Assembly: GCA_902810745.1 (NCBI GenBank)
Contig: CADDYW010000007.1
Span: forward strand, 1 to 64,000
Direction of reading: 5' to 3'
Source of the DNA: Chloroflexota bacterium
Lineage (GTDB): Bacteria > Chloroflexota > UBA6077 > FW602-bin22 > CADDYW01
Length of the DNA: 64,000 nt
This document shows positions 1-64,000 of the stretch, in pieces. Below the pieces are notes generated by a model. It saw nothing but the letters and a program-made list of their open reading frames with translations, did not search any database and was not told where the DNA came from. Position 1 is the first letter of the stretch, and every line of letters starts with the position of its first letter. Both the position numbers and the translations under genes were made by a program.

Positions 1-75
1 TACGCGTACGACGCCTTCGGAGCGGTGCGCTCGCAGACGGGCAGTGTCACCAATCCCTGGCAGCTCATCAGGGGG
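1..75 (+). pseudogene. Rhs/YD-repeat protein fragment (3' remnant at window edge)
   Basis: The first bases translate in frame 1 as YAYDAFGAVRSQTG followed by NPW, which is the signature of the YD/RHS repeat core (YxYDAFGxVxxxTG...NPWxFTGE). After NPWQ the expected FTGE continues instead as LIRGENG and then low-complexity Arg/Pro sequence to a stop at 205-207, so the homology ends near base 75. No C-terminal toxin or RHS-associated core follows. I infer a broken or truncated Rhs/YD gene entering from the left; whether the upstream part is intact cannot be seen. It could alternatively be a short displaced repeat fragment. Confidence 0.5.
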
Positions 76-103
76 GAAAATGGTGCGGTCGGTGCCAATC
101 GCC

Positions 104-1351
104 TCACGGCGCGCCCGGTGCAGCCTCGGGCGCCACGTTCCGATCCCCGACCCCGCTCTCGTTTCTCGCAAGGATCTGCTGCGCCGTCTCGTCGCGGTGC
201 TTCTTGAGGTACTTCATGAACGGCGTACCGCCGGTGCCGTAGTGCGTGGTGTTGTAGGAGCCGTGCTGCGCCTGCTTGTGGATGTAGATCGCGGCGTATT
301 CGAGGTGCTTTGCCCGAAACGCTTCGACCAGGTGGACGCAGGCGTTGTAGACGTCCCGCAGGCTCGCGTCGCCTGACTCCTGGACGAACGCACGAATCGA
401 GGGGCCGGACTCGATCCGGGCCAGGAACGCGCGATGGCCGACCGGCATGTAGTCGCGCATCTTATTCAGGTAGACGCGGAGATCGTCCGGCGAGTGCACG
501 ATGCCGAGCGCCGCGTCGAGCGCGGGCACGATCGTGCTTTGCGCGCCGGTTTCGCCATAAAAGGTCTGGGGCCGACCGGCGTAGGCCTCGACGCCCTCGT
601 ACACGACTGGAGTCTCGGAGAAGCCATGAATGTACGGGCGCACACGGTTGAAGTAGATGTAGGGGTCGCAGTTCTCCGGCATGCGCAGCAGGATCGCGTA
701 CATCGCCTCGATCGCGGCGTGGATGGTGCGCAGGTTCGCTTCCAGCGACGGCGCATCTCCCCGGGCGACCGCGTCCTGTGCCGCGAGCATCGCACGGAGC
801 GCGGGAGCGGCCTGAGCTTCGATGGCGATGTGAACCGCGACGAACCATTCCTCGTCGAGCCCGCCGAGGAAGTTCTGCAAGAGCGCGATGTTTCCCAGCT
901 CGATCGGGCCAGCCTCGTCGATTCGTCGCCAGTTGTCGAGCGCGTACGAGGCGTACGAAAGAACCGGCGGTCGACCCAGCTTCTGGGCGACCTGGTACCA
1001 CGGAATTGCCACGCTGGCCGGAATCAATGTCTGGGCGGTTTCGCGCCAGCGCTCCCAGACGTATCCGTGGCCAAGGAACGAAAGCAGGAGCATTGCTCGA
1101 TCAAGCTCGCGCCAGGTGAGCGATGAGGGGTCAAGAATCGGCAGGCGCCGAAGCACCGATCGAACGCGCTGGGTGGCCAGCAGTTTTGGCAGATCCGCGG
1201 CGATCTCCTCCCAGATCGCGAACTCCGCGGGGAGGCGGCGCAACGGGTCCTCCGACGGGAGAAAGCCGCGCTCGGGATCGGCCGCATAGCGGTGCAGGTC
1301 GTCGTGGCGGACGTGCGAGTACCGGGATGAGCTATCCGGAAGCGTCGACAT
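104..1351 (-). CDS. Indoleamine 2,3-dioxygenase-like heme protein
   Basis: Likely cleaves the indole ring of tryptophan (or a related indole) to N-formylkynurenine with O2 and heme b in the cytoplasm. About 415 aa, the usual size of the family. The C-terminal family signature is present: FRAKH around residue 349 (counted from the ATG at 1351), where the His is the proximal heme ligand, followed by YIHKQ, and a GTGGT motif near 372-376 that lines the active site. An in-frame TTG at 1372 is the other possible start; neither start has a clear Shine-Dalgarno, so the N-terminus is uncertain. It stands alone between an Rhs remnant and a dispersed repeat; no kynurenine-pathway gene is adjacent. Family call is firm; the exact substrate is not proven, because some bacterial members act poorly on tryptophan. 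Confidence 0.85.
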   Translation of the reverse strand: MSTLPDSSSRYSHVRHDDLHRYAADPERGFLPSEDPLRRLPAEFAIWEEIAADLPKLLATQRVRSVLRRLPILDPSSLTWRELDRAMLLLSFLGHGYVWERWRETAQTLIPASVAIPWYQVAQKLGRPPVLSYASYALDNWRRIDEAGPIELGNIALLQNFLGGLDEEWFVAVHIAIEAQAAPALRAMLAAQDAVARGDAPSLEANLRTIHAAIEAMYAILLRMPENCDPYIYFNRVRPYIHGFSETPVVYEGVEAYAGRPQTFYGETGAQSTIVPALDAALGIVHSPDDLRVYLNKMRDYMPVGHRAFLARIESGPSIRAFVQESGDASLRDVYNACVHLVEAFRAKHLEYAAIYIHKQAQHGSYNTTHYGTGGTPFMKYLKKHRDETAQQILARNESGVGDRNVAPEAAPGAP

Positions 1352-1547
1352 ATCGACAGATGCGACGTGCAATCCGCGTGCCCGTGACTGACCGCTTCCC
1401 GGCCTCCTGCCTTCTCATCCCGATACGGGTTCGACGAACGGTGGTGCAGGGTCCTCCCGAGCGCCAGCGGAAGATCGCTGGGATGGGCCGCGCCGGGTCG
1501 GAGAGTTCTCGCGGCGGCTCCGGATCTCGGGGGCGAACCAATGGCCC

Positions 1548-1720
1548 TTACCGCATCGAGGAGAAAGGCTGAGCTGCCGGGGAGGTGGCTAACTCTCTCC
1601 TTCCGGGAGGGGGCCGGGGTGAGGGCCAGAGTCCGCGGCATAACCTATGATCTCCGCCCCTCACCCTTTCCCACGAGGGGATTGGACGGCTGCCGGCTTG
1701 TTCATACTACCCGGTGCTCG
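1548..1720 (-). repeat. Dispersed ~180-bp palindromic repeat, copy 1 (inverted)
   Basis: Read on the minus strand this matches the copies at 43032, 52943 and 57252 over nearly the whole length: the left end GAGCACCGGGTAG, then GGCAGCCGTCCAATCC, the paired GGTGAGG/CCTCACCCC arms, GGCAGCTCAGCCTTTCT and the right end CTCGATGCGGTAA. It holds no coding sequence. It lies in the 400-base space between the dioxygenase start and the downstream methyltransferase stop. This copy lacks the CTAG at the left end seen in the other three. Together with a few bases on each side it accounts for the whole non-genic stretch 1352-1749; nothing else is evident there. Confidence 0.85.
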
Positions 1721-1749
1721 AAATCGGGAAGCGGTATGACGCCGCGCTC

Positions 1750-2535
1750 CTACCGTTGCTTCCTCGCCTTGAGCGCCAGCTTCTGATCGCTGTACGACAC
1801 GACCTGACCGTTGGCGTCGACCACGATCGCGAACGCCGCGCGAGCCGCGGGGGGCGCGTCGCGGAAGGTCTGCTCCAGCTTCCGGCGCGACGCTTCGGGC
1901 GTTCGGGCGCGCTCGACCCAGCTCGCAAAGGCGTGGGTTTTCGGAAAGAGGTACTCGGCTTCGACGGCGAGATCCGCGTCGGTCAGCAGGCGGTGCCAGT
2001 CGCCAACGCGGAGGGACTGAACGTGGGTTGCATCGCGCAGGCGCTCGGCGTCATTCAGAAATTCCGCGAGCGCGGGATCCTCGGGCGCGACGCTGTCCTC
2101 GAGCAGGAAGACGCCACCCGGCCGAAGCACGCGCGCCACCTCGGCGACGAACCGCGCGACGTTCGTGAAATGGTGCGGCGCAATGCGGCACGACACGGTA
2201 TCGAACGTCTCATCCGGAAACGGCAGGTCTTCGGCGTCGGCGCGTCGGAACTCGACGTTGGCGACCCCGCGGCTCTGGATGAATGCCTGGGCGGTCGCGA
2301 GCATGCGATCGGTCAGATCGGTGGCGATGACGCGGCCGTAGAGCGGCGCGAGCGCTAGCGCGGTGTGACCGGCGCCAGTCGCGACGTCGAGGGCGATCCG
2401 CTCCGGTCCTCCCTCCGCCCAAGCGACGAGCTGTTGCAGGTCGTCGCCGGTCGCGTGGCTCACCGACCTGACGTAGTATTCGGCTGCCGCTCCAAACTGC
2501 GCCTGAACTCGCTGCTTATGGCTCGCATTATCCAC
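1750..2535 (-). CDS. Class I SAM-dependent methyltransferase (UbiE-like)
   Basis: A 261-aa soluble methyltransferase. Motif I is LDVATGAGHTALAL, followed by an acidic residue at the end of strand 2 (ATDLT) and ADAEDLPFPDETFD, the classic motif II region of UbiE/COQ5-type enzymes; HHFTN and LRPGG follow. The start is a GTG at 2535 preceded by GGGAGGAG with 6-nt spacing; a longer in-frame reading to 2754 lacks conservation and a ribosome site. Substrate unknown; arsenite, menaquinone-precursor and small-molecule methyltransferases share this fold. It is a single gene followed by the copy 1 repeat. Confidence 0.8.
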   Translation of the reverse strand: MDNASHKQRVQAQFGAAAEYYVRSVSHATGDDLQQLVAWAEGGPERIALDVATGAGHTALALAPLYGRVIATDLTDRMLATAQAFIQSRGVANVEFRRADAEDLPFPDETFDTVSCRIAPHHFTNVARFVAEVARVLRPGGVFLLEDSVAPEDPALAEFLNDAERLRDATHVQSLRVGDWHRLLTDADLAVEAEYLFPKTHAFASWVERARTPEASRRKLEQTFRDAPPAARAAFAIVVDANGQVVSYSDQKLALKARKQR

Positions 2536-2910
2536 GGTAGGCTCCTCCCGACGGCCGCTTTTCGCGATCGACTGGTCGATCAATACGACGGGCCCCGCGT
2601 CGTCCTCCACCGAGACGGCTATGGTCACGTCACCTTGGCGGGTGTCGTCGACACGCGAGCCCGGACCCCGTGGGCCCGGTGAATCGTCATTGACCGGGCA
2701 TTCTGAGGCCTGTAGTGTGATAGGGTTTTCGCGTGACGGGTCATGCGCTATCATCCATCAGCATCAGCGAGAGACGTCTGGACTTCGCCGTGGCAGGTCA
2801 GACCGTCGTCCCCGAGGCTCGGGATGCGGCGGATGGCATAGGTGTAAGACTCCCTCCGGATTCCGTCTGACGACCATAGTGATGTGTTGAGCAGAAATTG
2901 ATGGGTGGAC

Positions 2911-2953
2911 GCATTTGGGAAAATTGGCCCGCAGGGCCAATTTTCCCAAATGC
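2911..2953. repeat. 43-nt perfect palindrome (20-bp arms, GCA loop)
   Basis: GCATTTGGGAAAATTGGCCC at 2911-2930 is followed by GCA and then its exact reverse complement at 2934-2953. It sits alone in a roughly 500-base gap between the divergently transcribed methyltransferase and cytochrome P450. There is no T tract on either side, so it is not a typical intrinsic terminator; its position between divergent genes fits an operator, a transcript-end hairpin or a small inserted element. I see no gene in the rest of 2536-3050. Confidence 0.8.
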
Positions 2954-3050
2954 TACCCCTCATCTTTCCGTTGGCAGGGCAATAGTATGTTAGCAGATCG
3001 ACGCCAGTCTGCCCTGGCGCAGCAGCCCAAGGCGGGGCTGACGAGGTTGC

Positions 3051-3085
3051 CAAAGGAGTGACCAATGAAGGTGATGAGAAGATGA
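3051..3085 (+). promoter_or_regulatory. Possible six-codon upstream ORF coupled to the P450 gene
   Basis: The strong ribosome-binding sequence AAAGGAG (3052-3058) is ideally placed for an ATG at 3065, which opens a six-codon frame (MKVMRR) whose TGA at 3083-3085 overlaps the P450 ATG at 3082 (ATGA). The P450 start itself has only the weak AAGGTG upstream. This geometry suggests translational coupling, or simply a chance frame in a leader. No regulatory role is shown. Confidence 0.3.
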
Positions 3086-4455
3086 CGAAGAGCTACGCCG
3101 AGGTTCCCGAAATCTTTCCGCCCGAGAACATCGGGCCGAGCGGCCAGGTGGCATCGTACCTGGCGCAGATGGCGATCCAGCACGGCCCGCTGTTCCGGTG
3201 GCTGATGCGACGCGACCCCAACAACCCGGTTGAGCTCCTGTTCATGGTGGGGCCCGAGGCCAATCGCTTCGTGCTGCACACCCATCGAGAGCACTTCAGT
3301 CACGATCGGGGCTGGACGCCCATCGTGGGAGAATGGATGGGGCACGGCCTGCTGAACATGGATCCGCCCGAGTGGACGCTGCACCGACGCATGATGAACC
3401 CCGCATTCACCAGCGCCTATCTCGCCGCGTACCTGCCGCTGATGCACCGGGTGATCGAGGAGCGGACCCGCGACTGGGGCGAACGCGGAGAGGTCGACCT
3501 GTACAGCGAGGCCCGTGAGATCACCTTCGACATCGCGGCGACTGCACTGGCCGGCTTCAAGACCGGCGCCGAGGTCGACCATCTGCGAGGGCTGTTCTAC
3601 ACGCTGATCAAAGGGCCGAACCTGCAGGAGGAAAGCTGGGAGCATTTCCTCGAGCGGCGGGTTCAGATCATCGCCGAGCTCGACGGGATGCTGCTTCCGC
3701 TGATCGCGCAGCGGCGCGAGCAGCTCCGGCGCGAGGGAACGACTGGCCAGATCCGCGACGTTCTTGGGATGATCGTCGAAGCTCGTGACGAGCAAGGGCA
3801 GGCTTTCAGCGAGGAGCAGGTTCTGGCCCACGTGAAAATCCTGCTCGTCGCCGGCCACGAGACGACGACGACGCTGAGCACCTGGACGCTGTACCTGCTC
3901 GCGATGCATCCGGAGTACCGCGATCGGGTAATGGCGGAGATCGATGCAGTCGACGGCGGTGGTGCAGAGCCCTTATCGTTCGAGGCGATTCGCAGCCTCA
4001 GGGTGCTGGAGAACGTGGTCAAGGAAGCTGGCCGCCTCTACTCGCCGGTGCTCAGTGTGCCGCGCGGGGTGCTGAAGGATTTCGAGTTTGCTGGCTATCA
4101 CGTGCCGGCCGGTGTTCAGGTGCGTCTCTCCCTGGCCGCGTGTCACCGCTTACCGCACGTCTTCCGAAATCCGGACGTCTTCGATCCAGAGCGCTTCGAG
4201 CCACCGCGCGAGGAGGACAAGCGCACTCCCTATGCGCTGGTAACCTTCGGCGGCGGCCCTCGGGTCTGCATCGGGATGGGCTTTGCTCAGGAAGAGATCA
4301 AAGCGCTGGTCGCGCACGTGCTGCGCCGCTACCGGCTCGAGGTCGTGGATCCCAGCGAGGTGATTCACTCGGATTGGCTGGTTGCCTATCTGCCTGGCGG
4401 CTGCCGTGTGCGGGTCATCCCAATCGACAGCAGGACCTGGCAGGTGCCCGCGTAG
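3082..4455 (+). CDS. Cytochrome P450 monooxygenase
   Basis: A soluble bacterial P450 of 457 aa. Visible hallmarks: the I-helix oxygen-binding segment AGHETTTT, the K-helix ExxR as EAGR, and the heme loop FGGGPRVCIGMGFA with the axial thiolate Cys near residue 396. No membrane anchor. Length and the Glu-Thr-Thr in the I helix resemble the bacterial CYP102/CYP4-like lineages that act on fatty acids or terpenoids, but the substrate cannot be read from the sequence. ATG 3082 was chosen over an in-frame GTG at 3058 because the GTG overlaps its own Shine-Dalgarno. No ferredoxin or reductase gene is adjacent, so electron partners must be elsewhere. Confidence 0.92.
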   Translation: MTKSYAEVPEIFPPENIGPSGQVASYLAQMAIQHGPLFRWLMRRDPNNPVELLFMVGPEANRFVLHTHREHFSHDRGWTPIVGEWMGHGLLNMDPPEWTLHRRMMNPAFTSAYLAAYLPLMHRVIEERTRDWGERGEVDLYSEAREITFDIAATALAGFKTGAEVDHLRGLFYTLIKGPNLQEESWEHFLERRVQIIAELDGMLLPLIAQRREQLRREGTTGQIRDVLGMIVEARDEQGQAFSEEQVLAHVKILLVAGHETTTTLSTWTLYLLAMHPEYRDRVMAEIDAVDGGGAEPLSFEAIRSLRVLENVVKEAGRLYSPVLSVPRGVLKDFEFAGYHVPAGVQVRLSLAACHRLPHVFRNPDVFDPERFEPPREEDKRTPYALVTFGGGPRVCIGMGFAQEEIKALVAHVLRRYRLEVVDPSEVIHSDWLVAYLPGGCRVRVIPIDSRTWQVPA

Positions 4456-4475
4456 CACGGCAGTAGAGCCAGTTA

Positions 4476-4515
4476 CGTCCCGTTTACGGTGGGCTACCAC
4501 GTCCGTAACGGGACG
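4476..4515. terminator. Hairpin after the P450 gene, no U tract
   Basis: CGTCCCGTTTACG pairs with CGTAACGGGACG (4504-4515) with one bulged T; the loop is about 15 nt. It lies 20 bases past the P450 stop and before the ferritin-like gene. There is no following T run, so a terminator role is only inferred from position. Confidence 0.4.
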
Positions 4516-4596
4516 GGCCAATCATGGCTTCTGGAGAGATCGACTAGGGTCGATCTCATGACGCCAGGAATACTGGCCCTACCGGGAGGCGTGGAC

Positions 4597-4998
4597 ATGA
4601 ATACGCAGACGCGCGAGAACCTGCTGGCAGCGATGCGCGGCGAAGCGTTCGCCTTTGCCAAGTATATGCTCTTTGCCGAGCACGCGCGGAAGAGCGGGCG
4701 CGCAGACTTGGCGGATCTGTTCCAGCGGACTGCAAACATCGAGCGCTTCGAGCACTTCGCGGAAGAGGCCGAGCTGCTGGGTCTCGTCGGGACCGATGCC
4801 GAGAACCTGCGCGACGCGATCGCGGGCGAGACATATGAGGTCGAGACGATGTATCGTCAGTTCGCCGAGCAGGCCACGGCGCTCGGGGACCACGAGGCAG
4901 CGGAGCGATTCGTCGAGGTGCGCCAGGACGAGATGCAGCATCGCGACGCGTTCACCGAGGCGCTTGAGAGGCTCTCCCTCACCGCGCAAGCGAGCTGA
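4597..4998 (+). CDS. Ferritin-like/rubrerythrin-type diiron protein
   Basis: A 133-aa four-helix protein resembling rubrerythrin-fold demi-ferritins. Two helix pairs can be traced: the first carries GEAFAFAKY and later IERFEHFAEE, the second carries GETYEVETMY and RQDEMQHRDAF, giving Glu and His residues in the ExxH-type positions that bind a diiron site. There is no rubredoxin domain. The likely role is peroxide reduction or iron handling in the cytoplasm. The ATG at 4597 is preceded by GGGAGGCG; a longer reading to 4489 has no support. It may be cotranscribed with the P450, though a hairpin lies between them. The 200 bases downstream to 5200 hold nothing I recognise. Confidence 0.8.
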   Translation: MNTQTRENLLAAMRGEAFAFAKYMLFAEHARKSGRADLADLFQRTANIERFEHFAEEAELLGLVGTDAENLRDAIAGETYEVETMYRQFAEQATALGDHEAAERFVEVRQDEMQHRDAFTEALERLSLTAQAS

Positions 4999-5200
4999 AG
5001 CCGCCGAGCGCTCGCGCACACGCCCATCGGCCTGCAGCTAGCGGATAGACGCCGTGTTGCTGTGCGCGGTGGTGTCCGCCCTGCAGGCGCGACTCGTTCT
5101 CCCAAGGAGCGAAGCCGGATCAAGGCAGACGCGGGGATCTGCCCTTGCCGGTCGGGTCGGCTCGGGGAGAGAGCTTAATGGCGCTCGATCCGTTCAGGGC

Positions 5201-5839
5201 CTACCCCTGCCGGTCCGGGCGGTCCTCGTGGCCGCCCGCCTCCGGCCTGGTCGAACCATCGCCCCGGACACGTGCTCGGGCGGCGACGTACCGTCGAAAG
5301 GTCTCGCCCAGCACCACTGGATCTTCGAGAAGGTAGGGAACCCTGGCGTTCTCTGGCCCGATCCGAACGCGCAGGAGGATTGGGCCGGTCGCTGCCCGAC
5401 AGCGGGCTAGCTCGTGCTCGAGCGACGCCAGGTCTTCGACCTCCGCCGCATCGATCCCACAGCCGCGGGCTACCGCGCAGAAGTCGATCGCTTCCGAAGC
5501 CGTCTTCTGGCCGCCGGTCGCCGCGTAGGTTCCGTTATCCAGGACCAGCAGCACGAGCTTACGCGGCTTCAAGAGCCCGATCGTGGCGAGCGTCGAGAAT
5601 CCCATCAGCAGGCTCCCATCGCCCTCGATCACCAGGCACTTCTCGAACGGCGCATCGTCCAGGCCCAGGCTGAGCCCCAGGCCGATCGCGGGCGGCAGCC
5701 CCATCGAGTCGAGAACGTAGAGGTGATTGTCCGAGCGGGCGATTGCCGCGAGCTCGCGTGTCGTTGCGCCGAGGGTGACAACCGTGGGCTCGTCGGGAAA
5801 CGCCGCGACGATGGCTCTGAGCGCTTCGAGTCGAGTCAT
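5201..5839 (-). CDS. ThDP-dependent decarboxylase, beta/ThDP-binding subunit (sulfopyruvate decarboxylase ComE-like)
   Basis: About 212 aa, the C-terminal (pyrimidine/pyrophosphate) half of a ThDP enzyme as a separate polypeptide. The ThDP motif is clear: EGDGSLLMG with the closing LDNGTY about 25 residues later; GLPPAIGLGLSL is the preceding conserved strand. The last ~25 residues are low-complexity. Its ATG overlaps the TGA of the upstream alpha subunit (ATGA at 5841-5838), so the two are translated together. By family, the pair resembles sulfopyruvate decarboxylase (ComD/ComE) of coenzyme M synthesis and phosphonopyruvate decarboxylase; which 2-oxo acid is used cannot be told from sequence. 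As bacteria of this type are not known to make coenzyme M by this route, a sulfonate, phosphonate or other oxo acid is equally possible. Confidence 0.8.
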   Translation of the reverse strand: MTRLEALRAIVAAFPDEPTVVTLGATTRELAAIARSDNHLYVLDSMGLPPAIGLGLSLGLDDAPFEKCLVIEGDGSLLMGFSTLATIGLLKPRKLVLLVLDNGTYAATGGQKTASEAIDFCAVARGCGIDAAEVEDLASLEHELARCRAATGPILLRVRIGPENARVPYLLEDPVVLGETFRRYVAARARVRGDGSTRPEAGGHEDRPDRQG

Positions 5840-6357
5840 CACGGCTGCCCTCCCATGAGATCGCAAAAGACGGCGACGGGACGCCGCGTGACGCGGCTGT
5901 GCTCGAACGCTTTGGTGACGGTCGAGGGCCAGAGGTCGAGCGGGACGCGGCCGTCGAGCGCAAAGTAGCGCAGGCCGGCGGCATCGGCGATTGCCTCGAC
6001 ACGCTCGCAGAAGGTGTGGATCATCGAGTTGTACTCGTTGAGGCCACCACGGCGCGAGACGAGCAAGAAGAGGGGGATGTGGTAGGCCGCGGGGAATGTG
6101 TTGAGCGCCGTGAGCAGATTGCCCAGCCCGTTGTCCTGGATCACTAGGGCGGCACGGCGGCCGGCCAGGGCTATCCCCGATGCGATGCCAACCGCTTCCT
6201 CCTCCCGCGTGACCGGAAAGGTGCGTGGGCGCGCCTTCTGCTCCAGGTGGCGCAGGATGCCTGCCAGTGTGCTGGACGGAAGGTGCAGGACGAAGTCGAG
6301 GTCGATCGCGTCAAGTCCGGCGATCACTGCCAGGCTACGCTCCTGCGGACTGCTCAT
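5839..6357 (-). CDS. ThDP-dependent decarboxylase, alpha subunit (sulfopyruvate decarboxylase ComD-like)
   Basis: A 172-aa protein matching the N-terminal (pyrimidine-binding) half of ThDP decarboxylases. The conserved TREEEAVGIASG segment contains the Glu that activates the ThDP aminopyrimidine ring, and IQDNGLGNLLTAL with IPLFLLVSRRGG is the ComD/Ppd signature region. It must pair with the downstream beta subunit to form an active site at the interface. Its ATG overlaps the stop of moaE (ATGA at 6357-6354) and its own stop overlaps the beta start, so moaE-alpha-beta form one translation-coupled set. The linkage to molybdopterin synthase genes is unusual and hints at one transcript rather than one pathway. 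Confidence 0.8.
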   Translation of the reverse strand: MSSPQERSLAVIAGLDAIDLDFVLHLPSSTLAGILRHLEQKARPRTFPVTREEEAVGIASGIALAGRRAALVIQDNGLGNLLTALNTFPAAYHIPLFLLVSRRGGLNEYNSMIHTFCERVEAIADAAGLRYFALDGRVPLDLWPSTVTKAFEHSRVTRRPVAVFCDLMGGQP

Positions 6358-6779
6358 TCAACCCATTCCTCGCCGTCTGGACCAATCTCCTTCTTCCAGA
6401 TCGGGACCTCCTCTTTCAGCCGATCGATCGCGTATTCACAGGCTTCGAAGGCCTGCTTCCGATGCGGCGTTCCCACGGCGATAACCACGCTCGGTTCGCC
6501 GACGGCAAGACGGCCAACACGGTGGGTCATTGCCACGCGGTCGATCCCCCAGCGGCGGCGAATCTCCTCGGCGATCTCGGCCATCTTTGCCTCGGCCATC
6601 TCCTGGTACGCCTCGTAATGCAGGTAGCTGGTCCGGCGCCCGCTGAGGGCATGGTCGCGAACGACGCCGTAGAAGACGCAGATCGCGCCGTTTCCCGGAT
6701 GCTCGACGCGGCGGATCACTTCATTCGCGTCGATCGGGTAGTCGACGACCTGAAACGGTCGATCGATCTCGGTGACCAC
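6354..6779 (-). CDS. moaE: Molybdopterin synthase catalytic subunit
   Basis: MoaE, 141 aa, the large subunit that uses two MoaD thiocarboxylates to convert precursor Z (cPMP) to molybdopterin in the cytoplasm. The family signatures are GAICVFYGVVRDH near residue 32-44, YLHYEAY, HRVGRLAVGE and VGTPHRKQAFEACEYAID, and the catalytic Lys-containing stretch EEVPIWKKE near the C-terminus. The GTG start at 6779 is preceded by GGAGGGG. It lies 2 bases after the moaD stop and overlaps the ComD-like start. Confidence 0.95.
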   Translation of the reverse strand: MVTEIDRPFQVVDYPIDANEVIRRVEHPGNGAICVFYGVVRDHALSGRRTSYLHYEAYQEMAEAKMAEIAEEIRRRWGIDRVAMTHRVGRLAVGEPSVVIAVGTPHRKQAFEACEYAIDRLKEEVPIWKKEIGPDGEEWVE

Positions 6780-6781
6780 GG

Positions 6782-7102
6782 TTATCCCCTCCCGCCGGCG
6801 ACAGGTGGGATCAAGGCTACCTCGTCGCCGTCGTGCAGAATGGTAGATCGGGCGGCGTACTGACGGTTGACCGCGAATCGTGCCACGTCGATGGTCCTTT
6901 CGAGGTCAGGGGATTCGCGGCAGAGAGCCAGCGCCAGATCCTCGACGGTAGCGCCGTCAGGGAGATCCAGGGTGAGATGGTCGGTTCCCAGCCTTTCCCG
7001 ATGAGCGGCAAAGAGGCGTACGTGAATGTGCAATCTAACCTTCTCTGCACCGAATTCGTGATGCTCTGACGATAGCGCGGCCGGCGCTCCTGCTTCAGTC
7101 AC
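6782..7102 (-). CDS. moaD: Molybdopterin synthase sulfur carrier subunit with extended C-terminus
   Basis: A ubiquitin-fold MoaD protein of up to 106 aa. The core VRLFAAHRERLG, LDLPDGATVEDL and AVNRQYA...L.DGDEVALIPPV is typical. MoaD normally ends exactly in Gly-Gly, whose last carboxylate is adenylated and thiolated; here the reading ends in PPVAGGRG, two residues (Arg-Gly) past the GG. Either the tail is trimmed before activation, or the enzyme tolerates it, or the terminal glycine of RG is used. The start used here is a GTG at 7102; the first ~20 residues are outside the conserved fold and a start closer to the VRLHIHVR strand is possible. Confidence 0.88.
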   Translation of the reverse strand: MTEAGAPAALSSEHHEFGAEKVRLHIHVRLFAAHRERLGTDHLTLDLPDGATVEDLALALCRESPDLERTIDVARFAVNRQYAARSTILHDGDEVALIPPVAGGRG

Positions 7103-7115
7103 TCGTCATGATTCC

Positions 7116-7535
7116 TCATTTGGGAGGAATGATCAACTGTTGACCCTGGGCAAGATTGTTAGGGTCGCTCAGGTGATTCGCCTGAGCGATCGCGTCAGGC
7201 GATACCCCGAATTGGCGGGCGATCGCACTTAGAGAATCGCCCGCGCGAACGACGTAGGTGATCTTCGTCGGAGTTGGCGTGCCCGTTGGCGTCGGGCAGG
7301 GCGATGGCGTCGGCGTCGACGTCATCGTGGGCGTCATCGTCACGGTCGCGGTCGGCGTGGGAGGAGCGGGCGTGAACGTCACCGCTGGCGCCACGGTCGC
7401 AGTCGGCAGGGCTTGCCCCTCCGGGATCGGCGACGCGGGCGGATGATTTTCTGCCTGCACCAACGTCGCGCCGGCGTAACCGAATGCGATGGCCAATAGG
7501 AGCGCGATAATCTCGGTCACGGTGGTTCGAGTCAT
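7116..7535 (-). CDS. Membrane-anchored or secreted LysM-domain protein
   Basis: A 139-aa protein with an N-terminal hydrophobic segment (EIIALLLAIAFGYAGA, about residues 8-24) that acts as signal or anchor, a 50-residue Thr/Pro-rich linker of repeating TPTxT units, and one LysM domain at the C-terminus (YVVRAGDSLSAIARQFGV...LAQGQQLIIP). LysM binds GlcNAc-containing glycan such as peptidoglycan, so the protein should sit on the outer face of the membrane. The ATG at 7535 has GGAG 8 nt upstream; a longer reading to 7595 is not needed. It is 13 bp upstream of moaD and on the same strand, but its function is unrelated; an ATTCCT/AGGAAT inverted repeat lies in that gap. Confidence 0.8.
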   Translation of the reverse strand: MTRTTVTEIIALLLAIAFGYAGATLVQAENHPPASPIPEGQALPTATVAPAVTFTPAPPTPTATVTMTPTMTSTPTPSPCPTPTGTPTPTKITYVVRAGDSLSAIARQFGVSPDAIAQANHLSDPNNLAQGQQLIIPPK

Positions 7536-7797
7536 CACATTCTCCGGCACATGACTTGCTCGTCCCGTCGAGGCAAGCGGAGAAACCCGGAACACCGCGT
7601 CCTGTCACCGATGATCGCTCCAGCCTCGCCGGCCCTCTTCACCTCGGCAGATTCTCGGCAAGCCCGGCCCAGTTCGCAGCTCGTGCGGATAGATCTTACG
7701 ACGCGTCTGACCCTTCCGGGTACGGCGTCGAGGGGGGCGGCTGGATTTGGTCGAAGCAGCCCGGGCTCGCCAATCTGCGAGGAGATCTGGCAAAGTG

Positions 7798-7827
7798 TTG
7801 ACTGGTGTTCCCCGACGTAGTTACAAT
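7798..7827 (+). promoter_or_regulatory. Sigma-70-type promoter for the small membrane protein gene
   Basis: TTGACT at 7798-7803 and TACAAT at 7822-7827 are separated by 18 bp, directly upstream of AAGGAGG and the GTG at 7853. Confidence 0.6.
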
Positions 7828-7852
7828 AGGCGATAAGGAGGCGACGGGCAAG

Positions 7853-8266
7853 GTGCCGGAGAAATACGAACGCGAGATCGAAGAGATCCTTCGCAAGGTG
7901 TCATTTTCGGCGCCCGAGGGTAGCCATCGTTCCTCCGGCTGGATGAGCGATCTGGCTTCGATCTGGCGGCAACACACTGCCGACGTGTCTCCCACGCGCT
8001 TGCTGGTCCTCGGGATGGTATTGGCGCTGGTTGGCTACTTCCTGCGTGAGCTCGTCCCGGGGCTAGGTTTTCCGACAAGCGTGCTTGCCTTGGCATTTCT
8101 TGTCGGAGGACTGATCCTATCGATGAGCCAACGGAACTCGCGCCAGCCATCTCGCTGGCGTGGACAGGACATCAGCATACCCATGGATACCTTCTGGACC
8201 AGGTTGAAAGAACGCTGGGATAACTGGCGGCGCCGTCGGCGCTGGGACGATCCGGGCTGGCACTGA
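7853..8266 (+). CDS. Small two-helix membrane protein, unknown function
   Basis: About 137 aa. A charged N-terminal helix (PEKYEREIEEILRKV) is followed by a linker, two predicted transmembrane segments (LLVLGMVLALVGYFL and TSVLALAFLVGGLIL, the pair separated by a short loop), and an Arg/Trp-rich cytoplasmic tail (LKERWDNWRRRRRW). I do not recognise a family with a known role. The GTG at 7853 follows AAGGAGG and a good promoter, which supports expression; an in-frame ATG-like reading from 7805 would start inside the promoter. Confidence 0.65.
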   Translation: MPEKYEREIEEILRKVSFSAPEGSHRSSGWMSDLASIWRQHTADVSPTRLLVLGMVLALVGYFLRELVPGLGFPTSVLALAFLVGGLILSMSQRNSRQPSRWRGQDISIPMDTFWTRLKERWDNWRRRRRWDDPGWH

Positions 8267-8371
8267 GTTTCGTTTTCCTCATCGGCAAGCGGTGGGTTGG
8301 TCGACGGGAGTGGTTAGCGTGGCACAGTAGGCTCTCTCGCCCGTTCGCGTGTCGGGTGACGAGGGTAGGCC

Positions 8372-8716
8372 GTGCCCAAAAAGCGCCTCAGCCGAAGTAG
8401 TCTTCTCTGGTTCATCCGCAGCCGCTCATACGTCAGCATCCCGGACATCCGCCGGCGGTTCAACCTCCCGTCCGACAATGAAGTCACCCCGATCCTCGGT
8501 CCCCAGGGGCGAGTGTACGTCGGCTTACCACCAGACGCGGCGCGCATTCTCGGCGAGCTGGTGCGCGATGGGCGCGTTGGACTGGAGCTTGAGCCCGAGA
8601 TTCACGCGCGGGCGGCAACGGGCGTCTATGTCATTCCACATCCGCACGATCGAGCCACGCCGACGGCGGAAGGGGAAGAAGAGGAGACAGACGGTGAGCC
8701 AGCCGCGGCGTCGTGA
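8372..8716 (+). CDS. Small hypothetical protein with possible helix-turn-helix
   Basis: A 114-aa protein starting at GTG 8372. The middle part (SYVSIPDIRRRFNLPSDNE followed by ILGPQGRVYVGLP and an AARILGELVRDGRVGLE helix) looks like a small winged-helix or DNA-binding fold, and the last 20 residues are acidic low complexity. Codon usage fits the neighbourhood. It is convergent with infC, 9 bp apart. I do not recognise a named family. Confidence 0.55.
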   Translation: MPKKRLSRSSLLWFIRSRSYVSIPDIRRRFNLPSDNEVTPILGPQGRVYVGLPPDAARILGELVRDGRVGLELEPEIHARAATGVYVIPHPHDRATPTAEGEEEETDGEPAAAS

Positions 8717-8725
8717 CGGTACGAC

Positions 8726-9304
8726 CTAGCTAACGGGCGTCGTCGGAGGCGACGCCGTCGGAGCCGCGGCGGCCGGTACTGCGCTCGACGAGCGGCCGGT
8801 CGCAGCGGTGAGAATCATCGACATCGTCCGACCTTCGACGACGGGTGGGCGCTCGACGACGGCCACGCCTTGAAGCTTCGCCAGGATCGAGTCCAGTACC
8901 TGGCGACCAAGCTGTGGGTGGGCCATCTGGCGACCCCGGAATCGAACCGTAACCTTGACCTTGTCTCCTTCTTGGAGGAACTTCTGGATCGCCCGGCTTT
9001 TGAAGGCGAGGTCGTGCTCGTCGGTCGACGGGCCCATGCGCACTTCTTTGAGCAGGGCGACCTTCTGGTTCTTGCGCGCGTCGCGCTCTTTCTTCTCTTG
9101 CTCGAACTTATAGCGTCCGTAGTCAAGCAGACGGCAGACCGGGGGAACCGCCGTTGGGGCAACCTCGACAAGGTCGGTGTTATGATCCTGCGCGAGCCGT
9201 AGCGCTTCATAGAGGGGAAGAACGCCAAATTGCTCGCCGTTCTCGCCGATAACCCGGACCTCCCGGGCTCGGATGCGCTCATTGACGCGGAGATCTTTGC
9301 TAAT
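8726..9304 (-). CDS. infC: Translation initiation factor IF-3, AUU start codon
   Basis: IF-3 binds the 30S subunit, checks start-codon/initiator pairing and prevents 50S joining. The frame from 9304 reads ISKDLRVNERIRAREVRVIG, then GVLPLYEALRLAQ, DLVEVAPTAVPPVCRLLDYG, RYKFEQEKKERDARKNQK and the C-terminal domain (EVRMGP, HDLAFKSRAIQKFL, GDKVKVTVRFRGRQ). There is no ATG, GTG or TTG in frame upstream of the conserved N-terminus before the TGA at about 9316; instead ATT at 9304 follows GGAGAGGTGA with 6-nt spacing. AUU is the start codon of infC in Escherichia coli, where IF-3 represses its own translation by rejecting it. Protein length is then 192 aa including an Ala/Pro/Thr-rich tail. rpmI and rplT do not follow; the next gene is convergent. 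Confidence 0.93.
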   Translation of the reverse strand: MSKDLRVNERIRAREVRVIGENGEQFGVLPLYEALRLAQDHNTDLVEVAPTAVPPVCRLLDYGRYKFEQEKKERDARKNQKVALLKEVRMGPSTDEHDLAFKSRAIQKFLQEGDKVKVTVRFRGRQMAHPQLGRQVLDSILAKLQGVAVVERPPVVEGRTMSMILTAATGRSSSAVPAAAAPTASPPTTPVS

Positions 9305-9504
9305 AGGTAGTCACCTCTCCGAAAGATGGCTGGATTTCCGGAACACGCGCTGCGCACCGCGTGTCCATGGACCAGATACAATGACAGCGCCTGCACGACT
9401 ATATCAGCGTTCAGACGCCCGATGTTGAATATACCATGCCCGCTAGCTGATCGTCAACCAGGTGGCGCCACGTCACGCCTGGAGAAGCAAGCGATAGACC
9501 GACC

Positions 9505-9532
9505 TTGACAAAACCCCTGCCGGGCGTAGAAT
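9505..9532 (+). promoter_or_regulatory. Sigma-70-type promoter for the oxidoreductase gene
   Basis: Consensus TTGACA at 9505-9510, 16-bp spacer, TAGAAT at 9527-9532; the ATG of the next gene is at 9566 after AAGGAGAGG. The region back to the infC start holds no gene. Confidence 0.7.
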
Positions 9533-9565
9533 TCGGTCGCCGTACATTGGTAAGGAGAGGGTCCC

Positions 9566-10768
9566 ATGTCAGAACAGGTTGGCTTTGTCACGATGGGAGA
9601 GACGAAGGGCCCGTCAGAGAATATTCCGACGATCGGCGTCGGAGTTCTCGGCTACGCTTTTATGGGCAAAGCCCACACCAACGCCTACAAGAAGCTCCCG
9701 TATATCTTCTGGCCCCCCGCGGCAATTCCACGGCTGATCTCGATTGCTGGCCGCTCGGAGAAGGCGGTCGCTGAGGCCGCGCGCCGCTACGGCTACGAAC
9801 GCTTTACGACGAACTGGCGTGACCTGGTCACGGATCCCGAGATCCAGATCTTCGACAACAGTGGTCCGAACAATCTGCACGCGGAGCCGTGCATCGCCGC
9901 GGCCGAGGCCGGCAAGCACATCATCTGCGAGAAGCCCCTGGCGCGAACCGCGGCCGAGGCCAGGCAGATGCTCGAGGCTGTTCGCACGGCTGGCGTCAAG
10001 CACGCCTGCGCGTTCAACTATCGGTTCGTCCCGGCGGTTCGCCAGGCTCGGCTTCTGATCGAGCAAGGAGCGCTTGGACGGATCTACCACTTTCGCGCTC
10101 GCTACCTTCAGGAGTGGATTGCTGATCCCGAGTTTGCCATGGTCTGGCGACTGGACAAGAGCGTAGCGGGCTCCGGCGCGCTTGGCGACCTCGGAGCACA
10201 CATCATCGATCTGGCGCGATTCCTCGTCGGCGAGCCTCGGGCGGTGAACGGCCTGACGACGACGTTCATCAAGGAGCGACCGCTTGGTGATGGCTCCGGG
10301 CGCAAGGCGACGGTCGACGTCGACGACGCGTTCGTCGCGCTGGTCGAGTTCGAGAACGGCGCCATCGGAACGCTGGAGGCAACGCGCTTCGCCACCGGCC
10401 GGAAGAACCACAACACGTTTGAGATCAACGGGTCCAAGGGAAGCATCAGTTTCAACCTGGAGCGCCTGAATGAGCTCGAGGTGTACCTCAACGACGCCGG
10501 TCCACGCGAAGCGCGCGGCTTTACCGACGTCCTGGTGACCGAGGCATTTCACCCGTTCTACGCAAACTGGTGGCCGCACGGGCACATCATCGGGTGGGAG
10601 CACACCTTCGTTCACGAGATCAATCACCTGATCGAGGCGATCGTGCAGGGGAAGACGGTGGAGCCCTACGGCGCGACGTTTGAAGATGGCTACCGCTGCG
10701 CCGTGATCTGCGATGCGATCGTGCAGTCATCCGAGAACGGCGGCGCCCGTGTTCCGATTGTGTACTAG
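9566..10768 (+). CDS. Gfo/Idh/MocA family NAD(P)-dependent oxidoreductase
   Basis: A 400-aa sugar or cyclitol dehydrogenase. The Rossmann fold starts with [18 protein letters not shown], the cofactor/substrate motif EKP is in IICEKPLAR near residue 135, and the catalytic region [18 protein letters not shown] carries the conserved Asp/His pair (GD...HxxD) of this family. The C-terminal half holds the beta-sheet substrate domain with a conserved [11 protein letters not shown]. Start ATG has AAGGAGAGG 7 nt upstream. It heads a run of same-strand genes (methyltransferase, second oxidoreductase, CYTH protein, aminopeptidase). The substrate cannot be assigned; inositol- and glucose-type sugars are typical. 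Confidence 0.9.
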
Positions 10769-10770
10769 AT

Positions 10771-11568
10771 GTGTTCGATGTCTTCGCCCGCTTCTACGAC
10801 CTCGATACCGAAGGACTAAACGCTGATCTCACCTTCTGGCTCCAGCTGGCCCGCCGCACCGGCGGGCCAGTTCTTGAGGTCGGCTGTGGCACCGGCCGTG
10901 TTCTCATTCCCCTCGCCGAGGCCGGCTTCTCAGTCGTGGGTATCGACGTCTCCCCGGCGATGCTGGCCGTTGCCCGTGAAAAGGTGAAGGCGCGCGGACT
11001 GGATGAGCGGGTCGACCTCGTCGAGTGCAATGCTCTTGACCTGAACCTGGGACGTACCTTCCCGCTCGTTTTCATGGCACTCAACTCATTCGGCCACTTT
11101 GCCGAGCCGGGCGAGCCCGAGCGTGCGCTGGAGCGGATGCGGGCGCACCTCGAACCGGGCGGCCTGCTCGCGCTGGACCTCACCAACCCGACTCCGGGAG
11201 CGTTCGGCGAGACGACGGGTTTGCTCATTCACGAGTACACGCGGCCTGGTCCTTGTCCGGGCTGGCAGACGGTCAAGCTGCGGAGCCAGTGGCAGAGCTT
11301 CGTCGCCCAGCGCATCGAGGTCAGCTGTATCTACGACGAGGTCAGTGCCTCGGGCGAGATTCGCCGAACGCTCGCTCCCTTTGCCCTGCGCTACTTCTAT
11401 CCGCAGGAGCTCCGGCTCCTCTTCGAGCGGGCCGGGCTGGTTCTCGAAGGGATGTACGGTAGCTACGACCTCGACCCGCTCGACGACGACAGTGATCGGC
11501 TGATCCCCATCGGGCGTAATCCTGTGCGCGGGGCCTCGTCGCGTGATCGCCGACAGCGGCACGCGTGA
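10771..11568 (+). CDS. Class I SAM-dependent methyltransferase
   Basis: A 265-aa methyltransferase. Motif I is VLEVGCGTGRVLIPLA, followed by GIDVSPAML (acidic loop), VECNALDL and LEPGGLLALDL. The N-terminal FARFYDLDT start resembles family members described as methyltransferase domain 25. The GTG at 10771 comes two bases after the oxidoreductase stop with no separate ribosome site, implying translational coupling. The last 15 residues are Arg-rich. Target unknown. Confidence 0.82.
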   Translation: MFDVFARFYDLDTEGLNADLTFWLQLARRTGGPVLEVGCGTGRVLIPLAEAGFSVVGIDVSPAMLAVAREKVKARGLDERVDLVECNALDLNLGRTFPLVFMALNSFGHFAEPGEPERALERMRAHLEPGGLLALDLTNPTPGAFGETTGLLIHEYTRPGPCPGWQTVKLRSQWQSFVAQRIEVSCIYDEVSASGEIRRTLAPFALRYFYPQELRLLFERAGLVLEGMYGSYDLDPLDDDSDRLIPIGRNPVRGASSRDRRQRHA

Positions 11569-11710
11569 TCGACGCGCAGCTGTGGAGCTGCCGCCGGGCA
11601 CGGCGCGGAGACCGAAGGCGTGGTGGGCGAGGGAGAGGGCCGGCGTGTCTATTGGAGATCTTTTGGGTTGGCCGGACTGGTCACTCACTGGTTCGTAGGG
11701 AGGAGGAGTC

Positions 11711-12766
11711 ATGCCAGATCTGATCGGCGTCGGAATCGTCGGAACCGGACTGAGCGCGACGATGCACGTTCAGGCGCTCGCACAAGTCCCTGGCGTGAAG
11801 GTGCTGGCGGTCGCGGGAACCTCGAAGGCAAAGGCCGAGGCTTTCGCCGCGCAATATGGCATCCCGGCGGCGTTCGCACGTGTCGAGGATCTCCTGGAGG
11901 CACGCGACATCCGCGCGATTCACCTCTGCACGCCGCCGTTTGCACGCGAATCCTACGTGGTGCAGGCGGCCCGCGCGGGCGTCCACGTCATGATCGAGAA
12001 GCCCATGGCGCGCAACGTCGCCGAGGCTGACCGGATCATCGCCGCCTGTCGCGCGGGTGGGGTGACCCTGGGTGCGATGTTCCAGTTCCGTTTTACGCCT
12101 CTTCCCCGAGCGATCAAGCGGGATCTCGACGCGGGAAGACTCGGGCGCATCTTCCTGGCGGACTGCTACGCGAAGTGGTGGCGTGAGCCATCCTATTACG
12201 CGAACAGCACCTGGCGCGGCCGGCGTGACCTGGAAGGAGGCGCGGTGCTGATCAACCAGGCGATCCACAGCATCGATCTCCTCCAGTGGCTCGCCGGGCC
12301 GGTCCGTCAGGTGGCGGCGCGGGTGACCACGGCCCTGCATCAGATCGAGATGGAAGACGTCGCCGTGGCGACCGTCGAATTCGCATCCGGAGCGCTCGGG
12401 ATGATCGAGGCGAGCACCGCGACCTATCCGGGCTATTCTGAGCGGATCGAGATTCACGGCGAGCGTGGATCGCTCGTTCTGAACCAGGGCGCGGGAGTCG
12501 CGGAGTGGCAGATCAAAGGGGCTGAGCCAGAACGCGTGACTGCTGCCGATCAGCGCGCGGAGTCGGCACGCGACCCCGCCAAGGTTTCGCTTGTCGGCCA
12601 TGTCGCGCAGTTTACCGATTACTACGATGCTTTGCGAGCCGGCCGTCCCCCGACTGTCGACGGCACCGAGGCACGAAAAGCGCTGGAGATTGTGGGGGCG
12701 ATTCAGCTTTCGGGTACTCGAGGCGGCGTCCCGGTGTCATTACCGCTGAAAGACGATGGAAACTGA
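11711..12766 (+). CDS. Gfo/Idh/MocA family oxidoreductase (second paralogue)
   Basis: A 351-aa paralogue of the protein at 9566, with the Rossmann start GVGIVGTGLSATMHVQAL, EKP in MIEKPMARN and the GAVLINQAIHSIDLLQW catalytic helix with the conserved His and Asp. An unusually strong ribosome site (GGGAGGAGGAG) precedes ATG 11711. The 140 bases before it contain nothing recognisable. Its last 11 bases overlap the next gene, so the two are coupled. The likely role is oxidation of a sugar or sugar acid; partner genes for a complete pathway are not seen apart from the first paralogue. Confidence 0.9.
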   Translation: MPDLIGVGIVGTGLSATMHVQALAQVPGVKVLAVAGTSKAKAEAFAAQYGIPAAFARVEDLLEARDIRAIHLCTPPFARESYVVQAARAGVHVMIEKPMARNVAEADRIIAACRAGGVTLGAMFQFRFTPLPRAIKRDLDAGRLGRIFLADCYAKWWREPSYYANSTWRGRRDLEGGAVLINQAIHSIDLLQWLAGPVRQVAARVTTALHQIEMEDVAVATVEFASGALGMIEASTATYPGYSERIEIHGERGSLVLNQGAGVAEWQIKGAEPERVTAADQRAESARDPAKVSLVGHVAQFTDYYDALRAGRPPTVDGTEARKALEIVGAIQLSGTRGGVPVSLPLKDDGN

Positions 12767-13265
12767 GGTCAAGATCGAGGTCGGAAACCTCGATCCCATC
12801 CGCGAGCGACTTCGAGCGCTTGGCGCCAGGTACGTCGGTGCCGTGGACGAGGAGAACGTCTACCTCGATCGCGACGGGGAGCTGACTGCCCGTGATGAGA
12901 GCTTGCGCCTGCGCCGTGACGAGGCGATTCGCCTGACGTGGAAAGGTGCCTCGCACTTTCACCAGGGTATTCTCACCCGTCCCGAGGTGGAGGTGACCGT
13001 CTCGAGCTTCGCGGATGCGCTCCTGATCCTGGAACAGCTCGGGTTTCGCGAGATCGATCGATTGGCAAAACGCCGCGAGACCTGGCAGCTCCCGGGCGTC
13101 CAGGTCACGCTCGACACGCTGGCCTTCGGAACGTTCGTCGAGTTGGAAGGCGACGCGGCGTCGATCGCCACGGCGGCAAACGCACTCGGCCTGGACGTCC
13201 ACCAGGGATTGCCGATGTCGTACCGAAAGCTGCAGCGGGAAAGGCGCCCGACTGGCGGTGTATAA
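12756..13265 (+). CDS. CYTH-domain protein (class IV adenylate cyclase/thiamine-triphosphatase fold)
   Basis: A 169-aa triphosphate-tunnel protein. The hallmark ExExK is at the N-terminus as METEVKIEV. Further charged strands line the tunnel: SLRLRRD, RLTWKGA, RPEVEVTVS, KRRETW and FVELEGD. The length suits the short CyaB-like branch. Members hydrolyse inorganic triphosphate or thiamine triphosphate or make cAMP; sequence alone does not decide. The gene overlaps the previous oxidoreductase by 11 bp and its stop codon lies inside the TATAAT that precedes the aminopeptidase. Confidence 0.88.
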   Translation: METEVKIEVGNLDPIRERLRALGARYVGAVDEENVYLDRDGELTARDESLRLRRDEAIRLTWKGASHFHQGILTRPEVEVTVSSFADALLILEQLGFREIDRLAKRRETWQLPGVQVTLDTLAFGTFVELEGDAASIATAANALGLDVHQGLPMSYRKLQRERRPTGGV

Positions 13266-13266
13266 T
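13261..13266 (+). promoter_or_regulatory. -10 box before leucyl aminopeptidase
   Basis: A perfect TATAAT at 13261-13266, about 47 bp before the aminopeptidase ATG; no good -35 at 17 bp. It could start a separate pepA transcript inside the operon. Confidence 0.4.
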
Positions 13267-13312
13267 CCGGTCAGACAATGAGGTCACTGGTCCGTTGCCA
13301 GGAAGAGGGAAG

Positions 13313-14845
13313 ATGGTGTCCTTGAGCGTCGCGGTCTCGGCGCAGGACCCCGCGGCGTGCGCGGTAGACGCGCTCGTGATCAACGTTTTCGAGGGAGAAA
13401 AGGTCTCCGAATGTACGCTTGCCTCGCTGGATCAGAAGCTGCGGGGAGCGCTCGCACGCCTCGCAGATCTGGGCGAGCTCGATGGCAAGCTGTACCGAAC
13501 TACTCTGGTTCCAACGGAAGGTCTGATCGCGGCGCCACGACTGCTCCTCGTTGGAAGTGGCAAACGCGTCGAGTTCGACAACAATCGCGCGAGGAATGTC
13601 GCCGGTGCGGCAGTTCGGGCGCTCCTGAAACGTCCGATTACGACCGCCGCGATCTGGATTCGCGGTGCTTCTGACGGTGCGAATCTGGCCGCGGCAGTCG
13701 CCAACGGAGCAGTCCTGGCGACATTCGATCCAGGTGAGTACAAGACGAAGCGGGAGGAGCCGCTGCCGCGGCTCTCCCGTCTGACGATCCTCGAGTCGAG
13801 CGTCCAGCGCGCGGGCGCCGCGGAGATCGGAGCGAAGCGCGGGGCGCTGATCGGCGAGGCGGCCAACTTCGCGCGGCATCTTGCCAACGCCCCCGGGAAT
13901 GTCCTTACTCCCGAGAAGCTCGCCGAGGAAGCAGCGCGCGCCGCGTCCGAGTACGGCTTCGCAATCGAGGTGCTCGATCGCGCCCACATGGCTGCTCTCG
14001 GCATGGCTGCGCTCCTGGGCGTCGCCCAGGGCAGCGAGCAGCCCCCGATGACGATTGTCATGTCCTACCGTGGACGGGGGGGAGACGGGTATGATCTTGG
14101 CCTGATCGGCAAGGGAGTGACCTTCGACACGGGCGGCATCTCGATCAAGCCCGCCGAGAATATGTACCTGATGAAGGAGGACATGGCCGGCGCGGCCGCG
14201 ACGATCGGGGCGATGTGCGCGATCGCTCGCCTTGGCTTGCACGTGAACGTACTCGGCGTGGTTCCGGCGGTCGAGAATATGCCCTCGGGCCACGCGATGC
14301 GCCCGGGCGACGTTCTCACCGCGCTGAATGGCAAGACGATCGAGGTACTGAACACTGACGCCGAGGGCAGGATCATCCTCGCCGACGCGCTCTGCTACGC
14401 GCAGCGCCTGGGCGCGAAGCGGATCGTCGACGCGGCGACGCTGACCGGCGCGGTCGTCGTCGCGCTTGGCCACCAGGCCGTTGGCTTGCTCGGCACGCCC
14501 CAGGAGTGGGTCGATCAGGTGAAGGATGCATCGGAGAAGGCTGGCGAACGGCTGTGGCAGCTACCGCTCTTCGACGAGTACGCTCAGCAGCTGAAGAGCG
14601 AGATCGCCGACGTCGCGAATGTCGGGGGGAGAGCAGCCGGAACGATCACCGGGGCGATGTTCATTCGTCAGTTCGTGGACGAGGGCGTCGCCTGGGCACA
14701 CCTCGATATCGCGGGCACGGCCTGGACCGAGAAAGAAGAGCCCTATCTTGCCAAGGGCCCGACCGGCATCCCGCTCCGCACGTTCGTCTCGCTGGCACAG
14801 GCGCTCGAGCAGGGATCGACCCAGCCCGAAGGGACGCCCGAGTAG
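13313..14845 (+). CDS. pepA: Leucyl aminopeptidase (M17 family)
   Basis: Cytosolic di-zinc/manganese exopeptidase that removes N-terminal residues from peptides. 510 aa. The catalytic C-terminal domain shows GKGVTFDTGGISIKP (metal-binding Lys and Asp), MKEDMAGAA, and the NTDAEGRIILADAL signature with the Asp, Glu and Arg of the active site. The N-terminal macro-like domain precedes it, with EAANFARHLANAPGN at the junction. ATG 13313 has AGAGGGAAG upstream; an in-frame reading extends to 12938 but runs over the CYTH gene and is not real. Predicted hexamer by family. Confidence 0.95.
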   Translation: MVSLSVAVSAQDPAACAVDALVINVFEGEKVSECTLASLDQKLRGALARLADLGELDGKLYRTTLVPTEGLIAAPRLLLVGSGKRVEFDNNRARNVAGAAVRALLKRPITTAAIWIRGASDGANLAAAVANGAVLATFDPGEYKTKREEPLPRLSRLTILESSVQRAGAAEIGAKRGALIGEAANFARHLANAPGNVLTPEKLAEEAARAASEYGFAIEVLDRAHMAALGMAALLGVAQGSEQPPMTIVMSYRGRGGDGYDLGLIGKGVTFDTGGISIKPAENMYLMKEDMAGAAATIGAMCAIARLGLHVNVLGVVPAVENMPSGHAMRPGDVLTALNGKTIEVLNTDAEGRIILADALCYAQRLGAKRIVDAATLTGAVVVALGHQAVGLLGTPQEWVDQVKDASEKAGERLWQLPLFDEYAQQLKSEIADVANVGGRAAGTITGAMFIRQFVDEGVAWAHLDIAGTAWTEKEEPYLAKGPTGIPLRTFVSLAQALEQGSTQPEGTPE

Positions 14846-14933
14846 GCGATATCGGGCCTACTGGTTCATTCCCTGCATCGTTCCGGGAAGGCGTCAGAAA
14901 AATCGCTCCGGAAGGACGTTTCCTCTCCTCCGC

Positions 14934-15956
14934 CTATCCTGAAGCCTCCCTCCGCCCGCGCTCTCGAGCGAGGCGGGCGGCGAGCCGAACCGCTTCGACC
15001 ATACTGCTATGGCTGGCGCGACCCTGGCCGGCAATATCGAACGCAGTCCCGTGATCCACTGACGTTCGGATGATCGGCAGACCGGCCGTCGTGTTCACGC
15101 CGGCTTCGAAGCCAAGCATCTTCACCGGAATGTGTCCCTGATCGTGGTACATCGCCACGACAACGTCAAACTCGCCGCGGCTGGCCCGATAGAAGATCGT
15201 GTCGCCTGGCCATGGGCCACTCGCGTCGATGCCTTCTTCGCGAGCTTCGTCGATCGCCGGCTTGATGTGGTCGATCTCCTCGGTGCCAAAGAGGCCGTTC
15301 TCACCCGCGTGGCAGTTGAAACCGGCCACGGCGACGCGCGGCCGGTCGACACCCAGAGACTGGCAAAAACGGTCGGCCAGCCGAATGATCCGCAGGACAC
15401 GCGAGCGATCGACCAGGTCGAGGGCCTGGCGCATCGACACGTGGGTGGTGACGTGGATGACCCGGAGCTTGCCGGCAATCAGCGCCAGCGAGTACTCGCG
15501 CGCCCCGGTCAGCGAGGCGAGCATCTCGGTGTGCCCCGGATAATGAAAGCCTGCCTGATTGAGTGCATCCTTATTCAACGGCGCCGTCGCGATCGCATCG
15601 ACCTTGCCGGCCATCGCCAGCTCGGCGGCCTTGATGACACACTCGGCGGCGGCCTTGCCGGCGGCGGCCTGCACTCTTCCCGTGACGATACTCTGAAGGT
15701 CGTCGGTCGTCGCCTGGAGAAGATCAAGCGTACCGTGGACGTAGCATCCGTCCGAGGGCTCGCGAACCTCGTGGATATCCAGCCTCAAACCGAATGCGGC
15801 GATGGCGCGGCGGAATGTTCCGACGTTGCCAATCGCGAGGGGACGGCACTCCTCGTACAGGCTGGGCTCGTTCATCGCCTTCACGACCACCTCCGGCCCG
15901 ATGCCAGCGGGATCGCCCATGGTTAGCCCGACAATCGGTCGCGTATCCGCGTTCAT
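14934..15956 (-). CDS. PdxA2-type phospho-four-carbon-acid dehydrogenase
   Basis: 340-aa member of the PdxA superfamily with GLTMGDPAGIGPEVV at the N-terminus, the substrate/metal residues in GFHYPGHTEML and THVSMRQAL, and GPWPGDTIFYRA and AMYHDQGHIPVK in the C-terminal half. Classical PdxA makes 3-amino-2-oxopropyl phosphate for vitamin B6, but when paired with a DUF1537 kinase, as here (ATGA overlap with the gene upstream), the family member is known to oxidise 4-phospho-D-erythronate or 4-phospho-threonate. I therefore favour a catabolic role. No decarboxylase, isomerase or DeoR regulator lies next to it. Confidence 0.88.
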   Translation of the reverse strand: MNADTRPIVGLTMGDPAGIGPEVVVKAMNEPSLYEECRPLAIGNVGTFRRAIAAFGLRLDIHEVREPSDGCYVHGTLDLLQATTDDLQSIVTGRVQAAAGKAAAECVIKAAELAMAGKVDAIATAPLNKDALNQAGFHYPGHTEMLASLTGAREYSLALIAGKLRVIHVTTHVSMRQALDLVDRSRVLRIIRLADRFCQSLGVDRPRVAVAGFNCHAGENGLFGTEEIDHIKPAIDEAREEGIDASGPWPGDTIFYRASRGEFDVVVAMYHDQGHIPVKMLGFEAGVNTTAGLPIIRTSVDHGTAFDIAGQGRASHSSMVEAVRLAARLARERGRREASG

Positions 15957-17245
15957 CGCCGCATCTCCTTCAATACGTTCACGACCTCCACCAGCGTGTC
16001 CACGTCTCCAAAACCGCCCGCCTTGGTCACGACCGGCAGGCCATCTCCGCGACCATCGCCCAGGCTTATCGGGATACCGGGCGCTGCCTCGCGCTGAATG
16101 TCGAGGCCGTGCACGCCAAGTGCGACACAGACCGCCCGAGCGGTATCGCCGCCGGTGAGGATCAGCGCGCCTGGCGTGGCGTCCCTCATCGCCAGGCTGA
16201 CCGCTCGCCCGAGCGCACCAACCAACTGCTCGGTCGCCTCACGCAGATCCACTCCGTGCGTCCGGGCGATCTGGTCGAGGTTCGGCGGCTCTTCGCGGGG
16301 ATCGACAAGCGAAAGTACGATGCTTGTGCTCTTGCTGCCGGGCGCGGTCAGTGCTCGGATAAGTTCTCCGGCAGCGCCGCGCGCCGTGGTTTCTGGCGCT
16401 TCCAGGCCAGGGTCAGGGGATACGCGAATCAGGCAGGCTCCCAGGTCAAGCAATCGCGCGACCTGTGCCAGGCCGAGCCGGTTCATCGTTCCGGCCACGA
16501 TCAGAACCGGATCGTGGCTGATGGTGATCTCACGAGGAACGTGCGCTGATCGGGCTCCCGATACGTCCAGCCATTCGGCCAACCCGGCCGAGCCAACCGG
16601 CAGGACCCGGTCTCCCAGCTCTCGAACGGCTTCGATCAGCGAGCGCAGGTCGGCGGCTGACTCAGCATCGGCGACGACCAGGCGGGCGCCCTGGCCTGAA
16701 AGGGCCGCCAGGCGATCAGCCAGATGCGGCAGCCCGCTCCTCACCTCGTCCAGGGAGAGAGAGCCGATCGGCAGGGATGTCTGCCGCTGCAGAATCTGCT
16801 CGATCGAGGCTGTCGTCGCGGGCCACAGAGGGTCGTGTGCAAACTCGGTCTGATCGACGGGCAGATCTCGCACGTGGATCGCCCCGTGGCAGACCGTGCG
16901 CCCGAGAGGGGGAAAGGCGGGACAGATCAGCGCCAGGGGCACGCTCAGCGCGTCGAGCATCGCCTCGATCTCGGCTCCGAGGTTGCCGCGACCGGTCGAA
17001 TCAATCTTCTTGTAGAAGCGCCGGATCCCCGCCTCCCGAAGGCGCCGCGTCGCCTCGAAGACGCGCTGTCGGGCATCGGCCGCGGACCGAGCGCGCGAGT
17101 CGGTGTCGAAGACGAGGACGTCGCACTCGGGACTCGCAGACCAGTCGAGCGAGACGTAGGTTCGGCGTCCACGCTTGGCGAACTGGAGACCGGTGTCGGT
17201 CGCACCGGTCAGGTCGTCAGCCAGGATTCCGAGCTCCGGCTGCAC
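15953..17245 (-). CDS. Four-carbon acid sugar kinase (DUF1537 family)
   Basis: 430 aa. N-terminal domain begins LGILADDLTGATDTGLQF and contains FYKKIDSTGRGNLGAEIE, the ATP/sugar domain signature; the C-terminal nucleotide-binding domain ends with LILTGGDTARAVC and TKAGGFGD. The family phosphorylates D-threonate, L-threonate or erythronate at O4, making the substrate for the PdxA2 dehydrogenase directly downstream. GTG 17245 is preceded by GCGGAGG. The stop of this gene overlaps the PdxA2 ATG by four bases. Confidence 0.9.
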   Translation of the reverse strand: MQPELGILADDLTGATDTGLQFAKRGRRTYVSLDWSASPECDVLVFDTDSRARSAADARQRVFEATRRLREAGIRRFYKKIDSTGRGNLGAEIEAMLDALSVPLALICPAFPPLGRTVCHGAIHVRDLPVDQTEFAHDPLWPATTASIEQILQRQTSLPIGSLSLDEVRSGLPHLADRLAALSGQGARLVVADAESAADLRSLIEAVRELGDRVLPVGSAGLAEWLDVSGARSAHVPREITISHDPVLIVAGTMNRLGLAQVARLLDLGACLIRVSPDPGLEAPETTARGAAGELIRALTAPGSKSTSIVLSLVDPREEPPNLDQIARTHGVDLREATEQLVGALGRAVSLAMRDATPGALILTGGDTARAVCVALGVHGLDIQREAAPGIPISLGDGRGDGLPVVTKAGGFGDVDTLVEVVNVLKEMRR

Positions 17246-17318
17246 CGTGGCCTCCGCGGGAACACGTCAAGGGGATAAACGGATTGTACCTGCTCACCGC
17301 CCCTGATGCAAACGTGGT

Positions 17319-17921
17319 TCAGCTTTCGGTGCCTTCCGTCGCTTCGGCCCAGGCGTTCAGCAGGTCGGCAGCCATTGCGTCGCGGACCGCCTCGTAATCC
17401 GGACCGCGCAGGCGAAGCAGGTAGGAGGGGTGATAGGTGGCCTTGAGGATGGAGTTCCAGAGGCCTGGAAACTGGCGACCGCGCTCCTCGCTGATGCGAA
17501 AGTTCGGATGGATCAGCGCGGAGGCTGCCGTCGCACCCAGGCAGAGGATGACCTTCGGCCGGATGATCCGGATCTCCTCGCGCAGGATTCCCTGGTGTGC
17601 AGCGATCTCACCGACCCGGGGTGGCCGATTTGATCTGCCGCGACCGGTCTCGACGGTAGGACGGATTTTCACAAGATTCGTGATCCATAGCCGCTCGCGT
17701 GGTATGCCGAGCGTTTCCAGAAGTCGATTGAGTGCTTTGCCGGCTGGGCCAACGAAAGGACGATTTGCCGCGACCTCCTCTTTCCCCGGCGCCTCGCCGA
17801 CCAGCATCAGCGCTGCGTCGACGCTGCCCTCGCCGAACACGTCGATGCCACGCTGCCGGGCTTCCCGCTCGAGCGCGGCGATCTGCTGCTGCTTGGTCAA
17901 TCTTTCCGTCTCGCCTGGCAT
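17319..17921 (-). CDS. Uracil-DNA glycosylase family 4-like, without Fe-S cysteines
   Basis: A 200-aa protein of the UDG superfamily. Motif A is GEAPGKEE at 42-49, followed by RPFVGPAGKALNRLLE; motif B is HPSYLLR from residue 164. Family 4 enzymes carry four Cys ligands of a [4Fe-4S] cluster (two near the N-terminus, one in NvvKcRPP, one in aaCrPyL). Here the equivalents are absent: NLVKIRPT and AAHQGIL replace the last two, the N-terminus has no CxxC and the only cysteine is in VILCLGATAA. It probably still excises uracil from DNA, but as a cluster-free variant. An alternative is a related but functionally shifted enzyme. Start: ATG after GAGGGGGATCA. Confidence 0.85.
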   Translation of the reverse strand: MPGETERLTKQQQIAALEREARQRGIDVFGEGSVDAALMLVGEAPGKEEVAANRPFVGPAGKALNRLLETLGIPRERLWITNLVKIRPTVETGRGRSNRPPRVGEIAAHQGILREEIRIIRPKVILCLGATAASALIHPNFRISEERGRQFPGLWNSILKATYHPSYLLRLRGPDYEAVRDAMAADLLNAWAEATEGTES

Positions 17922-18158
17922 TGATCCCCCTCGCCGACGCGCGCTTGATGAGCGCCACTATCTTCGCCAGGGAGAGGTTTGGGACTGGCGTCTGGAGAAA
18001 TGGTCCGTACCGCCATTTTCCTGAACCCTAACCGCTCTCCCGGTCCTGCTCGATGCGCCCGGAGGCATCCACCCTCGGTCATGACAGCGTCTTCGGCACC
18101 GGTGTTCGTTCATCGGACAGGGCGGTGGCAGAAAATGCGCCAGGTCGCAGGGCGATGG

Positions 18159-18164
18159 TATAAT
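18159..18164 (+). promoter_or_regulatory. Extended -10 box giving a leaderless or near-leaderless PBP mRNA
   Basis: TGGTATAAT with TATAAT at 18159-18164; transcription would start near 18171, at or a few bases before the GTG/ATG at 18172/18175. No Shine-Dalgarno precedes the start. Confidence 0.55.
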
Positions 18165-18174
18165 CCGTCCTGTG

Positions 18175-20655
18175 ATGAGCGCTTCTCGGCAACGTCGGCG
18201 CGGATCGCATGCGCTGATCCGTCAAAGCCGCCCGCAGCGCCGCGAGGATGGCTTCCTCAACTGGATCGTCATCGGCGTCCTCGGCGTGATGCTCGCCACC
18301 ACCTTCGTCGTGAGCACCGTGCTGCTTGCCGTCTTCGGGTTTGGCATCGCGGGCGAGCTCTACAGCTACGCGACCCGTGATCTTCCTCCGGTCGACCAGA
18401 TCTTCTCGAAGAGCGTCTTCCAGTCGACAATGATCTACGACCGGAAAGGGCGTCTGCTCTATGAGATGTTCGATCCGCAAGGTGGCCGCCGCACGCTGAT
18501 CCACCTCAAGGATATGCCACCGGCCTTGATCGACGCCACTGTCTCGACCGAGGATGGTAGCTTTTACACGAATCCCGGCGTGGATCCAGTCGCAATCGGC
18601 CGCGCGCTAGTTCAGAACGCCGTGCACCATCAGGTCGAGTCGGGCGCCAGCACGATCACCCAGCAGCTCGTCCGAAATGTTCTGATGACGCCGCAGGAGC
18701 GGCAATCCCAGTCGATCAAGCGCAAGATCGAAGAGGCGATTCTCGCCTTCCGGGTCTCGCAGCGTTACAGCAAAGACGAGATTCTCGAGCGTTATCTGAA
18801 TGAGATCAACTATGGCAATCTGGCCTACGGCGTCGAGGCCGCGTCCGAGACGTACTTCGATAAGCCCGCCAGCCAGCTCACGCTTGCCGAGGCGGCGCTG
18901 CTAGCCGGCCTACCCCAGGCTCCCTCCGCCTACGATCCATTTCAGCATCCGAACGCTGCGAAGGCACGTCAGCTCGAGGTCCTCCGGCTGATGGTGAAGC
19001 ACGGCTACATTACGCAGGAGCAGGCCAACGCGGCGGCGGCGCAGCCCTTGCATTATCACTCTGCCCCGACGGTGTTTCAGGCGCCGCATTTCGTCATGTA
19101 CGTGCGTAGTCTCCTCGAAGATCGTTACAGCCAGCAGCAGCTTTACGATAGCGGGCTACGTGTCTATACGACACTCGATCTCGATCTGCAGCGCCAGGCC
19201 GAAACCATCGTGAAGAACCGCCTCCAGTCGCTCAAGGCTGACAATGCGAACAATGCCGCGCTGGTGGCGATCGACCCGAAGACTGGCGAGATCCTGGCGA
19301 TGGTGGGCAGCGCGAACTTCTATGACGATGCGATCCAGGGGCAGATCAACATGGCGCTCACGGCGCGCCAGCCGGGGTCGACCCTCAAACCCTTCACCTA
19401 TCTCTACGCGTTCGAGCACCGGCTGGCGTCGCCGACGACGATTCTGATGGATTCGCCGGTCAAGTACTCGATGGGTGCCGGACGCCCTCCCTATGAGCCA
19501 CACGACGCCGACTATAAGTTCCGGGGTCCGGTTACAGTCCGTCGCGCGCTCGCAAACTCGCTGAACGTACCCGCGGTCGAGATGCTGAACAAGATTGGTA
19601 TTCCGGCGCTCCTCCAGACGCTGCGACAGTTCGGCATCACGACACTGGAGCAGCCGCCCTCCTATTACGGCCTCTCGCTCACGCTCGGCGGTGGTCCGGT
19701 GCGCCTGCTCGACCTCAGCTTCGCCTACGCCGCACTTGCCAACGGCGGCGTGCAGGTTGGTCAGGTCGTGACCGATCCGCAGTCGGGACAGCGGCGGCTC
19801 GCGCCGGTGGCGATTCTCAAAGTGACCGACGCGAGCGGGAAGGTTCTCGAGGAGTATCACCCGTCGGCCGGTCAGCGACTGGCAAGCCCACAGGCAGTCT
19901 GGCTGATTACTGATATTCTCTCCGACGATGCCGCCCGTGCCGAGACGTTCGGCGCCCATTCGTATCTCGAGCTCGACCGTCCGGCCGCGGTGAAGACGGG
20001 AACGACGGAGCAGTTTCAGGACTCCTGGACGATGGGGTACACGCCACAGCTGGTCGTCGGGGTCTGGGTTGGCAACGCGAATGACCAGCCGATGAAGAAC
20101 GTCTTCGGCGCTCGAGGCGCGGGGCTGATCTGGCACGAGTTCATGGAGACGGCGCTGAAGGGCCAGCCGGTGCTCCAGTTCAATCGACCGCCCGGGCTCG
20201 TCCGCGCCACCGTGGACGCGCTGACCGGACTGAGGCCCGTTCCGGGGCGCCCAACGATCACCGACTGGTTCATCGAGGGAACGCTGCCAACCGCGAGCGC
20301 ACCGGTGCCGACGCCCACACCGTTGCCGCCAACGCCGATCCCGACGGAGACGCCGATTCCGCCGACGTCGACGCCGGTACCGGTACCGGCCCGCGCCACG
20401 CCAATCGTCGCCCCGAGCAATCCAAACGTCGTGGTGGTGCCCAGCCTGATCGGCCTGCCCGAGGCCGACGCGCAGCGGGTGATCAACGAGTCGGGGCTGA
20501 TGACGACCTACGTGAACTATCAGACGATCAACGACGTGCCGGACCGCACCTATTTCCTATCGATCCCCCCGGGCGCGGTGCTCAGCCAGCTTCCGCAGCC
20601 CGGGACCCAGGTCCCGCGCGGAACGCGTGTCTACATCGCGGTACGGAAACAATAA
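18175..20655 (+). CDS. Class A penicillin-binding protein with C-terminal PASTA domain
   Basis: Bifunctional peptidoglycan polymerase, about 826 aa, anchored by one N-terminal transmembrane helix (WIVIGVLGVMLATTFVV). The glycosyltransferase domain (family GT51) shows STEDGSFY with catalytic Glu at about 126 and STITQQLVRN. The transpeptidase has SxxK in PGSTLKPF (Ser about 402), SxN in ANSLNVPA and KTGT (Lys about 607). A Thr/Pro-rich linker follows and then one PASTA domain (VVVPSLIGLPEADAQRV...QLPQPGTQVPRGT), which senses muropeptides or beta-lactams. Start ATG is close to the predicted transcription start. The protein implies a peptidoglycan wall in this organism. Confidence 0.95.
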   Translation: MSASRQRRRGSHALIRQSRPQRREDGFLNWIVIGVLGVMLATTFVVSTVLLAVFGFGIAGELYSYATRDLPPVDQIFSKSVFQSTMIYDRKGRLLYEMFDPQGGRRTLIHLKDMPPALIDATVSTEDGSFYTNPGVDPVAIGRALVQNAVHHQVESGASTITQQLVRNVLMTPQERQSQSIKRKIEEAILAFRVSQRYSKDEILERYLNEINYGNLAYGVEAASETYFDKPASQLTLAEAALLAGLPQAPSAYDPFQHPNAAKARQLEVLRLMVKHGYITQEQANAAAAQPLHYHSAPTVFQAPHFVMYVRSLLEDRYSQQQLYDSGLRVYTTLDLDLQRQAETIVKNRLQSLKADNANNAALVAIDPKTGEILAMVGSANFYDDAIQGQINMALTARQPGSTLKPFTYLYAFEHRLASPTTILMDSPVKYSMGAGRPPYEPHDADYKFRGPVTVRRALANSLNVPAVEMLNKIGIPALLQTLRQFGITTLEQPPSYYGLSLTLGGGPVRLLDLSFAYAALANGGVQVGQVVTDPQSGQRRLAPVAILKVTDASGKVLEEYHPSAGQRLASPQAVWLITDILSDDAARAETFGAHSYLELDRPAAVKTGTTEQFQDSWTMGYTPQLVVGVWVGNANDQPMKNVFGARGAGLIWHEFMETALKGQPVLQFNRPPGLVRATVDALTGLRPVPGRPTITDWFIEGTLPTASAPVPTPTPLPPTPIPTETPIPPTSTPVPVPARATPIVAPSNPNVVVVPSLIGLPEADAQRVINESGLMTTYVNYQTINDVPDRTYFLSIPPGAVLSQLPQPGTQVPRGTRVYIAVRKQ

Positions 20656-20718
20656 GGTGCGGGTGATGGCACACGACGCGTATCACCCAGCCAAGTCTGC
20701 TGCGTGAATCATAACGTC

Positions 20719-20862
20719 GGCTCGCCCGGGCAGGCTGTTCTGAATAGGGCGAACCTGGCCAGGATGGGCGGCGAGCCGAGCCGATGCGATTCCGGGAGAG
20801 GGTTCGATGAGAGAGCGGCCCCGACGGGAACGATCTGGGCGGGCTGACTAACGATCCAGATC
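20719..20862. other. Possible structured RNA element in intergenic region
   Basis: Between the PBP stop and the convergent HxlR gene, two stems can be drawn: GGCTCGCC (20719-20726) with GGCGAGCC (20770-20777), and GATCTGG (20832-20838) with CCAGATC (20856-20862). I do not recognise a known RNA family. It could be a terminator region for both convergent genes or a small RNA; there is no T tract. The remainder of 20656-20890 shows no gene. Confidence 0.3.
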
Positions 20863-20890
20863 TGAGGAAGGCAACCAGGTCGGGACCGCG

Positions 20891-21622
20891 CTAGCCCGTG
20901 TCCTCATTCTCGCTCTTGGCCACGCCCGACATCGCCAGACTCGCGGCCCGGACGGCGGGGGCCATCGGGCTCAGGTCCAGCCAATCGGGAAAGGCCCGGA
21001 TGAGCTCGCGACGACCCACGATCGCCACGGTGCCCTCGCGTTGGGATTGCTCGAGTGAGAGACGGCCCAGCCAGACCCTGTAGAACGTGGCCAGATCGGC
21101 GATCACTAGCAGGTCGACCTCGAAGCCGGGGTCCTCGATGCACACCGAGACCTCGGTCGGCGCCAGCAGCAGCCAGAAGTGCTCCTTGCGCGCCACCGGG
21201 AAGTCGAACTGCACGACGACCCGTCGCTCGGGCAGGCACTCCCTCCGGATGCGTCGACGCATCCACCAGAGAAGGAGTCCCGGGTCCAACTCGTCAGGCA
21301 CCGGATCCGGGAAGGCCCAGCGGGCACCCCACGTGCCCAATGCGTCGACTACCCGCTGCAAGTCCTCGCCAGCCGGGGTCAGCTCGTAGGCCACCGTGCG
21401 CCCCTGGGGCGACATCCGGCGCCGGACGACGCCGTCGCGCTCGAGTCGGTGCAGGCGTTGGGCCAGGAGGCTGCGCGGGATGCCCGGCAGGCCGCGCTCG
21501 AGGTCATTGAAGCGCTGGATGCCCGCCAGCAGCTCACGGACGATGAGCGGAGTCCAGCGATCCGCGAGGATCTCCGACGCGTGCGCCACCGGGCACCACT
21601 GCCCATACGTACCTGCGCCCAT
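20891..21622 (-). CDS. HxlR-type winged-helix transcription regulator with C-terminal ligand-like domain
   Basis: 243 aa. Residues 1-110 form the HxlR DNA-binding domain: YGQWCPVAHASEILADRW, PLIVRELLAG, FNDLERGLPGIPRSLLAQRL and GRTVAYELTPAGE. A Cys at residue 10 matches the redox-active position of some HxlR/HypR regulators. Residues ~115-240 are an SCP2-like or sterol-carrier-type domain, common in two-domain HxlR proteins of Actinobacteria and Chloroflexi. Divergent from the methyltransferase at 21747, 124 bp away, so it likely controls that gene. A TAGACT sits just before the ATG, so its mRNA may also be leaderless. Confidence 0.85.
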   Translation of the reverse strand: MGAGTYGQWCPVAHASEILADRWTPLIVRELLAGIQRFNDLERGLPGIPRSLLAQRLHRLERDGVVRRRMSPQGRTVAYELTPAGEDLQRVVDALGTWGARWAFPDPVPDELDPGLLLWWMRRRIRRECLPERRVVVQFDFPVARKEHFWLLLAPTEVSVCIEDPGFEVDLLVIADLATFYRVWLGRLSLEQSQREGTVAIVGRRELIRAFPDWLDLSPMAPAVRAASLAMSGVAKSENEDTG

Positions 21623-21746
21623 ACACCCAGTCTAACACTACCATTGATCTGCGACCAGTCCATTTTTTGAACTTCTTGGACGGCACGGGGAGTGGTAAGC
21701 TCGGAATCGAATCCGACAGCGCTCACTGAAGGAGGGCTACGAAGCG

Positions 21747-22574
21747 ATGAGCGCACCACATTCCCATCTAAACGACGTGTGGGCGAGCGGGGCGGCCTAT
21801 GAGCCGTATGTTGGCCGCTGGAGCCGCCTGGTGGCGCGGGAGTTCCTCGTCTGGTTGGCGGTCCCAGCCGGGAGACGTTGGCTAGACGTTGGCTGCGGGA
21901 CCGGCGCGCTGAGCCAGACTATTGTCGAACGGGCGGCTCCCCACGAGGTTGTGGGGATCGATTCCTCGGCGGGCTACGTAGCGTATGCCCGCGAGCAGGT
22001 CCGGGACGGCTGCGCCCACTTCGACGTGGGCGACGCCCGGTCCTTGCCGTTCGCGGATGAAGCGTTCGACGCGGTGGTCTCCGGGCTGGTGCTGAACTTC
22101 GTGCCTCAGCCGGATCGGGCGGCGGCCGAGATGGCCCGGGTGGCGCGGCCGGGCGGGATCGTGGCCGCCTACGTCTGGGACTATGCCGGCGAGATGCAGC
22201 TCATGCGCCACTTCTGGGACGCGGCGGCGGCGCTCGACCCCGCGGCGCGCAACCTGGACGAGGGGCGGCGGTTCCCGCTCTGCAAGCCGGAGCTGCTGGC
22301 CGATCTTGTCCGAGGAGCCGGGCTGTGCGACGTCGCGGTGCGAGCGATCGACGTGCCGACAGTATTCCGCGACTTCGATGATTACTGGTCGCCGTTCCTG
22401 GGCGGGCAGGCGCCAGCCCCGGGCTATGCGATGTCGCTCACCGAGGAACGCCGGTCCGCCCTCCGCGAGCGCATCCGCGCCAGCCTGCCGTTTGCGCCCG
22501 ATGGATCGATCCACCTCGTCGCGCGGGCCTGGGCGGTGCGGGGCACGTGCGCGCAGCCGGCGTCGAGGACCTAA
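21747..22574 (+). CDS. Class I SAM-dependent methyltransferase
   Basis: 275 aa with motif I LDVGCGTGALSQTI, acidic loop VGIDSSAGYV, DARSLPFADEAFDAVVSGL and VARPGGIVAAYVWDYAG, a typical ubiE/phospholipid-methyltransferase-like pattern. ATG 21747 follows GGAGGGCTACGAAGCG. It diverges from the HxlR regulator; GTCCA and TGGAC half sites 14 bp apart lie between them (21658-21681) and could be an operator. Substrate unknown. Confidence 0.85.
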   Translation: MSAPHSHLNDVWASGAAYEPYVGRWSRLVAREFLVWLAVPAGRRWLDVGCGTGALSQTIVERAAPHEVVGIDSSAGYVAYAREQVRDGCAHFDVGDARSLPFADEAFDAVVSGLVLNFVPQPDRAAAEMARVARPGGIVAAYVWDYAGEMQLMRHFWDAAAALDPAARNLDEGRRFPLCKPELLADLVRGAGLCDVAVRAIDVPTVFRDFDDYWSPFLGGQAPAPGYAMSLTEERRSALRERIRASLPFAPDGSIHLVARAWAVRGTCAQPASRT

Positions 22575-22732
22575 TCCGGTCCCACCGGGAGGTTATCTGG
22601 GTGTCGACCAGGCACATCAGCACCGACGTGACCCGCGGAGAGAGGAATGGGGGGCGACACAGCGCCGTTCTGCGTGGCAATGGCGTCTGCCCTGACGACG
22701 CGGAGCCTTGACGCGAAGATAAGCGTCAGGGG

Positions 22733-23443
22733 TTGACCGGACGTGGCGTTCGCGTTGGCACGTGCCGTGGACACCTGGCCCTGGATGGGCTATTGGCGGG
22801 GACCTATCTCTGGTGGCTTACCCCCTCCGGGTTGACGCAGGTCCCCGTCGACCCAGTGCGCGCAACCATCGGCGCGTTCGGATCGATCGCCCCCTGGTGT
22901 ACGTCGCGATCCCTACGCTGAGCATCCTTCTACCACCGGTTCCTGACGCGGACCTGGTCGTGGTGGGCGGGCTGTCCTTTGGCCTGGTCCCTGCGACCCT
23001 CTACGCGCTCCTGGGTGGGGGTCTGGGCGCGGGTCTCAATTTCTGGCTGGCGCGCCGACTTGGGCGCCCATGGATCCGGAGCGCTCGGCCAGCGTCGAGG
23101 GGCTCGCCGGATGGTCGGCTGGCCGGCGGTGTTCCTCACCCGTCTCCTACCGGGCTTCAATTTCGATCTGGTCAGCTATGCGGCGGGCCCGACTGCCACG
23201 CTCGCCGGGATGGTCTTTCCGGTACTCATCCTGGTGGTAGCCGGCGATTGGGCCGGAGAGCGGCCGGAGATTGTCACGTTGGCGGCTGCAGACAGTGTCG
23301 GCACGATGGCAGTCCTGCTGACGATCGCCTGGACGTTGCTCTGGATTGGATCGAGAGGAAATGTCGTTTCTGGCCACGACGCCGGTGGCTCGACAGGTAG
23401 AGGTAGGCGAGGAGGGCCAAATGCTAGATTAGAACGAGTTTAG
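22733..23443 (+). pseudogene. TVP38/TMEM64 (DedA-like) membrane protein gene, frameshifted
   Basis: Family sequence is spread over different frames. Frame 2 gives LLAGTYLWWLTPSGLTQV and VRATIGAFGSIAP; frame 1 continues with LVYVAIPTLSILLPPVPDADL, GGLSFGLVPATLYALLGG and NFWLARRLGRPWI; after a short stretch in frame 3 (SASVEGLA), frame 2 resumes with WPAVFLTRLLPGFNFDLVSY. The first break lies at a run of five C at 22890-22894; a sixth C would restore APLVYVAIP. The order and content fit the TVP38/TMEM64 (VTT) family of membrane proteins. It is either a decayed gene or an intact gene with sequencing errors. Confidence 0.8.
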
Positions 23444-23853
23444 TTTGCCCAGGTCCAGACGACGCTGGCGGTAAAGTTCCAGGCCGTTGCGATGCCGATG
23501 GCGATCAAATCAGCAAGCAGGTAGAACACCGCCAATCGCTGGACCAGCACCGTGAACACGACGGACGTGATGACGAGTCCCCCCAGCGACGCCAGGTTGA
23601 AACGGGCAAAACGCACCGGCGAGATCGTTCGCTGGCCGAATGTCCACCAGTTATTCCAGAGAAAGTTATTGACCACGCTCAGCTCGACGGCGACCGCCGA
23701 GGCCAGGAGTGGAGGCCAGTGGAGATGTCCAAACAGTAGCTGCACACAGATCAGGTTGACGCCGACGCCGGTAAGCCCGACTACGCCAAAGCGGAAGAGA
23801 CGGTTCCAGTCCAGCCAGCCGAGCATCCGAGATAGCATCGTGAAGGTATTCAT
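23440..23853 (-). CDS. GtrA-family membrane protein (flippase-like)
   Basis: 137 aa with four hydrophobic helices: FGVVGLTGVGVNLICVQLL, an LLASAVAVELSVVNNFLWNN segment, ASLGGLVITSVVFTVLV and ADLIAIGIATAWNFTASV. The VNNFLWNNWWTFG motif is the GtrA signature. Members help carry polyprenol-phosphate sugars across the membrane. It lies just downstream of the dolichol-phosphate-mannose-synthase-like gene on the same strand, the usual partner. The ATG at 23853 starts the conserved part; the upstream in-frame extension to 24285 covers the neighbour gene and is rejected. Confidence 0.88.
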   Translation of the reverse strand: MNTFTMLSRMLGWLDWNRLFRFGVVGLTGVGVNLICVQLLFGHLHWPPLLASAVAVELSVVNNFLWNNWWTFGQRTISPVRFARFNLASLGGLVITSVVFTVLVQRLAVFYLLADLIAIGIATAWNFTASVVWTWAN

Positions 23854-23945
23854 CCTATGGGCGTGCCAATCTGAACGTCGTGGGGAGAAGGATTGCACAA
23901 ACTGGGCCCATCCGGCCAGCGTTGTCTTGCGCCACGTCTCCGGTC

Positions 23946-24680
23946 CTACGAGGCCGTGATCCCGGTGTTGTTGGCTCGCCGATCGACCGCGAATCGAAGC
24001 TTCCAGACGAGCCAGAGCGCCTCGAAAAAGATTTGGCGCGACATCTTTGACTGGCCGATCCGTCGGTCGACGAATCGAATTGGTACTTCGACCAGCCGTA
24101 AGCCCTGGAGGTGGCAGTACCAGTTGACCTCGACCTGAAAGCCGAAACCAGTCGAGCGGATCTTGCCGAGATCGATCCGAGCGAGTGCCTCGCGTCGAAA
24201 GCACTTGAAGCCACTGGTCGGATCGCGCACCGGAAGGCCGAGAAGGAGCTGCGTGTATAACGATCCCCCGCGGCTGATCAACCATCGTGCAAGCGGCCAG
24301 TTCTCGGCGCCGCCGCCGGGAACGTAGCGCGAGCCGATCGCGACGTCGGCGTCCTCGCAGGCCGCGATCAGCCGGGGTACGTCCGCTGGATCGTGGGAGA
24401 AGTCTGCATCCATCTGGACGACGAAATCGCTGTCGGAGCGGATCGCTTCGCGGAAACCTGCCACGTAGGCGGTGCCGAGACCTTGCTTGCCCGGGCGGTG
24501 GATCACCCGGACTCGCCCATCGGCGTGTCGACTGAGCTCATCGGCAAGCGCACCCGTACCATCCGGAGAGTTGTCATCGATCACCAGGAGCGAGTAGTCA
24601 GGATGTACGAGGATCTGCGGGGCCAGGCGTTCGAGGTTCGCGGCTTCATTATACGTGGGGATCACAATCAGGGTGGTCAC
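23946..24680 (-). CDS. Polyprenol monophosphomannose synthase-like glycosyltransferase (GT2)
   Basis: 244 aa. Starts LIVIPTYNEAANLERLA, has VIDDNSPDGTGALADEL, the metal-binding DxD in VQMDADFSHDP, GSRYVPGGG and DPTSGFKCFRREAL, all features of DPM1/Ppm-type enzymes that transfer mannose (or glucose) from GDP/UDP sugar to polyprenol phosphate on the cytoplasmic side. No C-terminal membrane domain, so membrane partners such as the adjoining GtrA protein may help. It is upstream of gtrA, with 92 bp between. Confidence 0.92.
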   Translation of the reverse strand: MTTLIVIPTYNEAANLERLAPQILVHPDYSLLVIDDNSPDGTGALADELSRHADGRVRVIHRPGKQGLGTAYVAGFREAIRSDSDFVVQMDADFSHDPADVPRLIAACEDADVAIGSRYVPGGGAENWPLARWLISRGGSLYTQLLLGLPVRDPTSGFKCFRREALARIDLGKIRSTGFGFQVEVNWYCHLQGLRLVEVPIRFVDRRIGQSKMSRQIFFEALWLVWKLRFAVDRRANNTGITAS

Positions 24681-24756
24681 GGACGTGCTCCAGCAGCTGC
24701 AATCTCGAATGCGAGAGCGATGTACTGGCAGCGCAACCGACGTGCCAGATGTCGTT

Positions 24757-24762
24757 TACAAT
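24757..24762 (+). promoter_or_regulatory. -10 box giving a near-leaderless transporter mRNA
   Basis: TACAAT at 24757-24762 is followed by the ATG at 24773; the 10-base gap is the same as for TATAAT and ATG of the PBP gene (18164 and 18175). No Shine-Dalgarno sits between. Confidence 0.45.
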
Positions 24763-24772
24763 ACTCGCCATC

Positions 24773-25645
24773 ATGACGCTCATCGCCCTGGCTCTGGTCG
24801 TGGCTTCAGCCTTCGCACACGCGACCTGGAACTATCTCGCGAAATCGAGCCGTGATACTCACGCCTTCACCTGGGCGTTCACGAGTGTATCGACCCTCGT
24901 CTACGTGCCGATTGCGGTGATCGTTGCGTGGCGCGACCCTCCGCCACTCGGCGCGCTATCTTTCATCCTCGTCACAGTCGCGCTGCATCTGGCTTACTTC
25001 TGGCTGCTCAACGCGAGCTATGCACGTGCCGATCTTTCGATCGTCTATCCTGTCGCACGGGGAACCGGCGTGATGCTGATTCCTGTTGGCGCCGTTGCGC
25101 TCCTGGGCGAACGCATCTCGCCAGCCGGTGCCGTGTCGATTCTCGTGATCGTGCTCGGCGTTCTCAGCCTCCACTCGCGTGGTCGCGGACGGGATGCCAT
25201 CCAGGAGCTGATCCACTCGATCCAGGAGCCAGGGTCGCAGCTCGCGATCCTCACGGGCGTCATTATCGCGAGCTACAGTCTCTGGGACAAGAATGCTCTC
25301 TCCCACCTTTCTCCTATCCTTTTGGATACCGGCATCTTCGCCGGGCAGGCGCTGGTGAACGCGCCGTATTACCTGTGCTGGCGCCGCCAAGCCGTGCTGC
25401 GAGAGATCACGGAGCGGCCGATCGCGGTCCTTGCCGCGGGCATTCTCTCGCCACTCGCCTACCTGCTGGTGCTGACCGCCCTGACCTTCAGCCGGGTCGC
25501 CTACATCGCGCCGACGCGCGAGATTGGTATCGTCGTCGGAACGCTCCTTGGCGCCCGCACGCTCAAGGAGCCGTATCTCGCGAACCGCCTGGTCGGGTCA
25601 TCGCTCATCGTCGTCGGAATCTTCGGTCTCGCGCTGTCGCCCTGA
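24773..25645 (+). CDS. EamA/DMT-superfamily transporter
   Basis: 290 aa, ten hydrophobic helices in two EamA repeats; the first repeat has AHATWNYLAKSS and ADLSIVYPVARGTG, the second SYSLWDKNALSHL and SRVAYIAPTREIG. Likely exports or takes up a small metabolite across the cytoplasmic membrane. The ATG at 24773 is chosen because it is at the predicted transcription start and begins MTLIALALVVA; an in-frame ATG at 24749 lies upstream of the -10 box. Convergent with the PHP gene. Confidence 0.88.
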   Translation: MTLIALALVVASAFAHATWNYLAKSSRDTHAFTWAFTSVSTLVYVPIAVIVAWRDPPPLGALSFILVTVALHLAYFWLLNASYARADLSIVYPVARGTGVMLIPVGAVALLGERISPAGAVSILVIVLGVLSLHSRGRGRDAIQELIHSIQEPGSQLAILTGVIIASYSLWDKNALSHLSPILLDTGIFAGQALVNAPYYLCWRRQAVLREITERPIAVLAAGILSPLAYLLVLTALTFSRVAYIAPTREIGIVVGTLLGARTLKEPYLANRLVGSSLIVVGIFGLALSP

Positions 25646-25698
25646 GCGATCCTGACTGCATGACGAGGACCTTGGAATCGGGCACCACGGTAAGAATG

Positions 25699-25721
25699 CC
25701 TGCCCCTCGCGAGCCGGCAGG
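25699..25721. terminator. Hairpin between convergent genes
   Basis: CCTGCC at 25699-25704 pairs with GGCAGG at 25716-25721, with an outer ATGCC/GGCAT pair at 25696-25700 and 25726-25730. It separates the convergent transporter and PHP genes; no U tract on either strand. Confidence 0.35.
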
Positions 25722-25729
25722 GCGTGGCA

Positions 25730-26629
25730 TCAGTCCAGCCAGATCGGATTAGTCCAGGCGCGCTTACCCGCGGCGTCGACGACGGTGACGCGGCAGTACG
25801 AGCGGGCGAATGGCGTGATTGGTAGAGTGCACTCGGTGATTCCGTCGCCCGTCTGGTGGGCGGCAGCAGAGCTGCGCCCGGAGACGAAGACCGTACGCGC
25901 CGGTGAGCACACCACGTGAATCTGATCACGCTCGACCGCCACGTCGATGATCTCAGGCCCCTGGCTGGAGTAGAAGTGTCCGGCCTTGATCGCCGCGAGG
26001 AGCGCGTCGGGATCGAGCTCCTCGGCGCGTACCTGCACCCAGGCCGCGCGGTAGTCCATCCGAATCTTGAAGTGGGCATCGTCGGCGGCGTATGCCAGGA
26101 GGCGCGTGCCGCGCGCCAATAGCAGGTCTTCCAGGTACCAGCTATCGCCGCGGTCGTTGTCCTCGGCACAGGTCTGATTGAAGATCTCGACCGCGTGGGC
26201 GGCGTCGAGAGACAGTGCGTCGGCGAGCGTCAGGCTGTACCAGGCCGGATGAGCGATCCCGACGAAGGCTCCCACGGCCGCCGCGCGCCGCGCCAGCTCG
26301 GGGCCGGTCTCGTCCGCGCCGGTCCGGGCGAAGTCGGGAGGCAGCCCGACCGCGAGGATGTGCCAGCGGCCACCAACCTCGATCTGCGGGGCGTGCAGCT
26401 CGGCGCCGAGCAGGGTCGTAAAGGTCGACGTCCGAAATCTCCGCGTATCGGTGATCGGAAAGCCATAGCTCTCCAGAAAGTGATCGGTAATGGCGAGGAA
26501 GTCGTAGCCGTGATCACGATACGCAGCCACGACGTCGGCGGGATCCAGGCCCCCATCCGAGCGTGTCGAATGGGTGTGCAGGTTCCCGCGGTAGAATCGT
26601 CCCGGCTTATTGAACGGCAAGTTTTTCAA
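25730..26629 (-). CDS. PHP-domain metallohydrolase (CehA/McbA-like)
   Basis: 299 aa, a PHP phosphoesterase-type TIM-barrel with metal ligands in GNLHTHSTRSDGG (HxHxxxD), FLAITDHFLES, GAELHAP and GIAHPAWY, plus AYAADDAHFK near residue 190, ending in a beta-sandwich tail. Family members hydrolyse phosphoesters or carbamates. The start is TTG with GAGGAGC 8 nt upstream; no ATG in a better place. Single gene. Confidence 0.85.
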   Translation of the reverse strand: MKNLPFNKPGRFYRGNLHTHSTRSDGGLDPADVVAAYRDHGYDFLAITDHFLESYGFPITDTRRFRTSTFTTLLGAELHAPQIEVGGRWHILAVGLPPDFARTGADETGPELARRAAAVGAFVGIAHPAWYSLTLADALSLDAAHAVEIFNQTCAEDNDRGDSWYLEDLLLARGTRLLAYAADDAHFKIRMDYRAAWVQVRAEELDPDALLAAIKAGHFYSSQGPEIIDVAVERDQIHVVCSPARTVFVSGRSSAAAHQTGDGITECTLPITPFARSYCRVTVVDAAGKRAWTNPIWLD

Positions 26630-26773
26630 GCGGATTGCTCCTCGAGTCGATTGCTCAGGTAGCCCCCTGGTCGCGGACTAATCATAGCAGTCCCGTCAAC
26701 GTACCTGTCTGCTCCGTACCGGGTGTACAATCGTACCGTCGGCGACCGGCCGCTGCAGGAGGCTTGATCCACG

Positions 26774-27637
26774 GTGAAGGTTTCGCTAACCACGGTTGCG
26801 CTCCCACACCTCTCACTCGAGGAGACCGTCGAGTTCGCCACGCGGCTCGGCTACGACGGCATCGAGCTCCGCGTGCGACGCATCCCCTCGCAGGCGATCG
26901 GGCAGCCGTACTCGTTCTGGGGCAACCACAAGAACGACGTCAATCCTGACAACTTCGTCCAGCTAGCTCCACGAATCAGGCGCCTGTGCAGCGATAATGG
27001 ACTCGAGATTCCCGCTCTCGCGAGCAATGCGACGGCGGTCGAGCTGGACGACCTGCGCAAGCTCGCGGAAGGCGCGGCGATCTGCGGGTGCCCTCTCGTC
27101 CGGATCGGGGTGCCGCGTCGCTACGACGGCAGCGTGCCGTATCGAGAGATCTACGCCGAGGCGGTCGACGCATTCGGGAAGGCATTAGAGGCGATCAGAC
27201 CATTTGGCGTGCGGGCGCTGCTCGAGATCCACGGTGGGACGATCGTCGTCAGCGCGGGGCTGGCCTATCGCCTCGTGTCGAACTTCTCGGCCGATGCAAT
27301 CGGCGTGATCTACGACGTGCAGAACATGGTGAAAGAGGGCTACGAGGGTGCTCGGTTGGGCCTTGATCTCCTCGGGCCATACCTGGCGCACGTTCACGTT
27401 GGCGGCCACGGCCCGCAGCCGGGCGAACGCGATGACAATGGCACTCTCCAATGGATCTGGAAGCCCCGCGAGCTCGCGGACGGCCTCCTGAGCGTGCCCA
27501 ATCTGCTGGCCGAGCTCCGCCGTGCTGGCTATGACCGCTTCATCACCGTCGAAGATCTGCGCCCGGACGTCGACGCCGAGGTGAAGTTTCGCACAGCGGT
27601 TGCGTACCTACGGCGATTGGACAGGGAGCAGGGTTGA
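26774..27637 (+). CDS. Sugar phosphate isomerase/epimerase-like (xylose isomerase-like TIM barrel)
   Basis: 287 aa of the AP-endonuclease-2/xylose-isomerase-like barrel: TRLGYDGIELRV, LVRIGVPRRYDG, ALLEIHGGT, VIYDVQNMV, HVHVGGHG and FITVEDLRPD, giving Glu, Asp, His and Glu metal ligands. Probably isomerises or epimerises a keto sugar. The GTG at 26774 follows GCAGGAGGC. The stop overlaps the TTG start of the Rieske gene, so both are one operon. Confidence 0.85.
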   Translation: MKVSLTTVALPHLSLEETVEFATRLGYDGIELRVRRIPSQAIGQPYSFWGNHKNDVNPDNFVQLAPRIRRLCSDNGLEIPALASNATAVELDDLRKLAEGAAICGCPLVRIGVPRRYDGSVPYREIYAEAVDAFGKALEAIRPFGVRALLEIHGGTIVVSAGLAYRLVSNFSADAIGVIYDVQNMVKEGYEGARLGLDLLGPYLAHVHVGGHGPQPGERDDNGTLQWIWKPRELADGLLSVPNLLAELRRAGYDRFITVEDLRPDVDAEVKFRTAVAYLRRLDREQG

Positions 27638-27990
27638 CCGAGTACGTCGTTGGGACCGTGGACGAGCTCCCGGTCGGATCGAAGCGCATCGTCACGGTCG
27701 GAGGCGTCGAGATTGGCGTCTTCAACGTGAAAGGACAGTTCTACGCGCTGCCGAACCATTGCTTCCACCAGGGCGGGCCACTCTGCGAAGGAAACGTCGG
27801 GGCGACGGTCGTGGCGACGAAAGAAAGCGGCTGGAAGCCGGAGTGGGTCCAGGAAGGCGAGGTCGTCGTTTGTCCCTGGCACGGTCTCGAGTTCAACATT
27901 ACGACTGGCCGCTGCCTGGGCCGGCGCCACGCCCGCCTCCGGCGGTATCGGGTCCGGGTGGTCGACGGCCAGGTTCGGGTGAGCGTGTAG
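27634..27990 (+). CDS. Rieske [2Fe-2S] ferredoxin-like protein
   Basis: 118 aa single-domain Rieske protein. Cluster ligands: Cys and His in NHCFHQGGPLC and the second pair in CPWHGLEFN, i.e. CxH and CxxH. Such proteins pass electrons to oxygenases or act as redox partners. TTG 27634 overlaps the previous stop (TTGA) and is preceded by GGAGCAGGG. Pairing with an isomerase-like protein is seen in some sugar-catabolic clusters, but function is not established here. Confidence 0.88.
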   Translation: MTEYVVGTVDELPVGSKRIVTVGGVEIGVFNVKGQFYALPNHCFHQGGPLCEGNVGATVVATKESGWKPEWVQEGEVVVCPWHGLEFNITTGRCLGRRHARLRRYRVRVVDGQVRVSV

Positions 27991-28341
27991 CGACACGGGG
28001 CATCACCGCGGAGTACTTGGAAAATCTACCTGCTCGTGGTAAAAGCGCCTGCGTGGCTGCCCTTCGCCCAGCCTGAGCCTCATCCAATCGTCTACGACGA
28101 CTACCTGACGCGTGGGTTCACGCCATCTGTCGTGGGCCCCTGCTCCCCGAAAGGTAGATCCGCAGCGGTGGACGTCCCGATCGGCCCGCCAGTATCCAGC
28201 CTCGAGCGCGTTTGATGGCTGGCACCGATTCAGTGTGTTCACATTGCGTTTACATACCGTCTGTATCGTCAGACATGACCAATGAGGCGTCTCGAGACGC
28301 TCCTTTGTCCCGAGGTCGCCAGAGGGAGACGTGAAAACGCT

Positions 28342-30261
28342 ATGATGGACCACTCGCGCGAGCGCCGACGAGCGAACCTGACCGGCGCTCTAGAGAATGA
28401 CCCGCCCTTGGCGATCAGCGGAGTCGACTGGCGACGACTGATTGCATACCTCAAGCCATATCGAGGGCGGCTGGCGCTGGCAATTCTGGCGCTGTTGATC
28501 TCGAGCGGTGCTGGCCTGGTGTTCCCGCTGGTGATCGTGCGCCTGCTCGACTCGGTCACGCGATCCGGGCAGTTTGGCCAGCTCAACACCCTGACCCTTA
28601 CTCTACTCGGCATTTTCGCATTTCAGGCAGTTTTTTCTGGCGTGCAGACGTACCTGCTCGCCCGCATCGGAACGGGTATTGTCTTCGATCTGCGCACCAC
28701 GCTGTACCAGCAGCTTCAGCGCCTTTCACTCGACTTCTACGCCAGGCGGCGAGTTGGAGACGTCGTCTCATGCCTGACCAGCGACGTGACTCAGATCCGT
28801 ACGATGCTGACGACCAACCTGACCTCGCTTCTGAGCCAGTTGCTCATCTTGATCGGTTCGATTGGGATTCTCCTGTCGATGAGCGCCAGCCTGACTATCT
28901 TCATTCTCGCGTTGGCGCCGATCCTGCTCGTGATCGCGCTCGTCTTTGGACGGAAGGTGCAGGGAGCGAGCCGGCAGGTCCAGGACCAGCTAGCGATCGA
29001 GACAACCGTGGCCGAGGAAGGGCTGCAGGGTATCCGGGTCGTCAAGAGCTTTGGACGCGAGGAATACGAGACGCGTCGGTTCACTGGCGCGGCGATGAAG
29101 AGCTTTCGAGCTTCCCTGCGCGTGTCGGCCTATCACTCCGTATTCATGGCAGTGATGACGTTTCTGGGTTTCGGGTCGATCGCCGCCATCATGTGGTACG
29201 GAGGGCGAGAGGTCATTGCCGGGCGGCTGAGCCTGGCCATGATCACCGGTTTCATAATGTACGGTATCTCGATCGCCGCGAGCCTGGGTGGGCTGTCCGG
29301 ACTTTACGCGCAGGTCAGAGCGGCGATCGGCGGAGTCGAGCGCGTCTTCGAGATCCTCGACAGCCACCCAAGCGTGCAAGACGCACCCGATGCCGTCGAC
29401 CTGCCGACCGTTCGTGGGCAGATTTCCTTCAAGGAAGTGTCGTTTCATTACGATCCTGGCGTTCCGGCGCTGCGAGACGTCTCTCTGGAGATTCAGGCCG
29501 GCGAAATCCTGGCGCTGGTCGGTCCAAGTGGCGCGGGCAAGAGCACCATGGTGAATCTCATCTCTCGCTTTTACGATCCGACGGCCGGTTCGATCTTGAT
29601 CGACGGACAGGACCTCCGCTCAGTGACGCAGCACAGCCTGCGAGACCAGATCGCGATCGTTCCTCAGGAGACGATTCTCTTCGGTGGAACTATCCGCGAA
29701 AACATTCAGTACGGAAGGCTGAATGCGACGGAGGAGGAGATCGTCGCCGCGGCTCGTGCTGCGAACGCCCACGAGTTCATCCTGGCGTTGCCCCGGCAAT
29801 ATGATACGCTGGTAGGCGAGCGTGGCACGAATCTGAGCGGGGGCCAACGCCAGCGCATCGCGATCGCGCGCGCCATCTTGAAGGACCCGCGGATTCTCTT
29901 GCTCGACGAGGCGACGAGCGCTCTGGACAGCGAGTCGGAGCGATTGGTGCAGGAGGCGCTCGAGGCGCTGATGAAAAACCGGACGACTGTCATCATCGCG
30001 CACCGCTTGAGCACGATCAAAGTGGCCCACCGTATCGCCGTTCTGGAAGGCGGGCGCATCGTCGAGCTGGGGACGCACGATGATCTCATGGCGCGGAACG
30101 GTCTCTACGCGCGCCTGTACGCCATGCAGTTCCATGAAGCAGACGAAGGGCCAGCCGTGAGGCATCCGACGTCACGCGTGGAGACCGTCCAACGTCATCA
30201 CGAGGATACGCCGGGCGGCGCCCAGCCCGGCCTGCTGAACGTCGTTGTGAGCCGTGGCTAG
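28342..30261 (+). CDS. ABC exporter half-transporter (MsbA/LmrA-like)
   Basis: About 639 aa: six-helix membrane domain (residues ~30-320) fused to an ATPase domain. Walker A is VGPSGAGKST, signature LSGGQRQRIAIARAILKDP, Walker B ILLLDEATSALD and the H loop IIAHRLST. It forms a homodimer or heterodimer to export lipid or drug. The ATG at 28342 has GGGAGACG upstream; an in-frame start at 28282 is less likely. It is followed by a response regulator and histidine kinase in the same direction, probably regulating it. The 350 bases upstream (27991-28341) show no gene. Confidence 0.93.
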   Translation: MMDHSRERRRANLTGALENDPPLAISGVDWRRLIAYLKPYRGRLALAILALLISSGAGLVFPLVIVRLLDSVTRSGQFGQLNTLTLTLLGIFAFQAVFSGVQTYLLARIGTGIVFDLRTTLYQQLQRLSLDFYARRRVGDVVSCLTSDVTQIRTMLTTNLTSLLSQLLILIGSIGILLSMSASLTIFILALAPILLVIALVFGRKVQGASRQVQDQLAIETTVAEEGLQGIRVVKSFGREEYETRRFTGAAMKSFRASLRVSAYHSVFMAVMTFLGFGSIAAIMWYGGREVIAGRLSLAMITGFIMYGISIAASLGGLSGLYAQVRAAIGGVERVFEILDSHPSVQDAPDAVDLPTVRGQISFKEVSFHYDPGVPALRDVSLEIQAGEILALVGPSGAGKSTMVNLISRFYDPTAGSILIDGQDLRSVTQHSLRDQIAIVPQETILFGGTIRENIQYGRLNATEEEIVAAARAANAHEFILALPRQYDTLVGERGTNLSGGQRQRIAIARAILKDPRILLLDEATSALDSESERLVQEALEALMKNRTTVIIAHRLSTIKVAHRIAVLEGGRIVELGTHDDLMARNGLYARLYAMQFHEADEGPAVRHPTSRVETVQRHHEDTPGGAQPGLLNVVVSRG

Positions 30262-30284
30262 GTTGGGCTTCAGAGGGAGTTCGA

Positions 30285-30959
30285 ATGAGCAAGATTCTCA
30301 TCGTCGACGATGACCCCCACATTCGAGAACTGGTCCGAAGGTTTCTCCGAAACGACGGCTTCGACGTTTACGAAGCTGCCGACGGGCTCCAGGCGCTCGA
30401 CGTTCTCGAATCGATCAAGGCGGATCTGATCATCGTCGACGTCATGATGCCGAACCTGGACGGCTGGGAGCTTTGTCGTCGCCTGCGAGAGCAGGGCGAC
30501 GTACCCGTGCTGTTCCTCACCGCGAAAGGCGAAACCAGCGACCGAATCAAGGGCTTCCAGCTTGGGAGCGACGACTACGTGGTCAAGCCGTTCGAGCCGC
30601 TCGAGCTGGTCGCGAGGATCAGGGCTCTCTTGCGGCGCTATCGCATTGCAACTTCTCAGTCAGTTCAGCTCGGCGAATTGCACATGGATCGCAAGACCTA
30701 CGAAGTTACCGTGCACGGCGAGCCCGTGACCATGCCGCCGAAGGAGTTCGATCTCTTGTTCAAGCTGGCCGGCTCGCCGGGCAGAACCTACTCGCGGGAT
30801 CAGCTGATCGAAGACATCTGGGGCTGTGACTTCGAAGGGAACGAGCGGACCCTGGACGTACACATCAATCGACTGCGCGAGCGATTTCCCGAGCAACAGC
30901 ACTCCTTCCGAATCCGTACCATTCGCGGACTTGGCTACCGAATCGAGTTGCGCCAATGA
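30285..30959 (+). CDS. OmpR/PhoB-family response regulator
   Basis: 224 aa. Receiver domain with the acidic pocket IVDDD near the N-terminus, phospho-acceptor Asp in VDVMMPN (about residue 52) and Lys in FLTAKGE; winged-helix trans_reg_C domain from about residue 130 with MPPKEFDLLFKLA and TLDVHINRLRERF, IRTIRGLGYRIE. ATG overlaps nothing upstream but has GAGGGAGTTCG before it. The stop overlaps the kinase ATG (ATGA). Confidence 0.96.
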   Translation: MSKILIVDDDPHIRELVRRFLRNDGFDVYEAADGLQALDVLESIKADLIIVDVMMPNLDGWELCRRLREQGDVPVLFLTAKGETSDRIKGFQLGSDDYVVKPFEPLELVARIRALLRRYRIATSQSVQLGELHMDRKTYEVTVHGEPVTMPPKEFDLLFKLAGSPGRTYSRDQLIEDIWGCDFEGNERTLDVHINRLRERFPEQQHSFRIRTIRGLGYRIELRQ

Positions 30960-32047
30960 AACGTCCGAACGGTCTCAGGATCGCTGGAGGGTTCGCGGTG
31001 GTGCTGCTATCATTTGCTGCCGTCTTCACTGCGACGTTTTTCCTGACCGCTTTCGGCTATCGATTGATTGGCCTCTATCCCCCGGCGTATCTTGCCCAGA
31101 TGATCACCTCGTTGCTTGGCCTGATCTTCGGCGGTTTGATCGTGTCCGCGGTCTCCGCTCGATTCCTCCCAAGGTTTCAGGCTCAGCAGGCAGGATTCAT
31201 CAGGCCGATCATCGAGGCGATGGAGAGAATCTCGCGAGGGGATTTCGACGTTCGATTGGATGACGACTTCCCGGGTCGGGAAGCGGAGCTATTGGGTGAC
31301 GTGGTCAAGAGTGTCAACAAGATGGCACTCGAATTGGGCCGCCTGGAGCAGATGCGGCAAGAGTTCATCTCTGACGTCTCTCACGAGATCCAGTCGCCGC
31401 TCACCTCGATCCGAGGCTTTGCCCAGGCGCTCCACGACGATGGCCTTCTACCGGAGGAACGCCACCACTTCTTGACCATCATCGAGACCGAAAGCACGCG
31501 GCTCTCTCGTTTGACGGACAACCTGCTTCGGCTTGCCTCTCTGGACGCCGAGCAGGTCAAGTTCGCGCCGAAGCCCTACCGACTGGACCGGCAAATCAGA
31601 GACCTCATTCTCGCGGCCGAGCCTCAATGGTCCGGGAAGGGAATCGACCTCGACGTCTCGCTCGCCGACGTGACCATTACCGCGGACGAAGACCTGCTGA
31701 GCCAGGTGTGGAGCAATCTCATCCATAATGCCATAAAGTTCACGCCGGATGGCGGCAGCATCCGCATCAGCCTGCGGCGTCGCGATGACGCGATCGAGTT
31801 CTGCATCGCCGATACTGGCATCGGGATTCCGGAGGAAGATCAGGCGCGAATTTTCGAGCGCTTTTACAAAGTCGACCGATCGCGCGAGCGATCCAAGGAG
31901 GGGAGCGGATTGGGACTCTCGATCGCGAGGAAAATCGTCCAGCTGCATCGAGGTACGATTCGCCTGCAGAGCAAGGCTGGAAGTGGCACCACCTTTATCG
32001 TCTCGCTTCCGCTCAAGCCCCAGCCTGCCGAACCAGCCGGGCAGTAG
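30956..32047 (+). CDS. Sensor histidine kinase, HAMP-HisKA-HATPase
   Basis: 363 aa with two membrane helices (FAVVLLSFAAVFTATFFL and SLLGLIFGGLIVSAV), HAMP linker, dimerisation helix with phospho-His 143 in SDVSHEIQSPL, and a complete ATPase (NLIHNAIKFTPDGGSI, DTGIGIPEED, GSGLGLSIARKI). Partner of the response regulator just upstream. The short extracytoplasmic loop (~15 residues) suggests membrane-stress rather than soluble ligand sensing, resembling CssS/BceS-type intramembrane sensors; with the ABC exporter next door an envelope-stress or antimicrobial response is plausible but inferred. Confidence 0.95.
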   Translation: MKRPNGLRIAGGFAVVLLSFAAVFTATFFLTAFGYRLIGLYPPAYLAQMITSLLGLIFGGLIVSAVSARFLPRFQAQQAGFIRPIIEAMERISRGDFDVRLDDDFPGREAELLGDVVKSVNKMALELGRLEQMRQEFISDVSHEIQSPLTSIRGFAQALHDDGLLPEERHHFLTIIETESTRLSRLTDNLLRLASLDAEQVKFAPKPYRLDRQIRDLILAAEPQWSGKGIDLDVSLADVTITADEDLLSQVWSNLIHNAIKFTPDGGSIRISLRRRDDAIEFCIADTGIGIPEEDQARIFERFYKVDRSRERSKEGSGLGLSIARKIVQLHRGTIRLQSKAGSGTTFIVSLPLKPQPAEPAGQ

Positions 32048-32064
32048 GCGCCATCATCTGTGGA

Positions 32065-32313
32065 ATGGTTAGAAAACGCTACTTCGTCAAGTGTTCGGCC
32101 TGTGATCGGGTGTTCTGGCTCGACGCGGTACGGGCGCCAGTCCCCGAGCACGGGCCATGGAATCGTCGTCTGCAGCAGGAGCCTCCAGCAGGCCGTAGCT
32201 GCCGGGGCGCGGGGCGGCCGGGGCACTGGATTGGCGTAGACGTCGACGACGATCCGATCAGTCCGCCCGCTAGCCGGCCACGCCCGACCTGCGATACTTC
32301 GCCGGAACCTTGA
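32065..32313 (+). CDS. Possible small cysteine-containing protein
   Basis: 82 aa starting ATG 32065, 18 bp after the kinase stop. FVKCSACDRVFWLDAVR has a CxxC that looks like half a zinc ribbon, and VPEHGPW and GHWIG resemble small zinc-binding leader proteins, with a further Cys between. The last 40 bases overlap the convergent amidohydrolase. No full ribosome site. Could be a chance frame; the CxxC and its position favour a real small gene. Confidence 0.35.
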   Translation: MVRKRYFVKCSACDRVFWLDAVRAPVPEHGPWNRRLQQEPPAGRSCRGAGRPGHWIGVDVDDDPISPPASRPRPTCDTSPEP

Positions 32314-33430
32314 TCCTCGGGAAGACCTTCAGCGCGTTCAGCCCCATGATCTTCCGCTTGACCTCGTCGGGCAGCGGTAGCTCGAAGGCTACCCGGGGGT
32401 GATCGAAGTCGTGGTGCGGCCAGTCGGAGGCGAACAGCGTACGGTCCTCGCCGTCGTAGATGCGGATGAGGTCGACCAGATCCTGGCCACGCGGCGGCTC
32501 TTCGATCGGCTGCGTGGCGAAGTACATCGTGTCGATCCAGCGGCTCGGCAGGTCGTCGTAGAAAGGCCAGACGCGGCGCTGCTCGGTGAACTCCTTGTCC
32601 AGCCGCAGGCGCAGGAACGGCACCCAGGTCAGGCCCGCTTCGGTGAAAAGGATCCGCAGCTTTGGGAACCGCACCGGCACGCCGTTCTCGATGAAGCTCA
32701 TGAGATTCGACATCATCGCGAAGACGTGAGAGGCGGTGTGGGCCGTGGGCGCGGTGGTGAACTGCTCGACGTTGAACGGGAAGCCCCAGGAGCTACCGGA
32801 GACGGAGTGGAGAGCGACCGGAAGATCGAGATCCTGGGCAAGCTCGAAGATCTTGTAGTAGCGGCGATGTCCCCAGAGTGGATACACCTGGCAGGTGGGA
32901 AGAAACACGGCGACGAACCGCGGGTGGCCGGCCCAGCGCTGAATCTCTCGCACCGCCTCGGCCGGGTCCTGGTGAATCGCGATGATCACGCCGTAGAGAT
33001 CGTTGTCCTCGGCGACCCACTTCTCGGCGATCCAGCGGTGGTAGGCACGGGCAAGAGCAGCGGCATAATCCGGATTGGGAATCGCGGCGATCTTGAGGAA
33101 GAAGTCAGGGAAGATCACCGCCGCGTCGATCGAGAAGGCATCCAGCTCGCTCCGCATCTGGTCCGCGGTCCAGACGATCTCCTCGCGCGCGCCCCGCAGG
33201 TTTGGCAGGACCGCGCCTGGCAGCGGACCACCGCCGCCGGGGGCGTAGCCCGGTACGTCAAGGTAGCGGCGCGGGATCTTGGCCGCGTTCTCCACCGCCC
33301 GACGCCAGGATGGATCGGTATAAGGCGCGAGCTCGTTCGGCGTCTCGTGGGCGTGGACGTCGGCGTCGACGACGAAGACGTCATTCAACGTCAGGGGGCC
33401 TGCAGGCAGCGACGAGGTCTCGATTGCCAT
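32270..33430 (-). CDS. Amidohydrolase (ACMSD-like metal-dependent hydrolase), paralogue A
   Basis: 386 aa, amidohydrolase_2 barrel. The first strand carries DADVHAHE (HxH-type metal ligand), then AVIFPDFF, VAVFLPTCQVYPLWG, PVALHSVSG, a FPKLRILFTEAGLTWVPF loop, and ASDWPHHDF, the C-terminal Asp metal ligand. Related enzymes decarboxylate or hydrolyse aromatic acids (ACMSD, gamma-resorcylate decarboxylase). ATG 33430 has CGGAGGAACG before it. It diverges from the related protein at 33665. Confidence 0.9.
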   Translation of the reverse strand: MAIETSSLPAGPLTLNDVFVVDADVHAHETPNELAPYTDPSWRRAVENAAKIPRRYLDVPGYAPGGGGPLPGAVLPNLRGAREEIVWTADQMRSELDAFSIDAAVIFPDFFLKIAAIPNPDYAAALARAYHRWIAEKWVAEDNDLYGVIIAIHQDPAEAVREIQRWAGHPRFVAVFLPTCQVYPLWGHRRYYKIFELAQDLDLPVALHSVSGSSWGFPFNVEQFTTAPTAHTASHVFAMMSNLMSFIENGVPVRFPKLRILFTEAGLTWVPFLRLRLDKEFTEQRRVWPFYDDLPSRWIDTMYFATQPIEEPPRGQDLVDLIRIYDGEDRTLFASDWPHHDFDHPRVAFELPLPDEVKRKIMGLNALKVFPRIKVPAKYRRSGVAG

Positions 33431-33664
33431 GAACCGTTCCTCCGACCGTGCTGGTGCGATGGCAGAAAGCCCTGGCTCGCCGGGCTCCCGCGGCTATTAT
33501 CGCACCGGGTCTGGGCGGCTCGCAAACGGCCACACAGCACGGCAATCGGCGGCGCGGCCGGGGCGTTGCGATGACAACGACATCGCGCTACGCTTGATCG
33601 TCAGTCGGGACGACGCCTGCCGGCCGAGCCCGCCGTCGCCCCATCCTTCGCGGAGGACTTTGTC

Positions 33665-34762
33665 GTGTCAGCGAGCGACTACCCGGTGATCGACGCCGAC
33701 GTTCACATCCACGAGCCAGACTCAGACCTCGCCCCGTATTTCGAGATGCCCTGGCGCCGCGTGCTGGAGGAGGGCGGGCTTACGCGCGAAGGCGCACGAA
33801 GCGTGAAGGGCGAGCGATTTCTTGATTATACTGGGTATTCGCCGCTCACGCCGTACGATCCGATTCTCGGCGCGCTACCCCCCGATCCGCATCGCATCAC
33901 CTCGCCGGACGTGCTCCGGGCCGACCTGGACCAGCGCGGCGTCGACGCGGCGGTTATTTTCACCGGTCGCCTGCTTCGGGCGGCCGCCAGCAACGATTAC
34001 AATTACGTCGCCGCGCTCGGTCGAGCGTTCAACCGTTGCCTCGCCGAGCGCTGGCTGAGTCCCTCCCGTGGAATCTACGGGGCGATCATGGCACCGAACC
34101 AGGTGCCCGAGGACGCGGCCGAGGAGATTGCAAAATACGCGAAGCACGACGGGTTCGTCGCGGTGTATCTGCCAATGGCAGGTAATTATCCCCTCTGGGG
34201 CGATCGCTCTTACGATCCGATCTTTGCCGCGGCGCAGGACGCCGAGCTGCCGGTCGTCCTTCAAGGAGCGCTGACGATTCACACGGTGTTTCCATACGAG
34301 CTTCATCACCTGCCAACCGCGCTCGCCAAGCAGACGCTGTCGCAGGCATTCGGCGCGCTGGCGAATCTGGTGAGCATGGTGACGACTGGCGTTCTCGCGC
34401 GCTTCCCGCGGCTGAAGATCGTCTTCAACGACGCGGGCATCGCCTGGCTGCCGCTCGCACTCGGACGGCTCGACCACTATTTCCCATTTCTTGCCGAGGA
34501 GGTACCCTTTCTCGCACCACGGCCGAGCGAGCAGGTCCGTCGCCAGGTGTACGTGACGACTCACCCGCTCGACTGCGCGGCCTCCGGGTCGCTGCTAAAC
34601 GCCTGCTTCGAGGCGATTGGCTGGGATCATCTGCTCTTTGGATCGGACTGGCCCCATTTCGACGCGACAGATGCGCAGAAGATCCTCGACCTGCCACTTC
34701 CCGAAGCCACCAGGCGCAGGATCCTGAGCGAGAACGCGCGGGCGCTCTTTCGATTGAGCTAG
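33665..34762 (+). CDS. Amidohydrolase (ACMSD-like metal-dependent hydrolase), paralogue B
   Basis: 365 aa, paralogous to the divergent gene: VIDADVHIHEPD, AVIFTGRLL, VAVYLPMAGNYPLWG, FPRLKIVFNDAGIAWLPL and FGSDWPHFDATD line up with paralogue A throughout. GTG 33665 follows CGGAGGACTTTG. The two together with the shared 234-bp promoter region suggest duplication and possibly sequential or alternative use in one catabolic route; substrate unknown. Convergent with the aldo/keto reductase. Confidence 0.9.
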   Translation: MSASDYPVIDADVHIHEPDSDLAPYFEMPWRRVLEEGGLTREGARSVKGERFLDYTGYSPLTPYDPILGALPPDPHRITSPDVLRADLDQRGVDAAVIFTGRLLRAAASNDYNYVAALGRAFNRCLAERWLSPSRGIYGAIMAPNQVPEDAAEEIAKYAKHDGFVAVYLPMAGNYPLWGDRSYDPIFAAAQDAELPVVLQGALTIHTVFPYELHHLPTALAKQTLSQAFGALANLVSMVTTGVLARFPRLKIVFNDAGIAWLPLALGRLDHYFPFLAEEVPFLAPRPSEQVRRQVYVTTHPLDCAASGSLLNACFEAIGWDHLLFGSDWPHFDATDAQKILDLPLPEATRRRILSENARALFRLS

Positions 34763-34788
34763 CGCCCGACCCCGATGAATCACCAAGG

Positions 34789-35706
34789 TTAGAACCTCTC
34801 GCTCCCAGGCACTTCCCCGATGCTGGTGATCTGCGCGACGTCCTCGGGCGAAAGTCGCAGGTCCGCCGCGCCGACGTGCTCCTCGACCTGCGCGGGCGTC
34901 TTTGCGCCAACGATGCAGGACGTGACGCCCGGTTGCGCCAGGGTCCACGCGATGGCCAGCTGAACCAGCGTGACGCCCTTCGCGCGTGCCAGCGCCTGGA
35001 GCTGATCGGCCGCTTTCAGGTAGCGAGCAAACGTCTCGCCCTGGAACCGTGGGAACGCGCTGCGCTCGTCGTCAGGAGGGAACGTGTCGCCCGGGCGATA
35101 CTTGCCGGTCAGCAAGCCTTTCGCGAGCGGGCTATGGACAATCGCGCCGATGCCGTGCTGAGCGCAGTACGGAAGCAGGTCGCGCGTGGCAGCCGCGTCG
35201 AATATGTTCAGACGGGGCTGCAGCGATTGAATCGGATACAGAGCGGACGCGGTCCGTAGCTGGTCGACGGTGAAGTTGCTGACTCCGACGTAGCGGGCTT
35301 TTCCGCGCTCTTTCGCCTCGGCCAGGCCAGCCATCGCTTCTTCGAGGGGAACGTTGCTCGGGAAGCGGTGAAGCTGATAGAGGTCGACGTAATCGGTGCG
35401 CAATGCGCGCAGACTGTTGTCGAGCGCTTCGCGGATGCGTACGCGCGTGAATGGCTCAGCCGATACCTTCGTCGCGATGAAGACGGCGTCGCGCGGTCGG
35501 CCGACCAGCGCGCGGCCGATCACCGTTTCTGACGTTCGATAGTATTCGGCGGTGTCGATGGCGGTGATGCCGAGATCGAGCGCGCGACGAATCGTGGCGA
35601 TGGCCGTCGCTTCGTCCACGCTCCCCATGCCGCCGCCAATTGGCCAGGCGCCGAACGTGATGACCGGGATGCGTGGGCCGTCATTTCCCAGCTGGCGATA
35701 TTCCAT
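34789..35706 (-). CDS. Aldo/keto reductase
   Basis: 305 aa, NADPH-dependent TIM-barrel reductase. Starts MEYRQLGNDGPRIPVI, catalytic tetrad residues appear in AIDTAEYY (Asp, Tyr), FIATKVS (Lys) and YQLHRFP (His); cofactor loop near CIVGAKTPAQVEEH. ATG 35706 has GGAGACTGGAAG before it; a longer reading to 35757 is not supported. Physiological substrate unknown; it may serve the neighbouring amidohydrolases. Confidence 0.9.
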   Translation of the reverse strand: MEYRQLGNDGPRIPVITFGAWPIGGGMGSVDEATAIATIRRALDLGITAIDTAEYYRTSETVIGRALVGRPRDAVFIATKVSAEPFTRVRIREALDNSLRALRTDYVDLYQLHRFPSNVPLEEAMAGLAEAKERGKARYVGVSNFTVDQLRTASALYPIQSLQPRLNIFDAAATRDLLPYCAQHGIGAIVHSPLAKGLLTGKYRPGDTFPPDDERSAFPRFQGETFARYLKAADQLQALARAKGVTLVQLAIAWTLAQPGVTSCIVGAKTPAQVEEHVGAADLRLSPEDVAQITSIGEVPGSERF

Positions 35707-35881
35707 CTTCCAGTCTCCTACTTCAATCGATGCGACAGAGCAAAGCGCAATGCACAAAACGCTATTTCTGCCTGTCCAGGTGCACGGGCTCCGCGTTTTG
35801 CACCGTAAGCAGTGCGCTCTGTGACCGAAGCGCCGCCATCAGTCGAGCAACAGCAGGCGATCGGCTCGCCTCTCTGTCCAG

Positions 35882-38275
35882 CTACCCAGGCAGGATCACG
35901 ACCTCGCTTTCCAGGTGAGCCAGCACGTCGCCCTCGCTCATCCAGAATGGATGGTAGTCGTTGGCGAGCCAGAGCGGCGTCTGGTCGCGGTAGTGCGGAC
36001 TTCCCAGATGCGCGGACTGGCCGAGTGTCTGCGTCGACTGCAGATGATCGGGCCGGCCGAGGTCCGCCATGAAGCGATAGGTCGAACCGGAGACGACCGT
36101 GAACGGTACCGACAGTCCGTGACCGGCCGCGCGGACGATCGAGCTGCCTCCGCTGGTCGGGTAGGGGCCAGTGTCGTAGAGTGCGCGGAGCTCGTCCGAG
36201 ATTCCCATCGGATGCGGATGCACGACCTGGTGCAGGCTGCCCCAGCGCCAGGCTTCGACGTCGGCACCGCCCCACGCCTCCAACGCCCCCAGAGCCGCGT
36301 TGAAGGCACCGCGCACGGCGAGAGGTACGTCGCCATCGGGGAGCCACGGAACGGTCTCGCCCAGCAGCAGACGCCGACCAATCCCCGCGACGCGCACCGT
36401 CGCCGGCTCGACCAGCGCCTCCGGGAAGCGCGCGCGGGCCAGCACCAGACACCATTGCGTCCAGAATGCCGTCCAGATCGACGCGCCGACGCTCTCGGTC
36501 GTGAACTCGTAATCCCACGACCGCAGAACGCGGACGGCGTCCCGGGCCAGCGGCGACTCGCCATCGCCGATCATCTCGAGCAGGGCGGGGGTCAGCTCGC
36601 GCGCTCGGATGCTGTGAACGTCGCCGTGGATGGCGGCGATCTCGTCCGGTCGCAGCCTGTCCGACGCGGTGAGCCGCTCGCGAATGCGTCGGGCTCGGTA
36701 GCCATCCGACCAGGCACCGCTCGCGAGGTAGTCGGGATCGCGCGACCAGGGGACGTTGTTAGCCGTCGCTATCCAGCCGCGCACTGGATTCTCCTCGTGC
36801 GGTAGGTCGTCGAACGCGACAAAACCGTTCCAGGCGTCGTCGGGATTGTTCGCGTGGCGGAGACCGTAGCCGGGGCGGCCGTGGCGCGGAACGAGGCCAA
36901 CCGCGTGGTAGCCGATGTGGCCGGACCGGTCCGCGTAGACGAAGTTCAGCGGAGGGCACGGCCACCGTCTCAGTGCGCTCAGGACATCGTCGGCCGAGCG
37001 TGCCCGCAGCAACCCGAGCGTCGCATCGAATCCGGAGGGCGCCTCGGCGCCGATCCAGCGCAGCGTGACTGGTGCGGTGACCTCCAGGTCGTCCAATCCG
37101 GGGAGGATGTCATTGACGACGGGGCCGCGTACCGTACGCCGAATCTCCAGGTGGTCGTCAGGCTCGCCCGCGACCGCGATCGTCTGATGATCGACCTCGA
37201 ACGGGCGCCAGGCTATGCCATCCCGGTACATTCCAGGATGGTCCGAACTCGGCTCTTCGAGGTAGAGGTCCCGCACCGAGATCGCGTGGTTCGTCAGTCC
37301 CCAGGCGACGTCGCGGGTGCGACCCAGGTAGAGCACCGGCGTGCCGATGTAGATCGCGCCCGCGGCGTCGATCGACGGGCAGGTCAGCTGTGCCTCGAAC
37401 CACTGGCTCGGCGCGCTGAAGGGATTGTGGGGATCGCTGCAGACGACGGGTGCGCCGGTCGTCGTGTGAGAGCCGCCCACGACCCAGTTGTTGCTTCCTT
37501 CGTCCAGCGGGCCGCCGTGCCCTGGCAAGGTCGCCGCGGTGGAGGCGTTCGAGGTGGGCACGATCGTTTCATCGGCGAGCTCGACGGTGAAAAACGCATC
37601 GGCGAGCTCCGGCGGCAGGAGACGGCGAGCCGCCTCGGCGAGGACGATCAGCTCGAGCCGACCGGTCAGCGTCCACCAGCGGTGCTTCCAGATGGCGATC
37701 GAGTCGGCGGGGTGCCAGGGCGCGGGCTCGTACCCGAGGATCTCGAACTCGATCGGCAGGCGCGAGCCAGCCTGATCGATCCAGCGATTGATCCCCGAGG
37801 TGAAGGCGGTCAGCACGTCCCGGACTTCCGGACTCGCCGTCTCCCAGGCGCGATCCCCGGCCGCGCCCATGCCGAGCGTGCGCATCATCCGATCGCTTGC
37901 CAGCGCGCGCTGACCAAGGACCGCCGCGAGCTGGCCACGGACGAGTCGGCGCTGGTAATCCATCTGCCACAGCCGGTCTTGCGCCATCGCGTAGCCCAGC
38001 CCGAAGAACAGATCGTGCTCGCTATCGGCGGATACGTGCGCAATGCCCCAGGAATCGCGGCGAATGCGGACTGGCGCCTGGACTGGGCCAACCGGCACCT
38101 CGGTCGTGCTGCCTGCCAGGGGCAGCTTCGATCGGAAGTAATCCTCCGACCAGCGTTGAAGCGTCTCCGGATCTATCTCGGACATCCGCGGTCTCGGATC
38201 GGTCGTGAGTCCTCGCAGCCACGTCAGGACAACATTGCGTCGGTCGGCATCGGAGCTGTCGAGTCGCGCGGCCAT
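35882..38275 (-). CDS. Penicillin acylase-family Ntn-hydrolase
   Basis: 797 aa precursor of a self-cleaving amidase of the penicillin G acylase/cephalosporin acylase family. VPVGPVQAPVRIRRDSWGIAHV opens the alpha chain; the autoproteolytic junction is in DEGSNNWVVGG, where the Ser (about residue 261) becomes the N-terminal nucleophile of the beta chain; YIGTPVLYLGRTRDVAWGLT follows. No signal peptide is seen, so it may be cytoplasmic. It hydrolyses acyl-amide bonds, perhaps quorum-sensing acyl-homoserine lactones or antibiotics. The start at ATG 38275 has GGAGGAGACC. An in-frame reading reaches 38635 without support. Confidence 0.9.
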   Translation of the reverse strand: MAARLDSSDADRRNVVLTWLRGLTTDPRPRMSEIDPETLQRWSEDYFRSKLPLAGSTTEVPVGPVQAPVRIRRDSWGIAHVSADSEHDLFFGLGYAMAQDRLWQMDYQRRLVRGQLAAVLGQRALASDRMMRTLGMGAAGDRAWETASPEVRDVLTAFTSGINRWIDQAGSRLPIEFEILGYEPAPWHPADSIAIWKHRWWTLTGRLELIVLAEAARRLLPPELADAFFTVELADETIVPTSNASTAATLPGHGGPLDEGSNNWVVGGSHTTTGAPVVCSDPHNPFSAPSQWFEAQLTCPSIDAAGAIYIGTPVLYLGRTRDVAWGLTNHAISVRDLYLEEPSSDHPGMYRDGIAWRPFEVDHQTIAVAGEPDDHLEIRRTVRGPVVNDILPGLDDLEVTAPVTLRWIGAEAPSGFDATLGLLRARSADDVLSALRRWPCPPLNFVYADRSGHIGYHAVGLVPRHGRPGYGLRHANNPDDAWNGFVAFDDLPHEENPVRGWIATANNVPWSRDPDYLASGAWSDGYRARRIRERLTASDRLRPDEIAAIHGDVHSIRARELTPALLEMIGDGESPLARDAVRVLRSWDYEFTTESVGASIWTAFWTQWCLVLARARFPEALVEPATVRVAGIGRRLLLGETVPWLPDGDVPLAVRGAFNAALGALEAWGGADVEAWRWGSLHQVVHPHPMGISDELRALYDTGPYPTSGGSSIVRAAGHGLSVPFTVVSGSTYRFMADLGRPDHLQSTQTLGQSAHLGSPHYRDQTPLWLANDYHPFWMSEGDVLAHLESEVVILPG

Positions 38276-38524
38276 GGTCTCCTCCTGATGGGTTGGTGAT
38301 CTACCTCGGGTAGTGTAAGTGTAATCTGTCATCTGCACCTCGGGCCATCCCTCGCTGGGCCCGGAGCGGCCGTCGAGTCTCGTCTTGCTTCCAGGCACGC
38401 CGTCTGTTGTCACGTCCCGGCAGCCGGGGCCACGGACAATCAATTGCGCGCCGGCTGGCGACGCCGTACAATCGATCAAACTGGAGATTCGCTCCAGCAA
38501 CGTGCGTCCGGCACGCATCCGGGG

Positions 38525-39475
38525 ATGCTCGGTGATGGAGGCTTGGCGCGTGCGGACGATCTCGGAGGAGAGGTGCTGCCGATCCGTCCTCCGGTGATTG
38601 TACATCACATGGCTGCGCTCGACGGCACAAGCCACCCGAACTCGCTCGAGGCCGTTCGCGACTGTCTCGCCGCGGGAGCGCAGGTCATCGAGGTCGACGT
38701 GACTGCGCTAGCCGACTCGGACTATCTCCTGGTCCACGACTCCCTGCTGGAATCAGAGACGACTGGCCATGGCCCGGTCGGCGCGTGCTCCGTGGCGCAG
38801 GCGCGTGAGCTGCTCTTCACACGCGCGGGCAGACCGACACCCTTTCGCGTTCCCTTGCTGAGCGAGGTCGTGGAGACGCTGCTGAGCCACGGCGGCTCAA
38901 CACGGCTTCAGCTCGACCTGAAGAATGTCGTTCCGTTTCCCACTGACGAGCCGCTGCGGCGCCTGGTCGAGCTGATCCGACCACTCGGGGAGCGCGTAAG
39001 CGTTAGTACCAACGCCGATTGGCAGCTCCGCCGATTGCGTGCGCTCGCTCCGTGGCTTGATCTGGGACTGGACATCCACTTCTATCTGGACTGGCACGCA
39101 TCAGGAGAGTCGGTCGATCCTCGCGCCTATCCGCGTCGGTGCGGTGCCTATGGCTACTGGGACGACCATCCACTGGCCACTCAGCGCTTCTGGACCACCG
39201 CGGAGTATCTCGCGGATCGGTGTGGGATGCTCGTGGGATTGGTACCCGGGGTCCGGACGTTCTATGTCAGCCACGTCCTCCTCGCTCGATCGCTCGACGA
39301 TGGATTCAACTGGGCCGACGCACTCCACGACGCTGGTATCAAGCTCGACGCCTGGACCCTCGACACGAACGATCCAGCGGCGATGGTCAACGCACGGCGC
39401 CTGCTAGGAGCTGGCGTGGACCAATTCACCACGAACACTCCACGGGAGCTTCGCGCGTGGCTCACCGAGCTGTGA
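38525..39475 (+). CDS. Glycerophosphodiester phosphodiesterase-like protein, altered HRG motif
   Basis: About 316 aa. TSHPNSLEAVRDCLAAGAQVIEVDVTALAD and VHDSLLE correspond to the GDPD motifs PENTxxAfxxAxxxGaxxIExDv and vHDxxl. The usual N-terminal HRG is replaced by HHMAALDG, so the arginine is missing although the first His remains. The C-terminal half has STNADWQLRRLRALAP, KLDAWTLDTND and DQFTTNTPRELRAW, again typical. It may still cleave glycerophosphodiesters. The start is uncertain; an in-frame frame opens at 38444 and the ATG at 38525 is only a fair choice. Confidence 0.75.
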   Translation: MLGDGGLARADDLGGEVLPIRPPVIVHHMAALDGTSHPNSLEAVRDCLAAGAQVIEVDVTALADSDYLLVHDSLLESETTGHGPVGACSVAQARELLFTRAGRPTPFRVPLLSEVVETLLSHGGSTRLQLDLKNVVPFPTDEPLRRLVELIRPLGERVSVSTNADWQLRRLRALAPWLDLGLDIHFYLDWHASGESVDPRAYPRRCGAYGYWDDHPLATQRFWTTAEYLADRCGMLVGLVPGVRTFYVSHVLLARSLDDGFNWADALHDAGIKLDAWTLDTNDPAAMVNARRLLGAGVDQFTTNTPRELRAWLTEL

Positions 39476-39634
39476 ATCACGCAGATGGTATGTTTCCTGC
39501 CTCGCCTTCGCGCCACCCTGGTCGTCACACCCGTGGGCCGCGACCGACTGATGACCGCCCCGGAATCGCGCTCGACGACGGCAGAGCCGTCCGGCGAACA
39601 ACGGCGATCTCGACCTTGAATCGCGAGGAAGCGT

Positions 39635-42514
39635 TTGATCAGACGATACGGTCGTTCTCGAGGCGCAGGCGGAATCCTCCGGCGTCGTGACCTCAACCGC
39701 GTCATTATCGACAGTCTCGGCGAAGGTGTACTGGTCCTGGATCGCGACGCCCGCGTGACCTTGATGAACCGCGCGGCGGAGCATCTTCTGGGCCTGACCT
39801 CAGCCGAGCTGCTTGGTCAGCCGTTACACGAGACGATCCACTTCCAGCATCCCGATGGGACGCCGTTTCCAGCGGAGGAGTGTCCGCTCGTCCATGCGGC
39901 GCGCCTCGGCCGGTCGGTCGAGGTACCCGAGGACGCGTTCGTGCGAAAGGACGGGACGATACTTCCGGTGGCCTACACGGCGATGCCACTCGAGATCGGC
40001 GGCGAGGTGCGTGGGGTCGTGGTTGCGTTCCGCGACATCACTCTCCAGCTACGCCGCGAGGAAGTATTGATCGAGAGCGAGGCACGATACCGGCTCCTGG
40101 TCGAGTTGAGTGCCGACGCGATCCTGGTCGTAGACGATAGTGATCATATTCGATTTGCCAACCCCGCGACGGAACGTATCTTTGGCTATCGACCAGAAGA
40201 GCTAATCGGCCGAAGCCTGACGGTACTCATGCCGCAACGCTATCACCGGATGTATCACGAGAACCTGAAGAAGCACCTGCGGACTGGTGAGCGGACCGTG
40301 GGCTGGGCCTGGACCGAGATGCCCGCGCTTCGCAAGGATGGCCAGGAGATCATCGTCGAGTTCATCGTCGGGGAATACCGCCAGAAGGGCCATCGCACCT
40401 TTATCGGATACGCGCGGGATGTCACCGGGCGAAAACGGGCCGAGGCAGAGCGCGAACGGCTGCTCGAGGAGATCAAATCCGAGCAAGCGCGCGCGGAGAA
40501 GCTGGTCGAGGACGTTCGCCGCGCGGTTAGCACGCTCCGGACGCTCATCGATACGCTGCCAGTCGGCGTCGTGCTCTGCGATGCGCGAGGAGAGATCATC
40601 CTGGCGAACCCCGCGGCAAATGAGCTGGTCGGCGGGGCCATCACTGGAACTGCTTACGGCCCAACAGCTGGCTACACTCTCCTGCGCCTCGACAGCACCC
40701 CCTTCCCGCCAGATGAGCTCCCTCTACCCCGTGCTGTCGAGCGCGGCGAGGCGACCAAGGACGTGATGATCCTGGTCCGCTACGCGAATGGAACCGAAAA
40801 AATTCTGCTTGGCGCCGGAAGTCCCGTTCGCGACCCCTCCGGCACCATTACCGGCGCGGTGGCTGTCTTGCAGGATGTGACCGACCGCGTCCGGACCGAA
40901 GAGGCACTCCGGAAGAGCGAAGAGCGCCTGGCGGAGGCTCAGCGAGTGGCCCACCTCGGGAGCTTCGACTGGGAGCTGATCGAGAATCGGGTGACGTGGT
41001 CTGATGAGGTGTATCGGCTCCTTGGCCTTGAGGTAGGATCGATCGTCCCGAGCTACCAGACGTTCCTGAGCTACGTCTATCCCGACGACCGAGAACGCGT
41101 GCGGCAGGTGGTGAGCGAGGCACTGTCCGCCCGGCAGCCTATCGACCTGGATCACCGCATTACGCGGCGGGACGGACAGGTTCGGACGATGCATCTAATG
41201 GGGAGCACAGTCGTCGACCAGAGCGGTCGGCCGATCCGCCTGGTTGGCACGATCCAGGATATTACCGAGCGAAAGCAGACCGAGGAGGAGCGCGACCGTC
41301 TGCTAGCGCGCGAGCGGGCGCTGGCCGAGATCGCCGAAGCACTGGTGCGCGAGATCGAGCTCACCCGCGTTGTCGACATCGTCCTCGAGCAGGCGACAAG
41401 GGTTCTCAAGGCTCCCGTCGTTGGTCTCTGGCTGGCAGATCCGGTCCGTCGTCAGCTCCACCTGATTGCGTCCCAGGGAATGTCGCGGGAGACGATCGAA
41501 AAGATTCAGCACCTGTCCTACGACGCACCGTCGCTGTCGGCGCGTGCTGCCAAGACTCGCCAGATTCAGGCGATCGAGGATCTGCGGACGCTGGAGGCCG
41601 AGCTTCCGCTGATGCGTGAGGTGGCCGCGGCAGAAAAGCTGCGGAGTGCGCTGTCGATACCGCTGGAGAGCAGAGGGCGACTCGTTGGTGTGGTCACGTA
41701 TGGTTTCCCTGCTCCGCGACACTTCACCGCGCGTGAGCTGGAGTTCGACGAAACGATCGCGGATCTCTTCGCCGTTGCGATCGAGAACGCCCAGCTTTAC
41801 CGCGAGGTCTCGGATGCGTTGCGTCTCCGAGAAGAGTTTATGGCGACGGTCGCCCATGAGCTGCGAACACCGATCACGGTGATCAAAGGCCGCGCTCAGC
41901 TATTGCTGAAGGCGGGTGCACGCGATGAGGCGACACGGAATGGTCTCGAATCGATCGTTCACCATACCAATCAAATGAGCCGTCTGGTCGACGATATCCT
42001 GACCGCAGGACGCGTTCGCCCGGGCCTGGCCACGTTGCATCCCGAGCACCTCGATCTGAGTATCGTCACGCGTGATCTAGCGCGGCGAGCGGCCCGGACG
42101 GCCACGCACCAAACGTTCCACATCGAGACCGATGGGCCGCTCCCGGTCTCGGCGGACCGGGAGCTGATCGGCGAAGTAGTCGACCGTCTCCTCGAGGTCG
42201 CTACCAGCCAGGCGCCGGGCGGAGGAACGATCGCGGTGAAGGCACGCCGAGAGGGCGACGAGGCTGTCGTATCGATCACCTACCCGGGACCGCTCGTGGC
42301 GCCCGAGCGTCAGCGCCACGCGTTCGAGCCCTTCTATGAGCTGATGCCGGCCGGGCATCCGGCGTACCTCGGATTGACTGGTCTGGGATTGTACCTCAGC
42401 AAGCAGCTGATCGAAGCACACAGCGGCCGAATCTGGTTCGAGAGTAGCCCGGGAAAGGGATCCACCTTCTCGTTCAGCCTGCCGCTCGCGCCGGATGGTC
42501 ACGCCAGGACGTAG
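39635..42514 (+). CDS. Soluble multi-PAS/GAF histidine kinase with degraded ATPase domain
   Basis: 959 aa without membrane segments. Order: PAS1 (VLDRDARVTLMNRAAEHLLG), PAS2 (VVDDSDHIRFANPATERIFG), PAS3 (CDARGEIILANPAANELVGG), PAS4 (FDWELIENRVTWSDEVYRLL), GAF (about residues 550-720), HisKA with ATVAHELRTPITVIK, and a HATPase_c domain. The N-box Asn is absent (VVDRLLEVATSQAPGGGT instead of NLLxNAxKYxP) and the G1 box is TYPGPLVAPE instead of DxGxGIxxE, although the G2 box TGLGLYLSKQ is intact. ATP binding may thus be lost; the phosphoacceptor His could act as a phosphorelay or regulator target. Starts at TTG 39635, after GAGGAAGCG. Confidence 0.88.
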   Translation: MIRRYGRSRGAGGILRRRDLNRVIIDSLGEGVLVLDRDARVTLMNRAAEHLLGLTSAELLGQPLHETIHFQHPDGTPFPAEECPLVHAARLGRSVEVPEDAFVRKDGTILPVAYTAMPLEIGGEVRGVVVAFRDITLQLRREEVLIESEARYRLLVELSADAILVVDDSDHIRFANPATERIFGYRPEELIGRSLTVLMPQRYHRMYHENLKKHLRTGERTVGWAWTEMPALRKDGQEIIVEFIVGEYRQKGHRTFIGYARDVTGRKRAEAERERLLEEIKSEQARAEKLVEDVRRAVSTLRTLIDTLPVGVVLCDARGEIILANPAANELVGGAITGTAYGPTAGYTLLRLDSTPFPPDELPLPRAVERGEATKDVMILVRYANGTEKILLGAGSPVRDPSGTITGAVAVLQDVTDRVRTEEALRKSEERLAEAQRVAHLGSFDWELIENRVTWSDEVYRLLGLEVGSIVPSYQTFLSYVYPDDRERVRQVVSEALSARQPIDLDHRITRRDGQVRTMHLMGSTVVDQSGRPIRLVGTIQDITERKQTEEERDRLLARERALAEIAEALVREIELTRVVDIVLEQATRVLKAPVVGLWLADPVRRQLHLIASQGMSRETIEKIQHLSYDAPSLSARAAKTRQIQAIEDLRTLEAELPLMREVAAAEKLRSALSIPLESRGRLVGVVTYGFPAPRHFTARELEFDETIADLFAVAIENAQLYREVSDALRLREEFMATVAHELRTPITVIKGRAQLLLKAGARDEATRNGLESIVHHTNQMSRLVDDILTAGRVRPGLATLHPEHLDLSIVTRDLARRAARTATHQTFHIETDGPLPVSADRELIGEVVDRLLEVATSQAPGGGTIAVKARREGDEAVVSITYPGPLVAPERQRHAFEPFYELMPAGHPAYLGLTGLGLYLSKQLIEAHSGRIWFESSPGKGSTFSFSLPLAPDGHART

Positions 42515-42664
42515 AGTGGACGCGAGACGCTCGCGCTCGATCGGGCGTGGTAGGACAGTAAAAGAGAGGGAGTAACCGGTGGCCCGCCTCTTGCGGGAGC
42601 GACGAACCATGGCATCGCGAGCCGTTTCCGCCACGTACGCCGGTGAGGGCCAAGGAGGAAGATC

Positions 42665-42901
42665 ATGGTTCGTCTGAATGCGTTGGACTGGATCGCGCTG
42701 ATCCTGGCCACGATTGGCGCGATCAACTGGGGGCTGGTGGGACTGTTCGGCTTCAATCTGGTTAGCGCCATCTTCGGTGGCGTCCCATTCCTGCTTGCCC
42801 TGATCTATGTTGTTGTCGGGCTTGCCGGCCTCTGGCTGATCTATCTGATGGTCCGTGCCTCGGCGGAGCAGCCGACGCCAACGTTCACGCGTCCTCGCTG
42901 A
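42665..42901 (+). CDS. DUF378 small membrane protein (copy 1)
   Basis: 78 aa with two membrane helices: LDWIALILATIGAINWGLVGLF and FLLALIYVVVGLAGLWLIY. The GAINWGLVGLFGFNLV motif is the DUF378 signature. ATG 42665 is preceded by AAGGAGGAAG. Function unknown. A paralogue is encoded in the opposite direction at 43232-43483, with a hairpin and a dispersed repeat between them. Confidence 0.85.
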   Translation: MVRLNALDWIALILATIGAINWGLVGLFGFNLVSAIFGGVPFLLALIYVVVGLAGLWLIYLMVRASAEQPTPTFTRPR

Positions 42902-42962
42902 TCGCGGAGTCTTGGCCGCCGAGTTCAGCGTTTCCGGTTCGCTCCGTCCCCGGACGAGAGAA

Positions 42963-43003
42963 GGTGATCATCGACCGGGGCTGGTACCCGATCGATGATC
43001 ACC
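42963..43003. terminator. Long hairpin downstream of DUF378 copy 1
   Basis: GGTGATCATCGACCGGG pairs with CCCGATCGATGATCACC (one mismatch, seven-base loop GCTGGTA). No T tract; possibly a bidirectional transcription end or attenuator. It lies just before repeat copy 2. Confidence 0.5.
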
Positions 43004-43031
43004 CCGCGCGTGTACGGTCGATCTCTGAACC

Positions 43032-43212
43032 CTAGAGCATCGGGCAGTACGAATACGCCGGCAGCCGTCCAATCCTCTCTCCCGGTGGGAGAGGGTGAGG
43101 GCCGGATGTCCTGTGCGACGCCGTGGACTCACACCCTCACCCCGGTCCTCTCCCAGAAGGAAAGGGAGACAGCCGCCCCCCGGCAGCTCAGCCTTTCTGC
43201 TCGATGCTGTAG
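43032..43212 (+). repeat. Dispersed ~180-bp palindromic repeat, copy 2
   Basis: Left end CTAGAGCATCGGGCAG; right end CTGCTCGATGCTGTAG. The right end reverse complements to CTACAGCATCGAGCAG, giving 14 of 16 matching terminal bases. Internal arms GGGAGAGGGTGAGGGCCGG and CCTCACCCCGG can fold back on each other. Located between the two DUF378 genes, which it separates; no coding capacity. The non-genic stretch 42902-43231 is made of this element, the hairpin above and spacer. Confidence 0.88.
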
Positions 43213-43231
43213 CCCGGATTGGCCGGAGTCC

Positions 43232-43483
43232 TCACGTGATCTCTGACAGGCGGTGTTCGAGCTGGCGACGGTAGGCAGGATGAGTTACCCGTGTGAAGAA
43301 CTGATATGCCGACCACGCCCCTGCCAGCGCGACCAGGAGATACACCACCCGGCTCATGAAGGTCCGACGGCCGAAGATCGCGCGGACGAGATTGAATCCG
43401 GCCACGTCGACCAGACCCCAGTTGAGCGCGCCGAGCGCTGCCAGGAATCGGGCGACGTCGTCGATAGTCTCATTGCTGAGCAC
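43232..43483 (-). CDS. DUF378 small membrane protein (copy 2)
   Basis: 83 aa; ARFLAALGALNWGLVDVAGFNL and VVYLLVALAGAWSAYQFF are two membrane helices with the DUF378 pattern ALNWGLV...FNLVRAIFG. GTG 43483 after AAGGAGGATCG. Paralogue of the gene at 42665, in convergent orientation across the repeat. Unknown function. Confidence 0.82.
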   Translation of the reverse strand: MLSNETIDDVARFLAALGALNWGLVDVAGFNLVRAIFGRRTFMSRVVYLLVALAGAWSAYQFFTRVTHPAYRRQLEHRLSEIT

Positions 43484-43678
43484 GGCTTCGATCCTCCTTC
43501 AGGGAATAAAAGTCAAGAGCTCTTGCGAGGTGGAGCTCGACCGTGACGAGGCAAGATCGAAGCCAGACCCGATCCCCTGATCCAGACCTCGCGGGGTGGC
43601 AGCTATCCTGCACGTCGCTATCCGACGTGATCGTGAGGGTAGTGAGACGCCGAAGTGACGAAGGTGGAGGAAGCGGCG

Positions 43679-44089
43679 GTGAATACTTCGAGATTCCTCG
43701 ACGCCCTGCGCGAGGTTGAAGAGCACGGTAACGTCGAGCCAATGGTGCAGATCTTCACGGACGACGCGCGCATCTGGAATCCCGAGCTCCAGCAGCCGCT
43801 CATTGGACGCGATGGTGCTCGGCGATTCTGGCGCGATTACCGAGACACGTTCGCTGCGGTTCGCTCGGAATTCCGATCGATCATCGAGGGCCAGGAAAAG
43901 TCGGCACTGGAATGGGAGACGACCGGGACGCTAGAAGCGAACCGTGAGCCATTCAGTTACCGCGGAGCGAGTATTATCGACTGGTCAGGCGACCGGATCA
44001 CGCGTTTCGCGGCGTACTTCGATCCACGCGCGCTCGCGGTGGCGCAGCTACGACCGCTCGAAGTTCGACGAGCCGAGGCAGCTGGTTAG
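43679..44089 (+). CDS. SnoaL-like/NTF2-fold protein
   Basis: 136 aa, cone-shaped alpha+beta fold of the SnoaL/NTF2 superfamily: FLDALREVEEHGNVEPMVQIF, DARIWNPELQQPLIGRDGARRFW, ALEWETTGTLE, FSYRGASIIDWSGDRITRF and AAYFDPRAL. These include small-molecule isomerases, hydrolases and steroid binders; no function is fixed. GTG 43679 follows GGAGGAAGCG; an in-frame GTG at 43655 is also possible. Confidence 0.75.
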   Translation: MNTSRFLDALREVEEHGNVEPMVQIFTDDARIWNPELQQPLIGRDGARRFWRDYRDTFAAVRSEFRSIIEGQEKSALEWETTGTLEANREPFSYRGASIIDWSGDRITRFAAYFDPRALAVAQLRPLEVRRAEAAG

Positions 44090-44223
44090 CTTGGACCCGC
44101 AAGCGCTTGCGTCTGTGCCCTGCCGCGCGTCTGGCGTCCAGCGCCGGACGGGGCTCGGCTACCTGGCTGCCGCCGAGGACCAGCAGATGGGCGCTCGGGG
44201 CGGTGCCGTGCCAGGCTGACCAG

Positions 44224-44253
44224 TTGACAGTCCATGCCTAATCGCGCTAGGAT
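44224..44253 (+). promoter_or_regulatory. Promoter for TrmB-type regulator
   Basis: TTGACA at 44224-44229, 18-bp spacer, TAGGAT at 44248-44253, ahead of the regulator ATG at 44289. Confidence 0.5.
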
Positions 44254-44288
44254 AGTGGTTGCGTGTGCTACTACTATGCGAGCGCGGG

Positions 44289-45143
44289 ATGGATCTGGTC
44301 GAGCGGCTGACCGAGCTAGGATTCTCTCCCAACGAGGGACGGGTCTACGTCGCGCTGCTGAGGCAGCCTTCGGCGACGGGCTATGAGCTTGCGAAGGCCG
44401 CAGGACTTCCGCGTGCGAACGTCTATCAGGTTCTGGCGGGTCTCCTCGCGAAGAACGCGATTCAGCGGGTCGGGGACAGCCCGTCCCGCTACGTCGCTCA
44501 TGCGCCAGCCGAGGTCCTCGGCCGCATCAAGCGAGAGACGATGGCCCGTTGTGACGCGCTCACGGTCGAGCTCGAGGCACTCGCGCCACCGGCCGAGCCG
44601 ACGGCGTTCTGGACGCTGCGCGGACGCGACGCGGTTGTCGAGCAGGTCATCAGCCTGGTGGCGGGAGCGGTAGAGCGTATCGCGATCTGTCTGTGGTCCG
44701 ACGATCTTACCTGGCTGAGTGGACCGCTGCGCGAAGCACACCGCGCTGGCTGCCACGTCGTGATCAATCTGTTTGGCGATACCGAGCTCGAGTTTGGCGA
44801 GATCTACCGGCACGAGGACCCTTCGAAGGTGGTGGGAGGCCACCTGCTGACCCTGGCGGTGGACTCGAGCGCGGCGCTCGTCGCGGCCCTGGATGAGCCC
44901 TCGGGAGCCGTCTACACCCGACATCCCGCTCTCGTGCGGCTGGTCGAGAAGCTTATCCGCGACGAAGCATATCTGGCGGCGATCTACGAGCGGTTTCGGA
45001 ACGAGCTGGAAGCGGTGTACGGACCGCACCTGGTGGCGCTGCGTCGACGGTTGCTGCCGGTGGATCAGGCCGAGCGGCTCCTGGCGGTCGTCGGCTTCGG
45101 GGCTTCCTCCCATCGGGTCGACGCAATCCTCGCGGAGACGTAG
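44289..45143 (+). CDS. TrmB-family transcriptional regulator
   Basis: 284 aa. MDLVERLTELGFSPNEGRVYVALLRQPSATGYELAKAAGLPRANVYQVLAGLLAKNA is the TrmB winged-helix domain (helix-turn-helix around residues 30-55). The C-terminal part has a sugar-binding-like PLDc-like region with RIAICLWSDDLTWL and VVINLFGD. Such proteins repress or activate sugar or nucleotide metabolism genes. It precedes the PurA-like gene by 98 bp in the same direction, so may control it. Start: ATG 44289, though an in-frame TTG at 44259 exists. Confidence 0.85.
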   Translation: MDLVERLTELGFSPNEGRVYVALLRQPSATGYELAKAAGLPRANVYQVLAGLLAKNAIQRVGDSPSRYVAHAPAEVLGRIKRETMARCDALTVELEALAPPAEPTAFWTLRGRDAVVEQVISLVAGAVERIAICLWSDDLTWLSGPLREAHRAGCHVVINLFGDTELEFGEIYRHEDPSKVVGGHLLTLAVDSSAALVAALDEPSGAVYTRHPALVRLVEKLIRDEAYLAAIYERFRNELEAVYGPHLVALRRRLLPVDQAERLLAVVGFGASSHRVDAILAET

Positions 45144-45241
45144 ACCTGCCTCCGGTCGATGCCTGGCGGCCCGCAGCATGCCTGCCAACGGACGTTATCT
45201 CCCGAGCAATGGGACGACAAAAATAGAGTAAGGATGGATTC

Positions 45242-46252
45242 ATGGGTGCAGTGATCATCGTCGATGCGCTGTGGGGCGATTCTGGGAAGGGCAAGGCCTG
45301 CGCGTACCTGGCGCGCAAGCTGGACGCGTCGCTGGCGGTTCGCGCCGGAATCGGGACGAACGCTGGCGCCAGTATCATCCTCGACGATGATACGATGATC
45401 CGCGCCCGTCAGCTTCCAACGGGCTGGCTGAACGCGCACACGCGGGTGGCGGTCGGGTCGGGTGTGCTGGTGGATCCCAGCGTCTTCCTCGCCGAGGTCG
45501 AGCGCTTCGACATTCGTGATCGCGCATTCGTCGACTATCGCTGCGCCGTGATCACTCCCGAGCACATCGAGGCGGAGCGCCAGGACGCGAATCTCGCCAA
45601 GCGGGTCGGCTCGACCTGTACCGGGAACGGCTATGCCCGTTCCGATTTCGTCCTCCGTCGCGGCATTCAGGCCCGTGACGTCCCCGAGCTCAAGCCGTTC
45701 CTCACCGACGTCGCCCGCGAGGTGAACGAGGTCGCCGCTCGCGGGGTCGTCCTCGTCGAAGGATCACAGGGAACTTTGCTCTCACTGGCGCTCAGCCCGG
45801 ATTATCCCTTCACGACGTCGGATAACTGCACCGCGGCCGCGGCCATGGACGACGTCGGGCTGAACTGGCGCCTGGTCCAGGATGTCGTCATGGTGGTGAA
45901 GAGCATGCCGACCCGCGTTGGCGAGGGCCCTTTGCCCTACGAGATGACCGAGCAGGAGGCCCTGGCGCGCGGTGTCGCCGAATACGGCACGGTCACCGGG
46001 CGCATGCGCCGTAAAGCATCGCAGATCGATTGGGATCTGCTGGCCTACTCAGCGATGCTGAACGGTCCAACCCAGATTGCCCTGACCTTCTGCGATCATT
46101 ACGACCCCGCGATGAGACAGGCCCGCACCCGTGACGACATCACGCCACGCGTCCGAGAGCTGATCTCTCAGGTGGAGAAGGTCGCCGGTGCGCCGGTGAC
46201 CCTCGTCGATACGGGTAAGCACCTGAGTGAATTCATCGATCTGGCGCCGTAG
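45242..46252 (+). CDS. Short adenylosuccinate synthetase-like protein, altered catalytic residues
   Basis: 336 aa, close to the short archaeal PurA type rather than the ~430-aa bacterial type. The nucleotide-binding loop is WGDSGKGK (Asp13 retained, the canonical Glu14 is Ser) and the following motif is TNAGAS, where PurA has NAGHT: the catalytic acid His (His41 in E. coli) is Ala43 here. VGSTCTGNGYA replaces TGRGIGPAY and EGSQGTLL replaces EGAQGTLL. It may be a divergent PurA, a nonessential paralogue with another carboxylate or purine substrate, or a non-catalytic protein. ATG 45242 follows AAGGATGG; a TrmB regulator lies just upstream. Confidence 0.75.
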   Translation: MGAVIIVDALWGDSGKGKACAYLARKLDASLAVRAGIGTNAGASIILDDDTMIRARQLPTGWLNAHTRVAVGSGVLVDPSVFLAEVERFDIRDRAFVDYRCAVITPEHIEAERQDANLAKRVGSTCTGNGYARSDFVLRRGIQARDVPELKPFLTDVAREVNEVAARGVVLVEGSQGTLLSLALSPDYPFTTSDNCTAAAAMDDVGLNWRLVQDVVMVVKSMPTRVGEGPLPYEMTEQEALARGVAEYGTVTGRMRRKASQIDWDLLAYSAMLNGPTQIALTFCDHYDPAMRQARTRDDITPRVRELISQVEKVAGAPVTLVDTGKHLSEFIDLAP

Positions 46253-46293
46253 TACGTCGACCGGGCCCTCGGTCGCGGGCTTCCGAGCTTCGT

Positions 46294-47199
46294 TCATCCC
46301 CCGGCTGGCGGCACGCTCGTCGCCGCCGGCGTGGGGGACGCCGCGGGCGACGTGAGCTCTTCCGACGACAGCCCGACGAGCGGCGTCGCGTTGCTCGTCA
46401 CCATCGGCAGGCGGCCGTCCCACCGCGTCCAGCGGAGGTACTCGATCAGCTGCGGCGTGATGCTCGCGGCGCGGACCGTATTCGCCTTCGCCTCGCCCTC
46501 GGCCGCGGCGACTGCCGCGTCGGCCTTCCCTTTGGCCTCGACGACTGCCTGCTCGGCTTGAATCTCCTTCTGTCGCAGAATCTGCTGCTCGGTCTCGACC
46601 TTCTGCTGGGCGGTCTGCTTCTGCTCGATCGCCGCCTGGTAATCGTTGGAGAACGCGATGTTCGAGATGTAAATGTCGTCGACGACGATGCCGTAGCGCT
46701 GGAGGTTGCTTCCCAGTCGTTCTTTCGCCTTGGCACGGATCTCATCACGCTTCGCCAGGATCTCGGTCACCGGATACTGCGGGACGACCTCCTTGATGAA
46801 GTCGTTGAACGCTGGATCGATCACCTTGTTGGCGAAGTCGAGGCCTACCGTCTGATAGAGCTCGCCCGCGCGCGATGGCTCGAGATGGTAGTTCATGGTG
46901 CCGGTCAGCTTGACCGTCTGGAGCTCCTTGCTGGCGGCGTCGATCTCTTTGAACTCGTGTGGCAGGACACGGGTATCGATCTGGACGATCTTCTGGACAA
47001 TCGGGATGACCAGGTGAAAGCCGGGCTGGAGAACACCGGGCTCGACTCGGCCGAACGTCAGCACGACGCCCACGTACCCTGCCTGGACGGTCGTAGCAGA
47101 CAAGAAAACCGAGAGAAGAACGAACATGACGACCGCGATGACGATCGGAACGCCGACGTTACGAAACAATGGCCGTGACGCGTACTGATAGCTCTTCAT
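46294..47199 (-). CDS. SPFH/prohibitin-family membrane protein
   Basis: 301 aa: N-terminal membrane anchor VGVPIVIAVVMFVLLSVFL, SPFH (Band 7) domain with GVVLTFGRVEPGVLQPGFHLVIPI and DTRVLPHEFKEIDAAS, and a C-terminal Ala/Glu/Gln-rich coiled coil (IEQKQTAQQKVETEQQILRQ, AAEGEAKANTVRA). Such proteins form membrane-microdomain scaffolds and regulate proteases like FtsH. ATG 47199 has GGAG about 12 nt upstream; an in-frame GTG at 47211 overlaps that ribosome site. Alone on the minus strand. Confidence 0.92.
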   Translation of the reverse strand: MKSYQYASRPLFRNVGVPIVIAVVMFVLLSVFLSATTVQAGYVGVVLTFGRVEPGVLQPGFHLVIPIVQKIVQIDTRVLPHEFKEIDAASKELQTVKLTGTMNYHLEPSRAGELYQTVGLDFANKVIDPAFNDFIKEVVPQYPVTEILAKRDEIRAKAKERLGSNLQRYGIVVDDIYISNIAFSNDYQAAIEQKQTAQQKVETEQQILRQKEIQAEQAVVEAKGKADAAVAAAEGEAKANTVRAASITPQLIEYLRWTRWDGRLPMVTSNATPLVGLSSEELTSPAASPTPAATSVPPAGG

Positions 47200-47391
47200 G
47201 GTGATAGCCACTCCTGCAGTTCATCGTTCGGTGACCGCCCGACGATACCCCAACTCTCTCTCGCCGCATTGTCGCGAGGGCAGGTTGCGACAGGGGTTAA
47301 TCGACGTAAATGTAAGGTTCGCACTGCGATTGCCGCGAGGAAGATCATCCAGACAGACTATCCGCCTTTCCCCGGTGGGTAGGAATCTGGG

Positions 47392-48339
47392 CTACGCTCG
47401 ACTACGTCGCACACCGTTGCTGAGAGTTACGCCAAGGAGTACGAAGCAAGCGCCAGCCGCCTGAAGAAGGGTCAAATGCTCGGCGAGCAGTAGCGCTGCG
47501 AACGCGACCGCCAGGACCGGACTCAGGTAGCTGTAGATCATCGTATTGCTGGCGCCGAGAGTATGAAGGGCTCGCGTCCAGAGGGTCTGGGCGACAATGG
47601 TTCCGAACACGACGGCGTAGACGACACCGAACCACGCCATCGGGCTCGCGCGGGCTACGCTCCAATTGCTCACGCCCAACGGACTGAACAGTGCCATCGC
47701 GGCCGATCCGAGCAGCATCGACCAGGCCGTCACCTTGAGCGGGCTGTAGTATCGGAGCAGTGGCACGCCAATCACGTTGTAGGCGGCCCAGGTGCCGGCG
47801 CAGCCAATCAGCAGCAGATTGCCGACCGTACTGGAGCTGTCGAAGGCGAAGCCATCGGTCTGGATGACCAGGACGACGCCGAAGAGAGCCAGGAGCATTC
47901 CGATGACGCGGCGACCAACCAGTATCTCCTGCCCAATTGCCACGGCCATGGTCAGCGCGAAGATCGGCGAGACGCTCGAGATCAGGGCGGCGTTGGTGGC
48001 GGTGCTCCGTTCCAGCCCCGACTGCCAGAGGATCGTGTTCAATCCCATCCCGACGACGGCAACCAGCACCATCCGGGGCCAGTGCCGAGCTTCCAGCCCC
48101 ACGCGACGCTCGACGCGTGACAGGACAGCCATCAGGATCAGCCCGGCCACGAAGTTTCGTGCCATGCCAATGAGATAGGCGTCGATCTCGGCGATCGCGA
48201 TCTTCATGGTCGAGACGTTCAGCCCCCAGATGAGCTGGGCGGCAAGGGCAGGCAGGCTGAATCGGCCGCCAAGCGTGTTCAGGAATGATCTGGCGCGGCG
48301 TCCGGGGAAAAACGCTTTCCCCTCGGCAGTTCGTTGCAC
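47392..48339 (-). CDS. EamA/DMT-family transporter
   Basis: 315 aa, ten helices in two EamA repeats: LIWGLNVSTMKIAIAEIDAY, ARNFVAGLILMAVL, GMGLNTILWQSGLERSTATN, SVSPIFALTMAVAIGQEI, WAAYNVIGVPLLRYYSPLK, SYLSPVLAVAFAALLLAEHL. Drug/metabolite efflux or uptake. Start is GTG at 48339 with AGGTGGAGG upstream and a TATAAT at 48365-48360 (minus). A second in-frame start further upstream at 48387 is less likely. Confidence 0.88.
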   Translation of the reverse strand: MQRTAEGKAFFPGRRARSFLNTLGGRFSLPALAAQLIWGLNVSTMKIAIAEIDAYLIGMARNFVAGLILMAVLSRVERRVGLEARHWPRMVLVAVVGMGLNTILWQSGLERSTATNAALISSVSPIFALTMAVAIGQEILVGRRVIGMLLALFGVVLVIQTDGFAFDSSSTVGNLLLIGCAGTWAAYNVIGVPLLRYYSPLKVTAWSMLLGSAAMALFSPLGVSNWSVARASPMAWFGVVYAVVFGTIVAQTLWTRALHTLGASNTMIYSYLSPVLAVAFAALLLAEHLTLLQAAGACFVLLGVTLSNGVRRSRA

Positions 48340-48359
48340 TATCCTCCACCTGAGAGACG

Positions 48360-48365
48360 TATTAT
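48360..48365 (-). promoter_or_regulatory. -10 box before the EamA transporter gene
   Basis: TATAAT on the minus strand (plus-strand ATTATA at 48360-48365), 21 bp before the GTG start, with TTGCCG 15 bp further upstream as a weak -35. Confidence 0.45.
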
Positions 48366-48510
48366 ACGCAATTCGGTCGAACGGCAATGTTGTGACGGCA
48401 GACTGGCTGTGCCAGCCTGCCCGCGCGACGAATCACTCGCGGCCCGCGTACGGCATGATACGGTAGTCCGTTCGGCACGGGAGTGAGACACCATGGCTGA
48501 AATGTTCGGG

Positions 48511-50676
48511 CTACCGCGCCACGTGTTCTGGGTGCAGCCCGGGTAGCTGGATGGTCAGGCTGCTGTCGGCGCTTCCCGGGACGGTCAGACGGCTGCCATC
48601 GGCGCGGTAGAGCCCGATATTCAGCCTCAGGCCTCGCCGGGCATAGTCATCCGGGAGCCGCAGCGCGAACCGGTCGTCCATGATCTCGCCAGGACGCCAG
48701 GTGGAGGCAGGGCGGAGATCAGCCTCGGGGAAATGGTCGCTCTGAGTGATGAGAGTGCTATTCTGGTCGACGAGGTGGGCGAAAACCTTGATGCTCTGCG
48801 AGGGCGTCTCCAGGGCGCGCCAGGACAATGTGACGAGCAGGTACGGCCCGCCCTGCGCCCGGACGACACTGGCGCGGTAGCTCACCAGCTCGGCCGCAGT
48901 ACCAAATTTCTGCCCGATCGAGGCCGAGGCGACGACTCGGGGCGCAGCTGGATCATCGGTCGCGTAGAGGCTGTAGGTCACATTCTCGACCCAGCGCGAG
49001 CTGACCAGGTAGGCGTGCTGATCGAGCCAGACCTCCACGAAATTGTTCGGATCGTAGTCCGGCGGATGATACTTCACGAACCATACTCCCCGGTAGCGTC
49101 TGGTCAGGTCCGCCAGCTTGCGCAGGGTTTGCTCGCTGCTCGCGCCAGGCGCGGGAAGCTCGAACCAGGGAATGGTCTTGCGGAAGTAGTAGAAGAAGCT
49201 GGGGAACTGTGGCGGGCCATTCACGATGACCGCGACGTCCGGCGTGGCTGGCATCTCGACCGGCTTCTCCGCATCACGCAGATCGCTGCGCCAGTACGTT
49301 TGATCGAAGTAATAGTTTTGGAGCGACGACGCCATACCGGCCATCAGCGCGACGCCCGCGGCTCCCGCCACACCCAGTCGGGCTACCCGCGCGATTCCGA
49401 TCCACGATCGACGGGCTTCGGTAGATCGCGCCGTCCGCTCGCGGCTGCTTCGCCGTCGACGTTGCCTTGCATCCCCCGGGCTCGTGAGACCTGACGAGCG
49501 AGGCCAGGGCGCACGAATGGCGGCTTCTCGCTGCAATCCGAAGGCAAACGTGCTCAGACCGGCTGCGACGAGCGCGTACCAGGCCGGGCTGGCGGCCACG
49601 AAATAGCGCTCCCAGCCAGGATGGGGAACGAAGGAGACCTCGAAGATCGCCAGAACCGGAATCACCAGCAACGCTCCCCAGAAGAGTGACTGGCGCCAGG
49701 GGATGCTGATCAGACCTAGCGCGGCGAGGATCAGCGCGACCGCCACGAGCGGCTTGACCTGTGCCTGGCTGGCGCTCGTTCCGTAGTCGAAAGTGTAGGC
49801 GAGCTGGCGAAGAACCGTCGAGAGGGGGACGCCTGCACGACTGACGCTTCCAGCCTGGACGACCAGACTTGGAGCCACGTAGATGAGCAGCGGGGTAAGC
49901 AGCGCGAGCACGCCAATCTGTGCGAGGAGGCAACGGAGAGCCGTTCCAGGCCAGCGGCGACGATCGGTCAGAAGCCAGGCCGTCGCGGCGAAGAGCGCGA
50001 AGCCGCTGAAATAGAAGCTGGCCAGTGCCGATGCCGCGACGACGGCGTAGGCTACCCAGAGCCAGCGAGACGAGGCCCGGGGTCTAGCCGTCGCGCCAGG
50101 CAGCGGTGTGGTAGGGCGAAGCGGCTCCAGCTCGCCCGCGGTCGTGCTACCTGCCGGTGTCTCCGGGCCCGCGTCGGCACCTGCGCGAACCAGCAGGTAG
50201 ATGGCCAGGATCACGAGGGCCGTGACCTGCGCGTAGGTGCGTGTCTCCTGCGCGTAGTAGATCCAGAACGGCGAGAGCGCCCCGATGAGCGCCGCGATCG
50301 TGCCGACCCGACGGCCGAGCGTCGCGCTGACGAGGACGTAGAGCAGCGGAACTGCCAGGACTCCGAAGATCAGCGAGAGGAACCGAACCGACGTCTCGCC
50401 GGACCCGGCGAACGGTATCCAGAAGTGCAAGAGGTAGTAGTACAGGGGCGGGAGCGTGCCTTCGTGTCTCGTCTTCTCGGTAATCTCGGCGAGTGAGCCG
50501 TAGGCACGAAATACGCTGATCGTCTCGTCGCCCCAGAGGCTCTGCGTTCCCAGACGGAAGACCCGCAGCCCGAAGCCGGCCAGCACGATCAGCACGACGA
50601 CGCCGCGCTCGCCGCGCCACCTGGCGGTTTCCCTGGACCCTGGTACTTTCGTTGCTATGTGTTGCGCGGTACCCAT
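48511..50676 (-). CDS. GT39/PMT-like membrane glycosyltransferase
   Basis: 721 aa with about ten hydrophobic helices in the first two thirds. The acidic motif LGTQSLWGDETISVFRAYG in the first periplasmic loop fits the PMT_2/ArnT-like superfamily, where the Asp-Glu pair is catalytic; FWIYYAQETRTYAQ is another conserved loop. The last ~230 residues form an extracytoplasmic domain. Uses polyprenol-phosphate sugars, consistent with a DPM1-like gene at 23946. ATG 50676 is preceded by GGGAGAGCC; a longer reading to 50736 is not needed. Divergent from the ZIP gene. Confidence 0.82.
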   Translation of the reverse strand: MGTAQHIATKVPGSRETARWRGERGVVVLIVLAGFGLRVFRLGTQSLWGDETISVFRAYGSLAEITEKTRHEGTLPPLYYYLLHFWIPFAGSGETSVRFLSLIFGVLAVPLLYVLVSATLGRRVGTIAALIGALSPFWIYYAQETRTYAQVTALVILAIYLLVRAGADAGPETPAGSTTAGELEPLRPTTPLPGATARPRASSRWLWVAYAVVAASALASFYFSGFALFAATAWLLTDRRRWPGTALRCLLAQIGVLALLTPLLIYVAPSLVVQAGSVSRAGVPLSTVLRQLAYTFDYGTSASQAQVKPLVAVALILAALGLISIPWRQSLFWGALLVIPVLAIFEVSFVPHPGWERYFVAASPAWYALVAAGLSTFAFGLQREAAIRAPWPRSSGLTSPGDARQRRRRSSRERTARSTEARRSWIGIARVARLGVAGAAGVALMAGMASSLQNYYFDQTYWRSDLRDAEKPVEMPATPDVAVIVNGPPQFPSFFYYFRKTIPWFELPAPGASSEQTLRKLADLTRRYRGVWFVKYHPPDYDPNNFVEVWLDQHAYLVSSRWVENVTYSLYATDDPAAPRVVASASIGQKFGTAAELVSYRASVVRAQGGPYLLVTLSWRALETPSQSIKVFAHLVDQNSTLITQSDHFPEADLRPASTWRPGEIMDDRFALRLPDDYARRGLRLNIGLYRADGSRLTVPGSADSSLTIQLPGLHPEHVAR

Positions 50677-50867
50677 CGCGATGGCTCTCCCCGACTGGAA
50701 AGGCACGTTCCATCCCGGACCTTCCCTAACGCGCACCGGGTCGGCGGTCGCACTATGATACGATACGCCCCCGGTGCCTTCAAAGTGGCGACGTCGCCTG
50801 GCAATCCGGTACGGAACATGCCCGGCCGGCGACCGAGACAGCCGATCTTTGGCGATGAAGGGGTAGG

Positions 50868-51539
50868 ATGAGCAGTCGCCCGACCGACCAGCACGAGGGA
50901 GGGGACGCGGCCCGCGAGGCGCACGAAGAAGAGTTCAATCGGCGGTGGCCCTGGCTCCTTCCGCTGGCCGCTGGCATCTTCCTGGGCGCGGTCATCTTCG
51001 AAGTGTTCCCGGACGCGATCGAGAATACTGGCTCGTCCGCCTGGCTCTGGGGCGGAGTCGGCCTCGTCGCCTTCGTCCTCATCCGCGATGGTCTGGATTA
51101 CGTCGGGCAGCACGGCCTGGCGTGGGTCGCGACGCTCGGCATCTGGCTGCACTCCTTCCTCGAAGGTGCGGTCACCGCGACGAGCTATGGCGTGAGCCTT
51201 CTGGTCGGTCTGCTGGTCTCCATCGGACTGATTCTGCACCTGATCCCGGAGGTGGGGGCGGTGATCGCTCTGCTGACCGCGGCGGGTCTCTCTCTGCAAG
51301 AGGCGATTGTCCGTAACGTGATCACCTGGGGCTTCATCATCGTCGGCTTTCTGGTCGTCTCTCTCTTCCTCCCCGGACTCTCGCGCGCCACGCTGGGTGA
51401 CGCCCTGGGCTTCGGCGCGGGGGGCTTCCTCTATCTCGCCTATCTGAGCTGGCACGAGCACGAGTGGACTCTTCTGCCGAGCCTCGTGTTCGTCGGAGTG
51501 GGAGCGCTGGTGATCGCGCTCCTCCGAGCCGTGACGTGA
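50868..51539 (+). CDS. ZIP-family divalent metal transporter
   Basis: 223 aa with about seven helices. The transport site motifs of helices 4 and 5 are present: LHSFLEGAV (H-S-x-x-E-G) and ILHLIPEVGAV (H-x-x-P-E). The N-terminus is His/Glu-rich (HEGGDAAREAHEEEF). Likely moves Zn2+ or a related ion inward across the cytoplasmic membrane. A little shorter than typical (about 250-300 aa). ATG 50868 has GGGGTAGG upstream. It opens a block of metal- and sulfur-related genes. Confidence 0.82.
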   Translation: MSSRPTDQHEGGDAAREAHEEEFNRRWPWLLPLAAGIFLGAVIFEVFPDAIENTGSSAWLWGGVGLVAFVLIRDGLDYVGQHGLAWVATLGIWLHSFLEGAVTATSYGVSLLVGLLVSIGLILHLIPEVGAVIALLTAAGLSLQEAIVRNVITWGFIIVGFLVVSLFLPGLSRATLGDALGFGAGGFLYLAYLSWHEHEWTLLPSLVFVGVGALVIALLRAVT

Positions 51540-51821
51540 CGGCAACGCGAGACACGGCTCGCCGCCTCGATCCGTTCGCGGAGATCTGTCACTGGCTGGC
51601 ACGCCGACGCGGAGCTTCCTGACGGACGGAGGTCCGCGCCAGGTCTTCGGCCGTGGCATAGACCTGTGTTATCATCGCAGCAACCCGAATTTCGCGGCAG
51701 TAGTCGGGATTCCGGACGGATCGTGTGTTTTGCCACGTGCAGGATCCATCGACGGGCTCCTTCGGGTACGAGGTCGGCCGAGTGATCTTGCATGCGACTG
51801 CAGGTACAGCGAGGAGAAGTC

Positions 51822-52946
51822 ATGTACTTCAAGCAGATCCTCGACGAGCGCAATGGCTGCGCGTCATATCTGATCGCCTCTCGGCAATCGCACGAGGCAG
51901 CCATCGTCGACCCGTCGATCGTCACCGATCAGTACGACGCGTTGCTCCAGGAGCGTAACTTCACCCTGCGCTACGTCTTCGACACGCACGTGCACGCCGA
52001 TCACGTGTCGGGGGCGCGTCGGCTGGCGGCGCAGCACGGCGCGACCCTCTGTCTGCACGAATCGGCGATGGTGCGGTATTCGTTTCGGGGATTGCGGGAT
52101 GGCGAGGAGCTTACGCTAGGGCAGCTCCGCCTGCGCATCTGGCACACGCCGGGCCATCGCCCGGAGATGATCTCAATTCTGGTGATCAACCCGCCGCGGA
52201 GTCCGGAGCCGTCGATGGTGCTCACTGGCGACTCGCTCCTGGTCGGCGACGTTGGGCGTCCGGACTTCGGGGGCGGCGATGCTGCGATGCAGTACGAGAG
52301 CTTGAGTCGCCTCCTGCGTCTCCCCGATTGGGTCGCGGTGTTTCCCGGACACTTCGAGGGACCGTGTGGCAAAGGAATGTGCGGGCGTCCGAGCACGACC
52401 ATCGGCTTCGAACGTCTCTACAATCCGCTCGCTCGACTGGATCGTGAGCCGTTTCTCGCGTCGCTCGTCAGCAGCGTGCCCGCTCGTCCGCTCAACATCA
52501 CGGCGATTGAAGCGACCAATCGGGGATTGGTCGACCTTCCCTGGGCCATGCTGACGCTGAACGAATCGGTCGAGGAGGTTGACGTCGACGCGCTGGAGGC
52601 ACGGTCGCCGGATGCCGTCGTCCTCGACGTCCGTGAGCCGGAGGAATACGCGCACGGGCACGTCCCTGGAGCGATCAGCCTGCCGCAAGCCGACGTCGCG
52701 ACCCGCATCTCCGAGATTCCGCGCGATCGACCGGTGTTCGCAATCTGCCAGGCGGGAATGCGGTCGCTGCGTGTTGCTCAGTTCTTGAAACAGATGGGGT
52801 ACGAAAACGTCGTGAGCGTGCGCGGGGGCACCGAGGCCTGGCGTCGACTCGGCAAGCCGATTACCGTGGAAGACGCGAATATCGCGCAGCACCGTATCGC
52901 CGAATCCGACTGGACTCACGCCGGAGTACTGAGCTACAGCATCTAG
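51822..52946 (+). CDS. Persulfide dioxygenase-like MBL-fold protein with rhodanese domain
   Basis: 374 aa fusion. N-terminal metallo-beta-lactamase domain with THVHADHVSG (HxHxDH), WHTPGHRPEMIS and LTGDSLLVGDVGRPD, the pattern of ETHE1-type persulfide dioxygenases (single iron). C-terminal rhodanese domain from about residue 265 with LDVREPEEYAHGHVPGA and active Cys in CQAGMRS. Together they oxidise sulfane sulfur (glutathione or low-molecular-weight persulfide) to sulfite. ATG 51822 has GAGGAGAAG upstream. The TAG stop is inside repeat copy 3. Confidence 0.93.
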   Translation: MYFKQILDERNGCASYLIASRQSHEAAIVDPSIVTDQYDALLQERNFTLRYVFDTHVHADHVSGARRLAAQHGATLCLHESAMVRYSFRGLRDGEELTLGQLRLRIWHTPGHRPEMISILVINPPRSPEPSMVLTGDSLLVGDVGRPDFGGGDAAMQYESLSRLLRLPDWVAVFPGHFEGPCGKGMCGRPSTTIGFERLYNPLARLDREPFLASLVSSVPARPLNITAIEATNRGLVDLPWAMLTLNESVEEVDVDALEARSPDAVVLDVREPEEYAHGHVPGAISLPQADVATRISEIPRDRPVFAICQAGMRSLRVAQFLKQMGYENVVSVRGGTEAWRRLGKPITVEDANIAQHRIAESDWTHAGVLSYSI

Positions 52947-53124
52947 AGCGCGAGGCGGTATGAATGAGCTGGCAGCCGTCCAATCCCCTCTCCCTTTGGG
53001 AGAGGGGAAGGGTGAGGGTCGCAGACCGTGCGCGCGGATCCATGCCCTCACCCCGGCCCTCTCCCACGGGGAGAGGGAGACAGCCGTCTGCCCGATAGCT
53101 CAACCTTTCTGCTCGATGCTATAG
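52943..53124 (+). repeat. Dispersed ~180-bp palindromic repeat, copy 3
   Basis: Starts CTAGAGCGCGAGGCGG and ends CTGCTCGATGCTATAG. The first TAG (52944-52946) is the stop codon of the rhodanese-fusion gene. Internal pair GAGAGGGGAAGGGTGAGGG and CCTCACCCCGGCCCTCTCCC folds into a hairpin. It occupies the space before the convergent P-type ATPase, so may end both transcripts; the remaining ~110 bases to 53233 hold nothing recognisable. Confidence 0.88.
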
Positions 53125-53233
53125 AGCGGGGTCGGGGGATCCGGGACCGGCGATGGGGTCCGGAGGTCACCCGGGGCGCGGCCTCCGGTGCCCGACACCG
53201 GTCCAACGTTTCCGCCTGGCTCCGTATACGCCA

Positions 53234-55849
53234 TCAGTCGTGACGCTTCGGCGCTGCCGTCTCGAAGCGGTTTCGAAACCGCAGGAGCCGCATCCCGTAC
53301 AGCGTCACGAGCAGCGATGCTCCGGTGTCGGAGAGGATCGCGAGCCAGAGAGTGACCAGGCCGGGAACAGTCAGAACCAGGAACGCTGCCTTGATCAGCA
53401 GCGAGAACGCGACGTTCTGATGGATCGTGCCAAGTGCTCGCCGCGAGAGATCGATCGTGGCGGCAACCTTTCCGAGGTCGTCCGCCATCAGGGCCACATC
53501 TGCCGTCTCCAGGGCCACGTCGGTTCCCGCGACCCCCATCGCGATTCCCACGTTCGCCGCGGCTAGGGCGGGCGCGTCGTTGACACCATCCCCGACCATC
53601 GCCACTTTTCCATATCTGGCCTGGAGATCTCGAATGATCGCGACCTTGTCTCCCGGCAAAAGCCCGGCTCGATGCTCGTCGACGCCCACTGCCTGTGCGA
53701 TTGCCCGTGCAGTCACCTCGTGATCCCCGGTGAGCATGACGATCCGGTCGATCCCCACCCGGCGGAGGTCCGCGACCGCTGCCGCGGCACCGGCTCGGAG
53801 ACGATCCGCGACGGCGACGAGCCCGACGAGTGTCGTGTCGGTGCCGACGACCAGAACCGTCTTCCCATCCTGTCGGAGCGCCTGGATCCGATCTTCGACC
53901 GCGCTCAGAGACTGCCCCAGGTCCTGGAAGATGCGCGGGCTCCCGACGTAGTAGACGCTGCCATCGACCCGCGCGCGGACGCCTTTGCCGGTGACCGCCT
54001 CGAAGTCGGCGACCTCATGGGCGTGGGCCAGAGCATCGGCGTGCTCGCTACTCCGCGCGTCGTGGTGGCTTCGGCGCAGAATTGCCGCGGCCAGGGGATG
54101 CTCCGAGCGGCTTTCGATCGCCGCGGCCAGGTGCACGACCTCGGCGGCCGAGAGGTGATTGAGCGGCACGACGTCGGTGACCTCGGGTCGGCCCATCGTC
54201 AGCGTGCCGGTCTTGTCGAAGGCGATCACCCGGAGACGTCCTAGCTCCTCGAGATGGGCCCCTCCCTTGATCAGGATGCCCATGCCCGCTGCTCGAGCGA
54301 TCGCCGAAACGATCGAAACCGGCGTGGAGATCACCAGGGCACAGGGGCAGGCGATGACCAGGAGCACCAGTGCGCGATAGAACCACGGCTCGAAGGGCCA
54401 CCCAAGGACAAGCCACGGTATCGTCGCGAACGCGACGGCACCGGCGATGACCACGGGCGTGTAGAAACGGGAAAACCGATCGATGAAGCGTTGCGTGGAG
54501 ACTCGCTGGGATTGCGCTTCCTCGACCAGGTGGATGATGCGGCTGATGGTGTTCTCGGCAAAGGGCCTGGTTGCCTCGACCTCGAGATAGCCGCGCTCGA
54601 CGTAGCTCCCCGCGAAGACCTCGTCGCCCACGGACTTCTCGACCGGGAGCGATTCCCCGGTGATCGCGGCCTGGTTCACTCCAGAGCTGCCGAGGACGAC
54701 CCGCCCATCGACCGGTACCCTCTCGCCCGGTCGAACCAGCACGACTTCGCCGACCTTGACGTCTTCGACGGGAACGGTCCGCACGGTGCCGTCGCGCCGG
54801 ACCCGGGCCTCATTCGGTGCAAGCGCCATCAGCGCTCGAATGGCGCCTCGCGCTCGGTCCATCGTGTAGCCTTCGAGGGTGTTGCCGAGAGCAAACAGGA
54901 AGACGACCGTCGCACCCTCGGACCACTCGCCGATGGCAGCCGCTCCCACCGCTGCCAGGGTCATCAAGACGTTCATGTCGAGCGTGCGGCTCTTGACGAG
55001 TCCGTAGAGACCGCTTCGGGCAACGTGATAGCCTCCCAGGAGCATTGCCGCTGCAAACAAGACACGCGACGCGAGCACCGGCGCTCCGAGCCATCCGAAA
55101 ACGAACCCGATGAGGAGCGCGATTCCCGAGGCTGCGGTCAGAAGCGCCCGCCGGTTGCGGACCCAGAATGAGCGCTCCGGAACGGTCGCGCGGGCATGAA
55201 CGGTCGTCGCACCGTAGCCGCTCGCTTCGACGACCCGGATAATCTCGTCCGCCGTGATCGTGGGAGCGTGCTGGACGGTGAGACGGGCCGCGGCGAAGTT
55301 GACGCGGGCGGATGCGACGCCGGGGATTGCCGCGACGTTCTTCTCGATGGTGCGGGCACAATCCGCGCAATCCATCCCGCTGACGTGGAACTCGGAGGGA
55401 GCATTCTCGGCGACCGCGGGCGACTCGACGACGCCGTAGCCGAGTCCCTGGATCCGACCCAGGATGTCTGCCCGGTTTACACTCCCGTTTTCGTACTCCA
55501 GGCGCATCGTGCCGCCGGTAAAACTCACCGTGACGAACTCGACGCCTGGAATCTGCCGCATCGTGGCCTCCAGCTTCGAGGCACAGTCGGCGCAGTCCAT
55601 GTCGGTTATTTGAAGCACCTCGTGGACGTAACGCGTGGCGATTCCCGCGCCCAGGTCGCGTGCCAGATCTTCCAGGCGACTCAGCGCAACCGTTTCGGGA
55701 TCAAACGCGACGGCGAGCCGTGCCCTATCCGGACGCACTTCGACCTGATCGACGCCCTTGATCTGGGCAAGCGAGTCCCGAAGCCGACCCAGGCAACGCT
55801 CGCAGTCGAGGAGAGCCGGCGGCGGGACCGAGATCTCGACTGTTGTCAC
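53234..55849 (-). CDS. P1B-type heavy-metal ATPase, Zn/Cd/Pb exporter
   Basis: 871 aa. Three N-terminal heavy-metal-binding (HMA) domains with CxxC at 16-19, 86-89 and 161-164 (the first as LLDCERC, the others MDCADC). Membrane transport motif CPC at about 501-503; phosphorylated Asp about 545 in [13 protein letters not shown] in [23 protein letters not shown] near the end. The last helix carries [21 protein letters not shown], the Asp-bearing motif of the P1B-2 (ZntA/CadA) group. The start is GTG 55849 with GGAGAG upstream, one base past the ArsR stop; an in-frame extension to 56311 overlaps arsR and is not real. It is presumably repressed by ArsR. Confidence 0.93.
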
Positions 55850-55850
55850 G

Positions 55851-56351
55851 TCAACTCTCCTGTCCTCGCCGCGCGGAGTCTGCGCTCGACATAGCAGCGA
55901 TTGGGCGCTCCAGACGAGCGGGGCCTGGCCCTGCTGGACCGGACGAAACGCCGTCCCCGTGGGCGAGGTGCTGAAGCGAGATGTCGAGGAGGAAACGCAC
56001 GTGGTCATCGTCCAGCGCGTAATAGACCCGCTTGCCTTCGCGCCGGCTCTTGACCAGCTGCAGGGCACGGAGGATCCGCAGGTGCTGGGAGACTGCTGGC
56101 TCGGACAGTCCGGTGATCGCGGCCAGGTCACAGGTGCAGAGCTCCTGGTGGAGCAAGCTGTGGACGATCCGCGCGCGACTGGAATCGGCGAGGGTGCGGA
56201 AGATTTCGGCAAGGCGCAGATAGATCTCGTCGTCGAGCAGTGCCTGGCGTCCACGCTGGACACGCAAAGGGTCGGCCCCATGAACGTCACAGGTCTCGCC
56301 GTACGACGCACCGAGCGCCGGTCGCGTCAGTTTGTTCTGCACCTCGTCCAC
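55851..56351 (-). CDS. CadC-like ArsR/SmtB metalloregulator
   Basis: 166 aa winged-helix repressor. Site 1 Cys residues are C72 and C74 in ELCTCDLA, as in CadC, with C21 and H24 in ETCDVHG as further N-terminal ligands; [20 protein letters not shown] is the recognition helix. In helix 5 [17 protein letters not shown] keeps the zinc-type D-x-H...HxxH site. Likely releases DNA when Cd, Pb or Zn binds. GTG 56351 has GAGGGGG upstream; an ATG at 56387 would lie in the operator and is rejected. It heads the operon with the ATPase. Confidence 0.9.
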
Positions 56352-56378
56352 GTCGACCCCCTCGATCTTGATTCGACG

Positions 56379-56396
56379 ATTAAGCATATGCTTAAT
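56379..56396. promoter_or_regulatory. Likely ArsR operator palindrome
   Basis: ATTAAGCATATGCTTAAT is a perfect 18-bp palindrome 28 bp upstream of the ArsR GTG and 118 bp upstream of the divergent aquaporin ATG. Size and A/T content resemble ArsR/SmtB operators. Confidence 0.7.
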
Positions 56397-56514
56397 GATC
56401 CGAGCCGATCATAGCACGTTCCGAGCCTGTCGTGCAAGATTGCTACGCGCCCGGCCCGATTATTGCGTGGTTGTGCGACTGATGACTTCTCTATCTCCCC
56501 GACGAGGAGTCCGA

Positions 56515-57255
56515 ATGATCCAGCGCGATCTGTTCAAGGCGGCAGTTGCCGAGGGAGTTGGCACGTTCGCCCTGATCTTCATCGGCGTGCTGGCGGTCTC
56601 GGCAGTCGCGGCTGTTCGGGCGCCGGCTGGACTGGCGAATCTCGCGTCGATCGGCTTCGCTCACGGTCTAACGATTCTGGTGATGGTGGCGGCGCTGGGG
56701 GCTGTTTCTGGTGCCCACTTCAATCCGGCGATCACCCTCGGATTCGTGGTCGCGCGACGGATGGACGTGCTGACTGGCGCCATCTACTGGCTGGCGCAGC
56801 TCGTCGGCGCATCGCTCGCCGCATTCGTGCTACTGCCGGTGATCGGGCCGGGCCTGGTCGCTGCTGGCACGCCTGATCTTGGCCGAGGCGTCGATTTCTG
56901 GGCGGGAGTGATCGTCGAGGCAGTCGCCACGTTCTTCCTGGTCCTGGTGGTCTTTGGCACCGCCGTCGACGAGCGGGCGCCGAAGTCGATCTTTCCAATC
57001 GCGATCGGCCTGACGATTGCCCTGGATATCATGGCCATCGCGCCCCTCACGGGCAGCGCGGTGAACCCGGCCCGTGCCTTTGGACCAGCACTGGCCTCCG
57101 GGCACTGGGCGAATCAGCTCGTGTATTGGATCGGACCGCTCCTGGGAGGTGTCGTCGCCGCGTTGCTGGAAAACTACTTCTTCATCGAGCGGCGACCATC
57201 GATTCCACGCGAGCGCGGTGGCCCAACGCCGGAAGAAGAGCGTCGCGCGGCCTAG
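56515..57255 (+). CDS. Aquaporin/MIP-family channel
   Basis: 246 aa with six helices and two NPA half-helices: GAHFNPAITL and GSAVNPARAFGPAL. Arg after the second NPA (NPAR) fits the selectivity filter. Could carry water, glycerol or small neutral solutes such as arsenite; members next to ArsR-type repressors (AqpS type) are known to move metalloids. ATG 56515 has GAGGAGTCCG upstream; the upstream reading to 56332 is not needed. Its TAG stop (57253-57255) lies in repeat copy 4. It diverges from the ArsR-ATPase operon across the palindrome. Confidence 0.92.
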   Translation: MIQRDLFKAAVAEGVGTFALIFIGVLAVSAVAAVRAPAGLANLASIGFAHGLTILVMVAALGAVSGAHFNPAITLGFVVARRMDVLTGAIYWLAQLVGASLAAFVLLPVIGPGLVAAGTPDLGRGVDFWAGVIVEAVATFFLVLVVFGTAVDERAPKSIFPIAIGLTIALDIMAIAPLTGSAVNPARAFGPALASGHWANQLVYWIGPLLGGVVAALLENYFFIERRPSIPRERGGPTPEEERRAA

Positions 57256-57433
57256 AGCACCGGGCAGGATGAATAAGCCAGCAGTCATCGAATCCCGTCT
57301 GCCGGTGGGAGAGGGTGAGGGCCGGAGGTCCCGCGCGGCGCCACGGACTCACGTCCTCACCCCGGCCCTCGTCGAGAAGGAGAGGGAGGTAGTCGCCTCC
57401 CCGGCAGGTCTACCTTTCTGTGCAATGCTGTAG
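57252..57433 (+). repeat. Dispersed ~180-bp palindromic repeat, copy 4
   Basis: Starts CTAGAGCACCGGGCAG and ends TGTGCAATGCTGTAG. As in copy 3, the CTAG supplies the TAG stop codon of the gene before it. Right half CCTCACCCCGGCCCTCG and left half GGGAGAGGGTGAGGGCCGG can pair. The rest of the gap to 57718 has GC-rich inverted stretches but no gene that I recognise. Confidence 0.88.
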
Positions 57434-57718
57434 CGCGCGTCGCGCGCCAGGCCGTCCGACACTTTGTCGTGTGTCTGGCCGGGGAGCCGTTTGAGCGAGA
57501 GCGCCCGATCGAATAGCGGCGGTGCCGCCAGGACGGGCGCGAGCGTTGCGGACGTGCGCTATGTGTAACACGCGCGCGTATAGATCGACGGAGGGAATTC
57601 TTCGAGCAGGCGTCGGTTCGCCCGAGTCGCGCTGAGCTCGGCTGACGCTGGTCCGGTCGGCGCTCGCTCCCGAATACCCTCCGCAATCCGTTCAGCCTGA
57701 ATCTCGGAGGGTCGTGGG

Positions 57719-58113
57719 GTGCGACCACGGCGAATCGTTCTCTGGGCTGGGCTAGGCCTGGCCCTCGGTATTCTGATTCTCGCTGTTGCGACCGGCATCT
57801 CTGTCGCGGCCGCGGGCCAGCAGGAGTCGGTTGCGCTGGTCGACTACGAGTTTCGACCCTCGGATCTGATCGTGCCGGTCGGCACGACGGTCGTCTGGAC
57901 GAACACCACGACGTCGACTCCCCACACGGTGACAGCCGACGATGCAAGCTTCGACTCGGGGAACCTCGCTCCTGGCGGCACGTTCTCGATGGTATTCACC
58001 ACGCCGGGGACCTACCGCTACCACTGCTCCTACCACAGTCCCTTGGCATGGTCGGTTCGATCGTCGTGGCCAATCTTTCTCCGCGAGTGTACCTGCCCGT
58101 TTTGATGTGGTAA
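57719..58113 (+). pseudogene. Cupredoxin (plastocyanin/azurin-like) gene, one-base frameshift near the end
   Basis: An N-terminal membrane helix or signal peptide (GLGLALGILILAVATG) precedes a type I copper domain: VDYEFRPSDLIVPVGTTVVWTN, then TPHTVTADD (His ligand), TFSMVFTTPGTYRYHC (Cys) and HSPL. The frame then runs off into AWSVRSSW and stops at 58105; adding one C in the run at 58040-58042 gives SPLGMVGSIVVANL and a stop at 58113, the expected final strand with the Met ligand. Thus the gene either lost a base or has a sequencing error. GTG 57719 has GGAGGGTCG upstream. Extracytoplasmic electron transfer protein. Confidence 0.8.
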
Positions 58114-58227
58114 TCGGTCGCGAGGAGGCGGCATGGTCCGGCCTGCGCCGGGATCTCTCGCCAGCGGAGCGCGCCCGAACGCGTTTCCGGTCGTGCCGTT
58201 TTCGTCTAGAGGGGGGTCCGGCCGCGA

Positions 58228-58500
58228 TCAGCTTGGCGCCAGGTCGTGCTGCGCCTGACCGGTCTCCAGCGCGGCCTGAATGGCGCGGAGCAGCTCGCGG
58301 GCGGATTCCGCACTCAGCTCCACCGAGACGCGGGCACCAGGACCGGCCGCCTCGTTGACGAAGTCGATGATGAGCGCGTGATCGAGCGGGGCACTAACTG
58401 GATGGTCGTAGTAGACGTTTGCTCGAGTCAGCGGGATCCAGTCGGGTACGCCCTTCCCGTGGCCGCTCACGCTCGCCTTCTCGGTAATCCACGTGCACAT
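58228..58500 (-). CDS. DUF6295-like small protein
   Basis: 90 aa beginning MCTWITEKASVSG, with VYYDHPVSAPLDHALIIDFV and the SVELSAESARELLRAI helix; these resemble the DUF6295 family pattern known to me only by name. Small soluble protein of unknown function. ATG 58500 has GAGGAGAAG upstream. Ten bp after the dienelactone hydrolase stop on the same strand, so cotranscribed with it. Confidence 0.7.
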   Translation of the reverse strand: MCTWITEKASVSGHGKGVPDWIPLTRANVYYDHPVSAPLDHALIIDFVNEAAGPGARVSVELSAESARELLRAIQAALETGQAQHDLAPS

Positions 58501-58510
58501 CGTCTTCTCC

Positions 58511-59275
58511 TCAGCCTCGAGCCTCAGCGGGCGTGGTCTGCAGGTGTTTCTCGAAGAAGGCAAAGACCTTTTTCCACCCATCGACGGCCTGTTCCGGGCG
58601 ATAGGACGGCCGGTCCACCGCGAAGAAGCCGTGACCGGCTCCGTCGTAACGGTAAAATTCGTAGCTTTTGCCGTACTTCCGCAGCTCTTCCTCGATACGA
58701 TTCACCTGTGCGACGTCGGGGTTGACGTCGTCATTGCCAAAGATCCCGAGCAGAGGGCAGCGCATGTCACGCGTCATATCGATGACCGGAACCGGTTGCT
58801 GCTCGGTGAGCTCCTCGGGTCGCACGACCACGCGTCCGCCCCAGCAGTCCACCGCGGCATCGAGGGCGCGCATCCGGCAGGCGAGCATGTAGGCCTGGCG
58901 GCCGCCCGAGCAGAAGCCGATAGCGCCGACCCTGCCGTTGGAGATCGGCTGCGCCCGCAGAAACGTCGCCGCCCCCTCGGCGTCGCCGACGACCTGCGCA
59001 TCCGGTGCTCCACCGCGTGCCCGCGCAGCCGCCGCGACATCGTCCCAGCGGCCCGGGCCAAAACGCGAGAAGAGGTGGGGGCAGATAGCCGCGTAGCCGT
59101 GATACGCGAGCTTGCGGGTGGCCTCCTTGCTCCATTCATCCCAGCCGGGCATGTGATGGAGAACGATCACCCCTGGTACGGGGGTCGCCACGATGGGACG
59201 CGCGTAGTAGGCCTCGATGATGTCGCCATTGTGTCCCGCGATGCCGATTGTCTCCGCGATCATTCCTTCGTACAC
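58511..59275 (-). CDS. Dienelactone hydrolase family protein
   Basis: 254 aa alpha/beta hydrolase with Cys nucleophile in IGFCSGGRQAYML (GxCxGG), Asp in LGIFGNDDVNPD and His in DGAGHGFFAVD, the DLH triad. HHMPGWDEWSKEATR is the conserved oxyanion-side region. It acts on lactones or esters in the cytoplasm, for example in aromatic ring cleavage routes. ATG 59275; cotranscribed with the DUF6295-like gene. Confidence 0.9.
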   Translation of the reverse strand: MYEGMIAETIGIAGHNGDIIEAYYARPIVATPVPGVIVLHHMPGWDEWSKEATRKLAYHGYAAICPHLFSRFGPGRWDDVAAAARARGGAPDAQVVGDAEGAATFLRAQPISNGRVGAIGFCSGGRQAYMLACRMRALDAAVDCWGGRVVVRPEELTEQQPVPVIDMTRDMRCPLLGIFGNDDVNPDVAQVNRIEEELRKYGKSYEFYRYDGAGHGFFAVDRPSYRPEQAVDGWKKVFAFFEKHLQTTPAEARG

Positions 59276-59573
59276 GGGTCGCTTCTCCCTTGATCTGGCG
59301 TACGCTGATGTGATCAGGGTTTTCCTGAGAGTGCTGCGCGGCGCGGATAATCCCCGCCTGGCGTCACGGCTCTAAGGATACACTGCCGCGACGGTCTGTC
59401 AATCCGCCGACGATCCACGGACCAGAGCGCCATACCTGGCTCCGTACCGGTCGTGAGGCCGGTACGCGTCACCGCGTTCGCTACCAGGGATCGACGACCC
59501 GCCGCTAGGCACGCGCCGAGAGCCACGGGGTGCGCCGCATCGATTTCCCCGTGTCCCAGACACATTTTCCTAC

Positions 59574-59601
59574 TTGACAGGAAGACGACGCCTGCTATAC
59601 T
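59574..59601 (+). promoter_or_regulatory. Promoter of the trp operon
   Basis: Consensus TTGACA at 59574-59579, 16-bp spacer, TATACT at 59596-59601; transcription would start near 59608. The 59276-59573 stretch before it shows no gene. Confidence 0.85.
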
Positions 59602-59607
59602 CCTATA

Positions 59608-59938
59608 CGCGAGAGCGAATCGAATATCGTATCGACCGTGATCGGGACGAGTACGCATCAAGCGGGGGCTCAGAGAGTCGGGGTAGGTGTGAGCCGATGC
59701 CGGCGCGGATGCCGAATGGACCCGGGAGTTGTCGCCCGAAAGGGATCTGATCCCGAGTAGACGCGACCGGAGATTCCGCCGTTACAAGGAATCGGATATC
59801 GGCCAGCTGGCCGCCGGAGTGCGCGCGCCGTCGCGGCGAGTGGTCTGACCCGTATCCGTAAAAAGCGGGTCGCTTGAGCGACCAAGTGGGGTGGCACCAC
59901 GGAACCTCCGTCCCCAGGGTGGGACGCGAGGTTTTTTT
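59608..59938 (+). promoter_or_regulatory. T-box riboswitch leader for tryptophan (tRNA-Trp sensing)
   Basis: A roughly 330-nt leader before trpE. The conserved T-box antiterminator core AAGTGGGGTGGCACCACGG lies at 59884-59902, and a competing terminator stem follows. The specifier triplet is TGG (Trp) at 59717-59719 in the context GAATGGACC, as in Stem I specifier loops (triplet followed by A). Uncharged tRNA-Trp would pair with UGG and the UGGN of the T box (GUGGCA bulge) and favour antitermination; charged tRNA lets the terminator form. The element therefore makes trpEGDC, and probably trpS, respond to Trp-tRNA charging. Confidence 0.93.
59905..59938 (+). terminator. T-box terminator (trp operon attenuator)
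   Basis: CCTCCGTCCC pairs with GGGACGCGAGG, followed by seven T at 59932-59938. It competes with the T-box antiterminator. Confidence 0.85.
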
Positions 59939-59962
59939 GTTGCCCCAAAAAGGAGAGGAAGG

Positions 59963-61504
59963 GTGTATACGCCATCGCGCGAGTACGTCGTCGACTATCG
60001 TGGACCCGGCAATATGGTCCCGGTCTATCGGTCCATTCTTGCCGACCTGGAGACGCCGGTCTCGGCGTACCTGAAAGTGGCGCGCGGTCCCGGGAGCTTT
60101 CTGCTCGAAAGCGTCGAGGGCGGCGAAAGGCTGGCGCGCTACTCGTTTCTGGGGACCTCCCCGTATCTGATTGCCGAGCTCGATCGGGGCGAGGCGCGAT
60201 TGAGGCGCGGCCAGGAGACCTGGACCGAGCATTTCTCCAATCCGCTCGACGTCGTCCGGGGAGAGCTTAGGCGGTTTCGCCCGATCGACGTGCCGGGACT
60301 ACCGCGGTTCGTCGGTGGGGCCGTTGGCTATCTCGCGTACGAGTGCGCCCGCTACTTCGAGCGCCTGCCCAGCCCGGGCGAGCCTGGACTCGGGCTCCCC
60401 GAGGCTATCTTCCTTTTCGTCGATACCCTCCTGGTCTTCGATCACCTGCAGCATCGGATCCTGGTCGTGAGCAATGCCCATCTGGATGGCGATCCGGGAG
60501 CGGCGTACGATCAGGCGGTCGATCGGATCGACGAGCTGGTCGAGCGATTGCGCCGTCCGCTGAAGGATCCAACCGAGATTACGCCGCCCCGTGCGCGGCC
60601 GGGGGTGCCGGACGGATACGCGTTCGGGGAGGGCCTGTATGGCAACGTGCCGCCGGGGCGATATCAGGAGATGGTCGTCAGGGCGAAAGAGTATATCGAC
60701 GCGGGTGACGTCATCCAGGTCGTTCCTTCGCAGCGCTTCTCGCGCGGTACAGCCGCCCACCCGTTCTCGATCTACCGCGCCCTGCGGACGGTGAATCCGT
60801 CTCCCTATATGTACTATCTCGACCTCGGGGGATTTCAGATCGTCGGGGCATCGCCGGAGATGCTCGTCCGAGTCGAGGATGGCGTGGTCACGACGCACCC
60901 GATTGCCGGGACGCGGCGACGTGGCCGAACGCCGGCCGAAGACCTGGCGTTCGAGCAGGAGCTGGTGGGCGACGAGAAAGAACGCGCCGAGCATATCATG
61001 CTGGTCGACCTCGGGCGCAACGACATTGGCCGGGTGAGCCAGCCGGGAACAGTGCGGGTCAGCGAGCTGATGCAGGTTGAGCGCTACTCGCACGTCATGC
61101 ATCTCGTGTCGCACGTGAGCGGCCGGCTGCGGTCGGATCTCACTGCCTATGATGCACTTCAAGCCTGCTTTCCCGCCGGAACGGTCTCTGGCGCACCAAA
61201 GATCCGCGCGATGGAGATCATCGCCGAGCTGGAGTCGGATCGCCGAGGGACCTACGCGGGTGCGGTCGGTTATTTCAGCTACTCCGGAAACCTGGATACG
61301 GCGATCACGATTCGCACAGCCGTCTGTAAGGACGGCGTTGCATCGGTTCAGGCCGGGGGTGGCATCGTCGCGGACTCTGATCCGGAGCGGGAGCACAAGG
61401 AGACGTTAAACAAGGCGCGGGCCATTTTGAATGCGATCGATCTGGCCGAGCGCGAGCTATCGCCGGTAGAGGTGGGAGCGGGCAATGCTGCTGCTTATCG
61501 ATAA
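59963..61504 (+). CDS. trpE: Anthranilate synthase component I
   Basis: 513 aa; with TrpG converts chorismate and glutamine to anthranilate. N-terminal feedback region has [18 protein letters not shown] (the LLES Trp-binding motif); the chorismate domain has [35 protein letters not shown]-like VDLGRNDIG, and [19 protein letters not shown] 59963 with AGGAGAGGAAGG upstream; an earlier in-frame reading from 59891 is inside the T-box and rejected. Overlaps trpG by 20 bp. Confidence 0.97.
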
Positions 61505-62060
61505 CTACGACAGCTTTACCTACAATCTGTACCAGTATCTGTGCGAACTTGGCGCCGACGTGCTCGTCCGGCGCAATGATCAGATCACGATCGAGGAGAT
61601 CGAGCAGCTTCAGCCGGAGCGCATCGTGATCTCTCCCGGTCCCGGAGATCCGGATGACGCCGGTATCTCGGTCGACGTGATCAAGCGCTTCGGACCGAGC
61701 ACTCCACTGCTCGGTGTTTGCCTCGGGCACCAGTGCATTGGCGCGGCGTTTGGCGGCCGGGTCGTGCATGCCGATACGCTGATGCACGGCAAGAGCTCGC
61801 TCGTCTACCACGACGGACGGAGCGTCCTGTCGGGCCTGCCGAGTCCGTTCGAGGCGATCCGTTACCATTCGCTCGTCGTCGATCGTCATTCCTTGCCCGC
61901 CTGCCTGGAGGTGACGGCGCAGACGGCGACGGGGACGATCATGGGGCTGCGACACCGAAGCTTTCCAATCCACGGTGTGCAGTTCCATCCGGAATCGATC
62001 ATGACGGTTGTCGGGAAGGATCTGTTGCGCAACTTCCTGGAGGATGGGAGGGCTGCATGA
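61485..62060 (+). CDS. trpG: Anthranilate synthase component II (glutamine amidotransferase)
   Basis: 191 aa class I amidotransferase; supplies ammonia to Trp[31 protein letters not shown], Cys nucleophile in [12 protein letters not shown] and the catalytic His-Glu in [13 protein letters not shown] overlaps the trpE end; TGA overlaps trpD ATG. It may also serve PabB, as in many bacteria with a single copy. Confidence 0.96.
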
Positions 62061-63070
62061 TTCGCGAGGCGATCGAGAAAGTCGTGGCCGGTTCTGATCT
62101 GACGCGGGACGAGGCCGCGATGGTGATGGAAGAGATCATGACTGGGCAGGCGACTCCCGCCCAGTTCGGCGCACTGATGACCGCGCTGCGCCTCAAGGGC
62201 GAGACTGTTTCGGAGATTGCTGGCTTCGCGTCGGTGATGCGACGGATGGCGACGGCGGTCAGCCCGCGGCGGCCAGTCGTCGACACCTGTGGCACCGGGG
62301 GTGATGGCCACGGAACGTTTAACATCTCGACGACGGCGGCATTCGTCGCGGCCGGTGCTGGCGCTATCGTGGCCAAGCACGGGAATCGTTCGATGACGAG
62401 CAGGTGCGGCAGCGCCGACGTGCTCGAAGCGCTCGGCGTCAATATCACGCTGACGCCAGCGCAGGTGGAGGCTTGCCTGGACGAGGCGGGCATCGGGTTC
62501 ATGTTTGCGCAGGTCTTTCACCCGGCGATGAAGTTCGCGGCCGGCCCGCGGCGTGAGATCGGAATCCGAACGGTTTTCAACATCCTGGGACCGTTGACCA
62601 ACCCGGCTGGCGCGCACGCCCAGGTCTTGGGCGTAGCCGCGCCCGTGCTCGTCGAGCGCATGGCCGAGGCACTGGCGCTGCTCGGGTCGCACCACGCGCT
62701 GGTCGTGCACGGCGAGGATGGCATCGACGAGATCTCGATCTGCGCGCCGACCCGCATCAGCGAGGTCCGCGATGGGGAGATTCGCTCCTACACGATCGCG
62801 CCGGAGGACTTCGGCTTCAGTCGCGCGTCGCTCGACGACGTTCGCGGAGGAGACGCCGCGACGAACGCGTCGATCGTCCGGTCGGTTCTGTCTGGCGCAG
62901 ATGGTCCACGCCGAAAGGTGGTTCTGCTGAACGCTGCCGCCGCGCTGGTAGCCAGCGATCTCGCGGACGATCTGGCCGAGGGTGTTGCGCTGGCAGCGGA
63001 GGCCATCGATTCGGGGGCGGCGGCGGAGCGCCTGGAACGCATGGCGGCCGTGAGCCAGCGATTTGTGTGA
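62057..63070 (+). CDS. trpD: Anthranilate phosphoribosyltransferase
   Basis: 337 aa; joins anthranilate to PRPP. PRPP-binding [47 protein letters not shown]-like [15 protein letters not shown] and [15 protein letters not shown] overlaps the trpG stop (ATGA). An in-frame extension to 61718 covers trpG and is not real. Confidence 0.97.
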
Positions 63071-63081
63071 GTGGCTGAGCC

Positions 63082-63870
63082 GTGATTCTCGATGACATCG
63101 TGGCGAACACACGGGTTGAGGTGGCCGAGGCGAAGCGGCGCGTGCCGATGCGCGAGCTCATAGACCGAGCCGAGGTAGCTCCGCCGCGACGAGATTATGC
63201 CGGTGCGCTGCGCGGCGACGATCTGCGCCTGATCGCTGAGATCAAGAAGGCGTCGCCCAGCAAGGGGTTGCTGCGTGCCGACTTTGATCCGCTGGCGATT
63301 GCCGCGTGCTACGTCGCCGCGGGGGCGCACGCGATCTCGGTCTTGACCGATCGACGCTATTTCCAGGGATCGTTGGACGATCTCTACCGGGTGGCCCAGT
63401 ACAGCAGCGTACCGTTGCTGCGCAAAGACTTTATCGTCGATCCGTACCAGGTGTACGAGGCGGTGGTGGCGGGCGCGAGCTCGGCGCTTCTGATCGTCGG
63501 CATCCTGGACGATGCGGAGCTGGCCGATCTGATTGCGCTGGAGCGCTCGCTCGGCCTCGAGCCACAGGTCGAGGTGCACGACGCGACCGAGGTCGAGCGC
63601 GCGCTGAAGGCGGGCGCGCTGATCGTGGCGATCAATAACCGCGATCTGAAGACATTCGACGTCGATCTTGCGACGACGGAACGTTTACGGCCACTGATTC
63701 CTGCCGATCGCATCGTCGTCAGCGAGAGTGGCATCCGCACCGCGGCCGACGTCGCGCGCTTGCGAGCGGCGAACGTTCAGGCGATTCACATCGGGGAATC
63801 GCTCATGGTGAGCGGCGACCCGGGGCGCAAAGTCCGAGAGCTAATGGAAATCGGAGGATGGAAAGCGTAA
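63082..63870 (+). CDS. trpC: Indole-3-glycerol phosphate synthase
   Basis: 262 aa TIM-barrel enzyme closing the indole ring. LIAEIKKASPSKGLLR, VLTDRRYFQGS, LLRKDFIVDPYQVYEA, INNRDLKTFDVDL and VVSESGIRTAADV contain the catalytic Lys and Glu residues. GTG 63082 follows the trpD stop by 11 bp. trpF, trpB and trpA are not in the window. Confidence 0.96.
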   Translation: MILDDIVANTRVEVAEAKRRVPMRELIDRAEVAPPRRDYAGALRGDDLRLIAEIKKASPSKGLLRADFDPLAIAACYVAAGAHAISVLTDRRYFQGSLDDLYRVAQYSSVPLLRKDFIVDPYQVYEAVVAGASSALLIVGILDDAELADLIALERSLGLEPQVEVHDATEVERALKAGALIVAINNRDLKTFDVDLATTERLRPLIPADRIVVSESGIRTAADVARLRAANVQAIHIGESLMVSGDPGRKVRELMEIGGWKA

Positions 63871-63878
63871 AACGTAAG

Positions 63879-63956
63879 GCGTGAGGCGGAAAGCAGAAGA
63901 CGAGGAATGCCCAGCTCACGTTTTCCGCCTCACGTTTTCCGTTTCACGTTTCCGTC
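63879..63956 (+). repeat. Inverted and 14-bp tandem repeats between trpC and trpS
   Basis: CTCACGTTTTCCGC occurs at 63915-63928, is repeated with one change at 63929-63942 and again imperfectly at 63943-63956. CGTGAGGCGGAAA at 63880-63892 is the inverse of TTTCCGCCTCACG (63922-63934), so the transcript can form a 13-bp stem. It may slow or end part of the transcription, or be a recombination relic. Confidence 0.7.
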
Positions 63957-63968
63957 GAGGTGAGTCAC

Positions 63969-64000
63969 ATGGAGTTGAAGACGGTCTTCTCTGGCGTCCA
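63969..64000 (+). CDS. trpS: Tryptophanyl-tRNA synthetase, N-terminal start only
   Basis: The last 32 bases read MELKTVFSGVQ, the start of bacterial TrpRS (xxTVFSGxQPTGxLHLGNY) after GAGGTGAGTC at 63957-63966. The gene continues beyond the window. Its position after trpC, in the same direction and under the same T-box leader, fits coregulation by tRNA-Trp charging. Confidence 0.75.
   Translation, partial: MELKTVFSGV

Follow-up and report, generated by a model that had tools for sequence, protein, structure and literature searches.

The general base Asp13 and His41, which we take to be the general acid, form the textbook catalytic pair of adenylosuccinate synthetase (PurA), and mutagenesis of the E. 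coli enzyme indicates that loss of His41 and Glu14 should nearly abolish the reaction with IMP. PurA is inhibited by ppGpp. No paper dealing directly with His41 mutagenesis or with a resistant PurA was found in the literature search. The closest described systems are the archaeal-type short PurA, represented by Pyrococcus horikoshii PH0438 (structures 2d7u and 5k7x, profile NF003295), and PurZ/PurZ0, the 2-amino-2'-deoxyadenylosuccinate synthetase of Z-genome phages. In PurZ, Ser takes the place of Asp13 (PMC12884076); His52, the equivalent of His41, is in contact with the triphosphate, and Phe306 forms a stack with adenine (PMC8342488). A further PurA homologue lies in a 7-deazapurine cluster of Rhizobium leguminosarum, and on the side of regulation the closest described proteins are TrmB, TrmBL1 and TrmBL2.

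Here we describe a PurA-like protein, termed PurAL, that is encoded behind a TrmB-type regulator within a 64,000-nucleotide stretch of Chloroflexota DNA (contig CADDYW010000007.1), hereafter the window. PurAL resembles archaeal-type PurA in length, fold, IMP and aspartate contacts and Asp13, and differs from it by the substitutions E14S, H41A, T42S, G8D and P209W, by Phe at the Lys331 position and Asp at the position of Ser400 (H. pylori), and in being a bacterial protein encoded behind a trmB gene. With PurZ it shares its short length and the Phe at the Lys331 position, whereas PurZ has Ser for Asp13 and keeps the His (10/10 rows) and PurAL has Asp (18/18) and has lost the His. The Rhizobium homologue (L094) falls like PurAL on the archaeal-type side of the tree, at 38% identity, but has both Glu14 and the His in place (GDEAKGK, GAGHT), and its neighbours are purB-like and queuosine-type genes. 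The regulator has the helix-turn-helix domain PF01978 and the start of PF11495 in common with TrmB, TrmBL1 and TrmBL2, yet it is shorter (284 aa), scores under every NCBIfam TrmB cut-off and has a putative inverted-repeat site of its own. PurAL is thus presented as a real, conserved PurA subfamily with its own TrmB regulator, which, judged from its sequence, lacks some of the defining features of the adenylosuccinate synthetase family (His41, Glu14). In a limited literature search no report was found of this subfamily, of a TrmB-PurA pair or of such a PurA paralogue.

Fold and sequence motifs

PurAL (45242..46252, forward strand, ATG start) comprises 336 residues and was placed in the PurA family by profile search (PF00709, E 7.4e-56, 190 bits against a cut-off of 27). 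The best-scoring named family was archaeal-type adenylosuccinate synthetase, the equivalog cut-off of which was narrowly missed (NF003295, 364.4 bits against 368), and PurAL was 46-47% identical to a Ferroglobus enzyme. The Pyrococcus PurA structures 2d7u and 5k7x were the closest solved relatives. An AF2 model of PurAL (pLDDT 87.1, pTM 0.89) superposed on P. horikoshii PurA 5k7x, which carries GTP, IMP and hadacidin as a full set of ligands, with a Z score of 47.1 and an rmsd of 1.5 A over 328 residues. Phage PurZ was rejected as an identity for the protein on account of the retained Asp13, for which PurZ would have Ser or Gly, a score far under the cut-off of the PurZ profile (NF038379, 110.4 bits against 300) and the finding of no relative in viral contigs; identity to the first phage row in the comparison was 29.4%.

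Three motifs were located on the forward strand. The P-loop GDSGKGK (residues 12-18, 45275..45295) keeps Asp13 and Lys16 and has Ser for Glu14, the NAGAS motif (residues 40-44, 45359..45373) has Ala43 at the position of His41 (E. coli) and Ser44 at that of Thr42, and the guanine-recognition motif TFCD (residues 282-285, 46085..46096) has Phe283 at the position of Lys331 (E. coli) and keeps Asp285. GDSGKGK and TNAG(A/T)(S/T) were matched in frame in 20/21 distinct loci and are therefore real rather than sequencing noise; in the remaining locus, L093, which is disrupted further on, both motifs stand in the first frame. The first-pass annotation, drawn from the sequence of this stretch, had described a PurA fold with a GD.GKGK loop in a 336-aa protein, the changes of Glu14 to Ser and NAGHT to NAGAS, and a TrmB regulator 98 bp upstream, and in all of this it was borne out. 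Glu14 and His41 were found in 42/42 canonical archaeal and bacterial rows.

Distribution and selection

Scanning of genome contigs returned nine loci at 56-83% identity (two Chloroflexi MAGs, two Actinopolymorpha, Longispora, Actinospica, two Microlunatus and Avipropionibacterium) and three more distant ones. PurAL was present in 3/29 genomes of the window's class, in 16/391 of the sample from one actinobacterial order and in 1/298 from another, and removal of duplicates left 21 distinct loci from Chloroflexota and Actinobacteria. In a tree of 75 rows, the 18 PurAL rows clustered as a single group (100/100) on the archaeal-type side, separate from both phage PurZ and a bacterial GSEGKG group; some long branches make the deeper joins unsure. 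The near-copies L082 and L083 (of L081) and the disrupted L093 were left out of both the tree and the column counts given below.

The ratio dN/dS was 0.09-0.19 in 8/8 PurAL pairs, the first three of which were near saturation in dS. A degenerating pseudogene was rejected on the basis of these values and of the one family signature that is found across two phyla. A single disrupted copy was observed in L093 (G210, 1322-2196), where the frame shifts after about residue 68 and roughly 39 residues are missing; trmB, the putative operator and canonical purA are all present in this genome.

Active-site residues

Residue frequencies were compared between the 18 PurAL rows and 30 archaeal, 12 bacterial and 10 PurZ-type and phage rows. 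Part of the IMP and aspartate contact positions was assigned by what we take to be the E. coli numbering. Contacts were otherwise taken from H. pylori AdSS (PMC11276676) and PurZ (PMC8342488) and mapped by alignment. The IMP contacts named for the H. pylori enzyme in PMC11276676 were retained in PurAL, namely Arg135, Asn37, Thr230 and Arg294 in 18/18 rows, Gly119 and Val264 in 17/18 and Thr121 in 15/18 with Ser in the other three, so that each IMP and aspartate contact position was kept in 15-18 of the 18 rows. Asp13, Lys16, Gln224, Thr301 and Arg305 were found in 18/18 rows, Arg303 of the aspartate loop was invariant and the Mg-binding glycine was kept too. Across the family 11/14 contact residues were invariant as compared to 103/336 positions overall (p 2e-4).

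The functionally striking changes fell instead on the phosphate-donor side, among the residues listed as donor contacts of H. pylori AdSS (Asp12-Gly16, Thr41, Lys322, Asp324 and Ser400-402; PMC11276676). Glu14 was replaced by Ser in 18/18 rows, the His41 position was occupied by Ala in 17 rows and Thr in one, compared to His in every one of the 52 rows outside PurAL (archaeal, bacterial, PurZ-type and phage), and Thr42 was replaced by Ser in 17/18. At the Lys331 position PurAL had Phe (18/18), compared to Gly in 29/30 archaeal rows and Lys or Arg in 12/12 bacterial rows, and the position of H. pylori Ser400 was occupied by Asp (18/18). Other PurAL-specific columns included Gly8 to Asp and Pro209 to Trp. 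By analogy with the stacking Phe of PurZ, Phe283 might point to ATP as donor; this is only a suggestion because Asp285, which reads guanine, was kept in 18/18 rows. In keeping Asp13 and dropping His41, PurAL is the mirror image of phage PurZ, and the division of labour between the two residues thereby becomes testable in natural variants.

Family-specific changes were also seen after Gln224 (Ser185, Asp/Glu187, Asn195, Cys196) and at Trp209. These bring in the chief rival to an enzyme acting on IMP, a rather unlikely one in our estimate, in which PurAL would be a succino-ligase that joins aspartate or a similar amino acid to a modified or deoxy 6-oxopurine nucleotide sensed by TrmB. Relatives of PurA have switched substrate at least once, as PurZ did with dGMP (PMC8342488, PMC12884076). 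The relative that is 38% identical lies in the Rhizobium cluster among folE, queD, queE, queC, nitrile hydratase, purB-like and IMPDH-like genes, and PurA homologues of deazapurine clusters have presumably changed substrate likewise. The retention of canonical purA in 19/21 carriers, documented below, would fit a separate job. The unchanged IMP-contact residues argue against another substrate, as does the finding that no pathway genes travel with the pair across phyla or actinobacterial genera, and the missing purA of two genomes would go unexplained unless adenine is salvaged.

The TrmB-type regulator and the pairing of the two genes

The regulator is encoded at 44289..45143 on the forward strand (ATG at 44289, stop ending at 45143; 284 aa), and an intergenic stretch of 98 bp (45144..45241) separates it from purAL. 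PF01978 (E 1.2e-16) and PF11495 (E 1.8e-6) were both matched in the window protein and in 10/10 TrmB members scanned. PF11495, the C-terminal sugar-binding TrmB domain, was aligned over 97/233 positions in the window protein, the model of which is poor past residue 190. The closest solved relative was Pyrococcus TrmB 3qph (E 2.8e-13, family profile). The predicted structure as a whole was poor (pLDDT 60.5), with the helix-turn-helix and the start of the next domain readable, and TrmBL2 and TrmB ranked first in a Foldseek search of it at low TM-scores.

A TrmB orthologue of 53-74% identity was found directly upstream of PurAL in 21/21 distinct loci. The distance between the genes ranged among relatives from a 4-bp overlap, seen in L039 and L040, up to 373 bp. 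Comparison of nine named loci, with flanks of up to 5 kb and with the PurAL of L036 missed by the ORF picker, gave TrmB and PurAL as the only neighbours common to the phyla or to the actinobacterial genera, and a larger biosynthetic cluster was rejected on this basis. In the Chloroflexota family two further genes, one SnoaL-type and one glycosyltransferase-like, also hold position near the pair; gene order is partly common to the three Chloroflexota carriers, and their PurAL proteins are 80.5-83.2% identical. On these comparative grounds, we take trmB-purAL to be a self-contained two-gene operon under purifying selection, and the pair to be one that moves as a unit between distant soil bacteria.

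Promoter and putative operator

A sigma-70-like promoter, TTGACA-N18-TAGGAT, was found before the operon at 44224..44253 on the forward strand by a pattern scan (10/12 matches; shuffled sequences gave an expected mean of 0.3). Right after its -10 box lies the inverted repeat GTGGTTGC-GTGTG-CTACTAC (44255..44274, forward strand), the putative TrmB operator, which is the sole perfect match within the 64-kb window. A palindromic 20-bp site, GTRGTTGC-N5-CTACTAC, precedes trmB in 20/20 distinct loci with upstream sequence, a count that leaves out L033 as its record starts at the gene start. Out of the 15 specified columns, 12 were identical in all 20 loci, the R column was A in 18 and G in 2, and two columns had one exception each, a single base being off in L034 and in L084. 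In most actinobacterial loci the site stands, as read by eye, upstream of a TAG-containing box near the GTG start. No report of a palindromic TrmB-family operator in Actinobacteria was found in the limited literature search. With 21/21 loci and a common operator, the pair is linked far more tightly than the first-pass annotation of one locus could see, and the 20-bp site provides a direct starting point for finding out what the regulator senses.

Away from the operon's own promoter, only two isolated matches with two mismatches were found in 192 records (861 kb) that include canonical purA, purB and purH loci. These matches, in L030 and L107, are probably chance occurrences, and an operator at canonical purA, purB or purH was rejected as none was present among the loci examined. 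The same result bears on whether PurAL could be a catalytically dead nucleotide binder that senses IMP, aspartate or GTP and acts as a co-regulator with TrmB, a reading that the loss of His41 and Glu14, the kept binding pockets, the constant pairing with a regulator and the 4-bp gene overlap in L039 and L040 would all suit. Within these records the pair has no apparent target other than itself, and a dead sensor regulating nothing but its own synthesis would have no output. Invariance of Asp13, Lys16, Gln224, Arg303 and Arg305 would moreover be unusual for a dead enzyme, and canonical purA is absent from two genomes (G000 and G002). We consider such a sensor improbable.

Canonical purA: loss and retention

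A search for a canonical purA elsewhere in the genome, which the first-pass annotation had proposed as a check, returned no PF00709 gene other than PurAL in the window's assembly (G000; 5.59 Mb, 96.6% complete, 7.9% contamination). Within the window's family, G001 carries canonical purA alone, G003 both genes and G002 (94% complete, 6% contaminated) PurAL only. In G001 and G003, which represent two sister genera, canonical purA lies between the genes for a ~90-aa protein and ParA; identity is 71.4% between the two PurA copies and 57-84% for the flanking genes, as vertical descent predicts. At the matching locus in G000 (contig C139) and G002 (contig C359) the neighbours are kept and purA is absent, leaving a gap of about 50 bp. 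Both loci are assembled without runs of N and an assembly gap at this place was therefore rejected as the cause of the missing purA; it is possible that a relocated canonical purA lies inside an assembly gap of either genome. G000 and G002 each have purB and purH. In G003 no PurH match was obtained, from which it follows that assemblies of this kind easily miss a gene. The branching of the three Chloroflexota carriers was supported by 20, 16 and 15 informative columns for the alternative arrangements, which gives no decision, and loss of purA may accordingly have taken place once or twice.

The 18/18 actinobacterial carriers and G003, that is 19/21 carriers, keep canonical purA, and PurAL is thus usually no replacement for it. 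Among relatives without PurAL, 5/38 were also without any PF00709 gene, so loss of purA with salvage is possible (2/3 vs 5/38, p 0.07). H. pylori deprived of purA requires adenine or adenosine (PMC6136348), and by the same token loss of purA without replacement would demand salvage. The two metagenome assemblies suggest that PurAL has stepped into the place of canonical purA in the organism of the window and in one relative.

An extra copy beside canonical purA in 19/21 carriers could also be read as an inducible back-up PurA that is insensitive to ppGpp or to a natural inhibitor such as hydantocidin phosphate, hadacidin or an alanosine product, and that would sustain AMP synthesis while these block canonical PurA. 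The distribution of PurAL is patchy (16/391, 1/298 and 3/29 genomes), it has its own regulator and putative operator, and its changes lie on the donor side, to which ppGpp as well as GTP binds. The aspartate loop, the binding place of hadacidin, is unchanged on the other hand, and no common biosynthetic genes are found nearby. A back-up of this kind amounts to the explanation preferred below with a named purpose added, one that would be wholly conjectural, and we rate it as slightly more improbable still than the dead sensor.

Several further observations were made on these genomes. No PF00709 match was obtained in G008, G027, G030, G035 (97% complete) and G038, which are possible adenine auxotrophs or may use another route. 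In several genomes of the order, a gene next to canonical purA encodes a protein of ~90-100 aa (RVVAFETLFPIWxDQVExRGGGVAFLPL; L005 1017-1289, L012 877-1158, L015 1162-1464, L140 ~7824-8078, L141 ~6604-6861), and G000 and G002 have retained it although they lack purA there. Drift is also seen in the remaining canonical PurA copies of the family (L005, L012), which have GDEGKGG and TNTGHT as compared to GDEGKGK and NAGHT.

Proposed function

The explanation that we prefer, with a probability of roughly 50%, is that PurAL is neither a decayed pseudoenzyme nor a PurZ but an inducible adenylosuccinate synthetase that is probably active and has had its donor site rebuilt. The TrmB-type regulator would bind GTRGTTGC-N5-CTACTAC at its own promoter. 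The predicted operator is placed over the start point in the window and over the -35 region in Actinobacteria, both of which would fit repression, and the regulator would then repress the operon until released by a ligand, probably purine- or nucleoside-related, where the sign of regulation and the ligand are guesses. PurAL itself would be an archaeal-type adenylosuccinate synthetase in which the sites for IMP, aspartate and Mg are kept, the base Asp13 among them, and the donor site is rebuilt by E14S, H41A, T42S, Phe at Lys331 and Asp at Ser400 (H. pylori). It would most likely join aspartate to IMP, or to a very close 6-oxopurine nucleotide, with a donor or transition-state arrangement that differs from GTP and His41, upon which the cell's PurB would complete the amination. 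PurAL would in this way replace canonical purA in the window's organism and one relative and serve as an extra isozyme elsewhere. We put forward more tentatively, at somewhat less than even odds, the fuller proposal of a working synthetase that needs neither His41 nor Glu14, either through use of another donor or through escape from control by GTP, ppGpp or an inhibitor, that moves as a cassette with its TrmB repressor and operator and that has displaced purA in some Chloroflexota.

The first-pass annotation had left the choice between a purine- or nucleotide-related enzyme with a changed reaction and a regulatory pseudoenzyme. An enzyme of purine nucleotides whose active site has changed, lying beside its regulator, holds up, and the pseudoenzyme is the weaker half given the kept contacts, 11/14 of them invariant, and the strong purifying selection. 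It had further named two observations that together would speak against its reading, that this be the only purA of the genome and that it complement a purA mutant, and the first of these agrees with what was found, as PurAL is alone in its assembly and the conserved locus of canonical purA lacks that gene. If PurAL works as PurA, then annotation overrates how universal canonical purA is, and such genomes would be misjudged by pathway tools in which it is called by a single cut-off.

Other PurA-like proteins

Further PurA-like groups were encountered in the course of the comparison. The Rhizobium leguminosarum locus L094 (NZ_CP050089.1, plasmid pRL23b2, typed conjugative; 8375-16722) holds a 7-deazapurine-type cluster with folE, queD, queE and queC together with genes for nitrile hydratase alpha, IMPDH-like, PurA-like and PurB-like proteins, a phosphoribosyltransferase and a HAD protein. 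It resembles toyocamycin-type pathways. Bacterial PurZ-like proteins (GSEGKG, NAGH) are present outside phages in L043, L044, L095-L098 and L168, the hosts being rhizobial and Methylobacterium replicons and three other bacteria. In L043, L044 and L168 a kinase-like stretch precedes the PurZ-like part of a long frame, and L043 and L044 have two more neighbours in common; in L097, SIR2 and AbiEi/AbiEii genes lie near the PurZ-like gene. A divergent PurA-like group of ~390-470 aa, with GD(A/E)GKG and a loop of the GGAQA(A/G)H type, was found beside canonical purA in L058, L153, L169 and L170.
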